Assembly: GCA_030657355.1 (NCBI GenBank)
Contig: CP131056.1
Span: 823,001-887,000 of the forward strand
Source of the DNA: Radicibacter daui
Lineage (GTDB): Bacteria; Pseudomonadota; Alphaproteobacteria; Radicibacterales; Radicibacteraceae
DNA length: 64,000 nt
Direction: 5' to 3'
Shown here: one piece after another, positions 1 through 64,000 of the stretch
How the letters are laid out: each line of letters starts with the position of its first letter
Numbering within the stretch: the first letter of the stretch is position 1
Notes under the pieces: model-generated
What the model was told of the DNA's origin: nothing
Database searches by the model: none
The model's input: the letters and a program-made list of their open reading frames with translations, nothing else
Program-made: the position numbers and the translations under genes

Positions 1-255
1 TTGTAGCGGAAAGTCTGCACTCCAACTCTCCGCCATCGCACGATCAGCAGAGTTCAATGTTGGATACCCGGTCGCAGCGCCATTTGGATCGAAACCATTC
101 GGGGCGGCATCCGCCGTGGTCTCCGGCTCCTGCTGAGAAGGGAGAGGCTGGCCTGCCATCGCAGCGGCAAAATCACCCAACACCATACCGGTGCCTTCAC
201 AGCCAACGACCAAGGGCAATGTCCCTAGAACCAGAAACAAGCGGACCGTCTTCAT
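1..255 (-). CDS. Putative lipoprotein, C-terminus outside window
   Basis: The minus strand from an ATG at 255 stays open to the window edge (85 codons seen). The product begins MKTVRLFLVLGTLPLVVGC, a basic start, a hydrophobic stretch and a lipobox (VVGC), so it is probably a signal-peptidase-II-processed lipoprotein. The rest is Ala/Pro/Gln-rich and low in complexity (PSQQEPETTADAAPNGF), with no domain I recognise. An AAGG-like ribosome site lies about 10 bases upstream. The function is unknown, and the stop codon lies to the left of the window. Confidence 0.6.
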   Translation of the reverse strand, partial: MKTVRLFLVLGTLPLVVGCEGTGMVLGDFAAAMAGQPLPSQQEPETTADAAPNGFDPNGAATGYPTLNSADRAMAESWSADFPLQ

Positions 256-794
256 TTGGCTTCTAACCTTGTTCTTCAGGGTTCTTCTGAGCATTTATTA
301 TCCCAACCTTAAGGGCCCACGTACCATGGTAGATAATGGATAGCGGTCTGGGCAGCGGCTCTGTATTCCGTGCGTCGCCGAAATATGCGGCATTGCGCCG
401 CATATGGTGAGGAAGGACAAAGCAAACTAGGCTCAGTTGGATTAGCCCCAACGCCTTCCGTAACCTACGTATGATGCACGAACGCCCTTGCTCTCTGGCG
501 AAAGGGGAACTCCCGCCATCTGTATAGACAATATTTTTGAGGGTCCAAATGTGAAGATCGAGAGACAAGGACAGACGCTCGCTAGCGCTAGACTCTCTAT
601 GGTGCTGAGGAAGACCACGGCTATCCTACGACTGATTATGGCATGCCCCGAAGCGTTCTGATTGACGATTTGACGTGTCTTAATCCGCTCGGACCATAAA
701 TTTCGCGAGGATGAAACCAATAACCGTCTTGGAACTAGACAAGGTCGAAAGAGAAGGTCCCGTGTACGGCGCCGATCTCTTGATGCTGATGCGC
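256..794. other. Gene-poor stretch, no supported gene
   Basis: About 540 bases with lower GC than the surroundings. Open frames here (for example 263-568 and 442-861 on the minus strand) have poor composition, no ribosome site and no recognisable protein features. I see no RNA gene or clear repeat. Confidence 0.5.
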
Positions 795-1022
795 CTATAA
801 TTCGCCGAGATAAGCGGCAGCGCAGTTCTGTGCCTCGTCCGAACAGGTAAAGACGGACCACCGGGGGAACAGGGGGCAGATGGCGTGGACGCCGAAGAAC
901 TCCCCGCCAGGATGTATGATCCTGTAGACGGCGATGTCCAGATCAAGGTTGCCCTCCTCGGCCGGGACGAAGTCCGTCGCCCCTTCGACGACCGCTTTCG
1001 CACGCTCCATATCGAGGCGCAT
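795..1022 (-). CDS. Small hypothetical protein (75 aa)
   Basis: A 75-residue acidic protein (MRLDMERAKAVVEGATDF...) that I do not recognise. It contains several Cys and aromatic residues (ICPLFPRW, FTCSDEAQNC). It starts 11 bases after the stop of the small membrane protein gene on the same strand, with a GGTGG element between them, which suggests a two-gene operon. No signal peptide or membrane segment is seen. Evidence is limited to start context, operon spacing and plausible composition. Confidence 0.45.
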   Translation of the reverse strand: MRLDMERAKAVVEGATDFVPAEEGNLDLDIAVYRIIHPGGEFFGVHAICPLFPRWSVFTCSDEAQNCAAAYLGEL

Positions 1023-1033
1023 TCAGCCACCGG

Positions 1034-1258
1034 TCACAAAGTCAGACCATGCTGCCGCCACCATCGCCGACCGGCAACGAGGCCCCAAATCGCTTCGATC
1101 AGGCCAAAGGGCCACGCCCCTTGCAGGAAGCCATAGGCGGACCCGAGCCAGCAAGACACGGCAAAGGCCAGCACCCACCGGGGTGAACGGCTTTCCAACG
1201 CATAGCAAACCAGCATCGCGGTTACCGCGAACAGCCCAAAGGCGGTTAACAGATCCAT
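1034..1258 (-). CDS. Small conserved-type inner membrane protein (74 aa)
   Basis: I chose the internal ATG at 1258 because the protein then begins MDLLTAFGLFAVTAMLVCYA, a clean first transmembrane helix. A second hydrophobic helix (WVLAFAVSCWLGSAYGFLQG) and an amphipathic segment (PFGLIEAIWGLVAGRRWW) follow. This layout and wording resemble small uncharacterised membrane proteins common in rhizobia and other Alphaproteobacteria. The function is unknown. An upstream extension to 1309 is Arg-rich and unlikely. The next small gene (795-1022) follows within 12 bases. Confidence 0.65.
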   Translation of the reverse strand: MDLLTAFGLFAVTAMLVCYALESRSPRWVLAFAVSCWLGSAYGFLQGAWPFGLIEAIWGLVAGRRWWRQHGLTL

Positions 1259-1418
1259 CTTTCTGCCAGTAGCAACAAAGTCGTCAGAGCGGCGACGAGG
1301 CGCCCTCACTATGTCAAAGAACCGTTCGGTGGCAAAGCTTCTAACAGCTTGCCTTTCTCGAAACCCGGCAGCTATAGAAGGCGCCGAAAGAGCATTCCGA
1401 TAATCTCAAGGAACGGGC

Positions 1419-1658
1419 ATGTCAGAAGAACGGAAGCCGGTCCCGTTGAAGGGTGTCATCAGCGCCATCTGCGCCACCGGAGTAGTGGCCGGACAGACGC
1501 TGGCATTGGCGATTGGTGTTGTCTGGGCCTTGAGCGGTTCGCTTGGCTTGTCTTCCATGGGCTTTTATATTTGCAGCGGCCTGGTCACGCTCGTGATTGC
1601 CTATGGTGCCTTCAAGTATGGCGCCAGGGCCATCGCCGCCGAACGCGAATACAACTGA
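1419..1658 (+). CDS. Small membrane protein (79 aa)
   Basis: A 79-residue protein with two predicted transmembrane helices (about residues 10-38 and 45-66) separated by a short SLGLSSMG turn, and a charged C-terminus (AERE). An AAGGA ribosome site lies 6-7 bases before the ATG. No family is recognised; the two-helix layout fits a small integral membrane protein. It stands alone, convergent with the next gene. Confidence 0.55.
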   Translation: MSEERKPVPLKGVISAICATGVVAGQTLALAIGVVWALSGSLGLSSMGFYICSGLVTLVIAYGAFKYGARAIAAEREYN

Positions 1659-1714
1659 CTGGACAGGCCCGCTGACCACACTGACCGTCGATCTGCACGA
1701 ACTTGAAATTTCAT

Positions 1715-2002
1715 CTACTCGATCTGGCGGCGCACAGGATGGCCGATGCGCTCCATGATGGCCTTGGCATCCCGCGAATTGCCCATCCAGGCCGCCAGTT
1801 CGCCAAGGGTGCGAAAGGCAGCAGCCCTGTTGATCATCTCGCGGCCGCGTAGTGCATTTCGCCGTTGCTCGGCAACATAGGAGCCGGCTCGGGTTTTATA
1901 AATCCTGAGCATGCCTAGATCGGCAGAGCGCTCACGGATAATAACAGACCCCTCGAATTCAATGTCGGGGCCGTCCGGATTGTGAATAACATGCTTCTCC
2001 AT
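1715..2002 (-). CDS. Hypothetical protein (95 aa)
   Basis: The start at 2002 is supported by a strong AAAGGAGA ribosome site 6 bases upstream; a start at 2029 would swallow that site. The protein (MEKHVIHNPDGPDIEFEG...) is charged and soluble. Its first half reads like a short beta-rich domain (FEGSVIIRERS, MLRIYKTRAGSYVAEQ) and its second half like helices. No family is recognised. It is preceded by an AT-rich segment (about 2050-2140) that could hold its promoter. Confidence 0.6.
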   Translation of the reverse strand: MEKHVIHNPDGPDIEFEGSVIIRERSADLGMLRIYKTRAGSYVAEQRRNALRGREMINRAAAFRTLGELAAWMGNSRDAKAIMERIGHPVRRQIE

Positions 2003-2760
2003 GAAGTATCTCCTTTCGCGTCGCTCCAATAAAGACTCTGAATTGACGTCCCTATGCGCATTATTGTCTAATCAAAGCTTGAATTGGAATTTTGAAAATT
2101 TATCATAGGTTACAATTTTTCGTTTCGTATCGGATTATATTGTCTCCAGGTGGCTATGATCAACCCATTGCGGGCAAATTGGCGTTTGACCCACGGATGG
2201 GGGCCATTTTTTCCGCCTATCGACAGATCCGGAAAACACCCGCATAAGGCCCCCGTGCCCACGAGGCAGGACCGCTCCAGACCGATGAGACGACGCTGAC
2301 ACGAACCCCGACAAGTTGCCATGGCGGCACTTTCCTGACCCGACTGCTGCTGGGGCTATGGTTCGTTGCGACGCTGCTGATGGCGAATGGCGGCGATCTT
2401 GTCGGGAGGTTGTCGCCTTCCGGTGATCTGACGTCGGCCGTTTCGGGGACTGACACGCTGAAACCGGCGCCTGCGCCCCAGCTTTCGGCGCAAATTCAGG
2501 TCGATCTGCGCCTGCGCCTTGGCGAGCCGTCGGGGCGCGTCGATGCCCGGGGACATGCCGGTGCAGGGCACGGGCCGGATTTCGGGCTGCCGCCTTCGCT
2601 TGCCCTGCCGAGAATGGCCCAGGACAGGCCCGCCGGGCGACCGGCAACAGCGGTAATTCTTTTTGCGCACCAAGCCGGATTTGAGGCGCGCGCCCCTCCC
2701 GGCAGAACCTGATCTCCTGCTGCGCCTTCACGCGCGGCTTCACCCGGATGTCAGCCCGGC
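2003..2760. other. Intergenic region before secDF
   Basis: About 2040-2160 is strikingly AT-rich (runs such as TTGAAAATTTATCAT) and probably carries promoters for the gene to the left and/or for transcription toward secDF. The remaining part is GC-rich and holds only the doubtful frame 2380-2712. The minus-strand frames 2135-2743 and 2356-2673 look like shadows: Arg/Pro/Ala-rich with no domain. Confidence 0.45.
2380..2712 (+). CDS. Doubtful small protein upstream of secDF
   Basis: From the only in-frame ATG the product is 110 aa and Pro/Ala/Arg-rich. The frame is open back to 2248, and the codons just before the ATG encode a hydrophobic run (FLTRLLLGLWFVATLL), as a signal peptide or membrane anchor would. 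That stretch has no ATG, GTG or TTG, so a real gene would need a CTG start or carry a frameshift. No homology is recognised. It ends 48 bases before secDF. Treat as tentative. Confidence 0.25.
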   Translation: MANGGDLVGRLSPSGDLTSAVSGTDTLKPAPAPQLSAQIQVDLRLRLGEPSGRVDARGHAGAGHGPDFGLPPSLALPRMAQDRPAGRPATAVILFAHQAGFEARAPPGRT

Positions 2761-5340
2761 ATGTCGTTCTTCTGGCGTATTAACGCCGACGGATGGCACC
2801 TGCCTATTGCCTGGATAAATCAGCTTATGCGCACTTCCCCGTGGCGCCTTGCCACCTATGCCCTGATCGTGCTGGTCGGGGTTCTTATCGCTTTGCCCAA
2901 TATTCTAACACCCGGACAACTGGCCGCCCTGCCGGACTGGCTGCCGAAAAAACAGGTCACGCTCGGCCTCGATCTGCGTGGTGGTTCCCATCTCGTGCTT
3001 GAGGTGGATGCCGGGGCGCTTAAAGCCGCCCGCCTCAAGACCTTTGTCGAGGATGCACGCAAAAAGGCTGATGAAGAGGGTCTTGCCCTGAAGTCGGTGC
3101 GGGTTGACGGCGACACGGCGAGTTTTGTTCCCGGCGATCCGGCTGATCTTGACCGGATGACCACCGTGCTCAAGGGCATCAATGCCTGGGCCGGAGGATC
3201 GTCCTTCGGGCCCGGCGTCTATGAATTCGATGTTGCCGCCGCAGAGGGGGCCGTCACCGCCGCGCTGACGCAAGCCGGAGTGCATGCCCGGGTTTCTGCC
3301 GCAGTGGATCAAAGCCTGGAAATCGTGCGTCGCCGCGTAGACCAGGTGGGTGTGGCCGAGCCCACGGTCCAGCGGGTGGGCGCCGACCGTATTCTGGTGC
3401 AGCTTCCGGGCTTGCAGGACCCGACGCGCCTCAAGGCGCTGCTCGGTTCCACGGCGCAGATGAGCTTTCATCTGGTGGCCCCGGATTACGGGATGCGTGG
3501 CCGGGTGCCGGCCGGGGTGACCATGATGCCATCGGCCGATGGCAAGGTGCGGTATCCGGTGGAGAACCGAACCCTGCTCAGCGGCGACCGGCTGACGGAT
3601 GCCCAGGCCGGCTTTGACCAGCGCTCGGGTCAGCCCATCGTATCGTTCCGCTTCGACAGCCTCGGGACCAGGCAATTCGCCGATATCACCCGCAACAATC
3701 TGGGTCGCGCTTTCGCTGTCGTGCTCGACGGCAAAGTCTTGACGGCACCGGTTATCCGCGAGGCGATCACTGGCGGCTCGGGCCAGATCAGCGGCGACTT
3801 CACGGTGGCTGAAACGTCGGTGCTTTCGGCGTTGCTGCGTGCGGGTGCGCTGCCGGCACCCCTTACCGTGATCGAGCAGCGCAGCGTCGGCCCCGATCTT
3901 GGAGGTGATGCAATCCGCATGGGGCTGCTGACCGGCCTTGCGGGTTTCGCGCTGGTCGTGGCCTTCATGGTCATTCTCTACCGCGGCTGGGGCATGATCG
4001 CCAACCTTGCGCTTTGCCTGAATGTGATCCTCACAGTGGGAGCACTCGGCCTGATCGGCGCCACATTGACCTTGCCGGGCATCGCCGGCGTCATTCTCGG
4101 TATTGGTATGGCGGTGGACGCCAACATCCTCATCAATGAACGGATCAGGGAGGAGCTGAAGCGGGGGGCCAGTGTGCTGCAGGCGCTCGATGTCGGCTTC
4201 AGGCGGGCCTATTCCACCATTGTCGATTCCAATGTCACGACACTGATAGCGACGCTGCTGCTTTTCATGTTCGGCTCCGGCCCGGTCCGGGGCTTTGCCA
4301 TCACCATGATGCTGGGTATCGGCATTTCGATGTTCACCGCCGTCTCCGTGGTGCGGGTGCTGATGACGGAGATCGTGCGCCGGCGACGGCTGAAGACACT
4401 GGAATTCAAGCCGCTATTCAAGCTGGTGCCCGACAATCCGGAGATCTCCTTCATGAAGGCGCGGTTCTTCGGGATCGGGCTTTCCGCCATCCTGTCGCTC
4501 ACCTCTATCGCGCTCTTCTTTGCGCCGGGGCTGCGCTACGGGATCGACTTCAAGGGAGGCATCCAGATGGAGGTCGAGGCACCGCAGTCGCCCGACCTTG
4601 CCGCGTTGCGTGAAGGGCTTACCGGCCTCGGGCTCGGGGAAATCGCGTTGCAGAATATCGGCGGCAAGGACAGTGTGCTCATCCGCGCCGAACGCCAGCC
4701 GGGCGGCGAGGAGGCGCAGAACGGCGCGGTGGAAAAATTGCGCGCGGCGATTGGCGAGATCATTCCGGGAGCCAGCGTCGAAAGCACGGAAGTGGTGGGG
4801 CCGAAGGTGAGCGGCGAGCTGGCCAGCTCAGGCTTCATCGCCGTATCGCTCGCGATGGCGGCGATGCTTGGCTACATCTGGTGGCGGTTCGAGTGGCATT
4901 TTGCCGTCGGGGCCATCGCCACGCTCATCCTCGATACCACCAAGACGGTGGGCTTCTTTGCCCTGACGGGGCTGGATTTCAACCTCACCGCCATAGCCGC
5001 CTTGCTTACCATCATCGGCTATTCGGTCAATGACAAGGTGGTGGTCTATGACCGCATGCGCGAGAATTTGCGTCTTTATAAGTCGATGCCGCTGCGGCAG
5101 ATCATCGACAAGAGTATCAATGAGAGCCTGGCGCGCTGCATTTTCACCTCGACGACGACGTTCCTTTCCATGTTGCCGATGGCGGTGAGCGGGGGTGCGG
5201 CGGTGACGAGTTTTGCCATTCCGATGGTGTTCGGCATCCTCATCGCCACGAGTTCCTCAATTTTTATCGCCGCACCGATCCTGTTGTTTTTGGGGGACTG
5301 GAAGGCAAGGCGAAAAAAGGAGCCGTCAAAGGGTCGATAG
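2761..5340 (+). CDS. secDF: Fused protein translocase subunit SecDF
   Basis: SecD and SecF are fused in one 859-residue polypeptide of the RND superfamily. It uses the proton gradient to help pull secreted proteins out of the SecYEG channel on the periplasmic side. The SecD half (about 1-550) shows the D1 motif LGLDLRGG (68-75), the periplasmic P1 domain and GMAVDANILINERIREEL in the membrane part. The SecF half (about 565-859) shows GIDFKGG and NDKVVVYDRMREN. Twelve transmembrane segments are expected, six per half. No good ribosome site precedes ATG 2761; ATG 2827 (MRTSPWRLATYALIVLV...) puts the start next to the first helix and is an equally likely start. YajC is not adjacent. Confidence 0.95.
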   Translation: MSFFWRINADGWHLPIAWINQLMRTSPWRLATYALIVLVGVLIALPNILTPGQLAALPDWLPKKQVTLGLDLRGGSHLVLEVDAGALKAARLKTFVEDARKKADEEGLALKSVRVDGDTASFVPGDPADLDRMTTVLKGINAWAGGSSFGPGVYEFDVAAAEGAVTAALTQAGVHARVSAAVDQSLEIVRRRVDQVGVAEPTVQRVGADRILVQLPGLQDPTRLKALLGSTAQMSFHLVAPDYGMRGRVPAGVTMMPSADGKVRYPVENRTLLSGDRLTDAQAGFDQRSGQPIVSFRFDSLGTRQFADITRNNLGRAFAVVLDGKVLTAPVIREAITGGSGQISGDFTVAETSVLSALLRAGALPAPLTVIEQRSVGPDLGGDAIRMGLLTGLAGFALVVAFMVILYRGWGMIANLALCLNVILTVGALGLIGATLTLPGIAGVILGIGMAVDANILINERIREELKRGASVLQALDVGFRRAYSTIVDSNVTTLIATLLLFMFGSGPVRGFAITMMLGIGISMFTAVSVVRVLMTEIVRRRRLKTLEFKPLFKLVPDNPEISFMKARFFGIGLSAILSLTSIALFFAPGLRYGIDFKGGIQMEVEAPQSPDLAALREGLTGLGLGEIALQNIGGKDSVLIRAERQPGGEEAQNGAVEKLRAAIGEIIPGASVESTEVVGPKVSGELASSGFIAVSLAMAAMLGYIWWRFEWHFAVGAIATLILDTTKTVGFFALTGLDFNLTAIAALLTIIGYSVNDKVVVYDRMRENLRLYKSMPLRQIIDKSINESLARCIFTSTTTFLSMLPMAVSGGAAVTSFAIPMVFGILIATSSSIFIAAPILLFLGDWKARRKKEPSKGR

Positions 5341-5368
5341 CCCCGGGGCCTTGGAGGAGATTGCTTTG

Positions 5369-7081
5369 TCACACCGGGGCTGACACGAGCTCCAGCATGC
5401 AGCGGGCGATCTCCCTCTCTCCCATGATCGTGCGCGTGGCGCCGCATTTTTCGAGGTGCTCGACCTCGGCGTCGGAATGGGCGCGCGCGACGATCTCCAG
5501 ATCCGGGCAGGTGCTGCGTGCCTGTTGCACCGCCTGCCCGGCTTCGAAAGCCTGCGGAATAGCCACCACCAGATGGCGGGCAGCCGTCAGGTTGGCCGCA
5601 GACAATACCTGCGGATCAGCGGCATTGCCGAACACAACTTCTGCGCCGTCCAGTCGGGCGGCTTCCGCCGGTGTGGCGCGATCCTCGATCACCAGAAACG
5701 CCATTCCGGCCTGCTTCAGCCCGGCGCCCACGAGCGCTCCGACCCGGCCATAACCAATAAGCACCACATGATCCGAAAGGGTGCTGGGAACAAGGTCGGA
5801 GGCGGTTTCGTCCGACCCGGGAGAAGCGGGTTTATCCGCAGCGGTTTCGTTCGGTGGGGCGCCGGAGGCCGGCCGTGCGGAAGTGGCGTCTTCAAGCCCC
5901 GTCTTGCGGGCGATGATGGCAAACAGCAGTGGATTGACCAGAATGGAGAGGATCGCACCGGCGAGAACGAGGTCCCGCCCCATCTCCGGCAACAGGCCCG
6001 TATTGACCCCCAGACCCGCCAGAATGAACGAAAATTCGCCGATCTGTGCCAGGCTCGCCGCGATGGTCAGGGCGGTTCCTTTCGAGCGCCCGAAAGCAAG
6101 CACAATGAAATAGGCTGCCAGCGATTTACCGACGAGGATAATGGCGAGCGTCGCTGCCAGTTGCCACGGTGCCTCGATCAGAATCGCCGGATTGAACAAC
6201 ATGCCGACGGAGACGAAGAACAGGACGGCAAAGGCGTCCCGCAGCGGCAGTGTTTCTGCGGTTGCCTGCTGGCTGAGCTCGGACTCGCTTAGAATCATCC
6301 CGGCAAAGAAGGCACCGAGGGCAAAGGAGACGCCGAAGAGGGCAGCCGCGCCATAGGCGACGCAGATGGCAATCGCCAGAACCGACAGCCTGAACAGTTC
6401 CCGGGAACCAGTATGGGCCACCCAGTGCAGCAGCCACGGGATGACCCGGCGGCCGATCACCAGCATGATGATGACGAAAGCCGCGACCTTGGCAAAGGTG
6501 ACCAGCAGCACGCCTGCGATCCCCAGGCCAAACGGCCCCGCATCAACGGAGGTTCCCTTGACGGCTCCGGCAATGGCCGGAAGCACGACCAAGGCCAGCA
6601 CCATCGCCAGATCCTCGACGATCAGCCAGCCGACCGCGATCCGCCCCCGTTCCGTCAGGACAAGGCGCCGCTCCTGGAGTGCTCGCAGCAGCACCACGGT
6701 GCTGGCAACGGAGAGAGCGAGGCCGAAGATCGCCCCTCCGGCAAGGGACCAGCCCAGCAGCGTGGCCAACCCCATGCCGAGAGCGGTGGCAATCACGATC
6801 TGGACGATGGCGCCAGGAACGGCGAGAGCTTTGACCGACAGCAGATCCTTGAAGGAAAAGTGCAGCCCAACGCCAAACATCAACAGGATGACGCCTACTT
6901 CCGCCAGCTCGTTGGCCAGGGTCTGATCAGCAACAAAACCGGGCGTAAAGGGGCCAACCAGAACTCCGGCCAGCAGATAACCCACCAGCGGGGAGATGCG
7001 CAGTTTATGAGCCAGCGCTCCAAACACGAAGGCAAGGCCGAACCCGGCAACGAGCATGGTGATAAGGGAACTGCTATGCAT
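5369..7081 (-). CDS. Monovalent cation:proton antiporter-2 (KefB/YbaL-type)
   Basis: CPA2-family antiporter, probably exchanging K+ (or Na+) for H+ across the inner membrane. The N-terminal ~400 residues form 12-13 hydrophobic segments (for example LVGYLLAGVLVGPFTPGF, GVILLMFGVGLHFSF, VEDLAMVLALVVLP). A linker rich in Ala/Pro/Thr leads to a C-terminal RCK (TrkA-N) domain with Rossmann motif GYGRVG, which would bind a nucleotide and gate the channel. ATG 7081 (MHSSSLITMLVAGFG) was preferred over 7171 because it begins just before helix 1; the product is then 570 aa. The domain order matches E. coli YbaL/KefB. It is convergent with secDF. Confidence 0.88.
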   Translation of the reverse strand: MHSSSLITMLVAGFGLAFVFGALAHKLRISPLVGYLLAGVLVGPFTPGFVADQTLANELAEVGVILLMFGVGLHFSFKDLLSVKALAVPGAIVQIVIATALGMGLATLLGWSLAGGAIFGLALSVASTVVLLRALQERRLVLTERGRIAVGWLIVEDLAMVLALVVLPAIAGAVKGTSVDAGPFGLGIAGVLLVTFAKVAAFVIIMLVIGRRVIPWLLHWVAHTGSRELFRLSVLAIAICVAYGAAALFGVSFALGAFFAGMILSESELSQQATAETLPLRDAFAVLFFVSVGMLFNPAILIEAPWQLAATLAIILVGKSLAAYFIVLAFGRSKGTALTIAASLAQIGEFSFILAGLGVNTGLLPEMGRDLVLAGAILSILVNPLLFAIIARKTGLEDATSARPASGAPPNETAADKPASPGSDETASDLVPSTLSDHVVLIGYGRVGALVGAGLKQAGMAFLVIEDRATPAEAARLDGAEVVFGNAADPQVLSAANLTAARHLVVAIPQAFEAGQAVQQARSTCPDLEIVARAHSDAEVEHLEKCGATRTIMGEREIARCMLELVSAPV

Positions 7082-7848
<767 letters not shown>

Positions 7849-8062
7849 GCAGCTGGGAGCGTTCGCGACCGCGTCTTGAGGCCAGGCTTCTCTTAAGCAA
7901 GTAAGGGAAGGCAGGGGGCCCTGAGTGGCGGGGCCCGGCGGCGAAGCGGCGCGGAACCTAGCCCAAGGGCTGCGGGCTGGCAAGGCAGATTTGCCCTGTT
8001 GGGGACGATCCTGCGCGTTCCTGGGGTTAAGGGCCTGTGCTGCTTGCGTCCGGCGACGTTTT

Positions 8063-8077
8063 GTTCTATCTTTGTTC
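8063..8077. promoter_or_regulatory. LexA-like SOS box (GTTC-N7-GTTC)
   Basis: The sequence GTTCTATCTTTGTTC matches the alphaproteobacterial LexA recognition pattern GTTCN7GTTC, with the usual AT-rich spacer; on the minus strand it reads GAACAAAGATAGAAC. No SOS gene is adjacent on either side. One or two matches to so short a pattern are expected by chance in 64 kb, so this is tentative. Confidence 0.35.
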
Positions 8078-8251
8078 CTACATTCGGACGAGGCGCGCCT
8101 GACGTGGTTCCTGCTGTTCCTCTCCGGTGTTTCCCACAAGAGGGGCTGGCCTGACCGCGTTACGGCTGCAGCTTTTCCGGCGGCGTCTGGCGCCGCTTCT
8201 GGCCGTGCCCGCCGCTCCGGGCGATTCGGCGGCCAAGGTGATGGAGGGCCC

Positions 8252-8320
8252 GAAATGTTGGCATTTGTGGTCATCCGCCGGTTTTTGTCGGCTTCCGGCG
8301 CGCCGTTCAGCCAACATTTC
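8252..8320. repeat. Inverted repeat with nested hairpin
   Basis: GAAATGTTGGC at 8252-8262 is exactly repeated in reverse complement at 8310-8320, and inside the 47-base loop CGCCGG (near 8276) can pair with CCGGCG (near 8295). Transcribed from either strand, this would fold into a two-part stem-loop. It may be part of a non-coding RNA or a regulatory structure upstream of rplU. Confidence 0.4.
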
Positions 8321-8604
8321 CCGACGGCAGGACAACAAGGGCAATGCAGCACGGCAACACCCCTTTTGTGAGGCGTTCCGGGCGGGGCGGATGGCGCAGG
8401 GAAGGGGACGTCAGGCCGGCAAGGCGGCGTTTTCGGCCGACCCCGAGCCATGCCCGCCGGGCCATGCATTGCCGGCAAGGGGCCATGCGGAGTGGTAGCC
8501 GGTTTTTTGCCAAAGGATGACTCGCACTTTGGGCCGGCACCCTGTATAAGCCGCGTCACGACCGGGATGAGGCCTTCCTTCGGGGATGTTTCCGGGGAAA
8601 GGTG

Positions 8605-8632
8605 TTGACTGGCAAACTTCTTTGTGTAGTCT
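8605..8632 (+). promoter_or_regulatory. Probable sigma70 promoter of rplU-rpmA
   Basis: TTGACT at 8605-8610 and TAGTCT at 8627-8632 are separated by 16 bases, close to the -35/-10 consensus. They lie about 158 bases upstream of the rplU start, leaving a long 5' leader. Confidence 0.55.
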
Positions 8633-8739
8633 GCGCCGCCACGGTTTCGAGCGGTCCGGCTCTCGCAGTTTACCGGGAGGGCTTCAGGCAAAAGTTCCTT
8701 TCATCGGGAGCCATCGTCTGGAGTTCCCAGGGTGCTGAG

Positions 8740-8760
8740 CGGCGGGGCCGCCTTTCTCTT
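8740..8760 (+). terminator. Possible attenuator hairpin in rplU leader
   Basis: GGCGGGGCCGCC (8741-8752) can form a short GC-rich stem and is followed by TTTCTCTTTT, ending about 26 bases before the rplU start. It resembles a weak intrinsic terminator placed in the leader, as in autoregulated ribosomal protein operons. The loop is tight and the stem short, so it is only a candidate. Confidence 0.25.
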
Positions 8761-8789
8761 TTATCCGTATGAAGATCGGGTTTCAGGCG

Positions 8790-9104
8790 ATGTTCGCAGT
8801 CATTCGCAGTGGCGGTAAGCAGTACAAGGTCGCCAAGGACGACGTGATCACGGTCGAGAAGCTGGCTTACGAAGCCGGTGCTTCCGTCGAGATCGACGAC
8901 GTTCTTATGGTCGGCGGTGAAGCAGGTACCAAGGTGGGCACCCCCGTGCTCGCCGGTGCCCTGGTCAAGGCTGAAGTGGTCGAGCAGACCCGCGGTCCGA
9001 AGATCATCATTTTCAAGAAGAAGCGCCGCCAGAACTACCGGCGCAAGAACGGCCACCGCCAGGACCTCACCGTCCTGCGCATCACCGACATCGTGTCGGC
9101 CTGA
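8790..9104 (+). CDS. rplU: 50S ribosomal protein L21
   Basis: L21 is a 23S-rRNA-binding component of the large ribosomal subunit. The start ATG at 8790 gives [14 protein letters not shown], the standard L21 N-terminus; a start at 8769 would add seven non-conserved residues. At 104 aa the length is typical. The conserved [16 protein letters not shown] region near the C-terminus binds RNA. rpmA follows 45 bases downstream, the almost universal rplU-rpmA pair, probably in one transcript from the promoter at 8605. Confidence 0.97.
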
Positions 9105-9149
9105 TCCGCGCGAACGGCCCTTCTGGTTCAGGTCAAGGAGTAACAGACC

Positions 9150-9419
9150 ATGGCACATAAAAAGGCTGGCGGTTCCTCGCGCAACGGTCGCGATTCGGAA
9201 GGCCGTCGTCTTGGCGTCAAGAAGTACGGCGGTGAGTCGGTGATTGCCGGCAACATCATCGTCCGTCAGCGTGGCACCAAGTTCAATCCGGGCGCCAATG
9301 TCGGCATCGGCCGCGATCACACCCTGTTTGCGCTGGTGGATGGCAAGGTGAGCTTCGGCGTCAACCGCTTCGGCAAGAATGCGGTCAACGTCGAGCCGTT
9401 CGCGGAAGCCGCCGAGTAA
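9150..9419 (+). CDS. rpmA: 50S ribosomal protein L27
   Basis: L27 lies at the peptidyl-transferase centre, where its N-terminal tail contacts tRNA. The product is 89 aa and starts [20 protein letters not shown], the usual Gram-negative form without the cleavable extension seen in Firmicutes. An AAGGAG ribosome site is placed about 9 bases before the ATG. It is cotranscribed with rplU, and an intrinsic terminator follows at 9472. Confidence 0.97.
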
Positions 9420-9471
9420 GCTCGGGCGACTTTCGCCGGCCTCCCCTGAGGCCCGGCGGACATGAATAGGC

Positions 9472-9508
9472 AAAACGGGGACGCGCCAGTCGCGGCCCCG
9501 TTTTGTTA
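9472..9508 (+). terminator. Intrinsic terminator after rpmA
   Basis: AAAACGGGG (9472-9480) pairs with CCCCGTTTT (9496-9504), with CGCG/CGCG pairing possible inside, and the right arm runs into TTTTGTTATT. This should end the rplU-rpmA transcript before obg. Confidence 0.75.
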
Positions 9509-9525
9509 TTCTCGGGATATGCTAA

Positions 9526-10686
<1,161 letters not shown>

Positions 10687-10875
10687 GCCTTCCGGCTTTC
10701 GCGGCCCGACGGCATTCAGGCCCCGCCGGAGGCCCTCCGGGACATCCCGCCTCTCGACGCCGTCTTGTTTCGCGGGCATGTTCCGCCAGCGGTGGCCTTG
10801 CCGCCTCTTTGCCCTCGATACGAGGGCCGGGGAGGGGCAGGCGCGCCGGATGAGACAGACGGAAGTATTTGGAAA

Positions 10876-12090
10876 ATGGCCCCCTATCGTGGAGATACCG
10901 CTCCTGCCGCAGCCGATCCTGCTGTCAGCACCGGAGCCCTGCTGCCGCCCGATGCCGAGGGGATAAGCCATGTCCTGCCACGCCTTGCCGATGCGCGCCG
11001 CCTGATCATCAAGATCGGCTCGGCCCTGCTGGTGGATGGCAAGACGCACCAGATCAGGCGCGAATGGCTGGATGCGCTGGCGGACGATGTCGCCGCGCTC
11101 AAGGCCCGCGGGGTGGAGGTTGCCATCGTCACCTCCGGCTCCATCGCCGTCGGGCGGGAGCATCTGGGCCTTACCGGCCGGGTGCTGAAGCTGGAGGAAA
11201 AGCAGGCTGCCGCCGCCACCGGCCAGATTCGCCTTGCCCATGCCTATCAGGAAACGCTCGCCCGCCACGGCATCACCGTGGCGCAGGTGCTGCTGACCAT
11301 TGACGATACCGAGGAGCGGCGCCGCCACCTCAATGCGCGCGCCACCATCTCCACCCTGCTCGGTCTCGGCGCCGTGCCGATCATCAACGAGAACGATACG
11401 GTCGCGACCTCGGAGATTCGCTTTGGCGATAATGATCGCCTCGCCGCCCGCGTCGGGCAGATGATCTCCGCCGATACGCTCGTTCTGCTGTCGGATATCG
11501 ACGGGCTCTACACCGCCGATCCGCGCAAGGATCCGGATGCCCGCCACCTGCCGGTCATCCAGATGCTGACGCCGGAGATCGAGGCGATGGCCGGCGAGCC
11601 GCCGCCCGGTTACAGCTCCGGCGGCATGGTCACCAAGATCGCCGCCGCCCGTATCGCCACGGCTGCCGGCAGCCGCATGCTGATCGCCAATGGCCACCGC
11701 ATGAACCCGCTCTCCGCGCTGGAGACGGGGGAGGCGAAATGTAGCTGGTTTCTGCCGCAGGCCAACCCGCTCACCGCCCGCAAGCGCTGGATCGCCGGCC
11801 ATGTCAGCCCAGCCGGTTCGGTGGTGGTGGATGACGGTGCCGTCAAGGCGCTCGCCGCCGGCAAGTCGCTGTTGCCCGCCGGTGTGGTGGCGGTGGAAGG
11901 CGGTTTCGAGCGCGGCGATGCCATCCTCGTGCGCAGCCGCTCCGGCCAGGTGTTGGGGCGCGGCCTCAGCGCCTATAGCGCCGCCGATGCCCGTCTCCTC
12001 CTTGGCCGCCGCTCCGGCGAGATCGAAGGTCTTCTCGGCTATCGCGGCCGCGACGAGCTCATCCACCGCGACGACCTGGTGCTGGATTGA
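10876..12090 (+). CDS. proB: Glutamate 5-kinase
   Basis: Catalyses the first step of proline synthesis, ATP-dependent phosphorylation of glutamate. An amino-acid-kinase domain spans ~35-290 ([60 protein letters not shown]), followed by a C-terminal PUA domain (from about [20 protein letters not shown]). ATG 10876 was chosen over 10765, which would add a low-complexity leader; a GGAA element lies just upstream. At 404 aa it is longer than E. coli ProB because of an N-terminal tail of ~30 residues. proA lies 4.2 kb downstream, separated by inserted genes. Confidence 0.93.
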
Positions 12091-12095
12091 AATTT

Positions 12096-12118
12096 CCTTC
12101 CCCATGAATGGGGAAAGG
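12096..12118. repeat. Short palindrome after proB
   Basis: CCTTCCCC/GGGGAAAGG flank a 6-base loop just after the proB stop. It has no T-tract on the plus strand. Its TTCCCC...GGGGAA arms resemble the hairpins at the ends of the repeat at 14852-14983, so it may be a remnant of the same intergenic repeat family, or a processed 3' end. Confidence 0.4.
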
Positions 12119-12241
12119 GCAGGCCGCACAGCTTTCGGGCATCCTGCCCATTTTCTGGCGCAGCGTTTTGGATGGCGAAACGCCCAAGTCCTTGAGAATT
12201 CAGTGTCCCGTCTCTGGCACGCCCGTTGCTGATAAGGAAAA

Positions 12242-12296
12242 GAGAGTAGAAGCGGTCAGGGCTGCCCGCCTTTGGTGGAGCCGTCCGGGACATTGC
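12242..12296 (+). promoter_or_regulatory. Candidate NMT1-type (xanthine) riboswitch, copy 1
   Basis: A 55-base leader element ends 34 bases before the deaminase start. It carries GAGTAGAAGC (12242-12251), GTCAG (12253-12257) and CATTGCTC (12289-12296). GAG/CTC can form a closing helix and GGC/GCC plus CCGCC/GGTGG an inner hairpin, leaving two internal loops that hold the conserved bases. The same blocks in the same order recur at 13751-13809 before the next gene, while the inner hairpin differs in sequence but stays paired. Recurrence before two adjacent, apparently purine-related genes suggests a ligand-binding RNA; the layout agrees with what I recall of the NMT1 class that senses xanthine and uric acid. 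This is not verified against a covariance model. Confidence 0.5.
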
Positions 12297-12330
12297 TCGG
12301 CAAACGATCCCTTTATGATCGAGGTGTCCG

Positions 12331-13719
12331 GTGCCGCCTTCTTCTTTGCCTTCTGGCGATTTTCTCGTGACCAATGCCGTCGGCATCCTCACCGGCCTTC
12401 CCGGTGTAGCGGCCCGTACCAGCGGCGCCATCCGTGTAATCGCCGGCAAGATCGCCGAAATCGGGGCTCTTTCGCCCCGATCCGGCGAGAAGATTGTGGA
12501 TGCTTCCGGCTGCGTGGTAACGCCCGGTCTCATCAACACCCATCACCATCTCTTCCAGAGTGTGCTGAAGGCGATTCCGGAGGGGCTGAACGAGGCACTC
12601 GCCCGCTGGCTGCGCCTTGTGCCCTATAGCTACTGGCACAGGCTGGATGAGGAGGCGATGCGCCTTGCCGCCACCATTGGCCTTGCCGAACTGGCGCTCT
12701 CCGGAGCCACCACGGTGGCGGACCATCACTACATCTATTCCCCGCATTATGATTTTGACCCCAACGAGATCCTGTTCGAGGTGGCGGAAAAGTTCGGCCT
12801 GCGCTTTGTGCTGGCGCGCGGCGGGGCTACCAAGGGGCGCAATTTTGATGATGGCCGCTCCATCCCGCTGCCGACAGAGCCGGTAGCGCAGATGCTGAAG
12901 GCGGTGGAGGCGGCGGCAAAGCGCTGGCATGACCCGGCGCCGGACGCCATGCGGCGGGTGGTAATGGCCCTGACGACACCGACCTTCTCGCTGGAAGAGG
13001 CAGAGCTGAAGGAGATTGCCGCCGGTGCCCGTGCCATGGGCCTCCGGCTGCATTCTCACCTGTCTGAAAACATGGACTATGTCGACTACACGCTCGGCCG
13101 CTACGGCAAGCGCCCGGTCCATTGGCTCGCCGGGCACGACTGGCTGGGGCCGGATGTGTGGTTTGCCCATCTGGTGGAGTGCGATCCTTCCGAAGTGGCA
13201 CTGCTGGCAGAAACCGGCACCGGCATGGCGCATTGCCCGCAGGCCAATGCCCGTCTCGGCTCCGGCATCGCCCCGGCCGATGTCCTCTTCAAGGCCGGCG
13301 GCGCGGTTTCCCTTGCGGTGGATGGCGCAGCGGCCAACGAGGCGGCGGATATGATAAGCGCGCTCTACAGCGCCTTTTCCCTGCACCGCGCCGGCAAGGG
13401 CGTCAGCGCGGTTGCGGCGGAGGAGGTGCTCAGCTGGGCGACAGCCGGCGGCGCGCGGGTGCTGGGCATGGAGGCTATCGGCACCATCGAGCCCGGCAAG
13501 GCGGCTGATCTCGCGCTCTTCGATCTCTCCCACCCGCGTTATCTCGGCCAGCATGACCGGCTGGTGGGGCCGGTCATCTCCGGCGGCGCAGCGTTTCTGA
13601 AGGCAAGTTTTGTCGCCGGCCGCCCGGTGGTGGAAGAGGGCCGCATCCCCTGGCTCGATATGGAGCAGCTGGCCGCCGATGCCGTGCGGGTTACCGCCCG
13701 TATCGCGGCGGCAGCCTGA
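12331..13719 (+). CDS. 8-oxoguanine deaminase-type amidohydrolase
   Basis: Metal-dependent amidohydrolase of the TRZ/ATZ-guanine deaminase group, best match 8-oxoguanine deaminase (8-oxoguanine to uric acid plus ammonia). Features of the 462-aa protein are metal ligands H71-x-H73 in TPGLINTHHH, a conserved loop GATTVADHHY, a further ligand in HSHLSE (~240), and an Asp near residue 330 in SLAVDGAAANEA. The start is a GTG at 12331 with GAGGTG just upstream. Related enzymes act on hydroxyatrazines or N-formimino compounds, so the substrate is inferred. The candidate xanthine-responsive leader in front and the oxygenase behind support a purine substrate. The gene lies on the plus strand between proB and proA. 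Confidence 0.78.
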   Translation: MPPSSLPSGDFLVTNAVGILTGLPGVAARTSGAIRVIAGKIAEIGALSPRSGEKIVDASGCVVTPGLINTHHHLFQSVLKAIPEGLNEALARWLRLVPYSYWHRLDEEAMRLAATIGLAELALSGATTVADHHYIYSPHYDFDPNEILFEVAEKFGLRFVLARGGATKGRNFDDGRSIPLPTEPVAQMLKAVEAAAKRWHDPAPDAMRRVVMALTTPTFSLEEAELKEIAAGARAMGLRLHSHLSENMDYVDYTLGRYGKRPVHWLAGHDWLGPDVWFAHLVECDPSEVALLAETGTGMAHCPQANARLGSGIAPADVLFKAGGAVSLAVDGAAANEAADMISALYSAFSLHRAGKGVSAVAAEEVLSWATAGGARVLGMEAIGTIEPGKAADLALFDLSHPRYLGQHDRLVGPVISGGAAFLKASFVAGRPVVEEGRIPWLDMEQLAADAVRVTARIAAAA

Positions 13720-13750
13720 AGGGCAGGGCGGCAGATGGTTTCGCAAATCC

Positions 13751-13809
13751 GGAGTAGAAGCAGTCAGCGCGGCGGGCAGAATGTTTCCCCCCGCGTCGGT
13801 CATTGCTCC
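13751..13809 (+). promoter_or_regulatory. Candidate NMT1-type (xanthine) riboswitch, copy 2
   Basis: The second copy of the leader lies 55 bases before the oxygenase start. GGAG (13751-13754) pairs with CTCC (13806-13809) as the closing helix; GTAGAAGC, GTCAGCG and CATTGCTC are conserved relative to copy 1. The inner stem is GCGGG (13772-13776) with CCCGC (13790-13794), different in sequence from copy 1 but again able to pair, which is covariation-like support for an RNA fold. Confidence 0.5.
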
Positions 13810-13863
13810 TTCAACCGGCCAAAGGTTTTGGTGCCTGCGGCCACCCCGATGGAGACGTTACCC

Positions 13864-14847
13864 ATGACGACTGACATGAAAGAAGTGGCGCGCGAGCGCA
13901 CCTATGGCGGCCTCGGCGGCACCCGCGAACGCTCGGTGCCCCGCATCGACATGAGCGATTTTGAAGCCCGCAAGGCCGGGATCGCCGACCAGCTGTGGGC
14001 GGCGGCCACCGAAATCGGCTTTTTCCAGCTCATCAACCACGGCATTCCGCAAAGCCAGATCGACGAAGCCTTTCTGCTGTGCGAGCGATTCTTCGATCTG
14101 CCGCAGGAGGTGAAAGCCGGCATGCCGCTCATCCGCGGCACCAATGCCGGCTGGGAATATATGTCCCAGGTGCGCCCCTCCACCGGCACGGCGGATCGCA
14201 AGGAGAGTTACCAGATCACCCTGCCGCGCATGAAGGACCTCTGGCCGGGCGAAGCACTACCGGGCTTCAAGGCCATCATGCTGGCTTTCGAGCGGGCCAA
14301 CTGGGCGCTCGGCATGAAGGTGCTCTCCTGCTTTGCCCTGAAACTCGGTTTTGCCGAGGATGCCTTTACCGACTGGCATGATCCGCTGTCGCCGGAATAC
14401 CAGTCGACCTTGCGCCTTTTGCATTACCTGCCGATGGAAAATGCCAAGCCTGAGGATTTTTCGGCCTGGCGGGCGGGCGCCCATACGGATTTTGACTGCC
14501 TGACCTTGCTGCACCAGCGCCCCGGCCAGGGCGGGTTGCAGCTCTGCCCGGGCAAGGACGCGGCGAGCGGTGAACTGGAATGGACGGATGTGGAACCGGC
14601 GCCAGGCCTCATCACCTGCAATATCGGCGACATGCTGATGCGCTGGAGCGATGACCAGCTGCTCTCTACCCTTCACCGCGTGCGCATGCCGCATCCGGAT
14701 GAATATCTGGGCCCGCGTTATTCCATGCCCTTCTTCTGCCAGGCCAACCGCGACGCGGTGATCGAAGGGCCGGGCAAGCTCTACGACCCCATCACCGCCC
14801 ATGATTACCTGCAGCAGCGCATCGCGGCCAATTTCGCGAAGAAGTGA
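13864..14847 (+). CDS. Isopenicillin N synthase-like Fe(II)/2-oxoglutarate oxygenase
   Basis: A 327-aa member of the DIOX_N / 2OG-FeII_Oxy family of soluble hydroxylases. The N-terminal part shows the family motif IGFFQLINHGIP. The iron facial triad is visible as H206-x-D208 in AHTDFD and a distal His near 270 in STLHRVRMP; the 2-oxoglutarate-binding Arg is in RYSMPFF (~285). ATG 13864 has GGAGA upstream; a start at 13735 would read through the leader RNA. The substrate is unknown. Its own copy of the purine-type leader and the adjacent 8-oxoguanine deaminase suggest a role in oxidising a purine or a breakdown product, but this is inference. Confidence 0.85.
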   Translation: MTTDMKEVARERTYGGLGGTRERSVPRIDMSDFEARKAGIADQLWAAATEIGFFQLINHGIPQSQIDEAFLLCERFFDLPQEVKAGMPLIRGTNAGWEYMSQVRPSTGTADRKESYQITLPRMKDLWPGEALPGFKAIMLAFERANWALGMKVLSCFALKLGFAEDAFTDWHDPLSPEYQSTLRLLHYLPMENAKPEDFSAWRAGAHTDFDCLTLLHQRPGQGGLQLCPGKDAASGELEWTDVEPAPGLITCNIGDMLMRWSDDQLLSTLHRVRMPHPDEYLGPRYSMPFFCQANRDAVIEGPGKLYDPITAHDYLQQRIAANFAKK

Positions 14848-14851
14848 ACAT

Positions 14852-14983
14852 CCTTCCCCGTTCCGGGGAAGGTGGCTGAAAGCCGGATGGGGTAATGAAT
14901 CGCAGCTCTTACAGGCCTTCGCCGGATAGAGACTTCATTACCCCCACCGGCCCTTCGGGCCCGCCTCCCCGAATTGGGGAGGC
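14852..14983. repeat. MITE/REP-like composite palindromic repeat
   Basis: The intergenic space is almost filled by a nested palindrome. There is an outer hairpin CCTTCCCC..GGGGAAGG at 14852-14872 and another CCTCCCC..GGGGAGG at 14964-14982. Between them are long arms GGGGTAATGAA (14889-14899) and TTCATTACCCC (14934-14944), plus GGCCCTTCGGGCC. The element looks like a short non-autonomous or REP-type repeat. It could also stop transcription from both flanking genes, which converge here. Confidence 0.6.
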
Positions 14984-14991
14984 TGATTTTC

Positions 14992-16104
14992 TCAGAACGG
15001 GTCGACCGGCTTAAGTCGCTTCAGCCAGCCATCCACCGTGCTGGCGATGCGGGAAAGCTCGCCATCGCCCTGGCCCACCATTGGCACCTCCAGGCTGTCG
15101 ATCAGCTCGTGATGCGCATCGAGGAATCTCAGTCGTGCGCCGCCGCTGGCGGGAGGGCGGGAGAGATCATTTTCGGTGTGGTTGATCATCAGGCAGGCGA
15201 TCTGCCGCTGGGTCAGCCGGTCCATGTGGGAGTGCAGGCGTTCGCTGGCGGTCGCCACATTGGCGCCGAGGCTCGGGTCATCGACGTCGGCATTGGTTTC
15301 CACCACCAGCGTTGGGCGTTTGATCGCCCCGATAAGGGCGGAGAGTTCACGCGGGTTGAAATCCACCACCCGCACGCCGCCGCGCAGATTGCAGGCCCGT
15401 GCGGCGCCGCGCACTTTCTCGCGGTCGATCTCCATCTGCCCATGGCCGGTCTCGCCGTCACCGGCGGTGTGGCCGCTCGCCGCCTGTTCGCTCCAGCCGA
15501 GATAGAGGCGGGCATGGTTTTGCAGATCGGCAAGCTTGAGGCGCGGGTCGAAGACCAGGCTTTCATCCATCAGCTTCTTGCCGCCGACAACCAGCGCCAC
15601 CTGCACGGCGTCGAACGGTACGGAGACGGCGCGCGGCTGGTTGGAGACGGCATTGACCCGCAGCACCGGCAGGCGACCGGCAACGGCCTTCACCGTTTCC
15701 TGGCACAGGGTGCGGATGAACTTGCCAATGGCGGCATCCTCGCCGGGTTTCGCAAAGTCAAAATTATAGCTCACCAGCAGCAGCGGGCGCGGCGAGCGGG
15801 AGAGCAGCAGCGTTATCTCGGCGGCGCTGAAGCCGGCAAGCGCAGGAGAGGGGCTGCCGGCGAGGGTCTTCAGTGCCTCGGCGATGCGGCTCTCGTCCGG
15901 CGGTACGGCCTCTTCATAGGGCTCATCATCCGCATCGCTGCCGATGGTCCAGTCATCCACTCCGGTGCTGAGCGGTGTCTCCACCGGAATCGGGGCAGCG
16001 GCAGGCGCCGCCGGCTTTATCTTGTCGAGCGGGCTCGGCAGCGACTCAAAATCCGCCAGCATGGCGTCGATATCCAGAAACGACTCGTCTTTAGTGCCAA
16101 CCAC
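14992..16104 (-). CDS. Hypothetical protein (370 aa)
   Basis: I do not recognise this protein. It starts with GTG at 16104 behind a purine-rich GGGGGGGA ribosome site. Residues ~1-90 are acidic and Pro/Ala-rich and probably disordered (LDKIKPAAPAAAPIPVETP). The rest alternates hydrophobic strands and helices (RPLLLVSYNFDFA, ALVVGGKKLMDESL, PTLVVETNADVDDPS, QIACLMINHTENDL), suggesting a Rossmann- or flavodoxin-like alpha/beta fold without a P-loop. There is no signal peptide or membrane segment. It is a single gene convergent with the oxygenase and divergent from proA. Confidence 0.7.
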   Translation of the reverse strand: MVGTKDESFLDIDAMLADFESLPSPLDKIKPAAPAAAPIPVETPLSTGVDDWTIGSDADDEPYEEAVPPDESRIAEALKTLAGSPSPALAGFSAAEITLLLSRSPRPLLLVSYNFDFAKPGEDAAIGKFIRTLCQETVKAVAGRLPVLRVNAVSNQPRAVSVPFDAVQVALVVGGKKLMDESLVFDPRLKLADLQNHARLYLGWSEQAASGHTAGDGETGHGQMEIDREKVRGAARACNLRGGVRVVDFNPRELSALIGAIKRPTLVVETNADVDDPSLGANVATASERLHSHMDRLTQRQIACLMINHTENDLSRPPASGGARLRFLDAHHELIDSLEVPMVGQGDGELSRIASTVDGWLKRLKPVDPF

Positions 16105-16286
16105 CGCTCTATCCCCCCCCGGTTCCTGCAGGCCGGCTTCCCGTTTGCGGGTCGGCCGGTCCTGCGCGCGCCTAAATGGCTTTCGGGCACCTACCTGTGA
16201 GCGAACGCCTTGCGTGCCGCCCGATGCGGGTCATAGTGTACCGCCGGAATTACTGACCCATTGTTAAAGAAACGGATCGGTCGCCA

Positions 16287-17585
16287 GTGTCTTCGCTTGC
16301 CCAGCTCCAGCCGGCCTCCGGCACCCATGATACCCTGGCCGCACAAATGCGGGCGCTGGGTGTTGCCGCGCGCGAGGCTGCGGCCGGGCTTGCCCTTGCC
16401 GATGCCGCCACCAAGAACAAGGCACTCCATGCCGCCGCCGCCGCGATCCGCGCCAGGGCAGCGATGATCCTGGAGGCGAGCCGGCGTGAGGTGGAAAGTG
16501 CCCGGGCCCGCAGTCTGGGCGCTGCCCTCATCGACCGGCTGGAACTCACGCCGTCCCGTATCGAAGCGATGGCCACCGGCCTTGAAGAAGTCGCTGCCCT
16601 GCCGGACCCCGTCGGCGATGTGATTGCCGAATGGGACCGGCCCAATGGCCTTAACATCCAGCGCGTGCGTGTGCCGCTCGGCGTCATTGCCATCATCTAC
16701 GAATCGCGCCCGAACGTCACGGCCGATGCCGGTGGGCTGTGCCTCAAGTCGGGCAATGCCGCCATCCTGCGCGGCGGGTCGGAAAGTTTCGAGACCTCCG
16801 GCCTTATCGCAGCCTGCCTGCGCGAAGGCCTTGCCGCTGCCGGCCTGCCGGAAGCGTCGATCCAGCAGGTGCCTACGACGGACCGTGCGGCGGTTGGCGA
16901 ACTGCTGCGCATGGATGAGTTCGTCGACGTCGTGGTGCCGCGTGGCGGTCGTTCGCTGATCGAGCGTGTGGCTGCAGAAAGCCGCGTGCCGGTCTTCAAG
17001 CATCTGGATGGTATTTGCCACGTCTATGTGCATGAAAGTGCCGATGCCGCCATGGCGCGCGACGTCATCGTCAATGCCAAGCTGCGCCGCACCGGCGTAT
17101 GCGGTTCGGCCGAAACATTGCTGGTCGACCGCAAGGTGGCGGCGAGCCATCTGCCCGGCATCCTCGCCGCTCTTATCGACCGGGGCTGCGAAATCCGGGG
17201 AGATGCGGAAGTCATGGCGCTGGAGCCGCGCTCCCTTGCCGCGACGGAAGCGGACTGGAGCACCGAATATCTCGACGCCATCATTTCCGTGAAGCTGGTG
17301 GATGGGGTGGCGGAGGCGGTCGCCCATATCAACCGTTATGGCAGCCACCATACCGAGAGCATCCTTGCGGCCGATCCGGCGGCGGTGGAGGCCTTCTTCA
17401 ACGGGGTGGACAGCGCCATCCTGCTGCATAATGCCTCTACCCAGTTTGCCGATGGCGGCGAGTTCGGTATGGGCGCGGAAATCGGCATTTCCACCGGAAA
17501 GTTGCATGCGCGCGGGCCGGTGGGGGCAGAGCAGCTCACGAGCTACAAGTACCTCGTGCGCGGCTCCGGCCAGTGCCGTCCGTAA
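16287..17585 (+). CDS. proA: Glutamate-5-semialdehyde dehydrogenase
   Basis: Second proline-synthesis enzyme: NADPH-dependent reduction of glutamyl-5-phosphate to the semialdehyde. The 432-aa aldehyde-dehydrogenase-fold protein shows [17 protein letters not shown], the nucleotide region [13 protein letters not shown] and the active-site Cys in [13 protein letters not shown]. The start is GTG 16287. nadD begins inside its 3' end (13-base overlap), so proA-nadD-rsfS-rlmH probably form one operon. The separation from proB by inserted genes is noted elsewhere. Confidence 0.96.
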
Positions 17586-18256
17586 CCTTCCCGGCGCGCC
17601 CTTCCTTGGGGACCTCTTCCTTGCCGGCGGGCGATATCAATCCGCGCGCGGGCCGCGCGCTGGATGGCCTCACCATCGGTCTGCTCGGCGGCAGCTTCAA
17701 TCCGGCGCATGAAGGCCATCTGGCCATCAGCCATGAAGCGCTGACCCGGCTCGGGCTCGACCGGTTGTGGTGGATGGTGTCGCCCGGCAATCCGCTGAAG
17801 TCCGGCCAGTTCATGCTGCCGATGGCCGACCGGGTGGCCGCCGCCCGGGCTGTTGCCGGGGCTGACCGGCGAATCACCGTGACTGGAATAGAGGCTGAAC
17901 TCGGCACCCGCTACACGGCTGACACGCTGGAAGCGCTCGCCCGCCGGTTTCCGCGCGTCACCTTCATCTGGCTGATGGGGGCCGATAATCTGGCACAAAT
18001 GCCACGCTGGGCGCGCTGGCAGAGCATCTTTACCAGTACCCGTGTTGCAGTGATGGCGCGGGCTCCCTACACTATTGGCGCTTTGGGCGGAAAAGCCGCC
18101 CGACGTTTCGCGCGGAGCAGAATACCGGCAGGCAAAGCCGGACTGCTGGCGAAGCAGAAGGTGCCGGCCTGGGTGTTCCTGCCCATCCCGCTGCATCCGG
18201 CTTCCGCCACCGCAATCAGGGCCGGATGGTCGCCTCGCCGAGGCGGGTCCGGTTAG
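17573..18256 (+). CDS. nadD: Nicotinate-nucleotide adenylyltransferase
   Basis: Makes deamido-NAD from nicotinate mononucleotide and ATP in NAD biosynthesis. The nucleotidyltransferase motif [12 protein letters not shown] is near residue 39 and the second ATP-binding motif appears as SATAIRAG near the end. The start is GTG 17573, overlapping proA; an internal start closer to residue 30 is possible since the first ~30 residues are not conserved in type. At 227 aa it is of usual length. The nadD-rsfS-rlmH order is widespread in Alphaproteobacteria. Confidence 0.92.
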
Positions 18257-18266
18257 CCAACCTCGG

Positions 18267-18683
18267 ATGAGTATTATACAAACCTTGACCGACCACGATC
18301 CCGCGCCCCGGTCTCGCCCCCTCCCTGGCCAGCATGGCGAAGACTATCTCGCCGTCGTCATGGCAACGCTGGAGACCAACAAGGCCGAGGATGTCGTCAC
18401 CATCGATCTGCGGGGCAAGACCAGCATCGCCGATCACATGGTCATCTGCTCTGCCACTTCCTCCCGCGCCGTGGCCGCTATTGCCGGCCATATCGAGATG
18501 AAGCTCAAGGAGCATGGCTGCACCTGGCTGAAGGTCGAAGGTCTGCCGCAGGCGGACTGGGTGCTGATCGATGCCGGTGACGTGATCGTGCATTTGTTCC
18601 GCCCGGAAGTGCGCGAGTTCTACAACATCGAAAAGATGTGGGGTGTTGCCGGTCCGGTTCGTCCGGTCGCCGCCGACGCCTGA
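18267..18683 (+). CDS. rsfS: Ribosomal silencing factor RsfS
   Basis: Binds L14 and blocks joining of ribosomal subunits under starvation. The conserved core is visible: LETNKAEDVVTIDLRGKTSIADHMVI (seen from about residue 34), GCTWLKVEGL and WVLIDAGDVIVHLFRPEVREFYNIE. I start at ATG 18267 (138 aa), 11 bases after nadD, because the upstream reading of this frame only mirrors nadD. The ribosome site is weak, so translational coupling is likely. It is the former iojap/YbeB family. Confidence 0.93.
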   Translation: MSIIQTLTDHDPAPRSRPLPGQHGEDYLAVVMATLETNKAEDVVTIDLRGKTSIADHMVICSATSSRAVAAIAGHIEMKLKEHGCTWLKVEGLPQADWVLIDAGDVIVHLFRPEVREFYNIEKMWGVAGPVRPVAADA

Positions 18684-18696
18684 GCTTCCTTTCCCG

Positions 18697-19158
18697 ATGC
18701 GTGTGACCATAGCCGCTGTGGGCCGGATGAAAAACGGCCCGCAGCGTTTGCTTTTTGACGAGTATACCGGCCGGCTCGGCTGGCCGCTCACCTTGCGCGA
18801 AATTGACATCCGCAAGCGCCTTTCCCCGGCGGAGCTGACGCGCGCCGAAGGCGAAGCGCTGCTGGAGGCGGTACCGGCCGGCGCCCGCATCGTGGTGATG
18901 GACGAGCGCGGGCGCAGCCTGCCCAGTTCCGATTTTGCCCGCACCCTCGGCCGCTGGCAGGAGGAAGGAGCGGGAGAGGTCGCCTTCCTTATTGGCGGGG
19001 CGGATGGGCACAGCGATGCTGTGCGCTCGCGCGCCTCGCTTCTGCTCTCATTCGGTGCCGCCACCTGGCCGCACATGCTTGCCCGCGTCATGCTGGCCGA
19101 GCAGATTTACCGGGCTCAGCAGATCCTCGCCGGTCACCCCTACCACCGCGAAGGTTGA
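18697..19158 (+). CDS. rlmH: 23S rRNA (pseudouridine-1915-N3)-methyltransferase
   Basis: SPOUT-family methyltransferase modifying helix 69 of 23S rRNA. The start MRVTIAAVGRMK at 18697, the knot region FLIGGADGHSDAVRSRA and the C-terminal LARVMLAEQIYRAQQILAGHPYHR are diagnostic. At 153 aa it is of standard length. It begins 13 bases after rsfS and is probably the last gene of the proA-nadD-rsfS-rlmH operon. Confidence 0.95.
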   Translation: MRVTIAAVGRMKNGPQRLLFDEYTGRLGWPLTLREIDIRKRLSPAELTRAEGEALLEAVPAGARIVVMDERGRSLPSSDFARTLGRWQEEGAGEVAFLIGGADGHSDAVRSRASLLLSFGAATWPHMLARVMLAEQIYRAQQILAGHPYHREG

Positions 19159-19311
19159 AAAGGCCGCCCTCCCGGCCCCATGGGACACAATATGTCGCAT
19201 CGGGCAGGCTTTCCGATGCGGAATACGCCTTTAGAAGGTTGATGCGGGAGCTGTAGCCGGCCATATACACGGCTTCGGCTTTTTCAAGAATTCAGGCGGT
19301 CGGGAGGTTCG

Positions 19312-20499
19312 ATGATCCGCAAGAGCGTGAATGCCTTTCAGGAATTCCTGCAGCTCGAGGCTGCCGGCGGCATTGTCCTGATGATCGCAACGGTCATCGC
19401 CCTCATCTGCTCCAACTCCCCGCTGGCGGACCAATACCACCATCTGCTGGAACTCCCGATCGCGGTCAGCGTCGCCGGCGAGGGTATCAGCGGCCCGGTG
19501 CATTTCTGGATCAACGATGCGCTGATGGCGATTTTCTTCTTCGTCGTCGGCATGGAGATCAAGCGCGAACTGCTGACGGGTGACCTGTCGAGCTGGAAAA
19601 AAGCCTCGCTGCCCGTCATTGCTGCCCTTGGCGGCATGCTGGTTCCGGCGCTCATCTACATCTCCGTCGATAGCGGCGATCCCGAAGCCCTGCGGGGCTG
19701 GGCCATTCCGTCCGCCACCGACATCGCCTTTGCCGTTGGTGTGCTGTCGCTCCTGGGCTCGCGCATTCCACCGGCCCTGAAAGCCTTCCTGCTGGCTCTG
19801 GCGGTCATCGATGATTTCGGTGCCATCGTCATCATTGCGGTCTTCTTCAGTCACGGGCTTTCCGCCTTTGCGCTGCTGCTGGCGCTGCTTGGTATCATCG
19901 TTCTGCTGGTCCTCAACCGGCAGGGGGTGCGCAGTCCGGTTCCTTATATGCTGGTCGGCCTCTTCGTCTGGCTGTGCGTGCTGAAGTCGGGTGTGCATGC
20001 CACCGTTGCCGGCGTGGCCGTTGCCGCCTGCATTCCCGCCACGCCGGGCGAGGGTGAGGAGGACAGCCTGATGGACCGCATGATCCATGCACTGCATCCC
20101 TGGAGCGCCTTCCTCATCATGCCGGTTTTCGCCTTTGCCAATGCCGGGCTTTCTTTCGGCGACATGTCGGTGGATGACCTGAAGCACGGCGTTGCGCTCG
20201 GCGTTGCGCTCGGCCTTTTCGTGGGCAAGCAGATCGGCGTTCTCGGGGCCTGCTGGATCTTCATCAAGCTGGGCGTGTGCCACATGCCGGCGGGTGCCCG
20301 TTGGCCGGCGATGCATGGCGTTGCCGTGCTGTGCGGTATCGGCTTCACCATGAGCCTGTTTGTCGCCAACCTTGCTTTCCCCACCGCGCCGCATCTGGTC
20401 GATGCGTCCCGTCTTGGCGTGATGGTCGGTTCGGTTGCCTCCGCGCTGCTTGGTTATTTCCTGCTACGCTTCCAGCTGCCGCAGCGTAGCTCCAACTAG
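19312..20499 (+). CDS. nhaA: Na+/H+ antiporter NhaA
   Basis: Inner-membrane antiporter that expels Na+ in exchange for protons. The 395-aa protein has about 12 transmembrane segments. Diagnostic stretches are IRKSVNAFQEFLQLEAAGGIVLM, FFVVGMEIKRELLTGDL, PSATDIAFAVGVLSLLG and the ion-binding pair in LAVIDDFGAIVII. GGAGG precedes the ATG by 6 bases. It stands between rlmH and gpmI with its own terminator (20513), and its promoter should lie in 19159-19311. Confidence 0.95.
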   Translation: MIRKSVNAFQEFLQLEAAGGIVLMIATVIALICSNSPLADQYHHLLELPIAVSVAGEGISGPVHFWINDALMAIFFFVVGMEIKRELLTGDLSSWKKASLPVIAALGGMLVPALIYISVDSGDPEALRGWAIPSATDIAFAVGVLSLLGSRIPPALKAFLLALAVIDDFGAIVIIAVFFSHGLSAFALLLALLGIIVLLVLNRQGVRSPVPYMLVGLFVWLCVLKSGVHATVAGVAVAACIPATPGEGEEDSLMDRMIHALHPWSAFLIMPVFAFANAGLSFGDMSVDDLKHGVALGVALGLFVGKQIGVLGACWIFIKLGVCHMPAGARWPAMHGVAVLCGIGFTMSLFVANLAFPTAPHLVDASRLGVMVGSVASALLGYFLLRFQLPQRSSN

Positions 20500-20512
20500 C
20501 GCCTGCCTCTCC

Positions 20513-20563
20513 GCGCTACCGCCTCCCGCGGCGTTTTTCTCCGAGCGGGGCGGTAGCGCTTTC
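20513..20563 (+). terminator. Terminator after nhaA
   Basis: GCGCTACCGCC (20513-20523) is the exact reverse complement of GGCGGTAGCGC (20549-20559), with a further small GC-rich stem in the loop, followed by TTTC. It is a strong stem with a short T-tract. Confidence 0.6.
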
Positions 20564-20706
20564 AATCCGGTATCGCTAGAATCGTCTGCGAATTAAGGGG
20601 TGGCAGCAGCTGCCCCGGCGTGATTTCCCGCGCCGGTGGTGGTTCATTGCGCCTTGAAGGCCGCCGCCCCGGTCAACCCGTACCCGTGCTGGGAAGTGAG
20701 GAAGTC

Positions 20707-22287
20707 ATGAGCGAGGTCAAGGGGACCAAGCGTCCGGTCGTGTTGTGTGTGCTGGATGGCTGGGGCTGGCGTGAGGAAGAGGACAACAATGCTGTCCGCC
20801 TTGCCAATACCCCGACCTTTGACCGTATCTGGGCTTCCTGCCCGACCGGCTTCCTCGATGCCAGCGGCCATGATGTCGGTCTACCGGACGGTCAGATCGG
20901 CAATTCCGAAGTCGGCCACATGAATATCGGCGCCGGCCGCGTGGTCTTCCAGGACCTGCCGATGATCGACAATGCGATCAACACCGGTGAACTCAAGACC
21001 AATGAAGCGCTGCAGGGGTTCATCGCGGCCCTGAAGGCTTCCGGCGGCACGGCCCATCTGTCAGGCCTCACCTCGCCGGGCGGCGTGCATGCCCACCAGC
21101 GCCATATTGCGGCCCTTGCGCGCGAGATCGCCAGCGCCGGTGTGCCGGTCATCATCCATGTCATCACCGACGGCCGCGACGTGCCGCCCAAGAGTGCGAA
21201 GGAGCAGCTCGAGGATTTCATCGGCAAGGATCTCGCCGGTGCTCCCGGGAAGATCACCCTCGGCACCGTTGTCGGCCGCTATTATTCGCTCGACCGCGAT
21301 AATCGCTGGGAGCGTGTCAGTCTTGCCTACGATCTCTGGGTCAGTGGCAAGGCCGACAAGAAGGCTGCCGATGCCCCGTCCGCCATCCAGGCCGCCTATG
21401 ATGAGGGCCTGACCGATGAATTCATCACCCCCGTCGTGCTCGGCGATTATGCCGGCATGAAGGATGGCGATGGTTTCCTGATGTGCAACTATCGCGCTGA
21501 CCGTGCCCGCGAGATTCTCTCGGCGCTGGGCGAGGCGGGCTTTACCGGCTTCGAGCGCACGAAGATCATCAACTTCGCCGCCAAGGCCGGCATGGTGGAA
21601 TATTCCGACAAGCTGAAGTCGGTGTTCCTGCCGCTTTTCCCGCCCAAGGACCTGCGCAACGTACTGGGCGAGGTGGTTGCCGCTGCCGGCAAGACGCAGC
21701 TGCGCATTGCCGAGACGGAGAAGTATCCGCACGTCACCTTCTTCCTTAATGGTGGCCGCGAAACCGAATTCGCCGGGGAAGAGCGCATCGTCGTCGCTTC
21801 GCCGAAGGTCGCGACCTATGACCTTCAGCCGGAAATGTCCGAGCCGGAAGTGGCAGCCAGGGTTGTTGCCGCAATCGACAGCGGCAAGTTCGACATGGTC
21901 GTCATCAACTTCGCCAACCCCGACATGGTCGGCCATTCCGGTGTGCTGGAAGCGGCGATCAAGGCGGTGGAAGCGGTCGATACCGGCCTCGGCCAGATGC
22001 TGGCTGCCATCGAGCGCCAGGGCGGTGCTGCGCTGGTGACGGCCGACCACGGCAATTGCGAGCAGATGTGGGACTATGAAAAGAACTGCCCCCATACCGC
22101 CCATACCCTCAACAAGGTGCCGGTGATCCTCGTTGGCGCACCGGCCGATGTCGAGAAGCTGCGCAATGGCCGCCTTGCCGATCTGGCGCCGACGGTGCTG
22201 GAGCTGATGGGCGTTGCCCAGCCGGCCGAGATGACCGGCGTCAGCCTGCTGAAGCCGGCAGCCGGGGCGGCGCAGGCCGCGGAATGA
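20707..22287 (+). CDS. gpmI: 2,3-bisphosphoglycerate-independent phosphoglycerate mutase
   Basis: Glycolytic interconversion of 3- and 2-phosphoglycerate with two Mn ions. ATG 20707 has GAGGAAG upstream and gives MSEVKGTKRPVVLCVLDGWG. The phosphatase-like domain contains LCVLDGWG, the catalytic Ser in GQIGNSEVGHMNIGAGR, and the C-terminal metal ligands in NFANPDMVGHSG and VTADHGNCEQMWD. The second domain is the ~TSPGGVHAHQRHI region. At 526 aa the length is normal. It heads a run gpmI-envC-ctpA on the plus strand. Confidence 0.96.
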   Translation: MSEVKGTKRPVVLCVLDGWGWREEEDNNAVRLANTPTFDRIWASCPTGFLDASGHDVGLPDGQIGNSEVGHMNIGAGRVVFQDLPMIDNAINTGELKTNEALQGFIAALKASGGTAHLSGLTSPGGVHAHQRHIAALAREIASAGVPVIIHVITDGRDVPPKSAKEQLEDFIGKDLAGAPGKITLGTVVGRYYSLDRDNRWERVSLAYDLWVSGKADKKAADAPSAIQAAYDEGLTDEFITPVVLGDYAGMKDGDGFLMCNYRADRAREILSALGEAGFTGFERTKIINFAAKAGMVEYSDKLKSVFLPLFPPKDLRNVLGEVVAAAGKTQLRIAETEKYPHVTFFLNGGRETEFAGEERIVVASPKVATYDLQPEMSEPEVAARVVAAIDSGKFDMVVINFANPDMVGHSGVLEAAIKAVEAVDTGLGQMLAAIERQGGAALVTADHGNCEQMWDYEKNCPHTAHTLNKVPVILVGAPADVEKLRNGRLADLAPTVLELMGVAQPAEMTGVSLLKPAAGAAQAAE

Positions 22288-22319
22288 GGCGCTGACGTCG
22301 GCATGAGCCACGGGATGCC

Positions 22320-23642
22320 ATGCGGCATGATCTGACCCCTCGTGGGCCCTTCGGGCGCAGCCGGGCACCTTTTGCCCGGCTGTTTGCCTGTCTGGTTTTT
22401 GCATTGCCCACCCTTATGCCGGTCCCGGTTCTGGCGGCTGGCGGGGAGGCCGATGGCAATGCCCGCTCGCTGCAGGACATCGAAAAACAGCTGGAAGCCA
22501 GCAAACAGGCCGTTGCCGGTTATGAAGGAACGGAGAAGGAAACCGCGGTCTCGCTCGACAAGCTGCGTGACCGCATGACGTCGCTTGCCGGCGACATGCA
22601 GCAGCGCGAGGCGCGCCAGCAGCAGCTGGAAGCGCAGGCGAACGAGCTTGAAGACAAGGAAGACGCGACCCTTGCCGATCTGGAGCGTGACCGCGGTACG
22701 CTCGGCGAGTTGCTGGCGGCGTTGCAGCGCTTTTCGCTCTACCCGCCGGAAGCGGCGCTTTTACGCGGCGACGACCCCGTCGCGGCCGTGCGCGGCGGCA
22801 TGCTCATCTCTTCTGCGATGCCGGGTATCCGCGAGCGTGCCGATGCGCTTTCCGCCCGCCTCAAGGAACTCCATCAGCTGCGCGCCGATCTGGATGATCG
22901 CCGGGCCCAGCTCTCCGATGTGCGCGGAGACCTTGCGGCCAAGCGCGCCGAGCTTGAAGCCCTGATTGCCGAGCGCACCCAGCTTCTGGAGACCACGCGT
23001 GTGGCCCGCGCGGCGGAAAGTGCGCGGGCGGCCCGCCTTGCGGCCCGGGCCCGCGACATGCGCGACCTCATTGCCCGGCTGGAAGAAGAGCGCAAGCAGC
23101 GCGAGGCGGAAGAAGCGGCGGCAGCCGCCGCGGCCGCAGCAGCTGCCGAAGCGCAGCGCCAGCAGCAAGCGGCGCTTGCCGTGCCCATTCCGCTCAAACC
23201 CCAGCAGCCAGATGCCGCACCGGACAGGGCACCGGATCGTGGTAAGGAGATCAAGTTGCGCGGCGGGCTCGTCAAACCCGTCGCGGGACCCATCCTTACT
23301 TCCTATGGGGATGATGACGATACTGGTGAGCCGTTGCACGGCATTCGTTTTGCCGTCACACCCGGGGCCACGGTTGTGGCACCGGCGGCGGGACGTGTTG
23401 CCTATGCCGGGCCCTTCCGGGGCTTCGGGCAAATCTTGATCCTGGAACATTCCGGCGGATATCATAGCCTTATGGCTGGATTCGGCCGTATTGATGCTGC
23501 CGTCGGGCAGCGGGTCGAGGCGGGTGAGCCGGTAGGAACGGTCGAAGGACGCGGCGATACCTCGTCGCCGACTTTCTATTTCGAACTGAGGCAGGGTGGC
23601 GATCCGATCGACCCGGCCGAGGGAATAAGGGGGCGGGGCTGA
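22320..23642 (+). CDS. envC: EnvC-type murein hydrolase activator (degenerate M23)
   Basis: A periplasmic activator of septal amidases. The 440-aa protein has a signal sequence ending around VLAAGG, a long coiled coil (~residues 45-260, rich in Glu/Gln/Arg/Ala) and a C-terminal LytM/M23 domain (~310-440). The zinc ligands of active M23 peptidases are missing: the HxxxD position reads HGIRF and the HxH position reads FYF in SPTFYFELRQG. That is the state expected of EnvC, which activates amidases rather than cutting murein itself. It begins 32 bases after gpmI and is followed by ctpA, a frequent alphaproteobacterial arrangement. Confidence 0.88.
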   Translation: MRHDLTPRGPFGRSRAPFARLFACLVFALPTLMPVPVLAAGGEADGNARSLQDIEKQLEASKQAVAGYEGTEKETAVSLDKLRDRMTSLAGDMQQREARQQQLEAQANELEDKEDATLADLERDRGTLGELLAALQRFSLYPPEAALLRGDDPVAAVRGGMLISSAMPGIRERADALSARLKELHQLRADLDDRRAQLSDVRGDLAAKRAELEALIAERTQLLETTRVARAAESARAARLAARARDMRDLIARLEEERKQREAEEAAAAAAAAAAAEAQRQQQAALAVPIPLKPQQPDAAPDRAPDRGKEIKLRGGLVKPVAGPILTSYGDDDDTGEPLHGIRFAVTPGATVVAPAAGRVAYAGPFRGFGQILILEHSGGYHSLMAGFGRIDAAVGQRVEAGEPVGTVEGRGDTSSPTFYFELRQGGDPIDPAEGIRGRG

Positions 23643-23705
23643 TAATGCTTGCCCTTCTAGGAAATGCTGACAGGTTGGCATAACGACAGCGGAAGGAACT
23701 GAGCC

Positions 23706-25058
23706 TTGACCCATGCTTCGCTCAAGCGCATTGGCAGCGGAATTCTAGCGGGCGCTTTGGCCTTTGCCGCGCCGCTACCCGTCTTTGCTGCCGATGGGTC
23801 TGATGCCGATACCTTCAAGTATCTGAGCCTCTTTGGCGACGTCTTCGAACGCGTCAAATCCGACTATGTCGACGAGGTCTCGGACGAGAAGCTGATCGAA
23901 GCGGCCATCTCCGGCATGCTCTCCTCGCTCGACCCGCACTCGTCCTACATGAACAAGGACAGTTTTTCCGACATGCGGGTGCAGACCAAGGGCGAGTTCG
24001 GCGGCCTTGGCATCGAGGTGACGCTGGAAGATGGCGCCATCAAGGTCGTCTCCCCCATCGAGGATACGCCCGCCTTCAAGGCCGGCCTGCAGCCCAATGA
24101 CCTCATCATCGCCCTTGATGGCGAGCCGGTGGCCGGTCTTGATCTCCAGGCCGCCGTCGACAAGATGCGCGGCCCCGTCGGCACCGACATCAAGCTGACG
24201 GTCAAGCGCGGCGACCAGACCTTCGACGTCAGCCTGACGCGCGATGTCGTCAAGATCCGCTCCGTGCGACACGAGACCTATGGCGATGTCGGTTACATCC
24301 GCATCACCAGCTTCAACGAACAGGCCGAGCCGGGCCTGCTGGATGCGATCTCCGACATCAAGAAGAAGATCGGCGAGAACAAGGTGGAGGGCTACATCCT
24401 CGACCTGCGCTTCAATCCCGGCGGCCTGCTCGATCAGGCGGTTGCGGTCTCCGATGCCTTCCTCGACAGCGGCGAGATCGTCTCTACCCGCTCGCGCCGC
24501 AACGACAATGCCAGCCGCTTCAATGCCACGCCGGGCGATGTCATCGGCGGCAAGCCGCTGGTGGTGCTGATCAATGGCGGGTCGGCCTCCGCGTCCGAAA
24601 TCGTCTCTGGCGCGCTGCAGGATCATCATCGTGCGGTGATCATGGGCACCCGCAGCTTCGGCAAGGGGTCTGTTCAGACGATTATCCCGCTCTCCGGCGG
24701 CAGCGCCCTGCGTCTGACGACCCAGCGCTACTACACGCCGTCGGGCCGCTCCATCCAGGCCAAGGGCATCGAGCCGGACATCAATGTGCCGCAGGCGCAT
24801 CTGGAAGAGGTGACGCTCAACATCCAGCGGGAGGGCGATCTCAAGGGTGCGCTCGACGTGGATAACAAGAGCGGCAATCCGGCAGCCAAGCCGACCGACG
24901 CAGCGGCTCCGGCCGATGCCAAGGCCCCGGCAACCGGCACGACGGCGCCGGCGACGGGTGAGCCTGTCACCAAGCCGGCTTCCGATGAGGATTACCAGCT
25001 GATGCGGGCAATCGACCTTCTGCACGGTGTCGCGCTCTTCAAGCAGAGCGCGAACTGA
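23706..25058 (+). CDS. ctpA: Carboxy-terminal processing protease CtpA (S41)
   Basis: Periplasmic PDZ-containing serine protease. It starts with TTG 23706 (GGAAGGA upstream). A signal peptide ends near VFAADG, the PDZ domain spans ~95-180 (GEFGGLGIEVTLED, FKAGLQPNDLIIALDGEPV), and the S41 catalytic core has Ser in NGGSASASEIVSGAL and Lys in GTRSFGKGSVQ. The tail after ~385 is Ala/Pro/Thr-rich and probably disordered. At 450 aa it is standard. It follows envC closely and is followed by the polysaccharide-deacetylase-like gene, so a role in cell-wall remodelling is likely. Confidence 0.95.
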   Translation: MTHASLKRIGSGILAGALAFAAPLPVFAADGSDADTFKYLSLFGDVFERVKSDYVDEVSDEKLIEAAISGMLSSLDPHSSYMNKDSFSDMRVQTKGEFGGLGIEVTLEDGAIKVVSPIEDTPAFKAGLQPNDLIIALDGEPVAGLDLQAAVDKMRGPVGTDIKLTVKRGDQTFDVSLTRDVVKIRSVRHETYGDVGYIRITSFNEQAEPGLLDAISDIKKKIGENKVEGYILDLRFNPGGLLDQAVAVSDAFLDSGEIVSTRSRRNDNASRFNATPGDVIGGKPLVVLINGGSASASEIVSGALQDHHRAVIMGTRSFGKGSVQTIIPLSGGSALRLTTQRYYTPSGRSIQAKGIEPDINVPQAHLEEVTLNIQREGDLKGALDVDNKSGNPAAKPTDAAAPADAKAPATGTTAPATGEPVTKPASDEDYQLMRAIDLLHGVALFKQSAN

Positions 25059-25087
25059 GCCGCCCCCGCGCCGACGGCAGCGCCTAG

Positions 25088-26299
25088 ATGGCTCGCAAGA
25101 GACAGAAGCAGGGCTACGGTGCCGACGCGATGACGTCGGCCCGCGGCACCTCGCTCCTGTCTCTGGTCAGCCTCCTGGTGCTGGCCGGTGTCGGTGCCGG
25201 CGGCGGGTACGTTTTCATGCGCCGGGACGAGGCACCCGCGATCATCGCCGCCAGCATGCCGCTGGTCGTCAGCCTGCCCGGCAAGGAGATGGTCGAGCGC
25301 CACCATCCGATGGCAGAGCCGGAGGCAGCTCACGGGGATGAGGCTGCTGCTGGTGATGACCATGCGATGACCCACGAGCCGGCCGCCGGGGAGCATGGCA
25401 GTGCTCCGGCGGAAGATCATGGTACGGAGCATGTAGCCGAGGGCGGTGCGGCCGCGCATGGCGAAGGCACGATGCCGGAGCTGGGAGCGGGCCAGCTGGC
25501 GCCGGCACCGCTGGCGGAAATCACCGAGACCATACCCGGCGTCGGTGAGGTGCCCCGCCTCGGCAAGGACGGACGTCAGGCCTGGCAGGTTTACGCCCGG
25601 CCTTTTGATGCTGCCGATACCCGCCCGCGCATTGCCATCGTGGTCAGCGAGCTCGGCCTTTCCGCCGATATGACCGAGGCGGCAAGCCGCCTGCTCGATC
25701 CGGCGGTGACATTTGCGTTCCTGCCCTTCCCGGCAGCCGCGCCGGTCAAGGACCAGGTGGTTTCCACCCGGGCGGAAGGGCATGAGGCGCTGGTGATGGT
25801 GCCGATGGAACCCGCTGACTATCCCGCGAGCGATCCCGGCCCCAACAGCCTGCTGGTCCACCTGACCGAGGCAGATAACCGCACCCGCCTCCTCAAGGCG
25901 CTGGCCGCCGTACCCGGCGCCGTTGGCATCCTTCCCTTCATGGGGGACGGGTTCCTGGCGGATGGCGAGATGGTGACCCCGCTCATGAATTCTCTGCGCG
26001 ATCGTGGCCTGCTCTACATGGGCGTCGGTAGCGGCTCCTCCAGCCTGGCGCCGGTCGCCCATCAGCTCAACGTCACCTTCGTCCATCGTGACCTGATGCT
26101 GGATGAGCAGCCGACGGCTGCCGGCGTTGCCGCCGAACTGGCGAAGCTGGAAGAAAAGGCCCGCCATGACGGGGCGGCCGTAGCAGTGACGCGGCCTTAT
26201 CCGGTGGTACTGCAGGCCATTGCCAACTGGACGCGCGACCTCGGGCAGCGCGGTATCGCGCTGGCGCCGCTCAGCGCCGTTATCAATCACCAGCCCTGA
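25088..26299 (+). CDS. Divergent polysaccharide deacetylase family protein
   Basis: A YibQ-like protein (403 aa) with one N-terminal transmembrane anchor (~residues 19-42), a His/Glu/Ala-rich low-complexity linker (to ~150) and a C-terminal divergent polysaccharide deacetylase domain: PRIAIVVSELGLSADMT, FAFLPFPAAAP, EALVMVPMEP, VGILPFMGDGFL. The usual catalytic Asp-Asp of true deacetylases is not evident at the first strand (VVSELG), so enzymatic activity is uncertain. It is a constant neighbour of envC/ctpA in many Proteobacteria, pointing to periplasmic envelope work. Confidence 0.85.
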   Translation: MARKRQKQGYGADAMTSARGTSLLSLVSLLVLAGVGAGGGYVFMRRDEAPAIIAASMPLVVSLPGKEMVERHHPMAEPEAAHGDEAAAGDDHAMTHEPAAGEHGSAPAEDHGTEHVAEGGAAAHGEGTMPELGAGQLAPAPLAEITETIPGVGEVPRLGKDGRQAWQVYARPFDAADTRPRIAIVVSELGLSADMTEAASRLLDPAVTFAFLPFPAAAPVKDQVVSTRAEGHEALVMVPMEPADYPASDPGPNSLLVHLTEADNRTRLLKALAAVPGAVGILPFMGDGFLADGEMVTPLMNSLRDRGLLYMGVGSGSSSLAPVAHQLNVTFVHRDLMLDEQPTAAGVAAELAKLEEKARHDGAAVAVTRPYPVVLQAIANWTRDLGQRGIALAPLSAVINHQP

Positions 26300-26326
26300 T
26301 CAGAAAAGAAGCGGGAGAGAGCCCCT

Positions 26327-26821
26327 ATGTCCGCCGAGGATAAGCCCTACCGACCCTGCGTCGGCCTGATGCTCATCGACGGGCGCGGCAAGGTCTGGAT
26401 GGGTCACCGTAGCGATTTGCCGGCCGATGCGAATGATGGCGCCTGGCAGATGCCGCAGGGCGGTATCGACAAGGGTGAGGAGCCGCTGCCGGCCTGTTTG
26501 CGCGAGATGGAAGAGGAGATCGGGTTACCGGCCTCTGGCGTCGAGATCCTCGCCGAGGCACCCGGCTGGTTCAAATATGATTTCCCGGATGACGTGCCAA
26601 CCAAGCGCCGCCGGGGTTTTGCCGGCCAGACCCAGAAATGGTTCCTCGCCCGCCTGACGGCCGATGCATCGGCCATCGACGTAACCGGGGTCGAGCATCC
26701 CGAGTTCGACCGTTGGGAGTGGGTTGATCTGGCGGAAGTAACCGGCCGGGTTGTCGCTTTCAAGCGCGACGTCTACCGCCAGGTCGTGGCGGCCTTTGCG
26801 CCGCTGATCGGGAAGAACTGA
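26327..26821 (+). CDS. rppH: RNA pyrophosphohydrolase (Nudix)
   Basis: Removes pyrophosphate from mRNA 5' ends, starting RNase E decay. The 164-aa protein has a Nudix box from about residue 46 (GGIDKGEE ... REMEEEIG) with all key Glu residues present, an N-terminal YRPCVGLMLID and the family motif WFKYDFPDD. A purine-rich ribosome site (GCGGGAGAGAG) precedes the ATG. It closes the envC-ctpA-deacetylase-rppH run. Confidence 0.95.
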   Translation: MSAEDKPYRPCVGLMLIDGRGKVWMGHRSDLPADANDGAWQMPQGGIDKGEEPLPACLREMEEEIGLPASGVEILAEAPGWFKYDFPDDVPTKRRRGFAGQTQKWFLARLTADASAIDVTGVEHPEFDRWEWVDLAEVTGRVVAFKRDVYRQVVAAFAPLIGKN

Positions 26822-26854
26822 CCCCTGTGGGCCGGCAGGCGCCGGCCTTGCCTC

Positions 26855-27388
26855 TTATTGGGCGGCGACCGCTTCGGCGCATGGCGCGGGGGCCGTGGCG
26901 CGGTGACGGCTCGGGCAATACTGGGCTCCGAAGCTGACGGCACCGATCATGCGCTCGACCCGGCCGGTACCGGATTCGGAGAGCGGGGCCAGCACCCATT
27001 CAAAAGCGGCCATCTGCAGGTTGGCCAGGTTGGAGGCGCTGTGGCCGGCCACCGGGCGGCGGGTCTCATAGACGCAGTTGAGCGATTCGATCCACATGTC
27101 CCGGCGCTCGCCGGAATAGATCTCATCGATCCACATGCCGGCCAGATTGACGCCGACCTGGTCGCGGATCTGGCCACCCAGCAGCTTCAGCCGATAGCGC
27201 GGAGGCATCTCGGCGCCGGACTCCACCACCTCGATAATGAGGAGGTCGGGCAGCAGCGACGGTGGCACGGCCAGCGGGTCAAAATCGCCACTGACGGGCG
27301 CGCGGCGTCCGGCACAGATCTGGTGCCAGTGGGCGTAGAGCGCGCGGGTTGACGGGGCACAGAGCAGTTCAGGCGTAAGGCGGTGCAT
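26855..27388 (-). CDS. PAS-domain protein (PAS_5-like)
   Basis: A 177-aa soluble protein with one PAS-like domain of the type found as a stand-alone protein in Alphaproteobacteria: W-x6-GRRAPVSGDFDPLAVPPSLLPDLLIIEVV, then RYRLKLLGGQIRDQVG and LAGMWIDEIYSGER. No output domain is attached. The family is thought to sense a small molecule or take part in signalling, but there is no specific role to assign. It is convergent with rppH and downstream of the atp operon terminator on the same strand. Confidence 0.75.
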   Translation of the reverse strand: MHRLTPELLCAPSTRALYAHWHQICAGRRAPVSGDFDPLAVPPSLLPDLLIIEVVESGAEMPPRYRLKLLGGQIRDQVGVNLAGMWIDEIYSGERRDMWIESLNCVYETRRPVAGHSASNLANLQMAAFEWVLAPLSESGTGRVERMIGAVSFGAQYCPSRHRATAPAPCAEAVAAQ

Positions 27389-27572
27389 CTGATCTTGTTT
27401 CCAAGCGGCAGAACGTCACAAGGCCGCGCTGGCGAGCAGGCTCGCGCACGGAGGGTGTGACATCGGCTTTTTTCATCAGCAGGTGCCGCGCAATCGGGGC
27501 CTTTTTCTGCAGGCAGAGCGCGGCGCTCGTTGGCGGAAACGGGTGAGGGGCCTTTAGCGCAGATGGGCAAGC

Positions 27573-27604
27573 AAAAGGGCCGCTCGTTTCCGGCGGCCCT
27601 TTAA
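27573..27604 (-). terminator. Intrinsic terminator of the atp operon
   Basis: On the minus strand TTAAAGGGCCGC pairs with GCGGCCCTTTT around an 8-9 base loop, and the right arm ends in a short T-tract. It lies 62 bases after the atpC stop. Confidence 0.75.
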
Positions 27605-27665
27605 TCCTCCAACAGCGCGTCGCTGTCGAACGGCGTTTTTGCAAGGCAGCAATGTGCCCCGCTGA

Positions 27666-28082
27666 TCAGACCACCAGCTCGCCGGTCACAGCCTGCAGAC
27701 GGGCCTTGGCAAGAAGCAGGGCAGCTTCGGCCTTGGCGCGCTCGTCGTCGCTCTTGGCGTCTGCCACGTCTTCGTTCAGGTCCTTGATTTCCTGCTCGAT
27801 ATTGGCGCGGTGCAGCTGGGCCACGTCGATGGCGGTCTCCGCCAGAACGGTGCACTTGCTGTTGCTCACCTCGACAAAACCGCCGGCCACGAAAATGCGG
27901 CGCTGGATTTCAGTGCCCTTGTAGATGTCGATAGTGCCGGGCTGGAGCGTGGCGATCAGCGGGCTCATATCCGGCAGAACGCCGAGATAGCCCTCGCTGC
28001 CCGGCACAACGACCATGTCCACCAGCTCGCTGGAGAGCAGCCGTTCCGGGGACACCAGCTCGAACTGTACCTTGTCGCTCAT
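27666..28082 (-). CDS. atpC: ATP synthase F1 subunit epsilon
   Basis: Central-stalk subunit that couples rotation and can inhibit ATP hydrolysis. At 138 aa, the N-terminal beta-sandwich is evident (FELVSPERLLSSELVDMVVVPGSEGYLGVLPDMSPLI, seen in parts) and a helical hairpin follows (residues ~90-138, AQLHRANIEQEIKDL). It is the last gene of atpHAGDC, ending before the terminator. Confidence 0.96.
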   Translation of the reverse strand: MSDKVQFELVSPERLLSSELVDMVVVPGSEGYLGVLPDMSPLIATLQPGTIDIYKGTEIQRRIFVAGGFVEVSNSKCTVLAETAIDVAQLHRANIEQEIKDLNEDVADAKSDDERAKAEAALLLAKARLQAVTGELVV

Positions 28083-28170
28083 CGTCCGTTTGTCCTGTTC
28101 AATGCTCGCTTCAGATCATGCCCCCGGATGCCGGTGAGGGCATCCGGGGGAGGACCGTCCGATGTGCCTA

Positions 28171-30547
<2,377 letters not shown>

Positions 30548-30628
30548 TCCGGTTTCCCGTCAGATAACGGTCTGGAGCCACTTGTTCATCCCCGCCCCGG
30601 AAAGCCGAAGCGGGGATGAAAAGCGGGA

Positions 30629-32724
<2,096 letters not shown>

Positions 32725-32848
32725 GGGAACCCTCAGCTTCGGTAATAGGCTATGCCCCTTGCCACCCCCTGCCGCGCATGGGCTGCGAGGCGGTTTTCAG
32801 GCAGGCAAAATTCAGGGCAGATGCTCTCCACCCCTCAAGGCAGCGGGT

Positions 32849-32876
32849 GTTTAACACACGGTCTTGGGGGGTGCAA
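32849..32876 (-). promoter_or_regulatory. Possible promoter of atpHAGDC
   Basis: On the minus strand TTGCAC (32876-32871) and TTAAAC (32854-32849) are spaced 16 bases apart, about 125 bases before the atpH start. It is a plausible -35/-10 pair, but other weak pairs exist nearby. Confidence 0.35.
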
Positions 32877-33035
32877 CCATGGCCGACGGGCAGGCAAAGC
32901 CTTTTTCTGTCCCGTGGCGCGAGCCGGGATTTGAAGAGATCGGTAAGGGGCTATGCGGAGCAGAAAATGCTGCGGTGCGGCGTCCCGTTTTGTCCCGTAA
33001 TTTGGTGCCGTCGGACAAGGTGTCAGCAGACCGGC

Positions 33036-33065
33036 AAAGAAAAGCGGAGCCCCGAGGGGCTCCGC
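33036..33065 (-). terminator. Intrinsic terminator of pyk
   Basis: GCGGAGCCCC/GGGGCTCCGC is a perfect 10-base stem (33044-33065). On the minus strand it is followed by TTTTCTTT, 21 bases after the pyk stop. Confidence 0.88.
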
Positions 33066-33085
33066 CTTATACCGCGTCCGACAGG

Positions 33086-34522
33086 TCAGTCGACTGTGGT
33101 AATACGTAGCATGTTGGTGGTGCCGGCCTGTCCGAAAGGCACGCCGGCGGTGATCACCACCGAATCACCCGACTTGGCAAAACCCAGCGCCTTGGCAGTG
33201 TCGCGGGCCACCGGGCCGTATTTGGTGATGTGGTCGGATTCGTTGTTGACCACCGAGTGTACGCCGAAGCTCAGCATCATGCGGCGCGCCACGCGGAAGT
33301 TCGGCGTGATGCACAGGATGGGCTGGTGCGGACGCTCGCGGCAGGCGCGCAGCGTGGTGTAGCCGGAGGAGGTGTAGGTCACGATGCACTTGGCATCGAT
33401 GGTGATCGCCACCTGGTTGGCAGACGCCGTGATGGCATCCGCCAGCGTGTGCTCGGGCTCGACCTTGTTGCTGTCGATCATGTCGCGGTAGATCGGGTCG
33501 CTCTCAACCCGCTCGGCAATGCGGTTCATGATCGAGACGGCTTCGACCGGGTAGGAGCCGGCGGCGGTTTCGGCCGAGAGCATGACGGCGTCGGCGCCAT
33601 CGAACACGGCGGTCGCCACGTCGGAGGCTTCGGCGCGCGTCGGTGTCGGCGAGTTGACCATCGATTCCAGCATCTGGGTGGCGACGATCACCGGCTTGCC
33701 GGCCTGGCGGCAGGCGCGGACGATACGCTTCTGGATCGCCGGCACTTCTTCGGCCGGCATTTCGACGCCAAGGTCGCCGCGGGCGACCATCATGCCGTCC
33801 ACCAGCTTCACGATCTCGTCGAGATGCTTGATGGCCGACGGCTTTTCCATCTTGGCCAGGAGAGCAGCACGGCCCTTGATGAGCGAATGGCCAAGTTCGA
33901 TGTCTTCCGGGCGCTGCACGAAGGACATCGCGATCCAGTCCACACCGAGCTCGACGGCGAATTCCAGATCCTTGCGGTCCTTCTCGGTCAGCGCGTCGAG
34001 CGGCAGGATGACGCCCGGCACGTTCACGCCCTTGCGGTCCGACAGCTTGCGGCCGACGGTCACTTCGCATTCGGCATGGTCGGGGCCGTGGCTGATCACG
34101 CGCAGGCGCACATTGCCATCATCGAGCAGCAGGTCGGTGCCGTCTTCCAGCGCCGCGAAGATTTCCGGGTGCGGCAGTTGCACACGCTCGGTGTTGCCCA
34201 GGGCCGGATCGAGGTCGAGGCGGAACTTCTGGCCGGGGACCAGTTCGATCTTGCCTTCGGCGAACTTGCCCACGCGCAGCTTCGGGCCCTGCAGGTCGGC
34301 CATGATGGCGACGGGGCGGTTCAGCTCTTCTTCCATCTGCCGGATCGCGCGGTAGCGCTCGGCATGATCTTCGTGGGCGCCGTGGCTGAAATTCAGGCGG
34401 AAGACATCCACGCCAGCTTCAAGGAGCCGCCGGATCATTTCCGGGCTGCTGGAGACGGGACCGATGGTGGCAACGATCTTGGTATTCCGGGAGCGACGAA
34501 GACCGGAACGGGGGAGGGTCAT
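33086..34522 (-). CDS. pyk: Pyruvate kinase
   Basis: Last step of glycolysis, phosphoenolpyruvate plus ADP to pyruvate plus ATP. The 478-aa protein shows TKIVATIGPVSSSPEMI, DVFRLNFSHGAHEDH, the active-site signature AIMVARGDLGVEMP (read as GMMVARGDLGVEMP) and the activator-binding C-terminal domain. GAGGCGG precedes the ATG. It is monocistronic with a strong terminator. Confidence 0.97.
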   Translation of the reverse strand: MTLPRSGLRRSRNTKIVATIGPVSSSPEMIRRLLEAGVDVFRLNFSHGAHEDHAERYRAIRQMEEELNRPVAIMADLQGPKLRVGKFAEGKIELVPGQKFRLDLDPALGNTERVQLPHPEIFAALEDGTDLLLDDGNVRLRVISHGPDHAECEVTVGRKLSDRKGVNVPGVILPLDALTEKDRKDLEFAVELGVDWIAMSFVQRPEDIELGHSLIKGRAALLAKMEKPSAIKHLDEIVKLVDGMMVARGDLGVEMPAEEVPAIQKRIVRACRQAGKPVIVATQMLESMVNSPTPTRAEASDVATAVFDGADAVMLSAETAAGSYPVEAVSIMNRIAERVESDPIYRDMIDSNKVEPEHTLADAITASANQVAITIDAKCIVTYTSSGYTTLRACRERPHQPILCITPNFRVARRMMLSFGVHSVVNNESDHITKYGPVARDTAKALGFAKSGDSVVITAGVPFGQAGTTNMLRITTVD

Positions 34523-34692
34523 GTGACCGCCTCTTCACCTGGCTAGCGTGGCAGAAACGAACGGCTTTGAAACAGAGGTAAGCGGTTCCGTGTAGGCCGA
34601 TGGGTGCCCCGCTTTGGGCAGGTTGTCAATGCCGGGGTGATGTTGCAACGCAAGAAAACGAAACGGAAGAAAGGAAAAAACTCTTTCGAATG

Positions 34693-35790
34693 TCATAAAA
34701 ATGATAACTGTTCGCCTGCTCTCGGCGGGCGCCGGAAAAGACCGGTTTCGAACCGCCAGGCCCGATCCGTAAGCCCGTTTCGTTTCCTGGCCAGTAAATG
34801 GCGTGCCCTGATCTGCTGCGCATATGGCCCGTCACCCACCATGCGGTGGCCGAAGCGGGAATCATAAAGCGCGCCGCCCCGGCACTGCTTCATCAGGCTG
34901 AGCACGCGCGCCTGCCGGTCGGGGAAATGGGCGCCGAGCCATTCCTCGAACAGTGGTCCGATCTCCAGCGGCAGGCGCAGCAGCACATAACTCGCGCTGG
35001 AGGCGCCGGCCTCGGCCGCTGCTTCCAGCAGGGATTCGATTTCATGATCGTTAAGCCCGGGGATAAGCGGGCTTGTCAGCACCGCCACCGGAATGCCGGC
35101 GGCGCTGAGCTGCCTCACCGCCTCAAGCCGGCGCCGCGGGCTGGAGGCACGGGGCTCCATGACGCGGGCAAGGTGCCCGTCGAGCGTGGTCACGGAAACG
35201 CAAACCGCCGCCAGCCGCTTTTCGGCCATCGGTGCCAGCAGGTCGATATCGCGAGCAACCAGTGCCGATTTGGTGATGATGCCGAGCGGCTGGTTGAACT
35301 CGGCCATCACCTCGATGATCCGCCGCGTCAGCCGCTGCTGGCGCTCGACCGGCTGATAGGGGTCAGTGTTGCTACCGAGGGCGATGGGCTGGCACTGGTA
35401 TCCGGGCTTGCTGAGCGCGGCTTCCAGCAGGCGGGGGGCTTCCGGTTTGAAAAACAGCCGGGTTTCGAAATCGAGGCCCGGCGAAAGTCCGAGCCAGGCA
35501 TGGGTGGGGCGGGCAAAACAATAGATGCAGCCATGCTCGCAGCCCCGATAGGGGTTGAGAGACTGCTCGAAGGGGATGTCCGGGCTGTCGTTGCGGGTGA
35601 TGATGGTGCGTGCCCTGTCGGGCTCCAGCGTGGTGGCGAAGGGCGGGACCTCTTCTTCCCCCTCCTGCTGCCATCCATCGTCAAAGCTCTCGCGCTGCGT
35701 CGCCTCGAAGCGCCCGTCCCGGTTGGAGACGGCGCCGCGCCCCTTGAGCGCGTCGGTGCCCTGCTTGAGATGGTGCGGCGAGTTATCCAT
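34693..35790 (-). CDS. PA0069-family radical SAM protein
   Basis: The cluster motif CEHGCIYC (CxxxCxxC) follows the conserved SLNPYRGCEHG; further family features are LALGSNTDPYQP-type (read IALGSNTDPYQPVERQ), PLGIITKSALVARDID and SVTTLDGHLARVMEPRA. These identify the PA0069/SplB-like group of radical SAM enzymes, whose substrate is unknown; a DNA-photoproduct-lyase-like role has been suggested for relatives. ATG 35790 was chosen over the TTG at 35820; the product is 365 aa. It is downstream of moaB on the same strand. Confidence 0.88.
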   Translation of the reverse strand: MDNSPHHLKQGTDALKGRGAVSNRDGRFEATQRESFDDGWQQEGEEEVPPFATTLEPDRARTIITRNDSPDIPFEQSLNPYRGCEHGCIYCFARPTHAWLGLSPGLDFETRLFFKPEAPRLLEAALSKPGYQCQPIALGSNTDPYQPVERQQRLTRRIIEVMAEFNQPLGIITKSALVARDIDLLAPMAEKRLAAVCVSVTTLDGHLARVMEPRASSPRRRLEAVRQLSAAGIPVAVLTSPLIPGLNDHEIESLLEAAAEAGASSASYVLLRLPLEIGPLFEEWLGAHFPDRQARVLSLMKQCRGGALYDSRFGHRMVGDGPYAQQIRARHLLARKRNGLTDRAWRFETGLFRRPPRAGEQLSFL

Positions 35791-35854
35791 GCCGGCGAGT
35801 ATAGCGCCGACATGGAACAAAACAAGAACATCAGTGGATGGCGGAAGCCTCTCC

Positions 35855-36409
35855 TTAGCGCTCGCGCAGACGGGGCATCAGTTCCACGAAATTGCAGGGC
35901 CGGTGGCGGATATCGAGCTGCCAGCGCAGAATCTCGTCCCAGCCGTCACGGCAGGCGCCGGTGCTGCCGGGCAGGGCGAACAGATAGGTGCCGCGGGCAA
36001 CGCCGGCGGTAGCGCGGGACTGGATGGTTGAGCTGCCGATCTTGGCAAGGCTTATCCAGCGGAACATCTCGCCGAAGCCGGCGATCTCCTTTTCCCATAC
36101 CCGGGCAAAGGCTTCCGGTGTCACGTCGCGGCCGGTCACTCCGGTGCCCCCGGTGGTGATGACCACATCCACCTGCTCGTCGTCGATCCAGCCATTGAGG
36201 GCGGCGACGATGGCATCCGCGTCGTCCTTGATGATCGCGCGGGCTGCCAGCACGTGGCCAGCCTCTTTCAGCCGGGCCACCAGTGTGTCGCCGGAGGTGT
36301 CGTTGGCGGCGGTGCGTGTATCTGAGATGGTGGCGACGGCGATGCGCACGGGCACGAAGGTGCGGGCAGTATCGATCCGGGAGGCGGGATCAACGGTCTT
36401 GTCGGTCAT
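35855..36409 (-). CDS. moaB: Molybdenum cofactor biosynthesis protein B
   Basis: MogA/MoaB-fold protein that adenylates or handles molybdopterin in cofactor synthesis. Of 184 aa, it contains VATISDTRTAANDTSGD, the molybdopterin-binding VVITTGGTGVTGRDVTPEA and the C-terminal FALPGSTGACRDGWDEIL. It is preceded by a 22-base palindrome directly ahead of its ribosome site. Other moa/moe genes are not in this window. Confidence 0.94.
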   Translation of the reverse strand: MTDKTVDPASRIDTARTFVPVRIAVATISDTRTAANDTSGDTLVARLKEAGHVLAARAIIKDDADAIVAALNGWIDDEQVDVVITTGGTGVTGRDVTPEAFARVWEKEIAGFGEMFRWISLAKIGSSTIQSRATAGVARGTYLFALPGSTGACRDGWDEILRWQLDIRHRPCNFVELMPRLRER

Positions 36410-36418
36410 GGCTCACTC

Positions 36419-36440
36419 ACTTGCCGGCGGGCCGGCAAGT
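36419..36440. promoter_or_regulatory. 22-base palindrome before moaB
   Basis: ACTTGCCGGC and GCCGGCAAGT are exact reverse complements with a 2-base centre. The hairpin sits between the transglycosylase stop and the moaB start, about 10 bases from the moaB ATG. There is no T-tract, so it may be a processing/attenuation hairpin or a protein-binding site rather than a terminator. Confidence 0.4.
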
Positions 36441-36463
36441 GCAGGTGAGGCAGCCTGCCGGCG

Positions 36464-38374
36464 TCAGGTTTGCGGTTCTTCCACCACGAAGCGCGCCGTC
36501 GGGGCGCCGGGCGGAATATAGGTCGGCCAGTCACCCTGAACGATCTGGTCCAGGCTGGTGGAAGGCTGGCCGAAGCGCTGCTGGTAAAGCCAGTAGTTGG
36601 CCAGCACATGCAGCACATGAACCCGCGTCTCTTCAACCGGTATCATCTCGATATAGAGCAGCGGGTCCTTGGATTTGATCTGGCTGTCCCAGCGCTTCAG
36701 GTTACCGGGGCCGCCATTGTAGGCGATCGCCATCTTGATGAGGTTGCCTTCGATGCCCGGCAGCGTCAGCAGCTCGCTGATATAGGCATCTCCGATGATC
36801 GTGCTGTTCAGCGGATCGCGCAGATCGCTGATCACGTTCGTGGACAGGCCTGCCGAGCCGGCGACGTAGCGCGCCGTCATCGGCATGATCTGCATCAGGC
36901 CGATCGCGCCGGCGCCGCTGCGGGCTTCGGGCTCGAAACGGGATTCGCGCTTCATGAAGGCGAGCACCAGTGCCGGGTCCACCTGATAGCCGCCGGGCGG
37001 CGTCCAGGACGGAACCGGATAGAGCGCGTCGTCGAAATAACCACCATCCTGCCGGGTGAAGGTGTTGCCCAGCATCAGCGACAGGCGCGGCAGGCGGCCG
37101 TAATCGGCCAGCGCCACCAGCCCTTCGGTGACGAGATAGTCACCGGCCGGATCGATGCGCTTCAGCTCTTCTTCCGCCAGCTCGCGCTGGCCGACCTGCA
37201 GCAGCGCAATGGCGCGGAAGGCACCCGGGCGCTTGGCAAGCGCGGTGATATGCGCATGGGTAAGGGCCGGCGCATGCCAGTTGAAATCCAGATCGGTGCC
37301 CAGCCAGCGCGCGGCGATCAGCCCATAGAAGGTGTGCGGCCAGGCCGCGGCATCTTCCAGATGCCGGGTTACCTCGTCGCCCTTGTGCATGCGCAGCGCC
37401 GTGCGCGCCGCCCAGTAGGCGCCGGCAGAACGGTCCCAGGCCGAGGCCCAGTTGGAATTCGAGAGGCTGTCGAAGAACGGATAGGCCTGCTGGTACTTGC
37501 CCAGACGCCAGGCAGCAAGGCCGCCATACCACAGCCCGCCCGGCGCCACTTCGCCTTCACCCGCCAGCAGGCCCTTGGCGGCGGCAAGCGCCGCTGCGTC
37601 CTGGCCCCGACGGAAGAAGATTTCCGCAAGGCGCCCCAGCAGCTGGTTGGCATCGGCGTCGTCGATCTCGCTGCGATGGGACAGCAGGAAGGAAGAGGCC
37701 TTGGCATAAGCACGGCGCGAGACCATGTCACGCGCCTGAACCAGATATTCCTGCGAACGCCTGTTCGCCGCCGCATCCAGCGTGGTGTTGGAAATCACCG
37801 CCGGGGGCGCGAAGCCGAACGCCTCGATATTGCCTTCCGAGATGACGGACGGCGTTGCCGGGCGCTTCGGACCGGCAACGCCGGCGGGTTTTCGCTTGAG
37901 TGCCAGCGAATAGACACGGTCTGCCCCGGGCAGGTCGTTATAGCGCTTCAGCCAAGCGGTCAGCTCCTCGTAGGTGGAGGTCCAGCCATCGGGATGCATG
38001 TAACGCTGATAGAGCACATAGCCCATCAGGCGCTTGTCGGTGACCTGGGCAATCAGCTTGTCGGCCGTATCCCAGTCGGCATCGTCCTGCGCATCGAAAA
38101 TCTGCTTGTAGCGCTCGATATCGGACGCGCTGAGGCCGACATTGCCGAAACTCACCTTGCCCGGCAGCAAATGCCCCGGATTGAGTGCCGCGATCTGCAC
38201 TTCGCCATCGGCGTGGGCGCTCGCCGGCAGGATTGCCGGGGCCGCCACCAGTGCCGCAAGGCACGCGCCCGCAACCAAGGTAGCGCGCACAGTCCTTGCG
38301 ACAGTGCGAAACGCCTCCCCCGGCCGGAAGCCAGCAAAGGCTCCAGCGCTGCTTTTGGACCAGTCTTTTTTCAC
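36464..38374 (-). CDS. slt: Soluble lytic murein transglycosylase
   Basis: Periplasmic enzyme that cleaves murein glycan strands with 1,6-anhydro product. I start at GTG 38374 (VKKDWSKSS...), which places a twin-basic stretch and signal peptide (LVAGACLAALVAAPAILPASAHA) at the N-terminus; the longer frame to 38656 adds unrelated residues. The product is about 636 aa. A helical superhelix of ~400 residues is followed by the SLT catalytic domain with ALVLAFMKRESRFEP (catalytic Glu), GAIGLMQIMPMTA and AYNGGPGNL. It is downstream of the uracil-DNA glycosylase and upstream of moaB. Confidence 0.92.
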   Translation of the reverse strand: MKKDWSKSSAGAFAGFRPGEAFRTVARTVRATLVAGACLAALVAAPAILPASAHADGEVQIAALNPGHLLPGKVSFGNVGLSASDIERYKQIFDAQDDADWDTADKLIAQVTDKRLMGYVLYQRYMHPDGWTSTYEELTAWLKRYNDLPGADRVYSLALKRKPAGVAGPKRPATPSVISEGNIEAFGFAPPAVISNTTLDAAANRRSQEYLVQARDMVSRRAYAKASSFLLSHRSEIDDADANQLLGRLAEIFFRRGQDAAALAAAKGLLAGEGEVAPGGLWYGGLAAWRLGKYQQAYPFFDSLSNSNWASAWDRSAGAYWAARTALRMHKGDEVTRHLEDAAAWPHTFYGLIAARWLGTDLDFNWHAPALTHAHITALAKRPGAFRAIALLQVGQRELAEEELKRIDPAGDYLVTEGLVALADYGRLPRLSLMLGNTFTRQDGGYFDDALYPVPSWTPPGGYQVDPALVLAFMKRESRFEPEARSGAGAIGLMQIMPMTARYVAGSAGLSTNVISDLRDPLNSTIIGDAYISELLTLPGIEGNLIKMAIAYNGGPGNLKRWDSQIKSKDPLLYIEMIPVEETRVHVLHVLANYWLYQQRFGQPSTSLDQIVQGDWPTYIPPGAPTARFVVEEPQT

Positions 38375-38543
38375 GCGTCGTTGCGCCTCTTGGTTTGTAA
38401 TCGCGTCCCACGACACCAGGATCGCGATCTGTTGTCTTCCCCGCCGGATATGATCGGCGGTTGCTATCGGCTCGCTGTCAAAGCCAGCATTTGAGCCAAA
38501 TAACCAGTATTCGAGCGGGCTCCGCCGAAACTGGTGACCTGAA

Positions 38544-38620
38544 CCTCCCGACGGGAGGAACGCTGCCGGCCGGTGCCTTGTGGAAAGGCCCTGTTGGAGA
38601 CTCCCGAAAAGGGTCGGGAG
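38544..38620. repeat. Pair of related hairpins before slt
   Basis: CCTCCCG/CGGGAGG (38544-38558) and CTCCCGA/TCGGGAG (38601-38620) each form a palindrome, and both continue into GGAACG. They lie in the 291-base space between the glycosylase stop and slt. A duplicated regulatory or RNA structure is possible; neither has a good T-tract. Confidence 0.4.
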
Positions 38621-38665
38621 GAACGGCGGACACGTGCTGCGTTGGTCGCACAACACTCCATGCAG

Positions 38666-39583
38666 TCAGAACTCCTCTCCCAGCCTGGTCTTCAGTGTCA
38701 AGACATCCTTCCAGGCAAATTTCTTCATTTCGTTATTTCTCAATAGATAAGCCGGATGGTAGGTGGGCATGATTTCCGTGGTTTTGGCCCCTTGCGGGAG
38801 CGGAAACCACTTTCCGCGCAAGCGAGTGATTCCCTCCGACCGGCCCAGCAGCGACTTCGCCGCCGTGCCGCCGAGAGCGACCACGAAACGCGGATTCACC
38901 AGCTCGATATGGCGCAGGCAAAACGGCAAACACGCTGCAATTTCAGCATCTTGAGGCGTGCGGTTGCCGGGGGGGCGCCAGGGCAGGATGTTGGTGATGT
39001 AATAGCTCTCGCGCGTCATGCCTATGAAGCCGAGCATACGTTCCAGCAATTTTCCGCTTTGGCCGACAAAGGGTTTGCCCTGCCGGTCCTCTTCCTCGCC
39101 CGGCGCCTCGCCGATGAACATGACGCGCGCTTCAGGGTTGCCATCGGCGAAAACCAGATTGGTGGCGGTGCGCTTCAGCGAGCAGCCTTCAAAGGCGGCG
39201 AGCGCCTCCTTGAGTTCCTCGATGGTGTTGGCTTTTGCCGCAGCGTGGCGTGCGGTCTCTACCGCTTCGGTCGGCGCGCGCGGAGCCGCCGCAGGGGCCG
39301 CGGCGAGCGGCCCGGGGCCAGATGCTGCGGCAGGGCTGCGCTGGGCCGGTGCGGAGGTTTGTTGAGGGGCGGGTTGGCGAAGGGCGGTGCCGGCCATGGA
39401 GGGTGCCGGACGTGCCGGCCGGGCGAGAACCGGTTCAGTCGGACCCAGCGCCGTGCGGTCAACCGGCTCGTCGCCGATCAGGCAGTCGATGCCCGCCTCT
39501 CCATACCATGCCAATAGCGCCGCCAGCGTTCTGGCATCGCTTGCAGGGTAGGTCGGACCTGTGGGAGGGGCGGAGTGGGGCAT
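38666..39583 (-). CDS. Uracil-DNA glycosylase, family 4-like
   Basis: Base-excision repair enzyme removing uracil from DNA. The 305-aa protein has a variable Ala/Pro-rich N-terminal ~110 residues, then motif [18 protein letters not shown], the strand [13 protein letters not shown] and motif [12 protein letters not shown]. Family 4 enzymes carry four Fe-S Cys. Here the first reads Phe (FEGC) and the KCRPPGN-type Cys reads Trp, leaving two of four, so the cluster is probably absent. It is divergent from the TPR gene, a typical alphaproteobacterial neighbourhood with ispE. Confidence 0.9.
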
Positions 39584-39850
39584 GATGTTCAGCGTGATCC
39601 TTGCCGCCCGCTTATGGCAATGATGAGGGCGGATTGTGGCGATCCTGTTGCCGGGTCCGGCCGCTTAACGTCAGGCCGGTCTCGCAGGTTCCGTGTTTAA
39701 ATGTCCTTCAGGGCCCCCTTCCGGCGCCGGGAGGGCGCATCGGAGCAGGAGAGGCAGTGGTCCGGTGGCTTTTGCCGACGCCAGTGGTCAGCAATCTGCC
39801 GCATCTCTAGTGGTTGTCGGCGGTGCCAGACCACAGCATAATGTGTTGCC

Positions 39851-41533
39851 ATGATTTTCAGAACTCTGACAACCCTGCTTGCGGGGGCCGGGCTTGCCGC
39901 CCTCTCCGCCACCGGGGCCGCCGCCTCCGCCGTGCAGCAGGCCGCGCCTTCTGCCAGCAGCCAGTTTCTGATAGCCCGCGCCGCGCAGGAGCAGGGCGAT
40001 TGGGGGCTCGCCGCCCAGTATTATCGCGGTGCCGTGGCTGCGGTGCCCGATAATGCGACGCTGCGTCAGACCGCGATACTCGCCCTGTTGATGTCCGGCC
40101 AGTTCAAGGAGGCCGTCGTGCTCGGCGGCGCCGCGGAAACCGAGCCGCTGCTCGGCTTTGTGCGGTATGCCGAGGCGCTCAAGGGTGAAAAATACAAGGC
40201 CGCAGCCGATTTCCTGGCGCCCGCCGCGTCCATGCCCATCGGTCGCGAACTGGCGGCCGGGCTGGGAGCCATCGCCCTGCGGCAGGCCGGCGACAAGGCC
40301 GGCGAGCAGAAGCAGCTGGCGGTTCTGGGCGCCAACGCCACCCAGTCGCCATTGCGTGCTTATGCCGAGGCGCTGATCGCCGACATGCGCGGTGATGGCG
40401 CTGCCGCCGTGACTGCCTATCAGCATGCCAACTCCGGCTCACCCTCGGTGCGCATTACTGAAGGATTGATCTCGGCCGCCCTGCGCAAGGGCGACAAGGC
40501 CGCCGCCAATGCGGCTTTTGCCGCGCTCAAGGAAGCACAGCGCAGCAATCCGCTGGTGGAAGATCTGGACCCGGCGCACCAGTCGGCCAAGCCGGCACCG
40601 ATGGTGGCAAATCCGCGCGATGCGGCAGGGGAGTGGCTCTACAGCCTTGCCGTCATCTCCCGCCAGCAATCCCCGGAACTGGCCGAGGTGATGGTGCGGC
40701 TGGCGCTGGATCTCAGGCCCGACTTTCCGCTCGCATCGGTTTTGCTGGGCGAACTGGTTGTCGACCGTGGCAGGCCGGATCTGGCGGTGCCGGTCTTCAA
40801 GCTGGCTGTTGACGGTGCCATGAAGCAGCGCGGGCCGGAAAGCGGCCTGCACCGGGCGGCCCGGCTGGAACTGGCGGATGCGCTTTATGATTCGGGCAGC
40901 CACCAGGAAGGGCTCGATGCGCTTTCCAAGCTGACCGAGCAGCGCCCCAACGATGCCGCCTTGCTGCTGCAGCTGGGTAATCTCGAGCGGCGCGAGAAGA
41001 ACGACAAGGCAGCCGACGCCGCCTATACCCGCGCCGAAGCCGCCTTCACCATGACCGGCCATGTGCCGTGGCGGCTTTATTATCTGCGGGCCATGGCACG
41101 CTTCAATCTTGGGGACTGGCAGGGCTGCGAGAAGGATCTGCTGACCGCCTTCAACATGCAGTCGGACGATCCCTACCTGCTTAACTTCCTGGGCTATTCC
41201 TGGATCGAGCGGGGTGAAAACCTGGATCGTGCCAAGGGCATGATCGAGAAGGCCGTGTCGCTGAAGCCCGATGATGGCTTCATCACCGACAGCCTTGGCT
41301 GGGCGGAATTCCAGATGGGTTCCTATGCCGATGCCGTGCGCCATCTTGAGCATGCGGTGACGCTGGAGCCGGTCGATTCTACCATCAACGACCATCTGGG
41401 CGATGCCTACTGGCGTGTCGGCCGCAAGACCGAGGCACGTTACCAGTGGGAGCGTGCAGCCGAGGAAGAAAAGGATGCGGACAAGGCAACCGCCATCCGC
41501 GCCAAGCTGACGGACGGCCTGAAACCGCTATGA
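39851..41533 (+). CDS. TPR-repeat periplasmic protein
   Basis: The 560-aa protein has an N-terminal signal peptide (MIFRTLTTLLAGAGLAALSA, cleavage near AAASA) and then helical pairs of TPR type, clearest at the C-terminal end: AALLLQLGNLERREKNDKAA, YLLNFLGYSWIERGENLDRA, GFITDSLGWAEFQMGSYADA, TINDHLGDAYWRVGRKTEA. It probably acts as a scaffold outside the cytoplasm. Its stop overlaps the ispE start (ATGA), so the two are translationally coupled. Confidence 0.85.
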   Translation: MIFRTLTTLLAGAGLAALSATGAAASAVQQAAPSASSQFLIARAAQEQGDWGLAAQYYRGAVAAVPDNATLRQTAILALLMSGQFKEAVVLGGAAETEPLLGFVRYAEALKGEKYKAAADFLAPAASMPIGRELAAGLGAIALRQAGDKAGEQKQLAVLGANATQSPLRAYAEALIADMRGDGAAAVTAYQHANSGSPSVRITEGLISAALRKGDKAAANAAFAALKEAQRSNPLVEDLDPAHQSAKPAPMVANPRDAAGEWLYSLAVISRQQSPELAEVMVRLALDLRPDFPLASVLLGELVVDRGRPDLAVPVFKLAVDGAMKQRGPESGLHRAARLELADALYDSGSHQEGLDALSKLTEQRPNDAALLLQLGNLERREKNDKAADAAYTRAEAAFTMTGHVPWRLYYLRAMARFNLGDWQGCEKDLLTAFNMQSDDPYLLNFLGYSWIERGENLDRAKGMIEKAVSLKPDDGFITDSLGWAEFQMGSYADAVRHLEHAVTLEPVDSTINDHLGDAYWRVGRKTEARYQWERAAEEEKDADKATAIRAKLTDGLKPL

Positions 41534-42426
41534 CCGCCGGTGTGCCCGGCGTGGCGCCGGACCAGCCTTTTTCCCGGTTGGCTCCGGCCAAGGTCAATCT
41601 GTGGCTGGAAGTGACCGGCCGCCGCCCGGATGGCTATCACGAACTCGACAGTCTGGTGGTGTTCGCCAGCTGGGGGGACCGGCTTGTCTGGGATCCTGCC
41701 CTGCCGGCAGGGGCTCTGCTCATAGACGGCACCTTTGCCGCGTTGATCCCGGCGAACGGTAACAATCTCATTGCCCGTGCTCATGAGGGTGCGGCAGAGA
41801 TATTTGGCCGCCCGGTCGAAGGTGGCTTCCGCCTGTCCAAGGAATTGCCGGTGGCTGCCGGCATCGGCGGGGGGTCTGCCGATGCAGCGGCAGCGCTGCG
41901 GCTTTTGGCCGATCTCTGGGAAATTTCAGCGGATGACCCGCGCTGGCTGCCGCTGTGCCGCCGGCTTGGCGCCGATGTGCCGGTGTGTTTCGGCGGCAAG
42001 CCCGCCCGGATGACCGGGGTGGGAGAAAAGCTGGAGCTTTTGCCTGCCGCACCTGCGCCTTTTGGCCTGTTGCTGGTCAATCCCCGCGTGCCGGTGGAAA
42101 CGCCGCCGGTGTTCAAGGCCCGTTCCGGCCCGTTCAGCCCGGCACGGCCGGCTCCGGTCTGGCCGGAAGATGCGGCTGGCTGGCTTGATCTGCTCAAGGG
42201 ACGCCGCAACGATCTGGAAGCGCCCGCCATCAGCCTGCATCCGGTGATTGCCGGGGTTCTGGAAGGGCTGCGGGCACTGCCGCAGGTTTTGCTCGCCCGG
42301 ATGTCCGGCAGCGGCGGTACGTGTTTTGCGCTGTTTGCTGACCCGGCATTGGCCAGCGCGGCGGCCAGCCAGCTCACCGCATCGCATCCGCACTGGTGGG
42401 TTGCGGCCGGCGCGCTTCAGGACTGA
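41530..42426 (+). CDS. ispE: 4-diphosphocytidyl-2-C-methyl-D-erythritol kinase
   Basis: GHMP-family kinase of the MEP isoprenoid pathway. ATG 41530 overlaps the preceding TGA (ATGA) and gives 298 aa. Signs are APAKVNLWLEVTGRRPDGYHELDSLV (in part), the ATP-binding LPVAAGIGGGSADAAAALR and the C-terminal MSGSGGTCFALF. The upstream extension of this frame to 41446 only overlaps the TPR gene. Confidence 0.96.
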   Translation: MTAGVPGVAPDQPFSRLAPAKVNLWLEVTGRRPDGYHELDSLVVFASWGDRLVWDPALPAGALLIDGTFAALIPANGNNLIARAHEGAAEIFGRPVEGGFRLSKELPVAAGIGGGSADAAAALRLLADLWEISADDPRWLPLCRRLGADVPVCFGGKPARMTGVGEKLELLPAAPAPFGLLLVNPRVPVETPPVFKARSGPFSPARPAPVWPEDAAGWLDLLKGRRNDLEAPAISLHPVIAGVLEGLRALPQVLLARMSGSGGTCFALFADPALASAAASQLTASHPHWWVAAGALQD

Positions 42427-42445
42427 CGGGGCAAGCCCGCCCGGA

Positions 42446-44134
42446 TCAGCCGGCGATCGAGATTGGCTTCAGCTGCCGCAATTCTTCCAGAAGCGCCCGG
42501 GTCGGGCGGCCATCCGCATCCAGTCCGGCGGCATTCTGGAAGTCGCGGATCGCCTGTACCGTGCGCTCGCCCGCGATGCCGTCCGCCTGTCCTGCATCGA
42601 AATCCAGCTCATTGAGCAGCTTCTGGATTTCGGCAATCTCGCTGCGCAGCGCCGGAGCAAAATCGCCGGTTGGCGGTTCTGTCAGGCGCGGATCATGCGG
42701 GTTGATCGCCGCGACCGGGCGGTTCTGGCGGGCGGCGGCGGTCTGGACCGGCCGTGCGGTCTCGGCTTTGGTGTCATCCTTGCGCGCCTCATCCACCCGT
42801 TCCGGCGCGGGTTGCGGGGCGGGCGGTACGGTCTCTGCGGCCTGCTGGGCCGAAGCCGTTTCAACGACCGGTTCGGTGGCGGGAGCAGGCTGGGCAGCCG
42901 CACGTTCCAGGGCGGCCAGGGCAAGGCTGGCCTGTGCATCGCCAAGATCACTTGCCCGGCGGTACCAGCTCATGGCGCGCTGGGTATCGGCGCGGCCAAG
43001 CGATCCGTTGGCATAAAGATCGCCAAGGGCGGCGGCTGCCTGCGGGACGCCGGCTTCGAAGGCAGCTTCCAGCCAGTGCTCTGCCTGCCCGCTGTCGCGG
43101 GGTGTGCCGTTTCCTTCCAGATAGGCGAGCGCCAGATTGAAGCGGGCCTGCGGATGCCCGGCCTCGGCGGCCTTGCGATACCACTCGACGGCCTGCTGCG
43201 GGCTTGCCGCGGTGCCGATGCCGCGCTGGAGCATGACGGCATAATTATATTGGGCATTGACCGAGCCGGCCTCGGCCGCGCGGCCGAACCAGCTCGCCGC
43301 CTGCACGAGATCCTGCGGCGCGCCCTGGCCGGAGGCATAAACCACGGCCAGATCATGCATGGCATCGCCGTCTCCCCCTTCCGCCGCCTTGCGCAGCGCG
43401 GCGAGCGGATCGGCGGGTTCGGTACTTGCCACGGCTTCTGCCGCGGGCGTCGGCACGGCGGGCTGTACTGCCGGCGATGCGACTGGTGCCGGCGGGGTGT
43501 CATTTACGACCGGGCGCGGCGGGTCGCGATCCGGGGTTTCGGCGCTGACTGGGGCCGCAGCCGGGCTGGGGGCGGGTTGCGCAGGCTCCGCCGGCGGGGG
43601 CGGTGTCAGGGTCGCGACATCTGTTGCGGCGGGCGTAGCGGGGGCCGGGGTCGGATCGACCGGCAGAGCCGGTGCCGTGGTGTCCGTCTCCGCCGCGGCC
43701 GTGACGGAAGGGGGGGCGCCGGTGGGGGCTGCCGCTTCGCTCTTGTCCGCAGCCGGTTTCAGCAGCTCGCTCACCCAACCGGGCAGCGCCGGCGTGGGTT
43801 GGGGGCCGGCAAGCCAGATGCCGCCACCGGCACCGGCCACAATGACGACCAGCGCGGCCAGCGCGGGCCACCGGCTCGGCCTGCCGGAAGACTTGACCTG
43901 GGTTGGCGGAAGGGCTGCGGCATGCCGATGCGCCGCCGGGCCTGTGGCAAGCTGCGGTGCGGGCGCCAGACGCTCGATGGCGGTGGTCTCCGCCTTGACC
44001 TGGCGTTGCAAGCGGGCAAGGCGCGCCCGCAAGACGGCGATGCCGGCCTCGTCGTTCCCATGGCGTCCGCGGGTGCGCCGACGCAGTGCAAGGCTGGAGC
44101 CTGCGGTATTCTTTCCCGTTATTCTCTGCCGCAT
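42446..44134 (-). CDS. Sel1-repeat and peptidoglycan-binding domain protein
   Basis: I start at ATG 44134 (562 aa) since the longer frame to 44389 runs through the tRNA-Gln gene. Layout: cytoplasmic basic N-terminus with a short coiled coil, one transmembrane segment (WPALAALVVIVAGAGGGIWLA, ~90-110), a Pro/Ala/Thr-rich linker, and four to five Sel1-like repeats (for example AMHDLAVVYASGQGAPQDLVQAASWFGRAA, in part). A second linker leads to a C-terminal peptidoglycan-binding_1 domain (EIQKLLNELDFDAGQADGIAGERTVQAIRDFQ, in part). It resembles DipM/LdpA- or SPOR-like envelope proteins in organisation; likely a periplasmic, inner-membrane-anchored envelope factor. Confidence 0.82.
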   Translation of the reverse strand: MRQRITGKNTAGSSLALRRRTRGRHGNDEAGIAVLRARLARLQRQVKAETTAIERLAPAPQLATGPAAHRHAAALPPTQVKSSGRPSRWPALAALVVIVAGAGGGIWLAGPQPTPALPGWVSELLKPAADKSEAAAPTGAPPSVTAAAETDTTAPALPVDPTPAPATPAATDVATLTPPPPAEPAQPAPSPAAAPVSAETPDRDPPRPVVNDTPPAPVASPAVQPAVPTPAAEAVASTEPADPLAALRKAAEGGDGDAMHDLAVVYASGQGAPQDLVQAASWFGRAAEAGSVNAQYNYAVMLQRGIGTAASPQQAVEWYRKAAEAGHPQARFNLALAYLEGNGTPRDSGQAEHWLEAAFEAGVPQAAAALGDLYANGSLGRADTQRAMSWYRRASDLGDAQASLALAALERAAAQPAPATEPVVETASAQQAAETVPPAPQPAPERVDEARKDDTKAETARPVQTAAARQNRPVAAINPHDPRLTEPPTGDFAPALRSEIAEIQKLLNELDFDAGQADGIAGERTVQAIRDFQNAAGLDADGRPTRALLEELRQLKPISIAG

Positions 44135-44267
44135 CCCATCCGTGCCCGGGGCTCGTCCTTTGTCTTTCCTGTCGCCGGCGGTGGTTCCAAGCTGGTCTTG
44201 ACCGCTCCGACGCCGCCAAGCTATAGCATCCGCCGCACCGGAGCATAACAGCTCTTGGCATGGTTTT

Positions 44268-44293
44268 TTAGTATACTGCGTTAGTATATTGCG
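44268..44293 (+). promoter_or_regulatory. Tandem 13-base repeat with two -10 boxes before tRNA-Gln
   Basis: TTAGTATACTGCG (44268-44280) is followed immediately by TTAGTATATTGCG. Each copy contains a good -10 hexamer (TATACT, TATATT) ending 36 and 23 bases before the tRNA 5' end. A -35-like TTGGCA lies at 44255, though its spacing to either box is not ideal. Probably the tRNA promoter. Confidence 0.45.
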
Positions 44294-44313
44294 CCGGTTG
44301 TTGCCGGTTTTGC

Positions 44314-44388
44314 TGGGGCGTCGCCAAGCGGTAAGGCAGCGGTTTTTGGTACCGCCATTCCCAGGTTCGAATCCTGGCGCCCCAGCCA
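44314..44388 (+). tRNA. tRNA-Gln (anticodon TTG)
   Basis: A 75-base gene with acceptor stem TGGGGCG/CGCCCCA, discriminator G and encoded CCA. The anticodon stem GCGGT/ACCGC encloses loop TTTTGGT, anticodon TTG (reads CAA/CAG). The T-arm is CCAGGTTCGAATCCTGG. The UGGGG start is typical of glutamine tRNAs. Confidence 0.96.
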
Positions 44389-44405
44389 TCTTCCTTCAGG
44401 CAGCT

Positions 44406-46451
44406 TTATCCCCGCGACTGTCCGCCAATACTGGCCGGCAGCATCAGCCGTGCCGTCGTTCCGGCACCTTCCCGGCTTTCAAGGATGATCTGCCCTTCAT
44501 GCAGGCGCGCCACGCGCTCGACGATGGCAAGGCCAAGGCCGCTACCCGGCAGGGTGCGGCTGTTGCTGGCACGGTAATATTTCTCCGTCACGCGGGATAT
44601 TTCGTCGGCGGGAATGCCGATACCGCGGTCGCTGACGGTGATGGCAAGGCGCTCTCCCTTCAGGCTGGCCGCTACCGTCACCAGTTCCTGCGAGGGTGAG
44701 AAGCGGCAGGCATTGGCAACGAGGTTCAGCAGCGCCACCCGCAGCAGGGCTGCATCCGCGCGCAGCCGGGCTGACGGTGGCAGGCTGTGGGTCAGGTCGA
44801 TGCGGCAATCCGGATAGCCGGCCCGCGCTTCCTCCACCACCCCGATCAGCATGTCGATGACGGGGATGGTCTCGAAGCGGGACTGCGGTGTCGGCGCATC
44901 TGCACCCAGCTGGCGCAGGCCACTTTCAAAGATATCCCGCAGCCGCCTGAGCGCGCTTTTCATGCCCTGGGTCGCGGCTGTTACGTCCGGCGTCCCGCCC
45001 TCATCCAGCATCAGCGTGTCAAGGTTGCTGCTGAGGATGGCGAGCGGCGTGCGGTATTCGTGCGAGATCATGTCGATGAAATGGGCGTGCTGACGCAGGG
45101 CCGCCCGCTCCTGCGCCAGCGCCATTTCCAGCTCGGCCTTGGCCTCGGCGAGTTCACCGGTGCGCTGGCGGGCAAGCTCAAGCGCCCAGGTGCCGGCCTG
45201 TTCGGCGGTGAGCCGCGCCGCTTCTTCTGCCAGCAGCCTTGCATGCGTCACGCTCTTGAGCCGCGCGGCAAGGCCGACGGACATCAGCATGACCTGGGTC
45301 AGGAACGCCAGCGGCTGCGCCTGCTCGACCAGAAAACCCGGATCGAGAATACCCATCGCCCTGAGCGCGCTGATGGTCGATCCGATGACGCTGGCGGAAA
45401 AGGCCGTGGTGATGAGCAGCGCAGTGCGGTCGCCCCGCAAGGCCGTGCGGACGCCGGCATAAAGCCCGCTCCACACCCCTGCGATCAGCAGGATGCCGAA
45501 CAGGCCGGCAAGCGCATGAAAGCCGGTAAAGGGCAGCAGGATACCGCCGACGATGCTGGAAAGGATAATCAGCCGTTGCAGCCCGTAGATCAGCGGAAAC
45601 CGCCCCTTGATGTCGAGCAGATGGTGCAGGAAGAGGAAAAAGGCCGTCAGTGAAACCGGCACCCCGGCAAGGCCTATCAGGGTCGGCAGGCGTGGAAAAC
45701 CGGCCGGCATCAGCGCCGAAAGCCCACCAGTATGCAGCAATTGCAGGGCGCCTGAGCCGGCAAGGAAGATGCAGTACCAGAGGAACGTCCGGTCCCGGAG
45801 CCACAGATAATGGATAACGCTCGTAAAGAAGGCAAAGCCGCAGACCCCGGCGACCAGCCCGGAAAATAGCGCCATCCACGAGGCGTGGCTTTGCAAGCTT
45901 TCCGGGCTGCGCAGCTCCAGCCGCAGGATGGAGGCAACGTCGCTTTGCAGCCGGATATAGATGTCGGCGCTGGTGCCGGGCGTCAGGCCGAGCGGCGTTG
46001 CCAGTACCGGGAGATCCAGCGGTCTTTCGGCGGTAGGCACGGAAAGGCCGGTATGGGCGGGGCCGATCAGAATATCGCCGGCCGCGGAAATCGCCCAGAT
46101 TCTGAGGTCTGTGAGATAGGGTGGGTTGATCAGCAGGCGCCAGTTCTGGTGGCTGTCTGCCGGCTGGGCGAGTTTCAGGTGAAACCAGGTGGCCCCGCCG
46201 GTCTGGCCGGCATTGTAGTTGCCCGCCACCGGCCGGAAATCTGCTGTCAGCCGTCGCACCGTGTCGATATCGAGCTGCGCTTGCGGGTCGGGCAGCACGT
46301 CGATCAGGCCCTTGAGAGGCACGGTGCCACCGTCCGCTGGCAGCAGGACGGTTTCGGCCGTCGCCGGGCGCGAGGAGCAAGGCAGCAGCGCCATCAGCAC
46401 GAAGCTGAAAAACAGGGCGAGCGCACCCGCCGGAAAACCGGGCCGGTTCAT
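44406..46451 (-). CDS. 7TMR-DISM sensor histidine kinase (second of a tandem pair)
   Basis: The 681-aa protein has a signal/anchor (~1-32), a periplasmic 7TMR-DISMED2-type beta domain (~40-175, with NYNAGQTGGATWFHL), a seven-helix membrane module (~185-400), a coiled coil, and a HisKA domain with phosphoacceptor H~463 in MISHEYRTPLAI. The HATPase_c domain shows NLVANACRFSP, DRGIGIP and GSGLGLAIVERVARLHEG. DISM receptors are thought to sense carbohydrate-like or small ligands. It overlaps the upstream paralogous kinase by ATGA and shares its layout, so it arose by tandem duplication. The likely partner regulator is at 48624. Confidence 0.9.
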   Translation of the reverse strand: MNRPGFPAGALALFFSFVLMALLPCSSRPATAETVLLPADGGTVPLKGLIDVLPDPQAQLDIDTVRRLTADFRPVAGNYNAGQTGGATWFHLKLAQPADSHQNWRLLINPPYLTDLRIWAISAAGDILIGPAHTGLSVPTAERPLDLPVLATPLGLTPGTSADIYIRLQSDVASILRLELRSPESLQSHASWMALFSGLVAGVCGFAFFTSVIHYLWLRDRTFLWYCIFLAGSGALQLLHTGGLSALMPAGFPRLPTLIGLAGVPVSLTAFFLFLHHLLDIKGRFPLIYGLQRLIILSSIVGGILLPFTGFHALAGLFGILLIAGVWSGLYAGVRTALRGDRTALLITTAFSASVIGSTISALRAMGILDPGFLVEQAQPLAFLTQVMLMSVGLAARLKSVTHARLLAEEAARLTAEQAGTWALELARQRTGELAEAKAELEMALAQERAALRQHAHFIDMISHEYRTPLAILSSNLDTLMLDEGGTPDVTAATQGMKSALRRLRDIFESGLRQLGADAPTPQSRFETIPVIDMLIGVVEEARAGYPDCRIDLTHSLPPSARLRADAALLRVALLNLVANACRFSPSQELVTVAASLKGERLAITVSDRGIGIPADEISRVTEKYYRASNSRTLPGSGLGLAIVERVARLHEGQIILESREGAGTTARLMLPASIGGQSRG

Positions 46452-48499
46452 GATGTCGTCGCAATCGGCCGGGGGCTGTAACCGGGCTTGTGGCGGGGCA
46501 GGAAGAGGCGGGCGGTGGTGCCCTCGCCCTCGACACTGTCGAGATGCAGATGGCCCTCATGCAGCCGTGCCACGCGGTCGACGATGGTCAGGCCAAGGCC
46601 GGTGCCGGGAACCGTGCGGCTGTTGCTGGCGCGGAAATACTTCTCCGACACATGCGGCAGCTCGCGCGCCGGAATGCCGATGCCCTTGTCGCTCACCGAA
46701 ATGACGATGGTGGCATCTTCCTCATAGGCGTGCAGCAGCACCGGCTTGTCCGGTGTGGAATATTTGCAGGCATTGGCCAGCAGGTTGGCCAATGCCACCT
46801 TCAGCAGGGCGGCATCGCCGCGCATCGGCTCATCCTGCGGCAGTTCCAGCCGCGCCTCGATAGTGCGGCCAGGCTGGCTGTCCAGTGCCTGCCGCACCAG
46901 ATCCGCCAGCAAGGCCGGCAGGCGCAGCACCTCGAGCCGGGGCTGGGTTGCCGGTGTATCGGCGCCGATCTGGCGCAGGCCGGTTTCGAAAATATCGACA
47001 AGGCGGCGCAGTGCCCGCTTCATGCGCTCGGCAGTCGCCTTGTCCTCCTCATGCACCGGTTGCAGCATCAGCGTGTCGAGATTGCTGCTGAGGATCGCGA
47101 GCGGCGTGCGGTATTCGTGCGAGATCATGTCGATGAACTGTGCCTGCTGGCGGATGGCGTCGCGCTCCTGCGCCAGCGCCATCTCCAGCTCGTTCTTGGC
47201 GCGCACCAGCTCGCCGGTACGCTCCGCCACCAGCCGGCGGGCATGGGTTTCCGCCTGCTCCGAGGCAAGGCGCGAGGCTTCCTCGGCCAGCAGCTTGGCC
47301 TGATCAGCCAGCTTGAGCCGCGCCGCAAGCCCTACCGACAGCAGCAGCACCTGCACGACATTGCCGATGGTATAGGCATATTCGGTGAAGAAAGTGGGGG
47401 GCCACAGGCCAAGGCTGCGGGTGGTGGTGACGGTGACCCCGACCGCGGCGGCGAGAAAGGCAGCGCCGAACAGAAAGGCGGTCTGGTTGCCCCGCCGGGC
47501 AAGCGTGAGCGCGGCATAGATCGCCGTCCATGCCGTCAGCAGCACCGAGATATCGAGCAGGTTGGCCACGGCGTGATACCCGCTCACCTGCATGACGAGC
47601 AGGCAGATCACCGCCAGCACGATGACGATCCGCTGCAGCCGGTAGATTTTCGGGAAGTTGCCGCGAATATCGAGCGCGGTGTGAAAGAAGAGAAAGAAAC
47701 AGGCGATGGAGCCGGGAACCCCGCTCAGCCCCAGCGTGGCGGACAGCAGCGGTGCCGCGTTCCCCAGCAACATCGCGAGCCCGCCCGTCAGATAAAGATG
47801 CAGCACGCCCACATTGGCCAGGAACGCGCAGTACCAGAAATAACTGGGGTCTCGCAGCCAAAGCCAGTGCACGGCACCGCCAATGAAGGCAAAGCCCAGC
47901 ACGCCTGCAATCAGCCCGACAAAAACCGCCATCCAGGAACTGCGGGCCTGCAAGGCATGCGGTCGCAGGAACTCGGCCCGCAGCAGCGAGGCGGAGGCGC
48001 TGGCAAGGCGGACATAGATGTCCGCAGTTTCACCGGGAGCGATGGTTACCGGCACCACCGTCAGTGCCAGCCTGTAGGGGCGCTCCTCGATTGCCACCTG
48101 CGTGCCGGTTCGTTGCGGCCCGGGCCTCACGACGGACCCACGCGGGATCTGCCAGACGGTGAGGCTGCCCATATAGGGCGGGCTCATCACCAGGCTCCAT
48201 CTTTCCGGCGCGCCGGCTGGTATGGAGACCACGAAATGCAGCCAGGACACATCGTCCGTCTGCCCGCCATTATAGTCGCGGGCCAGGGGGCGGAACCGGC
48301 CCGGGTCGGCCAGCACGTCGTCGAGGCTCATCGTGCCCGGCGGGTCGCGCAGCACTTCCATATGGCCGGAAACGGCCACGGTTGCCGGGGCGTCGGCGGC
48401 AAGCGTGATGGCGGGCGCGCCGGCGCGGGCGGGCGCTGCCGGCAGCAGCAAGGTGCCGAGGCAAAAGACAAGCGCAAGGGCAATCCGGCCCGGCCGCAT
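46448..48499 (-). CDS. 7TMR-DISM sensor histidine kinase (first of a tandem pair)
   Basis: At 683 aa from ATG 48499 (nearly the same length as its paralogue, one reason for this start; the frame extends to a TTG at 48556). Signal peptide ends near ARAGA; the DISMED2 domain has DYNGGQTDDVSWLHF; seven membrane helices follow; HisKA has H~461 in MISHEYRTPLAILSSN; HATPase_c shows NLLANACKYS, DKGIGIP and GTGLGLTIVDRVARLHEG. All catalytic motifs are intact in both copies. The periplasmic and membrane halves have diverged far more than the kinase core, suggesting different ligands but one downstream target. It is divergent from the response regulator. Confidence 0.9.
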   Translation of the reverse strand: MRPGRIALALVFCLGTLLLPAAPARAGAPAITLAADAPATVAVSGHMEVLRDPPGTMSLDDVLADPGRFRPLARDYNGGQTDDVSWLHFVVSIPAGAPERWSLVMSPPYMGSLTVWQIPRGSVVRPGPQRTGTQVAIEERPYRLALTVVPVTIAPGETADIYVRLASASASLLRAEFLRPHALQARSSWMAVFVGLIAGVLGFAFIGGAVHWLWLRDPSYFWYCAFLANVGVLHLYLTGGLAMLLGNAAPLLSATLGLSGVPGSIACFFLFFHTALDIRGNFPKIYRLQRIVIVLAVICLLVMQVSGYHAVANLLDISVLLTAWTAIYAALTLARRGNQTAFLFGAAFLAAAVGVTVTTTRSLGLWPPTFFTEYAYTIGNVVQVLLLSVGLAARLKLADQAKLLAEEASRLASEQAETHARRLVAERTGELVRAKNELEMALAQERDAIRQQAQFIDMISHEYRTPLAILSSNLDTLMLQPVHEEDKATAERMKRALRRLVDIFETGLRQIGADTPATQPRLEVLRLPALLADLVRQALDSQPGRTIEARLELPQDEPMRGDAALLKVALANLLANACKYSTPDKPVLLHAYEEDATIVISVSDKGIGIPARELPHVSEKYFRASNSRTVPGTGLGLTIVDRVARLHEGHLHLDSVEGEGTTARLFLPRHKPGYSPRPIATTS

Positions 48500-48623
48500 G
48501 CAGCGGCGGGCGGTCGCATCTGCGCCGCTTTTGTGAAATGCTACCAAAATGACCAACGAGCTGGTTTCATCACTCAGTAAGGCGAGTTATGGGTTATGCA
48601 TCAACAAATTAGTTGACCTGCCG

Positions 48624-49385
48624 ATGACCTTCTCCAGCCAGGCCCCGTCCCCGGATGTCATTCTTGTCGAGGATGATATCGATCTCCTTGAATCCATGCG
48701 CCGTTACCTTGAACGGGTGGGGCTGCAGGTGCGTGCCGTTGGCAGTGCCGCCGCGCTCGATGGCGAACTGGCGCGCCGGGCGCCGGATGTCATCGTGCTC
48801 GACATCAATCTGCCAGACGAAAATGGATATTCCATTGCCGAGCGGCTTTCCGGCCCCACCGCACCGCGCATGGTGATGCTGACCGGGCGTGGCGGGCTTG
48901 ATGACCGGGTCACCGGCCTTACCGCCGGCGCCGATGTCTATCTGGTCAAGCCGGTGGAAATGCGCGAGCTGGAGGCGGTGATCCGCTCCCTGCACCGCCG
49001 CCTTGCCTCCGACCGCGCCGGGCCCTCCGACGGGGCGGGCGATCTTCAGCTGAGCGGCGAAGAGTGGCTGCTCGACCTTGCCGACTGGACGCTGACGCTG
49101 CCGGGCGGCGCCATCGCCATCAAACTCACCCATGCCGAGTTCCGCCTGCTCTCGCTGCTGGCCGAGTCTCCGGGCATTTCCGTCAGCCGCGAGGATATCG
49201 CCGGTGCGCTCGGCCGCCAGTACCGGCCGGAAGATCAGGATCGCAGCATCGATGCGCTGATTGCGCGGCTGCGCCGCAAGATCGAGGAATGCGGTGCCCC
49301 GATGCCGATCAAGACCGCCCGTGCCGTCGGTTATGTCTTTGCCGCTCCGGTGCGGGTTGCCTTCTCCGGCGTGGCGCAGGACTAG
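48624..49385 (+). CDS. OmpR-family response regulator
   Basis: Receiver domain (~1-120) with acidic pocket VEDDID, phospho-Asp D60 in VIVLDINLPDENGY, Thr in MLTGRGG and Lys in YLVKPVEMREL. A winged-helix DNA-binding domain (~150-245) follows, with KLTHAEFRLLSLLAESPG and IKTARAVGYVF. ATG 48624 (253 aa) was preferred over 48549 because the sequence before it is AT-rich and promoter-like and adds 25 non-conserved residues; the choice is uncertain. It is divergently paired with two kinases and only 68 bases upstream of fucU, so it may be cotranscribed with it. Confidence 0.92.
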   Translation: MTFSSQAPSPDVILVEDDIDLLESMRRYLERVGLQVRAVGSAAALDGELARRAPDVIVLDINLPDENGYSIAERLSGPTAPRMVMLTGRGGLDDRVTGLTAGADVYLVKPVEMRELEAVIRSLHRRLASDRAGPSDGAGDLQLSGEEWLLDLADWTLTLPGGAIAIKLTHAEFRLLSLLAESPGISVSREDIAGALGRQYRPEDQDRSIDALIARLRRKIEECGAPMPIKTARAVGYVFAAPVRVAFSGVAQD

Positions 49386-49453
49386 GCCTCTGTTACGATA
49401 ACTACCAGCGGTGCCCGTCGGGGCTGCCGCATGACAAAGAGGGAGGATGCCAC

Positions 49454-49888
49454 TTGCTGCGACACGTACACCCGCTGCTGGGCGCGGATCTGCTGAGGGC
49501 CCTGATGGCCATGGGGCACGGGGATGAGATCGTCATCGCCGATGCCAACTTCCCCGCCTATTCGCAAGGGGTGCCGGTGATCGATATGCCGGGCGCGACG
49601 GCAACCGATGTGGCCGAGGCGGTGCTGGGCCACCTGCCGCTCGATACCTTCGCCGATGCTGCCGCCTTCCGCATGGCAGTGGTGGGTGATCACAACCACG
49701 TGCCGGAAATCTGCCAGACCTTCCAGGACCAGATCGTGCGGCTTTCCGGCGAATTCATCATCGCCCCGGTCGAGCGGTTTGCCTTCTATGAGCAGGCCAA
49801 GCGCGCCTTCGTTATCGTGCGCACCGGCGAGCAGCGGCTCTATGGCAATCTCATCCTCAAGAAGGGCGTGCTCTCCGTCAGCCTGTGA
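49454..49888 (+). CDS. fucU: RbsD/FucU-family sugar mutarotase
   Basis: Interconverts alpha and beta anomers of a sugar such as L-fucose. The start is a TTG at 49454 with an AGGGAGG ribosome site 8-9 bases before it, giving MLRHVHPLLGADLLRALMAMGHGDEIVIADANFP (in part), the standard FucU opening; the ATG a few bases upstream is in another frame. At 144 aa, with catalytic-type residues in GHGDEIVIADANFPA and the C-terminal YGNLILKKGV. It opens the sugar locus; the terminator at 49921 separates it from the oppositely oriented FAH gene. Confidence 0.9.
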   Translation: MLRHVHPLLGADLLRALMAMGHGDEIVIADANFPAYSQGVPVIDMPGATATDVAEAVLGHLPLDTFADAAAFRMAVVGDHNHVPEICQTFQDQIVRLSGEFIIAPVERFAFYEQAKRAFVIVRTGEQRLYGNLILKKGVLSVSL

Positions 49889-49920
49889 GAACCTCGCCCC
49901 TGAAAGAGATGCAGAAGCAA

Positions 49921-49960
49921 AAGGGCGGCCCCGGATACCGGGGCCGCCCTTCCTTTTTTA
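49921..49960 (+). terminator. Strong intrinsic terminator after fucU
   Basis: AAGGGCGGCCCCGG pairs with CCGGGGCCGCCCTT around ATA, followed by CCTTTTTT. It probably works for both converging transcripts. Confidence 0.9.
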
Positions 49961-49976
49961 CCGGTAGCGGCGGGCG

Positions 49977-50819
49977 TCAGCCCTGCACCACCTGCTGGCG
50001 CTGGGAGCCGAGGCCTTCGATGCCAAGGGTCACCACATCGCCGGCCTTGAGGAAGGTCGGCGGCTTCATGCCGAGGCCGACGCCCGGCGGCGTGCCGGTG
50101 GAGATGATGTCGCCCGGCTGCAGGCTCATGAACTGCGAGAGATAGGAGATGAGGAAGCGCACGCCATAAACCATGGTGGCGGTAGAACCGTCCTGGCGGC
50201 TCACATCATTGACCTTCAGCCACATCTTCAGGTTCTGCGGGTCCGGCACCTCGTCCGCCGTCACCAGCCACGGGCCGGTGGGGCCGAAGGTGTCGGCCGA
50301 CTTGCCCTTGGTCCACTGGCCATGGCGCTCAGCCTGGAAGGCGCGCTCGGAGACGTCATTGATGACGCAGTACCCGGCGACATGGTCCATCGCCTCGGCT
50401 TCGCTGACATATTTGGCCGTCTTGCCGATGACGACGCCCAGCTCGACTTCCCAGTCGGTCTTGAGCGAGCCGCGCGGGATTTCGAGATTGTCGTCCGGCC
50501 CTACGATCGCGCTGGTGGCCTTCATGAAGATGATGGGTTCCGGCGGCACCTTGGCGCCGGTTTCGGCGGCGTGGTCGGAGTAGTTGAGGCCGATGCAGAT
50601 GAACTTGCCGGTGCCGGCCACGCAGGCGCCAAGGCGCGGCGAGCCGCCGACGAGCGGCAGGCTGGCGGCATCGAGCGCGGCAAGCTTCTTGAGGTTTGCC
50701 GGGTCGAGCGCGGCACCCGAAAGATCACTGACATGGCCGCTGAGGTCGCGGATCTGGCCGTTCTTGTCCAGAAGGCCGGGCTTTTCCTGCCCCGCAGGGC
50801 CGTAACGCAGAAACTTCAT
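49977..50819 (-). CDS. Fumarylacetoacetate hydrolase-family protein (2,4-diketo-3-deoxy-fuconate hydrolase-like)
   Basis: The 280-aa FAH-fold enzyme shows KFICIGLNYSDHAAE, metal-binding TDWEVELGVVIGK (Glu-x-Glu), NDVSERAFQ, KGKSADTFGPTGPWLV and DIISTGTPPGVGLG. This subgroup is often annotated ureidoglycolate lyase, but members next to a lactonase and a 2-keto-3-deoxy-L-fuconate dehydrogenase hydrolyse 2,4-diketo-3-deoxy-L-fuconate to pyruvate and L-lactate. That is the role I favour because exactly those genes are upstream in the operon. GGGAAGAGAG precedes the ATG. Confidence 0.82.
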   Translation of the reverse strand: MKFLRYGPAGQEKPGLLDKNGQIRDLSGHVSDLSGAALDPANLKKLAALDAASLPLVGGSPRLGACVAGTGKFICIGLNYSDHAAETGAKVPPEPIIFMKATSAIVGPDDNLEIPRGSLKTDWEVELGVVIGKTAKYVSEAEAMDHVAGYCVINDVSERAFQAERHGQWTKGKSADTFGPTGPWLVTADEVPDPQNLKMWLKVNDVSRQDGSTATMVYGVRFLISYLSQFMSLQPGDIISTGTPPGVGLGMKPPTFLKAGDVVTLGIEGLGSQRQQVVQG

Positions 50820-50870
50820 CTCTCTTCCCGTTCTTTAAAGGCTGGGGAAATGGAAGGGCGGTAGTCTGCC

Positions 50871-51680
<810 letters not shown>

Positions 51681-52544
51681 CTATCCGGCCTCGATGCCGT
51701 AAAAGCGGCAGGCCGTGCCGCCGAGGATCGCAGCCTTTGCGCTCTCATTCTGTGTCTGAAGGCAGCCGGTCACCATGTCGAACCAGTCCACATAAGGCGT
51801 CTTGCTGCCCTCGCGGCCGAGGATGACGACCGGCCAGTCGCTGCCCCACATCAGCCTTTGCGGGCCAAAAACGGCCAGCAGATGGTCCATATAGGGCTTG
51901 AGGTCCGCCGCGGTGGCGTCGGGTGTTGCTTCCGTCAGCAGGCCGGAGATTTTGCACACCACATTCGGGCAGCCAGCGAGTGCTTCCATGGCGGGCGCCC
52001 AGCCGGCAAAGCCATCCACTGCCGCCATCCCGTTACGGATTTGCGGCTTGGAGGCGTGGTCGATGACGATGGGGAGATCCGGGTGACGCTCGGCCAGCGT
52101 CTTCAGCACCGGCAGGTGGCGCGGCTGGGTCAGCGCATCGAAGCGAAGGCCGAGCTCGACCAGTCGCCTGAGGCCCGGTTCGACCTCCGGCCGCAGGATC
52201 CATTCGGTATCGGCAATGCCCTGCAGCATCGGGCGGATGCTCTTGAGCAGCGGATTGGCCGCCAGCGCCGAGAGTTCGGCAACGTGGCTGGCGGCGCTGA
52301 GGTCCACCCAACCGACGACTGCCTTCACGAAGGGAGCGCCAGCCGCGGCTTCCAGCAGAAATAGCGTCTCGGCAGTGGCGGGCGCAGCCTGGACCAGTAC
52401 CGTGGCGTCGATACTGCGGGCAGTCAGCAGCGGGGCAAGATCGTCGGCGCTGAAATCATGATGGATGGCGGCGAGGTCGGGCGTCGGCCAGTCGGTAAAG
52501 GGGTTGGCGAGGCGCCAGAAATGCTGGTGGGAGTCGACGATCAT
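51681..52544 (-). CDS. Amidohydrolase-2 family lactonase (L-fuconolactonase-like)
   Basis: At 287 aa from ATG 52544 (GGAGA upstream). Features of the COG3618 lactonase group: IVDSHQHFW at the N-terminus, FVKAVVGWVDLS, SIRPMLQG, PIVIDHASKP and RLMWGSDWPVV with the metal-binding Asp. Members open the lactone formed by sugar 1-dehydrogenases (L-fucono-, L-rhamnono-, D-galactarolactone). In this operon L-fuconolactone or a pentonolactone is the likely substrate. It is the first gene of a three-gene minus-strand operon (lactonase-SDR-FAH) with a good promoter at 52615-52642. Confidence 0.86.
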   Translation of the reverse strand: MIVDSHQHFWRLANPFTDWPTPDLAAIHHDFSADDLAPLLTARSIDATVLVQAAPATAETLFLLEAAAGAPFVKAVVGWVDLSAASHVAELSALAANPLLKSIRPMLQGIADTEWILRPEVEPGLRRLVELGLRFDALTQPRHLPVLKTLAERHPDLPIVIDHASKPQIRNGMAAVDGFAGWAPAMEALAGCPNVVCKISGLLTEATPDATAADLKPYMDHLLAVFGPQRLMWGSDWPVVILGREGSKTPYVDWFDMVTGCLQTQNESAKAAILGGTACRFYGIEAG

Positions 52545-52614
52545 CGCGCCGGTCTCCGGCAAAATCCTGTCATGTTTCCCTGCCTCCCCGCGCTTTTGGC
52601 CGCTTTTGATGTTT

Positions 52615-52642
52615 TTTATACATAAGAGCGATTTGGGCGCAA
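52615..52642 (-). promoter_or_regulatory. Promoter of the lactonase-SDR-FAH operon
   Basis: On the minus strand TTGCGC (52642-52637) and TATAAA (52620-52615) are 16 bases apart, about 71 bases before the lactonase ATG, in a locally AT-rich patch. Confidence 0.55.
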
Positions 52643-52675
52643 ATTGCCTGTGCCGGCTTTCACGGCCTTTTCCAC

Positions 52676-54562
52676 CTAGCGGTAACCGGCCGCCTGCAGG
52701 TTGAAGAGATCGGCATAGTGCCCACCGGCGGCGACCAGCTCATCATGGCTGCCGGCCTCGATGACATGACCGCCTTCCAGCACCAGAATCCGGTCGGCCA
52801 TGCGCACGGTGGAGAAGCGGTGCGAGATGATGATGGCGGTGCGTCCGGCGCTGAGATCGCGCAGGCGCTGGAACACCTCATACTCCGCCCGGGCATCGAG
52901 CGCGGCGGTCGGCTCGTCCAGAATCAGCAGGTCGGCTTCGCGCATGTAGGCGCGGGCGATGGCGATCTTCTGCCATTCGCCGCCCGACAGCTCCATGCCG
53001 CTGTTGAAACGTTTGCCGAGCGGCTGGCCATATCCTCCGGGCAGTTTGCCGATGACCCCGTCGGCAAGGCCCCGCCGGGCCGCCTCGCTGATGCGGGGCG
53101 CATCCTCGCGCGCGTCGATGCGGCCGATGGCGATGTTTTCCCCGGCGGTGAACTGGTAGCGCACGAAATCCTGGAAGATGACGCCGATATGGGCGCGCAC
53201 CGCGTCGATGTCGTAGTCGCGCAGATCATGCCCGTCGAGCAGCACACGCCCCTCGTCGGGGTCATAGAGGCGGGAGAGCAGTTTGACGATGGTGGTCTTG
53301 CCGGCGCCATTTTCTCCCACCAGCGCCAGCACCTCTCCAGCGGCCAGGGTGAAGGAGAGCCCCCGCACCGCCCATCGCTGCGTGCCGGGATAACGAAAAC
53401 CGACATCCTCGAACGCAAAACCCTGTTCGATCGGGCGCGGAAAGGGCAGCGGCGTTCCCGCCGAGCGGATTTCGGGGCGGATCTCGAAAAAGGAAAAGAT
53501 GTCGTCGAGATAGAGCGCCTGCCCGGCGAGCTGCGAAAAGCCCAGCAGCATGTCTTCCAAAAGGCCGCGTAGCCGCAGGAACGAGGCAGCAAGGAAGCTC
53601 AGGTCGCCGATGGAATAACTGCCCGAGAGCGTGCGCCAGACGAAGAAGGCATAGGCCCCGTAATAGGCAATCGAGCCGATGGAGGTCAGCAGCCCACCCC
53701 AGATGGTGCGGCGGATGGCGAGCTTGCGATTGGCGGCAAAGATGCTGCGCGACAGGGCCAGAAACTGGTCGATCATGAAATCGACCAGCCCGAAGATTTT
53801 CACCTCCTTGGCGCTCTCCGTACTGCTGGCGGCCGCGCGCAGATAATCGAGCCGGCGCCGCTGCGGCGTGCGGGCGAAATTGAGCAGATAGCCGCGGGCG
53901 TTGAAGTGCGTCTCGCCCAGGAAGGCCGGCAGCAGCGCGATGAACAGCACAAGGATGAGCCAGGGTGCATAGGCGATGAGCCCGGCGGCGAGGCTGAGCA
54001 CGGTGATCAGGTTCTGGAACTGGCCGAGGAGCTGCGGCAGCAGCGGGGCGCGGCCCATCACCTGCTTCTGGGCCCGATCCAGCCGGTCCTGCTGCTCGCT
54101 ATCCTCGAAATGCTTGAGGTCGAGCGCGGCGGCATGGCGCATCAGGCGCACGCTGACGGTGTTGGTGTAGAGCTCCGACACCAGCGAATCCACCACCGAC
54201 ACCAGCCGGCTGATGAGGTCGGAGCCGATGGCGAGGGCGAATTCCAGCGCCATCCAGCCAATAAGCGGGTCGATGCGCCCGTCTTTCAGCCAATCCGCCA
54301 GATGCGGTCCGGGAGAGGGCAGCGCGACAAGGCGCACCACCTCGTCAAGGATGAGCTTGCCGACATAAAGCGCCGCCAGCGGCATCAGCGCGCGCAGGAT
54401 GCGCAGGCCGAAACTGGCGAGCGTCAGCGGCGGGCTGCTGGCCCACACCAGAGCAAGCAGTGCCGGTACATGCTTCAGCGCGGCGAGATTGCCCGGGGTC
54501 GCCGGCCCTGGGGGCCGGCCCGGCACGGGGTCGGGAGCTGTGCCGGCGGCCGCGTCACGCAT
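52676..54562 (-). CDS. ABC exporter (fused permease and ATPase)
   Basis: The 628-aa half-transporter has an N-terminal membrane domain (~30-340, about six helices) and a C-terminal ATPase with Walker A GENGAGKT, signature LSGGEWQKIAIARA, Walker B LLILDEPTAALD and H-loop ISHRFSTVR. It fits the MsbA/multidrug exporter type and would act as a dimer. ATG 54562 lies inside the last codons of the MFS gene (8-base overlap), so the two are coupled. The frame further upstream (to 54715) mirrors the MFS gene. The substrate is unknown; context suggests drug or toxic-compound efflux. Confidence 0.9.
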   Translation of the reverse strand: MRDAAAGTAPDPVPGRPPGPATPGNLAALKHVPALLALVWASSPPLTLASFGLRILRALMPLAALYVGKLILDEVVRLVALPSPGPHLADWLKDGRIDPLIGWMALEFALAIGSDLISRLVSVVDSLVSELYTNTVSVRLMRHAAALDLKHFEDSEQQDRLDRAQKQVMGRAPLLPQLLGQFQNLITVLSLAAGLIAYAPWLILVLFIALLPAFLGETHFNARGYLLNFARTPQRRRLDYLRAAASSTESAKEVKIFGLVDFMIDQFLALSRSIFAANRKLAIRRTIWGGLLTSIGSIAYYGAYAFFVWRTLSGSYSIGDLSFLAASFLRLRGLLEDMLLGFSQLAGQALYLDDIFSFFEIRPEIRSAGTPLPFPRPIEQGFAFEDVGFRYPGTQRWAVRGLSFTLAAGEVLALVGENGAGKTTIVKLLSRLYDPDEGRVLLDGHDLRDYDIDAVRAHIGVIFQDFVRYQFTAGENIAIGRIDAREDAPRISEAARRGLADGVIGKLPGGYGQPLGKRFNSGMELSGGEWQKIAIARAYMREADLLILDEPTAALDARAEYEVFQRLRDLSAGRTAIIISHRFSTVRMADRILVLEGGHVIEAGSHDELVAAGGHYADLFNLQAAGYR

Positions 54563-56024
54563 TCTTGCCTTCTGCCCTGGGTTTGCCGCCCATGTTGCGG
54601 TAGTCGCTGTCATTGTCCGGCACGGTGAGGCCGACCAGCGCGCCGAGGAAGGCCATCGCCGCCGAGACATAGAAGGCCGGGGCGAAGGCATCGGCGATGG
54701 CGCCATGGTCCGCACCCGGCACGAAGCCCGCCAGCACCAGCACGCTGCTCAGTATCGCCACGCCAAAGGCGCTGCCGAACTGGCGCTGGGCGTTGAAGAG
54801 TGCCGACGCCCGCCCCATCGAGGGGCGGGAGATGCGCACGAAAGCGGCCGTCTGCATCGGCAGGAACACGCTGCCGACGGAAAGCCCGGCCCAGTACATG
54901 ATGGCGACGATGCCAAAATTGCTGAGATGCTCGTAGGTCGAGCCGAGCGTGACGATGCCAATGCCAAGGCTGGCAAGCCCGCCCGAGATCAGCCGGCGGG
55001 GCCCGATGTAATGATAGATGCGGATGACGATCTGGCCCGCCGTCACCACGCCGAAAGCCTCGGGGATGGTCAGCAGGCCCGACGTCAGCGGCGAGCCGCC
55101 ACGGGCGTCCTGGACCAGCAGCGGCACGAGGAAGAGCAGCCCCATGAAACCACAGGAGATAAAGAAGGAAACGAGGTTGAGCCGGGCGAAGAGCTTTACT
55201 GCCAGCAGGCGGAAATCCAGCATCGGTGCCTCGAGGCTGAGCGAGCTCGTGACGAGCATGGCAAGGGTCAGCAGCCCGGCGATGCCGGTCAGCAGGATGG
55301 TCGGCGAGCCCCAGCCCTGAACGGGTCCCTGCGTCAGCGCGAACATGAGCAGGGCCGAGCCAATACCGGCGAGGATGAAGCCGCGCAGGTCGAATTTGCC
55401 GGCAGCGTGCTCGCGGCTTTCCTTGAGGGCGAGCAGGCCGAACAGGAAGGTCGCAAGGCCGATCGGCACATTGACATAGAAGGCCCAGCGCCAGGAAAGC
55501 TGGTCGATCAGCAGGCCGCCGATCACCGGGCCGGTGGCCGGCGCCACCACGATGGGCAGCTGCAGGATGCGCGCGGCCCGCAGCCGCTCGGCCGGCGGAA
55601 ATACGCGGTAGAGCATCGCCATGCCCACCGGCGTCAGCATGCCGCCGCCGATGCCCTGCGCCACGCGGAAGGCCACCAGCTGGCCAAGGCTTTGGGCAAG
55701 GCCGCAGGCGGCCGAGGCGAGCGTGAAGATGGCAAGCGCGATAAGGAAGATACGCTTGGTACCCCAACGGTCCCCCAGCCAGCCCGAGGCCGGAATGAAA
55801 ACGGCAAGGCTGATGAGATAACCCACCACCACCGCATCTGCCGCCGCCGGTGTTACCGAGAACTGCCGTGCCAGCGTCGGCAGCGCCACATTCACGATGG
55901 TCGTGTCCATGATGTTGAGGAACATCGCGGCGACGAAGACGACGGCAACCGCAACCTTCTGGCTGACGAGCGTGTCAGGGGCTTCGCTGGCGGGGGCAGG
56001 GTTTTCGGCCGGGGCGGATGACAT
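54555..56024 (-). CDS. DHA2-family MFS efflux pump (EmrB/QacA type)
   Basis: The 489-aa protein has 14 predicted transmembrane helices. Family marks are MFLNIMDTTIVNVALPTLAR (motif D1), GWLGDRWGTKRIFL (motif A), RVAQGIGGGMLTPVGMAM and GPVIGGLLIDQLSWRWAFYVNVPIG (in part, motif C). ATG 56024 has AAGGA upstream. No EmrA-type adaptor is nearby; instead an ABC exporter overlaps its 3' end. It is divergent from a marR-type gene whose palindromic operator lies between the two. Confidence 0.92.
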   Translation of the reverse strand: MSSAPAENPAPASEAPDTLVSQKVAVAVVFVAAMFLNIMDTTIVNVALPTLARQFSVTPAAADAVVVGYLISLAVFIPASGWLGDRWGTKRIFLIALAIFTLASAACGLAQSLGQLVAFRVAQGIGGGMLTPVGMAMLYRVFPPAERLRAARILQLPIVVAPATGPVIGGLLIDQLSWRWAFYVNVPIGLATFLFGLLALKESREHAAGKFDLRGFILAGIGSALLMFALTQGPVQGWGSPTILLTGIAGLLTLAMLVTSSLSLEAPMLDFRLLAVKLFARLNLVSFFISCGFMGLLFLVPLLVQDARGGSPLTSGLLTIPEAFGVVTAGQIVIRIYHYIGPRRLISGGLASLGIGIVTLGSTYEHLSNFGIVAIMYWAGLSVGSVFLPMQTAAFVRISRPSMGRASALFNAQRQFGSAFGVAILSSVLVLAGFVPGADHGAIADAFAPAFYVSAAMAFLGALVGLTVPDNDSDYRNMGGKPRAEGKNA

Positions 56025-56099
56025 CGACGGTCCTTGGTGGTCTGGCTCTGGCGGCCCCTGAAACAGCGCTTCAGGCCGCTCTTGTTGCTGAATTTGGCA

Positions 56100-56120
56100 A
56101 TAGTGAGTATTCCTCACTAT
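56100..56120. promoter_or_regulatory. MarR-type operator palindrome
   Basis: ATAGTGAG (56100-56107) and CTCACTAT (56113-56120) are perfect inverted arms around TATTC, in the space between the divergent MFS and MarR genes and next to an AT-rich -10-like stretch. It is the expected site for the MarR dimer. Confidence 0.7.
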
Positions 56121-56149
56121 ATATCTGGTCAAGTATCCGGATCGTGCAA

Positions 56150-56647
56150 ATGCGCGGAGCTTCACAGTGGCGCCTGCCGGTCGCCGGAGCTACGACAGAA
56201 AGGTCAGGGCGCATCGTGGGCGCAGATGAAGATGTGATGGATCTGGTCATCTCGGTCTCGCGCGCCATGCGCGGGCGGATGAATGAACTGCTGCGCGAAA
56301 TAGGGCTCTCGCACCTGACCGGCAAGGCCCTGCGCGAGCTTTCGGCGGGGCCAATGCGCCTGCGTGATCTGGGGGAGCGCCTGCGGGTGGTACCGCGGAC
56401 CGTGACCCAGATCGCCGATACGCTGGAGGCGGCGGGCCTTGTCGAGCGCCGGCCCAATCCGGATGACCGGCGCTCGCTCAACCTTGTGCTCACGCCGCTG
56501 GGGCAGGAGCGCCTTGCCGAGGTCAAGGCGATCCGCGCTGCTGCTTTCCGGGGTATTTCCAGCCAGCTCGACGCTGCGGAGAGGGCCGAGGCTATCCGGT
56601 TGCTGCGCCGGCTGGAGGCCGCCATTGCCCATAAAGCCGCGGACTAG
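56150..56647 (+). CDS. MarR-family transcriptional regulator
   Basis: At 165 aa from ATG 56150; starts further upstream would place coding sequence over the operator. GTG 56216 is a possible shorter start. The winged helix is clear: LTGKALRELSAGPMRLRDLGERL, VVPRTVTQIADTLEAAGLVERRPNPDDRRSLNLVLT (in parts), with the DDRR wing motif. It probably represses the MFS-ABC operon and itself, and is released by an efflux substrate. Confidence 0.88.
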   Translation: MRGASQWRLPVAGATTERSGRIVGADEDVMDLVISVSRAMRGRMNELLREIGLSHLTGKALRELSAGPMRLRDLGERLRVVPRTVTQIADTLEAAGLVERRPNPDDRRSLNLVLTPLGQERLAEVKAIRAAAFRGISSQLDAAERAEAIRLLRRLEAAIAHKAAD

Positions 56648-56708
56648 TATTTGTCATACTTATTCTGGTAATTTGTTTTCAGGATCGGTGTTGGCTTTTT
56701 GGCTGATG

Positions 56709-56718
56709 TGATATATCA
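56709..56718. promoter_or_regulatory. Palindrome upstream of the semialdehyde dehydrogenase
   Basis: TGATATATCA is a perfect 10-base palindrome in the 203-base AT-rich space before the dehydrogenase gene, overlapping a TATATC -10-like element preceded by TTGGCT. It is a possible regulator site; it differs from the palindrome at 59244. Confidence 0.3.
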
Positions 56719-56850
56719 GTTGAGCCGGCAGGGGGATTGGCGCCTCGCGCGCGCCCTTCATGGGCGCAGTCTCCTTTAAATATATGATGAATAAGCACTG
56801 GGCGTGTTTCCGCTCCGGCGGGGCATCGTCCGTCCAGCAAAGGCAGGGTC

Positions 56851-58293
56851 ATGTCCCAGGAAACGAATTTCATCGCCGGTGAATGGGTGGTTGCCAGCAA
56901 AGCCACCGCCAACATCAACCCGTCCGACACCAACGATGTGCTGGGCGAGTTCGCGCAAGGCTCGTCCGCCGATGTGGGTGAGGCGGTGGCTGCGGCGCGT
57001 GCGGCTTTCCCGCGCTGGAGCCGCTCCACCCCGCAGGAGCGCCATGATGTGCTGAAGCGCACGGGCGACGAAATTCTCGCCCGCAAGGATGAGCTTGGCC
57101 GCCTGCTGTCGCGCGAGGAAGGCAAGACCCTGCCGGAAGGTGTGGGTGAGGTGACGCGTGCCGCGCAGATTTTCCATTTCTTCGCCGGCGAGTGTCTGCG
57201 TCAGGCTGGCGACAAGCTGGCCTCGGTGCGCCCGGGCGTGGAGGTCGAGGTCACGCGCGAACCCATCGGCGTCGTCGGTCTCATCACCCCGTGGAATTTC
57301 CCCATCGCCATCCCGGCCTGGAAGATCGCGCCGGCACTCGCCTACGGCAATTGCGTGGTGATCAAGCCCGCCGAGCTGGTGCCGGGGTCGGCGCGGGCGC
57401 TGGTTGATATCATTGCGCGCGCCGGTGTGCCGGCGGGCGTGCTCAACCTCGTCATGGGCAAGGGCAGCGTTGTCGGCCAAGCGATGCTGGAGCATCCGGG
57501 CATCGATGCCATTTCCTTCACCGGCTCCGTGCCGACCGGCCGTGCGATTGCCGCCGCCTGTGTCGCCGCCCAACCGATGAAGAAGGTGCAGCTTGAGATG
57601 GGCGGCAAGAACCCGCTTGTTGTGCTGGATGATGCCGACCTGACCGTCGCCGTCGATTGTGCCGTCAATGGTGCTTTCTTCTCTACCGGCCAGCGCTGCA
57701 CCGCCTCCTCGCGCATCATCGTGACGGAGGGCATCCACAACCGTTTCGTCGATGCGGTGGCCGAGCGCATGAAGGCACTGGTGGTGGACGATGCCCTCAA
57801 GGCCGGCACCCATATCGGCCCGGTGGTCGATGCCAAACAGCTGGAGCAGGACCTTTCCTATATCGATATCGGCAAGGCGGAAGGGGCAAGGCTGGTGTTG
57901 GGCGGCGAGCGGCTGAACCGTGCCACCCCCGGCTTCTACATGGCGCCGGCGCTCTTTACCGAAACCACCGCCGACATGCGCCTTAACCGGGAAGAGATCT
58001 TCGGTCCGGTCGCCTCGGTCCTGCGGGTCAAGGATTACGACGCCGCGCTGGCGGCCGCCAACGACACCGCCTTTGGACTTTCGGCCGGCATCTGCACCAC
58101 CAGCCTTAAATATTCCAGCCACTTCAAGCGCAATGCCGAGGCCGGCATGGTGATGGTCAATCTGCCGACGGCGGGCGTCGACTATCATGTGCCGTTCGGT
58201 GGCCGGAAGGGCTCCAGCTATGGCTCGCGCGAGCAGGGGCGCTACGCGGTCGAGTTCTACACCACGGTCAAGACATCCTACACGCTGCCCTGA
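56851..58293 (+). CDS. Aldehyde dehydrogenase, 2-oxoglutarate-semialdehyde dehydrogenase type
   Basis: The 480-aa ALDH has PWNFPIAIPAWKIAPALAYGN, catalytic Glu in LEMGGKNPLVVLDDADL and catalytic Cys in STGQRCTASSR. The overall wording (FIAGEWV start, AGVDYHVPFGGRKGSSYGSREQG end) matches the ketoglutaric-semialdehyde dehydrogenases of the Weimberg/arabinose pathways (XylA of Caulobacter, AraE of Azospirillum), which yield 2-oxoglutarate with NAD(P)+. AAGG precedes the ATG. It is transcribed toward and separated by a terminator from the oppositely oriented GntR gene. Confidence 0.87.
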   Translation: MSQETNFIAGEWVVASKATANINPSDTNDVLGEFAQGSSADVGEAVAAARAAFPRWSRSTPQERHDVLKRTGDEILARKDELGRLLSREEGKTLPEGVGEVTRAAQIFHFFAGECLRQAGDKLASVRPGVEVEVTREPIGVVGLITPWNFPIAIPAWKIAPALAYGNCVVIKPAELVPGSARALVDIIARAGVPAGVLNLVMGKGSVVGQAMLEHPGIDAISFTGSVPTGRAIAAACVAAQPMKKVQLEMGGKNPLVVLDDADLTVAVDCAVNGAFFSTGQRCTASSRIIVTEGIHNRFVDAVAERMKALVVDDALKAGTHIGPVVDAKQLEQDLSYIDIGKAEGARLVLGGERLNRATPGFYMAPALFTETTADMRLNREEIFGPVASVLRVKDYDAALAAANDTAFGLSAGICTTSLKYSSHFKRNAEAGMVMVNLPTAGVDYHVPFGGRKGSSYGSREQGRYAVEFYTTVKTSYTLP

Positions 58294-58320
58294 CCGGTAT
58301 GGATCTGGTGAACATGACAA

Positions 58321-58352
58321 AGGCGGCGCCCGCAGGCGCCGCCTTTATTTTA
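58321..58352 (+). terminator. Intrinsic terminator after the semialdehyde dehydrogenase
   Basis: AGGCGGCGCC pairs with GGCGCCGCCT around a 4-base loop, followed by TTATTTTAT. Confidence 0.85.
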
Positions 58353-58379
58353 TAATACTATTCAGCGTGCATTAAACTG

Positions 58380-59162
58380 TCAGGCCGCGGGCGTTGTGGC
58401 CGATGCCCGCCGGCGCCGCGGGGACGCGGCGGCTGCACCGGGCTGGGCGACGCCGGCCTTGATCAGGCAGTCCCAGGTCATGTCCAGAAGTGCGCTCATG
58501 TGGCGCCGGGCGGCCTCGCTATCGCCATCCCGGACCGCCTCGAACACATCTACATGCTTGTCGAGCGCGAACTTGCTACCCACTTCCGGCTGCGAGGTCA
58601 CGCTGATGGAGGCGCGCAATGCCTCTTCGATGCAGGCACCGAGGCCCGAGAGCATCGCGTTGCCGCTGGCGGCCAGCAGCAGCCGGTGGAAGGCAACGTC
58701 TGCCTCTGTCGTGGTTTCGGTGCGCTCGCCATTGCCGCGCGCCATCGCCATGACGGTCTTTTCCAGCTGCGTCACGATCTCCGGCGTCACATGAAGCGCC
58801 GCCAGCGCCGCCGTCTCCGGCTCGATCATTCGCCGGACGGCAAAAAGCTCCAGCAGGAAGGTCTTGCGATCCACCACCTGCTGGCGCCAGCGCAAGAGGT
58901 CGGCGTCGAGGAAGTTCCATTCCAGCGACGGGCGCACGAGGGTGCCGAGCTTGGGACGGGAGGAAACAAGGCCCTTGGCGGCCAGGTTCTGCAAGGCTTC
59001 GCGCAGGCAGGTGCGGCTTACCTTCATCTCGGAAAGCAGGCTGGCTTCGCTGGGGATGGGCTGGCCGGGCGGGTAGGTGCCGTCAAGGATCCGGATCGCC
59101 AGTTTTTCGGCAATGATCGCCTTGAGCCGGGTGGCTTTGGCTGGCGTCTCGTTTTTTGTCAT
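58380..59162 (-). CDS. GntR-family regulator (FCD/FadR subgroup)
   Basis: The 260-aa protein has an N-terminal winged helix (~15-80: PGQPIPSEASLLSEMKVSRTCLREALQNLAAKGLV in part) and a C-terminal FCD ligand-binding domain with Asp/His metal-ligand positions (DVAFHRLLLAASGN, KHVDVFEAVRDGD). AGGAAAG precedes the ATG. The subgroup regulates sugar-acid pathways and responds to intermediates such as galactonate or 2-keto-3-deoxy acids. It is divergent from the ABC importer; the palindrome at 59244-59276 between them is its likely operator. Confidence 0.9.
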   Translation of the reverse strand: MTKNETPAKATRLKAIIAEKLAIRILDGTYPPGQPIPSEASLLSEMKVSRTCLREALQNLAAKGLVSSRPKLGTLVRPSLEWNFLDADLLRWRQQVVDRKTFLLELFAVRRMIEPETAALAALHVTPEIVTQLEKTVMAMARGNGERTETTTEADVAFHRLLLAASGNAMLSGLGACIEEALRASISVTSQPEVGSKFALDKHVDVFEAVRDGDSEAARRHMSALLDMTWDCLIKAGVAQPGAAAASPRRRRASATTPAA

Positions 59163-59243
59163 TCAGTCTTTCCTGGAAGCGGGGTGCCCTTCGGTCTGGT
59201 CTGCCCGTCAAGCCCGATCTCTTAAGCCCGAAAAGTGCGACGT

Positions 59244-59276
59244 TATCGCTATTGAATAATAATACTAATAGCGATA
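59244..59276. promoter_or_regulatory. Large palindrome between gntR and sugar ABC operon
   Basis: TATCGCTATT (59244-59253) and AATAGCGATA (59267-59276) are perfect 10-base inverted arms separated by a 13-base A/T-rich core. It is in the divergent promoter region, about 80 bases from each start. A likely operator for the GntR protein, covering -10-like TATTAT/TAATAC elements. Confidence 0.6.
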
Positions 59277-59363
59277 GCGTTCTTTCACAAGCACGAGGGC
59301 ATGGGGAGAACCCCCGGCCCCGATAAGCGCCGGAGCACCGGCGTAATCATAAGGGAGGAAACC

Positions 59364-60356
59364 ATGAAAAAGGCACTTTACGCCACCATTGCGCTTGCTG
59401 CCGGCATGCTGCTTTCCGCCGGCGCCCATGCCCAGTCCGTCGATACCAGCTGCGCCGGCAAGAAATTCGTTTTCTTCCCCGGCGGCGCGGAAGGCGATTC
59501 CTTCGCCTCCATCGTCTATAATGGCGCACGCCTTGCCCAGAAGCAGACCGGCTGCGACGTCGAATATGTCTGGTCCGACTGGAACCCGGAAAAGATCGTC
59601 CGCCAGTTCTCCGAGGCTGTCGGCCGTTCGCCGACCGGCATCGCGGTCATGGGCCATCCGGGTGAAGCCGCGCTTGGCGCCCTTATCGACGACGCCCGGG
59701 CCAAGGGCATTATCGTCACCACCCAGAATGTCGACCTCCCGAGCTACGAGGCCAAATACAAGGGCACCGGCTTTGGTTATGTCGGCGCCAAGAACTACTC
59801 CGCCGGCGTCAATCTCGGCGACGGCATCGTCAGCCAGTGCAAGGTTGCGAAGGGCGCCAAGGCCTTCGTCTGGGGGCTCCTGGCGCAGGAAGCCCGCGGT
59901 CAGCGTACCCAGGGCGTGATCGACGCGCTCAAGAAGGCCGGCGCCGAGGTCAAATATCTCGAGATCGCCGACAACGTGAACAAGGACGCCGCCCAGGGCA
60001 TCCCGACCTTCGCGTCCTTCATGGCCGCCAATCCGGATGTGAAGGTCGTGGTGACCGACCATGGCGCGCTGACGGCCACGTTGCCGGCCTATCTGCAGGC
60101 GGCGGGCAAGAAACCCGGCGATATCTGCGCCGCCGGCTTCGACCTGTCGGCCGCCACCGCGCAGGGCATCAAGGACGGCATGGTCAACATCGTGCTCGAC
60201 CAGCAGCCCTTCCTGCAGGGCTACCTGCCGATCATGCAGCTCTACCTCACCTCCAAGTTCGGCTTTGCCGGCATGGATATCGATACCGGCGCTGCCCTCA
60301 TCACCAAGGACAATGTCGATCAGGTCGCGGACCTCGCCAAGGCGGCGATCCGCTAA
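59364..60356 (+). CDS. Sugar ABC transporter periplasmic binding protein
   Basis: Pentose/hexose-binding protein of the RbsB/FrcB (periplasmic_binding_4) type. ATG 59364 has a strong AAGGGAGGAA site. The signal peptide ends AHA-QS at ~23; the mature fold begins KFVFFPGGAEGDSFASIV and includes GIAVMGHPGEAALGALIDDA and DICAAGFDLSAATAQGI. At 330 aa it is typical. It is the first gene of an importer operon; the sugar is unknown, with an aldopentose or L-fucose fitting the catabolic genes around. Confidence 0.9.
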   Translation: MKKALYATIALAAGMLLSAGAHAQSVDTSCAGKKFVFFPGGAEGDSFASIVYNGARLAQKQTGCDVEYVWSDWNPEKIVRQFSEAVGRSPTGIAVMGHPGEAALGALIDDARAKGIIVTTQNVDLPSYEAKYKGTGFGYVGAKNYSAGVNLGDGIVSQCKVAKGAKAFVWGLLAQEARGQRTQGVIDALKKAGAEVKYLEIADNVNKDAAQGIPTFASFMAANPDVKVVVTDHGALTATLPAYLQAAGKKPGDICAAGFDLSAATAQGIKDGMVNIVLDQQPFLQGYLPIMQLYLTSKFGFAGMDIDTGAALITKDNVDQVADLAKAAIR

Positions 60357-60387
60357 GTCTCCTTACGTCTGCTTCTCCTGTGACTGG

Positions 60388-60419
60388 CCCGTCCCGGCTT
60401 TGCCGCCGGGGCGGGTTTT
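60388..60419 (+). terminator. Intra-operon terminator after the binding protein
   Basis: CCCGTCCCGGC pairs with GCCGGGGCGGG (one G-T pair), followed by TTTT. A second small hairpin CTCG-A8-CGAG follows directly. It probably trims most transcripts so that the binding protein is made in excess over the membrane complex. Confidence 0.65.
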
Positions 60420-60488
60420 CTCGAAAAAAAACGAGGGAGAAGGGCCGGGGGCAGGAAACAAGAGACAGGGCGCCGGGACGGGAATGTG

Positions 60489-61271
60489 ATGAATCAGAAT
60501 ACCAGCCAGCAAACACCCATCGTCGAACTCAGGGACATCCACAAATCCTTCGGGCGTGTGCATGTGCTGCGCGGCGTCGATATGGAAGTCGGGCGCGGCG
60601 AGATCGTCGCGCTGGTCGGCGACAATGGCGCCGGCAAATCTACCCTCATCAAGGTCATTACGGGCGTTCACAAACCCTCAGGCGGTTCGCTGCTGATCAA
60701 TGGCGAGGCTGTCGACCTGCAATCGGTGCAGGATGCCCGCCGGCGTGGCATCGAGACGGTTTATCAGGAGCGCGCGCTTGCCGATCAGCAGGCGCTCTGG
60801 CGCAATATCTTTGCCGGGCGGGAGCTGACCAACTGGCTCGGCTTCATGAATATCCGCGAGCAGAAGCGCGAGGCCGATCGCCTGTTGCGCACCCGCATGG
60901 GTTTTACCTCCCGCGCCATCACTGTGGATAGCGAGGTTCAGGGTCTCTCGGGCGGTGAGAAGCAGGGCATCGCTATTGCCCGCGCGCTGCATTTCGAGGC
61001 CGAGCTGATCATTCTCGACGAGCCGACTATGGGCCTCAGCCTCAAGGAAACCGACAAGGTGCTGGATTTTGCCCGCGGCATCCGAGACGCCGGCAAGTCG
61101 GTCATCCTCATCGATCACAACATCCTGCATGTGCATGCCGTGGCCGACCGCTTCGTGGTGCTGGATCGCGGGCGCGTCGCCGGCTCCTTCCGCAAGGAGC
61201 AGCTCTCGCGTGACCAGCTGATCGAGATGATGGTGGAACTGCACCACACCGGCCAGCTGCATGTCGCCTGA
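60489..61271 (+). CDS. Sugar ABC transporter ATP-binding protein (single NBD)
   Basis: At 260 aa with one nucleotide-binding domain: Walker A GDNGAGKST, signature LSGGEKQGIAIARA, Walker B LIILDEPTMGLS and H-loop IDHNILHVH. The single-domain form is like FrcA rather than the duplicated RbsA. ATG 60489 is used; a GTG lies three bases upstream. It follows the binding protein after an internal terminator. Confidence 0.92.
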   Translation: MNQNTSQQTPIVELRDIHKSFGRVHVLRGVDMEVGRGEIVALVGDNGAGKSTLIKVITGVHKPSGGSLLINGEAVDLQSVQDARRRGIETVYQERALADQQALWRNIFAGRELTNWLGFMNIREQKREADRLLRTRMGFTSRAITVDSEVQGLSGGEKQGIAIARALHFEAELIILDEPTMGLSLKETDKVLDFARGIRDAGKSVILIDHNILHVHAVADRFVVLDRGRVAGSFRKEQLSRDQLIEMMVELHHTGQLHVA

Positions 61272-61326
61272 TGTCGAAAAAGACACTGCCGTAAAAGCCG
61301 CAAGAAAAGATCAGGGAGAACCGGCG

Positions 61327-62340
61327 ATGGCCGTTTCCGTCAGTCAGCACGCCCCCGCAAGCCCCGCGCCCGAGCGCGGTGAAAAAGTGATGCGCTTCGT
61401 CCGCCAGAACCGCATCGAGGTGGCGATCACCGTCATCTTCGCCATCCTCTACGCCATCTTCCTGATCGGCGCGCCGGAGGTTTATACCCAGTTCGGCATC
61501 TACCGCTCCTTCATGTCGACCATGCCCTATATCGGGGTCATGGCGCTGGCGGCGACCTTCGTGGTCACGCTGGGCGAGGTGGATCTGTCTTTCCCCTCGG
61601 TCATGGGCGTTTCCGCCTGGGTCTTCGGCGCCAGTTTTGTCGCCACCGGCAGTTATCCGCTCGCCGTTGTGCTGGCGCTGGCGGTCGGCGCTGCCTGCGG
61701 CCTGCTTAACGGCCTGCTTATCGCCCGGGTCGGCGTGCCCTCCATCGTCGCCACCATCGGCACCATGTTCTTCTGGCGCGGTTTCGTGAATGTGCTGGCC
61801 GAAGGGCGCGGCATGGCCCTCGTCGATCTGCGCGGCTCTGCCTGGCATTCGGTGCTGGTTGGCCGGCTGCCAGGCGGAATTCCCATGCAGTTCGTCTGGT
61901 TCATCCTGCTCGCCCTGCTCTTCATGGCTATCTATCGCCGCCATGTCTTCGGCAGCCATGTGCTGTTCGTCGGCGATAATGAAGAAAGCGCGCATATGAT
62001 GGGCATCAAGGTCATGCGCGTGAAGGTCATCTGCTTCACGCTGCTGGGCCTCATGTCCGGTCTTGCCGCGATCTTTCTTGTCTCCGAAGTCACCTATTTC
62101 TGGCCCACCACCGGTGACGGCTTTCTGTTGCCGGCGCTGGCTGCCGTCTTTATCGGCGGCACCCCGGTCTTCGGCGGGCGCGGGTCGATGTATGGCACCG
62201 TCATCGGCGTGCTCATCATCGGCTCGCTGGAAGCCGGTGTGGTGGCGATGGGTATCGAAGGGTTCTATACCCAGCTCATCTACGGCCTGCTCATCACCAT
62301 CGCCGTCACCGTCTATGCCGTGATCATGAGGCGCAAGTGA
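61327..62340 (+). CDS. Sugar ABC transporter permease
   Basis: RbsC/FrcC-type inner membrane permease with 8-10 helices. ATG 61327 has GGGAGAA upstream and leaves 337 aa; the frame to 61261 overlaps the ATPase end and is less likely. Conserved stretches are TFVVTLGEVDLSFPSVMG, GLLIARVGVPSIVATIGTMF, and the EAA-like LPALAAVFIGGTPVFGGRGS. Its TGA overlaps the next ATG by one base. Confidence 0.92.
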   Translation: MAVSVSQHAPASPAPERGEKVMRFVRQNRIEVAITVIFAILYAIFLIGAPEVYTQFGIYRSFMSTMPYIGVMALAATFVVTLGEVDLSFPSVMGVSAWVFGASFVATGSYPLAVVLALAVGAACGLLNGLLIARVGVPSIVATIGTMFFWRGFVNVLAEGRGMALVDLRGSAWHSVLVGRLPGGIPMQFVWFILLALLFMAIYRRHVFGSHVLFVGDNEESAHMMGIKVMRVKVICFTLLGLMSGLAAIFLVSEVTYFWPTTGDGFLLPALAAVFIGGTPVFGGRGSMYGTVIGVLIIGSLEAGVVAMGIEGFYTQLIYGLLITIAVTVYAVIMRRK

Positions 62341-63113
62341 TGGCCGATGCCTTCAAGTTTGCCAGTTATCCCAGCCTTGCCGGCCGCACGGTGTTCGTCA
62401 GCGGCGGGGCAACCGGTATCGGCGAGGCGCTGGTGCGCGCCTTTGCTGGGCAGGGAGCGAAGGTCGGTTTTGTCGATATCAATGCCGAAGCCGGCCAGAA
62501 ACTTGCGGCTGAACTTGCCGGGAGCGGCGCCAGTGTGCGCTTTGCCGCCTGCGACATCACCGATACCGCAGCCTATCAGGCCGAGATCAGGGCTTGCGGC
62601 GAGACGCTTGGCCCCATTCGCGCGCTCGTCAACAATGCCGCCAGCGATACGCGGCATGACTGGCGCGAGGTAACGCCCGACTATTGGGACGGGCGCATGG
62701 CGGTCAATTTCAAGCAGGTGTTCTTTGCCATCCAGGCGGCGGCGCCGGGCATGATCGCGGCCGGTGGCGGCTCCATCATCAATTTCGGCTCGGTGTCGTG
62801 GATGCTGATGCACAGCTCGCTTGCCGGTTACGCCTCGGCCAAGGCCGGCCTGCACGGGCTCACCCGTACCATGGCGCGCGATCTTGGCCCCCACCGCATC
62901 CGCGTTAATACGCTGGTGCCGGGCTGGATCATGACGCAGCGTCAGCTCGACCTCTGGGTGGATGAAGTGGCGGAGCGACAGATCGCCGAAGGGCAATGTC
63001 TGAAGGACAAGGTCTATCCTGACGATGTTGCCCGCATGGCGCTGTTTCTCGCCGCAGATGACAGCAAGATGTGTTCGGCACAGGAATTCATCGTCGATGG
63101 CGGCTGGGTCTGA
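62340..63113 (+). CDS. SDR sugar 1-dehydrogenase (XylB-like)
   Basis: The 257-aa SDR has cofactor motif SGGATGIG, VDIN, NNAA, and catalytic Ser and Tyr-x3-Lys in INFGSVSWML...YASAKAG. The combination NFGSVSW and the end CSAQEFIVDGGWV is that of Caulobacter-type NAD-dependent D-xylose 1-dehydrogenase and related L-arabinose or L-fucose dehydrogenases, which oxidise an aldose to the lactone. Overlap with the permease (TGATG) couples uptake and first oxidation. The exact sugar cannot be told. Confidence 0.85.
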   Translation: MADAFKFASYPSLAGRTVFVSGGATGIGEALVRAFAGQGAKVGFVDINAEAGQKLAAELAGSGASVRFAACDITDTAAYQAEIRACGETLGPIRALVNNAASDTRHDWREVTPDYWDGRMAVNFKQVFFAIQAAAPGMIAAGGGSIINFGSVSWMLMHSSLAGYASAKAGLHGLTRTMARDLGPHRIRVNTLVPGWIMTQRQLDLWVDEVAERQIAEGQCLKDKVYPDDVARMALFLAADDSKMCSAQEFIVDGGWV

Positions 63114-63150
63114 AGAGGCCAGCCGGCATCGTGAAACGGAGTGGGTTTAA

Positions 63151-64000
63151 ATGGTAAAGCTCAGATCGCAGCTCTGGTTCGACAATCCGGATAATCCGGA
63201 CATGACCGCGCTCTATATCGAGCGCTACATGAACTGGGGCATCAGCCGGCACGAGCTGCAGTCCGGCAAGCCGATCATCGGCATTGCCCAGTCGGGCTCG
63301 GACCTCTCGCCCTGCAATCGCCAGCACATCATTCTGGCAGAGCGTATCCGCGAGGGCATTCGCGAGGCGGGCGGCATCGCCTTCGAGTTTCCCGTCCATC
63401 CGATCCAGGAAACCGGCAAGCGCCCGACGGCGACGCTGGACCGCAACCTTGCTTATCTCGGGCTGGTCGAAATCCTCTTCGGCTACCCCATTGACGGCGT
63501 GGTGCTGACGACCGGCTGCGACAAGACCACCCCCTCCCAGCTCATGGCGGCGGCAACCGTCAATATCCCGGCCATCGCCCTCTCGGTCGGGCCCATGCTG
63601 AATGGCTGGTACAAGGGCGAGCGTACCGGCTCCGGCACCATCAAATGGCATGCCAAGAAGCTTCAGTCCAAGGGCGAGATCGGCTGGGCCGAATATGTCG
63701 ACCTGGTCGCTTCCGCCGCCCCGTCGCCGGGCTTCTGCAATACCATGGGCACGGCCACGACGATGAACTCGCTGGCCGAGGCGTTGGGCATGATGCTGCC
63801 CGGCTCGGCCGTCATTCCCGCCGTCCATCGTGATCGTGCCGAGATGGCCTATAAAACCGGCCTGCGCATCGTCGAGATGGTGAAGGAGAATCTCAAACCC
63901 TCCGACATCATGACCCGCGCGGCGTTCGAGAATGCCATTGCCGTCTGCTCGGCCATCGGCGGCTCCACAAATGCGCCGATCCATCTCAACGCCATCGCCC
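63151..64000 (+). CDS. IlvD/EDD-family sugar-acid dehydratase, C-terminus outside window
   Basis: Starts at ATG 63151 with GGAG upstream; 283 codons are seen and the frame is open at the window edge. The start [30 protein letters not shown] resembles XylD (D-xylonate dehydratase) and L-arabonate dehydratases. Fe-S cluster Cys are in [18 protein letters not shown] and GFCNTMGTA. It removes water from a sugar acid to give the 2-keto-3-deoxy acid. It is the last visible gene of the importer operon, 37 bases after the sugar dehydrogenase. It could also serve L-fuconate. Confidence 0.9.

Follow-up and report, generated by a model that had tools for sequence, protein, structure and literature searches.

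In the window, the 64-kb stretch of the Radicibacter daui genome analysed here, an amidohydrolase gene (hereafter the deaminase gene) is followed on the same strand by a gene for a pcbC-like Fe(II)/2-oxoglutarate oxygenase, and an aptamer of the xanthine (NMT1) riboswitch class lies directly upstream of each (Table 1); both genes are of kinds listed as partners of the published class. The deaminase ORF scored 644.3 bits on the NF009059/PRK12393 model, passing its cut-off of 543, and 398.7 bits on the NF006055/PRK08203 model for 8-oxoguanine deaminase, below the cut-off of 532. The purine-type amidohydrolase and the Fe/2OG oxygenase proposed in an earlier, sequence-only reading of this DNA are retained, with a PRK12393-type enzyme in place of the 8-oxoguanine deaminase named there. 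The nearest PDB chain of the deaminase is 2paj, a 'putative cytosine/guanine deaminase', which we take to be the isoxanthopterin deaminase structure. The HTD, H and RYS motifs of the oxygenase were read directly from its translation, and thymine dioxygenase is among its closest solved relatives. Given that the genome encodes a xanthine dehydrogenase (TIGR02965, 1226 bits), the oxygenase is not a substitute for that enzyme; of 40 oxygenase-bearing genomes, 37 had a TIGR02965 match over its cut-off.

Table 1. Position of the aptamers, genes and predicted regulatory features within the window
Feature	Position	Strand	Basis or detail
Predicted sigma-54 promoter	12215–12230	+	12/12 match
Xanthine (NMT1) aptamer copy 1, operon-leader subtype	12239–12303	+	RF03054 score
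Copy 1 P1	12244–12248/12294–12298		
Copy 1 J1	12249–12254		
Copy 1 P2a	12255–12257/12289–12291		
Possible copy 1 expression platform	12299–12335	+	GGCA 12299–12302 / UGCC 12332–12335 across GTG start; folding, aptamer enforced
Deaminase Shine-Dalgarno GAGG	12321–12324	+	Within copy 1 platform
Amidohydrolase (PRK12393 type, guanine/isoxanthopterin deaminase-like)	12331–13719	+	GTG start, model scores
Xanthine (NMT1) aptamer copy 2, oxygenase-leader subtype	13747–13813	+	RF03054 score
Copy 2 P1	13751–13756/13804–13809		GGAGTA/TGCTCC
Copy 2 J1	13757–13762		
Hairpin (P3), P1 3' strand to Shine-Dalgarno	13817–13842	+	Spacer fold -13.6 kcal/mol, z -1.6
Oxygenase Shine-Dalgarno GGAG	13851–13854	+	Complementary to CUCC 13806–13809 of P1; folding
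Fe(II)/2-oxoglutarate oxygenase (DIOX_N + 2OG-FeII_Oxy, pcbC-like)	13864–14847	+	Domain matches

The whole window was scanned with cmscan against 4227 Rfam families. Both elements matched RF03054 (Xanthine riboswitch aptamer, NMT1 RNA) above its gathering score of 36, copy 1 with 49.7 bits (E 4.9e-8) and copy 2 with 51.2 bits (E 1.9e-8), and the only other matches were two tRNAs. This is the covariance-model check that the sequence-only reading had proposed for its two elements. The sequence blocks it had seen as shared are present in both, GAGTAGAAGC at 12244–12253 and 13752–13761 and CATTGCTC at 12291–12298 and 13801–13808, and the E-values place their recurrence far beyond chance. Its distances of 55 and 57 bases from GAG to CTC are exact, and the inner hairpins are, as it said, unlike in sequence and each able to pair; its coordinates for copy 1 (12242–12296) were about 2 bases early. 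The 5.06-Mb genome contains exactly two RF03054 copies, both in the window, and none was found in 14 control genomes. In a search of 96 genomes from the same bacterial class, each standing for one family, the aptamer was found only in the window genome, a sample with little bearing on prevalence. When aligned to the published crystal numbering, all xanthine-contacting nucleotides (A6, A9, G10, C11-G35-A39, U40 and U41) are kept in both copies. Copy 1 has G12 and A37; in copy 2, position 12 is A and P2a contains a U14.U37 mismatch (13764/13800).

Relatives of the locus and their leaders

The locus was compared with 80 alphaproteobacterial loci encoding close relatives of the oxygenase. RF03054 was detected in 75 of 79 genomes picked for carrying a close oxygenase (46 of 49 in a first set and 29 of 33 in a second, in which three negatives of the first were searched again), mostly in two copies. 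A recurrent gene order runs aptamer A, substrate-binding protein, ABC ATPase, permease, deaminase, aptamer B and oxygenase; the deaminase gene is absent from some loci. With those of the window, 126 aptamer copies were collected, and core alignment was possible for 124 of them.

Covariation was assessed in 104 regular copies from the relatives and the window, with the register of P2b (17–33) taken from the Rfam alignment. Positions 18–32 pair in 97 of the 104 copies (46 GC, 33 CG, 8 AT, 7 TA and 3 GT), against a mean of 46 and a maximum of 63 in shuffles, while 19–31 pair in 94 of 101 (shuffled maximum 80) and 20–30 in 92 of 98 (shuffled maximum 79). The outer P1 pair also exceeds every shuffle. 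Sliding one P2b strand by a single base abolishes the covariation, and the signal is thus limited to the right register. Covariation in orthologous leaders, on which the sequence-only reading had let its proposal depend, is therefore present in P2b and in the outer P1 pair; together with the model scores and the published gene partners, it bears out the assignment to the xanthine-sensing NMT1 class.

The relatives vary in several respects. Two aptamers in tandem, 220–330 bases apart and with one oxygenase gene downstream, occur in four Roseomonas loci and one Chachezhania locus (L011 and L014, both at 3624–3935; L020, 3642–3928; L023, 3679–3958; L061, 3603–3981), and L011 has no obvious gene between them. 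The operon-leader aptamers of L051, L053, L054, L055, L063 and L070, from several Rhodobacterales and Stappiaceae, are degenerate: they score about 29–33 bits, short of the gathering score, have U or C rather than G at position 35, and lack C15. They may represent a divergent or weakened form. In L009, the operon is flanked on one side by a deaminase-like gene (324–950, minus strand; TadA/guanine deaminase type by eye) and on the other by a second 2OG oxygenase gene (5050–6033, plus strand).

In the operon leaders of L004, L008, L009, L013, L029 and others, a leader ORF is seen, with a start codon and a CCG-CUUCU-like stretch recurring mostly 27–35 nt past aptamer A. Its frame often stops where the binding-protein gene starts or is fused to that gene, and the peptide sequence is not conserved among relatives. 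In 14 of 34 leaders, against an expectation of 2.3, the opening codons complement the J1 strand of the leader's own aptamer, and pairing between J1 and the start reached 0.556 in the ligand-free fold versus 0.270 with shuffled codons (P 8e-6). The window deaminase starts with GTGCCGCCTTCT at +33 from aptamer 1, and its N-terminus is about 8 residues longer than in orthologues, which start MTDFL or MTSFL. The transporter genes found between copy 1 and the deaminase in relatives are absent from the window; elsewhere in the genome, the best match to a relative's binding protein has 29% identity, and no close orthologue was found. Given a deaminase that begins at the leader-ORF start, its additional residues and the lack of a close binding-protein orthologue, the simplest reading would be that the transporter genes were lost and the deaminase became fused to the leader start.

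Predicted transcript and expression platforms

The predicted sigma-54 promoter, TGGCACGCCCGTTGCT, was scored against the consensus TGGCAC-N5-TTGCW, with GG and GC at fixed spacing. It is the only perfect site in the window, where 0.09 would be expected, and one of five in the genome, against none in the reversed control. The transcript is predicted to begin near 12241, some 3 bases upstream of the GAG in aptamer 1. In relatives, sites matching at least 10 of 12 positions lie 12–15 nt before the aptamer in 26 of 45 transporter-operon leaders versus 0 of 77 oxygenase leaders. A search of 12090–13880 revealed no sigma-70-like site. The GAG of copy 2 follows the deaminase stop by 32 bases (mostly 10–63 bases in relatives), and given this short gap, the lack of a sigma-70-like site and the lack of room for a promoter, copy 2 most likely lies inside the operon transcript and would most simply act on translation. 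Under this scheme, the sigma-54 promoter would produce a transcript beginning at aptamer 1, which would control translation of the deaminase, and aptamer 2 would separately control translation of the oxygenase. A sigma-54 start at aptamer 1 would also link the system to nitrogen limitation, with purines serving as a nitrogen source.

The direction of control was approached by folding, with a program that takes in neither ligand nor tertiary contacts. In window copy 2, the Shine-Dalgarno sequence pairs with the P1 3' strand at 0.67 in the ligand-free fold versus 0.06 with a shuffled spacer, and it is free at 0.11 without the aptamer and 0.31 with the aptamer enforced. Oxygenase leaders with spacers of 20–60 nt contain a hairpin of varied sequence between CUCC and GGAG (mean z -2.45). 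Across 20 dissimilar oxygenase leaders, ligand-free pairing of the Shine-Dalgarno sequence with the P1 3' strand was 0.560, compared with 0.155 after dinucleotide shuffling, 0.399 with the flanks shuffled and 0.178 with the hairpin shuffled. Accessibility of the Shine-Dalgarno sequence in the leaders with 20–60 nt spacers was 0.185 in the ligand-free fold (0.382 in shuffles) and 0.484 with the aptamer enforced (0.450 in shuffles). Leaders with spacers shorter than 20 nt showed no such pairing effect. An extended complementarity between Shine-Dalgarno and anti-Shine-Dalgarno sequences (e.g. CUCC-UUUG/CAAA-C-GGAG), striking by eye, was rejected after failing a between-species flank swap test (P 0.36).

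In the absence of ligand, the hairpin, a conserved feature of oxygenase leaders, would draw CUCC in the P1 3' strand of copy 2 close to the GGAG Shine-Dalgarno sequence, and the two would pair. Since this pairing excludes P1, ligand should, by stabilizing P1, release GGAG and free the ribosome site, turning the oxygenase ON. That copy 2 is such a switch, activated by xanthine, is a tentative proposal to which we give slightly less than an even chance, as it is opposed by the failed swap test, the null result for short spacers and the OFF behaviour of the sole class member tested.

Nearly an even chance is also given to both copies being ordinary OFF switches, in which ligand-bound P1 and neighbouring structure hide the ribosome site and xanthine shuts both genes. 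This agrees with the reporter assay on the H. intermedia member, the only one tested, which showed OFF regulation, and with the platform survey of the same authors (PMC7373994). It also agrees with the aptamer-enforced fold of copy 1, in which the Shine-Dalgarno sequence and start are paired (Shine-Dalgarno free at 0.03). GGCA of the possible copy 1 platform pairs with the start at 0.75. The start region of copy 1 is partly paired in both the ligand-free and the aptamer-enforced states; folding does not settle its direction, and copy 1 would be an OFF switch by published precedent. Against two OFF switches, shuffling raises the accessibility of the Shine-Dalgarno sequence in oxygenase leaders with 20–60 nt spacers for the ligand-free fold alone, and the tested member headed a multi-gene operon rather than a lone oxygenase. 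It is quite unlikely that the riboswitches act chiefly on transcription, by intrinsic or Rho-dependent termination: a weak terminator-like match (12321–12340) lies just past aptamer 1, but none lies between aptamer 2 and the oxygenase start, and the published survey contains almost no terminators (PMC7373994); a role for Rho need not show in the sequence.

Two aptamer subtypes and their ligand

Subtypes were compared in 48 genomes with two alignable copies, which share descent, so that the counts are not independent trials. Distal copies have G12 in 48 of 48 cases and a 5' G closing P1 in none, while proximal copies have this 5' G in 48 of 48 and GGAGUA/UGCUCC in nearly all. A nucleotide other than G at position 12 is found in 39 of 48 proximal versus 0 distal copies, and U37 in 36 of 48 versus 1. 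The two features are linked: among the 124 alignable copies, 48 have both, 70 have neither and 6 are mixed. Of the window copies, the first belongs to the distal type and the second to the proximal; they represent two long-separated subtypes maintained together in 48 genomes, which rules out a recent duplication of the riboswitch. What had been read as one structured leader repeated before linked genes is indeed two riboswitches, but of two subtypes with different expression platforms rather than equivalent repeats.

NMT1 RNA binds xanthine with a KD of about 3.7 uM and urate with 25 uM (PMC7373994). In the crystal structure (PMC8266621), positions 12, 34 and 37 make no contact with xanthine, yet in another class member, the G12-to-A change lowered affinity 7-fold and C34-to-G 3–4-fold. 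An altered affinity of the oxygenase-leader subtype is therefore plausible, an altered ligand less so. The A12 of copy 2, by analogy with that 7-fold loss, and its U14.U37 mismatch may count against a working copy 2. Drift of the oxygenase-leader subtype to another ligand (e.g. urate or the oxygenase's own product), with copy 1 sensing xanthine, might account for the concerted core differences at positions 12 and 37 and their maintenance in parallel with the other subtype, but it is very unlikely given that the differing positions (12, 34 and 37) do not touch xanthine in the crystal and that all ligand contacts are kept. That the copies are inactive remnants is scarcely credible: the operon has been rearranged, with the relatives' transporter genes missing, but both copies score highly with intact pockets, and both genes are open with their motifs intact.

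Direction aside, we regard the two elements as working xanthine riboswitches of one purine operon that act on translation (probability about 0.9). Family membership, covariation, the parallel upkeep of the subtypes and the placement of the promoter were computed here, and xanthine (more weakly urate) as ligand and control of translation would follow by analogy with the family. It is possible, at somewhat less than even odds, that copy 2 is an old second subtype whose P1 3' strand doubles as anti-Shine-Dalgarno sequence, forming an ON switch for the same ligand within an operon led by the other subtype. If so, the ON response would directly suggest that the oxygenase works on the ligand or its product, consuming xanthine or a close product, and the locus would offer a natural example of two sensors for one metabolite, wired differently, within a single transcript. 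Should both copies be OFF switches, the locus is an ordinary, well-preserved member of the class.

Comparison with known systems

The class, its ligand and its gene partners (pcbC-like oxygenase and PRK12393 amidohydrolase) were already known from Yu and Breaker 2020 (PMC7373994), who noted that the functions of NMT1-associated oxygenases were not established and saw no oxidized-purine-degrading genes under the class. The subtype split and the sigma-54 start are added here by computation, and from the leaders we infer the leader-ORF fusion and the ON-type platform; the main text of PMC7373994 describes neither subtypes nor a sigma-54 promoter, and a literature search on ON-type xanthine riboswitches returned nothing useful. 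The window agrees with RF03054 (PMC7373994; crystal structure, PMC8266621) in consensus, pocket nucleotides, P1/P2a/P2b layout and gene partners, and differs in having two subtypes in one operon, with A12 and U14.U37 in copy 2. The copy 2 platform, which allows pairing between the P1 3' strand and the Shine-Dalgarno sequence, is predicted to be ON, in contrast to the OFF regulation of the tested member. Variants of the guanine riboswitch sense xanthine too (PMC9295807), but they derive from the guanine riboswitch, whereas the window matches RF03054 and no purine riboswitch. The NMT1 locus of H. intermedia S1 (PMC7373994) likewise has two nearby NMT1 elements, with pcbC among its genes; its elements are in opposing orientations, whereas those of the window lie on one strand and in one predicted transcript.

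Follow-up and report, generated by a model that had tools for sequence, protein, structure and literature searches.

Which compound is oxidized by a bacterial 2-oxoglutarate/Fe(II) oxygenase whose gene lies beside that of a predicted deaminase, each behind its own riboswitch? The question is raised by a stretch of 64,000 nucleotides of the Radicibacter daui genome (contig CP131056.1), hereafter the window, in which both genes are intact. An amidohydrolase of the PRK12393 family (PF01979), predicted to deaminate a 2-amino-oxo purine or pteridine base, is encoded at 12331..13719 (+) from a GTG start, and an oxygenase of the isopenicillin-N-synthase (IPNS)-like group with a fold resembling that of thymine-7-hydroxylase (T7H) (PF14226, PF03171) at 13864..14847 (+); the start of the first reading frame and the end of the second agree with the span 12331-14847 given in the initial annotation. 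The oxygenase ATG at 13864 has GGAG as its Shine-Dalgarno match, with an alternative start at 13849, from which residues of the protein (P0001) are numbered. We propose, with a probability of roughly 0.55, that this enzyme oxygenates free oxopurine bases, either feeding the pool of xanthine and urate or trimming it, within a two-gene xanthine-riboswitch regulon.

The leaders of both genes are putative xanthine-binding aptamers of RF03054, the xanthine (NMT1) riboswitch. The copy upstream of the deaminase gene (12239..12303, +) scores 49.7 bits and that upstream of the oxygenase gene (13747..13813, +) 51.2 bits, against a gathering threshold of 36, which bears out the earlier view that the oxygenase has its own copy of the deaminase leader. 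They are the only covariance-model matches above gathering in the genome, one per gene. Placement was surveyed in loci selected by the oxygenase, namely the best 80 of at least 567 confirmed relatives, and the set is skewed toward window-like Alphaproteobacteria because of this selection. A strict aptamer pattern lies within 600 nt upstream of the oxygenase in 71 of these best 80 loci; when covariance-model matches are added, a directly upstream riboswitch is present in 75 and absent in five. Across the 1.54 Mb of the 80 loci (best 80 of at least 567), the strict pattern matched 122 times on the oxygenase strand, never on the opposite strand and never in three Markov shuffles, and the occurrence of the aptamer is therefore not due to chance. 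Two of the covariance-model matches (L057 at 15307 and L018 on the minus strand) are probably fortuitous. The genes downstream of the 122 matches were the oxygenase (81), an NMT1/THI5-type binding protein (39) and the PRK12393 deaminase (2), with no other types, making the oxygenase family the gene most often under this riboswitch in the oxygenase-selected best 80 of at least 567 loci. Among 14 examined genomes in which oxygenase and deaminase are unlinked, all riboswitches found sit at the oxygenase in 13. A covariance-model search of 96 Alphaproteobacteria genomes detected the RNA in the Radicibacter genome alone, and a search of 385 Alphaproteobacteria genomes detected the oxygenase in this genome and one other.

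The association itself and the purine idea were already in print, so that the novelty claimed in the initial annotation for an IPNS-type purine oxygenase is not supported in that respect. The study of Yu and Breaker 2020 (PMC7373994) links the riboswitch to pcbC (IPNS-like) and PRK12393 genes, guesses that the oxygenases act on purines, and names xanthine, urate and 8-azaxanthine in its ligand tests. In its section 8, the discoverers describe the functions of the controlled dioxygenases as not established and state that the riboswitch controls no oxidised-purine degradation genes. The RNA class, the two downstream gene types and the purine idea of that study match the window, which differs in having one riboswitch per gene and no linked transporter. 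The close transporter of relatives is missing from the Radicibacter genome (best binding protein 30%). A literature search, largely open-access, yielded no assignment of this oxygenase beyond PMC7373994. New here are the locus counts of the riboswitch at the oxygenase, the optional deaminase, the genomes whose riboswitches all sit at the oxygenase, T7H as the best model fit, and the frequent presence of xanthine dehydrogenase beside the oxygenase in a genome.

Domain membership of the oxygenase is clear from DIOX_N (71.7 bits, cut-off 27.3) and 2OG-FeII_Oxy (69.6 bits, cut-off 23), the only domains in P0001 at E values up to 0.001; a TauD-type domain is absent at that limit, and NCBIfam returned no match. 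Fungal XanA, the xanthine hydroxylase, likewise oxygenates a purine with Fe(II) and 2OG but is of the TauD type, a different oxygenase family, whose domain was not found in P0001. The complete iron triad reported initially at "about H206, D208, H270" is present at H212/D214/H276 in P0001 numbering; counted from the ATG at 13864 it is H207/D209/H271, one position away from the initial figures. Together with R290 and S292, it forms the HxD...H triad and RxS motif that are invariant in 57 aligned sequences, comprising 35 orthologues (window included) and 22 paralogues.

The AlphaFold2 model of the oxygenase (pLDDT 89.6) points to a nucleobase enzyme. Its top Foldseek matches are 11 T7H chains, and superposition on T7H gave a VIA Z of 35.1 with an rmsd of 2.2 over 288 residues, the next protein reaching Z 33.6; ranked by sequence only, T7H is third, after a functionally uncharacterized protein and an ancestral ethylene-forming enzyme. 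At about 34% identity, the two proteins share the fold, all iron and 2OG residues, the stacking F and the Asn that contacts base O2, while E122 and N294 of T7H are Gln in the oxygenase family. Of the substrate contacts R190, F292, Y217, N87, E122 and N294, R, F and N are retained and Y217 is replaced by F, E122 by Q and N294 by Q, so the T7H contact set as such is not present. The N/Q/Q found at N87/E122/N294 is kept in 35/35, 35/35 and 34/35 orthologues, respectively, whereas 3oox has A/H/H at these positions and the ancestral ethylene-forming enzyme W/Y/D; in both the window oxygenase and T7H they carry amide- or carboxylate-bearing residues. The Asn (N99) also occurs in 20 of the 22 paralogues, and the wider oxygenase family shares the stacking F as well as the residues for 2OG and iron. 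By analogy, the enzyme probably works like T7H, although it is not classed as T7H. T7H of Neurospora crassa (5C3P-5C3S; PMC4787775) uses thymine, 5hmU and 5fU and is thus an existing IPNS-type oxygenase of free nucleobases, which counts against the novelty initially claimed for a purine oxygenase of this type.

The deaminase was initially described as a purine deaminase; its identity as an 8-oxoguanine deaminase is rejected here. It scores 644.3 bits against PRK12393, passing the family cut-off of 543, but 398.7 bits against PRK08203 (8-oxoguanine deaminase; 3HPA, PA0142), a sister amidohydrolase family of common fold with a cut-off of 532. Its nearest solved structure is 2PAJ (51% identity, versus 38.5% for 3HPA), and in a tree it groups with 2PAJ, separated from 3HPA by a branch with SH-aLRT 100, SH-aLRT being the sole support measure and 3HPA a long branch that drew a program warning. 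An active-site Cys of 3HPA is Gln in the window deaminase; the Gln/Cys difference is a weak family marker because Cys occurs in only two of five PRK08203 members examined (C 2, T 2, V 1), and Asn replaces Gln in 4 of 46 PRK12393 members. We take 2PAJ to be an isoxanthopterin deaminase, reportedly described by Hall in 2010. For a further structure, 5xko, presumably a mycobacterial deaminase, the literature search found no publication.

Membership of the 2PAJ subgroup would point to pterins, and a pathway of pterin catabolism, in which the deaminase would convert a pterin such as isoxanthopterin to a lumazine on which the oxygenase then acts, is an unlikely alternative. Activity on isoxanthopterin and pterin-6-carboxylate has been reported for this Sargasso Sea group (PMC5270733). 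In the best 80 of at least 567 loci, where gene labels rest on BLAST references and chosen score cut-offs rather than curated annotation, a PRK07583 "cytosine deaminase" lies near the oxygenase in 17. These PRK07583 proteins are, we presume, possibly related to the pterin deaminase Arad3529, and together with creatininase clusters and the PRK12393 relationship to 2PAJ they may leave room for pterins or other heterocycles. On this reading, a connection between guanine and pterin degradation would be the sole reason for the riboswitch to respond to a urate-like signal; the published riboswitch tests nevertheless name xanthine, urate and 8-azaxanthine, and the word pterin is absent from the riboswitch literature searched for it. 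The PRK12393 deaminase is, moreover, an optional partner of the oxygenase, linked to it in 37 and missing in 43 of the best 80 of at least 567 loci by the chosen cut-offs. Purine neighbours do occur: a xanthine permease of the pbuX family (445 bits, cut-off 414) stands directly 3' of the Streptomyces orthologue, which has no riboswitch directly upstream, and in L071 the oxygenase shares one stretch with a PnrA-like transporter and with an 8-oxoguanine deaminase that scores 634 against the PRK08203 cut-off of 532. Co-occurrence with 8-oxoguanine deaminase, proposed initially as a survey, is rare (four of the best 80 of at least 567 loci), and a consistent linkage of orthologues to a non-purine pathway was looked for and not found in the surveyed loci.

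The purine pathway downstream is in place. In the Radicibacter genome, xdhAB and an OHCU decarboxylase gene occur together and PuuD is also present. Xanthine dehydrogenase exceeds its cut-off in 41 of 43 oxygenase-bearing genomes (a count that leaves out the genome of L059) and in the window's, and the oxygenase is therefore unlikely to be its usual stand-in. The same role with respect to known urate oxidases is rejected because 35 of 44 genomes, among them that of the window, have PuuD or uricase and only nine have neither; this count covers these two families and leaves out the FAD-type HpxO. The xanthine dehydrogenase (XDH) figures also weigh against the proposal, decidedly doubtful in our view, of a molybdenum-free hydroxylase that works alongside XDH and turns hypoxanthine into xanthine or xanthine into urate, as XanA does with another fold: it would rarely be a replacement, even though such a step makes or uses up the riboswitch ligand and the 2020 authors lean toward purine oxidation (PMC7373994).

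The direction of control bears on a further alternative. When the aptamer stem was forced, the predicted accessibility of the Shine-Dalgarno sequence rose by 0.144 on average in 48 non-redundant oxygenase leaders, against 0.009 (sd 0.022) with shuffled linkers, none of 40 controls reaching 0.144. Oxygenase leaders thus lean ON, opposite to the OFF control seen in the sole reporter test found in print, and ON control would suit a xanthine/urate consumer better than a producer. The lean was retained after aptamer swapping, a control that does not separate natural from swapped pairs; linkers that match the invariant 3' strand would give this outcome. For the two window leaders, minimum-free-energy (MFE) structures did not outperform those of shuffles, and the analysis therefore did not rely on individual folds. 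An oxygenase turned ON by its substrate, which would open or modify urate or a urate product, could draw on this lean and on the nine genomes without PuuD and uricase; it is nonetheless improbable to a high degree, given the known urate oxidases in the other 35, the lack of an ON lean in binding-protein leaders, the opposite direction of the window deaminase leader and the OFF reporter result. A bolder version of the oxopurine idea, in which this would be the first IPNS/T7H-type purine-base oxygenase, the core and sometimes only gene of its regulon, with xanthine or urate inducing oxopurine oxidation outside the XDH-uricase route through an ON leader, is speculative and rather unlikely.

On the preferred reading of a free oxopurine-base oxygenase, the two genes would make up a small regulon under xanthine riboswitches that handles a modified oxopurine-type base. 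The gene families, triad, riboswitches, conservation and presence of the downstream pathway are shown by sequence; the free-base substrate, a purine over a pterin, the order of steps and the sign of control are what we infer. The amidohydrolase would hydrolytically strip a guanine-like (or pterin-like) base of its 2-amino group. In the oxygenase, a flat dioxo base in free form would then lie between F296 and F215, beside Fe(II) bound by H212, D214 and H276, with 2-oxoglutarate held by R189, Y193, R290 and S292, and the edge of the base would be recognized by N99, Q122 and Q298. Oxidation in the manner of T7H may target either a methyl substituent or a carbon of the ring, and the product would enter the xanthine/urate pool, to be consumed by xanthine dehydrogenase, PuuD-type urate oxidase and OHCU decarboxylase, which are encoded separately, while the mRNA leaders would sense xanthine or urate and set translation. 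T7H N-demethylates 1-methylthymine, and a still more tentative lead is methyl removal from a methylated oxopurine, which would give xanthine directly. The earlier argument from shared control to a purine substrate thus stands in part: the purine-sensing RNA, the base-type substrate suggested by T7H fold and contacts, and some purine neighbours favour it, but the deaminase is optional (37 of the best 80 of at least 567 loci) and not of the 8-oxoguanine deaminase family.

A substrate with no metabolic tie to purines, and a riboswitch that stands before the oxygenase gene only incidentally, is hardly credible, since, despite the catalytic diversity of the family and the many unrelated enzymes among its sequence matches, the placement is kept in 75 of the best 80 of at least 567 loci across many genera and provides the only such RNA in some genomes. 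The analysis names a small, assayable set of substrates and residues for a riboswitch-controlled oxygenase, whose placement bears on what the xanthine riboswitch does in nature; if true, a purine-base oxygenase of IPNS/T7H type would constitute an Fe/2OG route in purine salvage beside the molybdenum enzymes. Among the surveyed loci, L004 and L043 apparently represent one genome, their deaminase match coordinates being identical. Of 11 oxygenase loci examined from the plasmid matches (L005-L015), 10 carry the RNA.

In the window, proB (10765-12090; TIGR01027, 405 bits, cut-off 186) and proA (16287-17585; 581 bits, cut-off 289) enclose an amidohydrolase gene encoding a putative deaminase (12331-13719) and, on the same strand, a 2OG/Fe(II) oxygenase gene running from a likely ATG at 13864, with a GGAG match upstream, to 14847. 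Each is preceded by a xanthine (NMT1) riboswitch, RF03054, at 12239-12303 (49.7 bits) and 13747-13813 (51.2 bits; gathering score 36), confirming the gene pair and its position as initially annotated. A genome search returned only these two copies. A 370-aa minus-strand ORF (14992-16104), lying between the pair and proA, matched no family in Pfam or NCBIfam. The interval holding the pair and this ORF (12239-16104) adjoins obgE and nadD.

The initial annotation held that a purine oxygenase of the isopenicillin-N-synthase type would be new, which misjudged the novelty. Passages of Yu and Breaker (PMC7373994) list pcbC-type oxygenases, NMT1/THI5, tauA, PRK12393, tadA and other genes behind this RNA, and suggest purines as substrates of the dioxygenases, whose functions are stated as not established. 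Because both gene types are listed there, the pair adds a further example to an association already in print. No later functional assignment of the oxygenase was found in the open-access literature.

To characterize the association, we surveyed the best 80 of at least 567 confirmed oxygenase relatives. A strict aptamer pattern gave 122 matches on the oxygenase strand, none on the opposite strand and none in three shuffles. The gene behind was the oxygenase in 81 cases, an NMT1/THI5-type binding protein in 39 and PRK12393, the family of the window deaminase, in 2; no paralogous oxygenase in these 80 loci was preceded by a match. In 71 of the 80 loci the oxygenase had a pattern match no more than 600 nt ahead of it, and covariance-model matches (L034, L038, L058 and L062) raised this to 75. 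By both methods, L018, L043, L060, L071 and L077 lacked an aptamer just before the oxygenase; L060 carries one at the operon start, while L071 begins at a contig edge, and an aptamer in its genome ends another contig directly after an ABC ATPase and permease. Paired aptamers, about 190-330 nt apart, precede a single oxygenase in L020, L026, L027, L030, L032, L037, L045, L063, L073 and L075, to which covariance-model matches add L038 and L040.

The most frequent layout among these best 80 was riboswitch, binding protein, ATPase, permease, PRK12393, riboswitch, oxygenase; the bare riboswitch-deaminase-riboswitch-oxygenase form of the window recurred in L058 and L085. By our own score cut-offs, the best 80 of at least 567 contained PRK12393 in 37 loci, a TadA-like deaminase in 30, PRK07583 in 17, creatininase in 14 and PRK08203 in 4, with no amidohydrolase deaminase in the stretch in 30. 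RF03054 searches of 18 oxygenase genomes gave 26 matches in 16 genomes, 25 lying at the oxygenase locus by coordinates and the other being the L071 contig-edge case. In 13 of the 14 genomes without a linked amidohydrolase deaminase, riboswitches occurred at the oxygenase only; the remaining genome, that of L043, had no match. The oxygenase does not need the PRK12393 deaminase, because 15 deaminase-less entries yielded no PRK12393 match above 43% identity (distant matches in 9, two apparently from one genome; no match in 6).

The oxygenase exceeds the cut-offs for both DIOX_N and 2OG-FeII_Oxy. Plasmid relatives (60 listed of 77 records) delimit a clear orthologue group, since identity falls from a block at 59-79% to about 37% or less. 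An AlphaFold2 model built from 47 sequences, the window's and relatives from genome contigs, had a mean pLDDT of 89.6 and a pTM of 0.90. With this predicted structure, all 11 top PDB chains in Foldseek were thymine-7-hydroxylase (T7H), and structural realignment ranked T7H first (Z 35.1), with TraH next at 33.6 and the remainder at 32.4 or lower. By sequence, T7H ranked third, behind 3oox, a solved relative whose function is not known, and an ancestral ethylene-forming enzyme. According to the relevant passages of PMC4787775, T7H sandwiches its base between F292 and Y217, with contacts from N87, E122 and N294; the window oxygenase has F296, F215, N99, Q122 and Q298 at these positions. All 35 orthologues compared, the window's included, have N99 and Q122, and 34 have Q298, whereas 22 paralogues keep N99 in 20 and carry Y/N/V and T/D/S/E/G at the Q122 and Q298 positions. 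The N87/E122/N294 positions are occupied by A/H/H in 3oox, and by W/Y/D in the ancestral enzyme. By resemblance, the pocket appears to be that of a base binder with its own specificity. Little can be read from the iron, 2OG and F292 residues, which the wider family shares. We favor, at a probability of 0.55, a T7H-like oxygenase of free oxopurine bases; within this reading, methyl removal as its reaction would be a guess.

The amidohydrolase was initially read as a purine deaminase, a misreading of its family: it passes PRK12393 (644 bits, cut-off 543) and fails 8-oxoguanine deaminase, PRK08203 (399 bits, cut-off 532). Its closest solved relatives are 2PAJ (442 bits; 51.0% identity in our alignment) and 3HPA (273 bits; 38.5%). 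In a tree of 53 sequences it groups with 2PAJ, with PRK08203 and 3HPA, itself a long branch, across a branch with SH-aLRT 100. We take 2PAJ to be an isoxanthopterin deaminase, and a pterin route for deaminase and oxygenase would accord with this grouping; we consider it unlikely. Members of the 2PAJ subgroup are reported to use isoxanthopterin and pterin-6-carboxylate (PMC5270733). Separately, a passage of PMC13054789 (2026) places N2,N2-dimethylguanine hydrolases in the AtzB/8-oxoguanine deaminase cluster; related deaminases with methylated guanines as their natural substrates offer a lead to possible substrates of the window pair.

Regarding the favored oxopurine reading, the window's genome encodes xdhA (625 bits, cut-off 467), xdhB (1226, 849.5) and OHCU decarboxylase (221, 96) in a single stretch, together with a PuuD-type urate oxidase. 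Xanthine dehydrogenase was over cut-off in 41 of 43 oxygenase genomes, and PuuD was present in 33 of 44, with uricase in 2 more. The oxygenase more likely acts beside or before the xanthine dehydrogenase and urate oxidase steps, because these exist without it. A Streptomyces plasmid (L013, 8944-11305) carries an actinomycete orthologue (60% identity) directly followed by a xanthine permease family gene (445 bits, cut-off 414); no riboswitch was found at this locus, apparently that of a transferred gene that has kept its association with purines. L071 lines up the oxygenase with 8-oxoguanine deaminase, PRK07583 and a PnrA-like transporter, one after another.

Other neighbors recur. In L024, L046, L059, L062, L067, L068, L077, L078, L079, L083 and L089, the riboswitch-controlled oxygenase gene is followed, at its end or a little beyond, by another same-strand oxygenase from its superfamily (28-36% identity); the two may catalyze successive oxidations. 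Genes for a PRK07583-like amidohydrolase and a creatininase-family protein cluster nearby in L028, L039, L065, L069, L072-L075, L077, L085, L088 and L097 (Rahnella), mostly alongside a second NMT1-type transporter, and possibly encode the next pathway steps; L077 adds FAD-binding and flavodoxin-like reductase genes, and Rahnella an FAD-binding oxidoreductase and RidA. The TadA-like small deaminase (L016, L028, L041 and 27 other loci) is usually on the minus strand before the binding-protein gene. The L006 copy is closest to the CMP/dCMP-type deaminases 8wlw/5xko, then to guanine deaminase 1wkq, and this protein may be a base deaminase instead of a tRNA editor.

For the sign of control, a reporter described in part of PMC7373994 (Hydrogenophaga leader in E. 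coli, wild type versus a single mutant) indicated OFF. We compared predicted Shine-Dalgarno accessibility with the aptamer stem forced and unforced, in a model of three forced pairs with no bound ligand represented. Across 48 non-redundant oxygenase leaders, forcing the stem raised predicted accessibility by a mean of 0.144 (24 up and 3 down by more than 0.1). Across 40 sets of shuffled linkers the change was 0.009, with an sd of 0.022 and a maximum of 0.047; 33 binding-protein leaders displayed no lean toward higher accessibility. Oxygenase leaders may thus lean toward ON-type logic, opposite to the published reporter, a lead from modeling. In the window, predicted accessibility went from 0.13 to 0.36 for the oxygenase leader and from 0.11 to 0.03 for the deaminase leader. 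The leaders concerned are the stretch 13747-13900 of the window and 72 oxygenase leaders, drawn from the surveyed loci (L016-L095) and the window.
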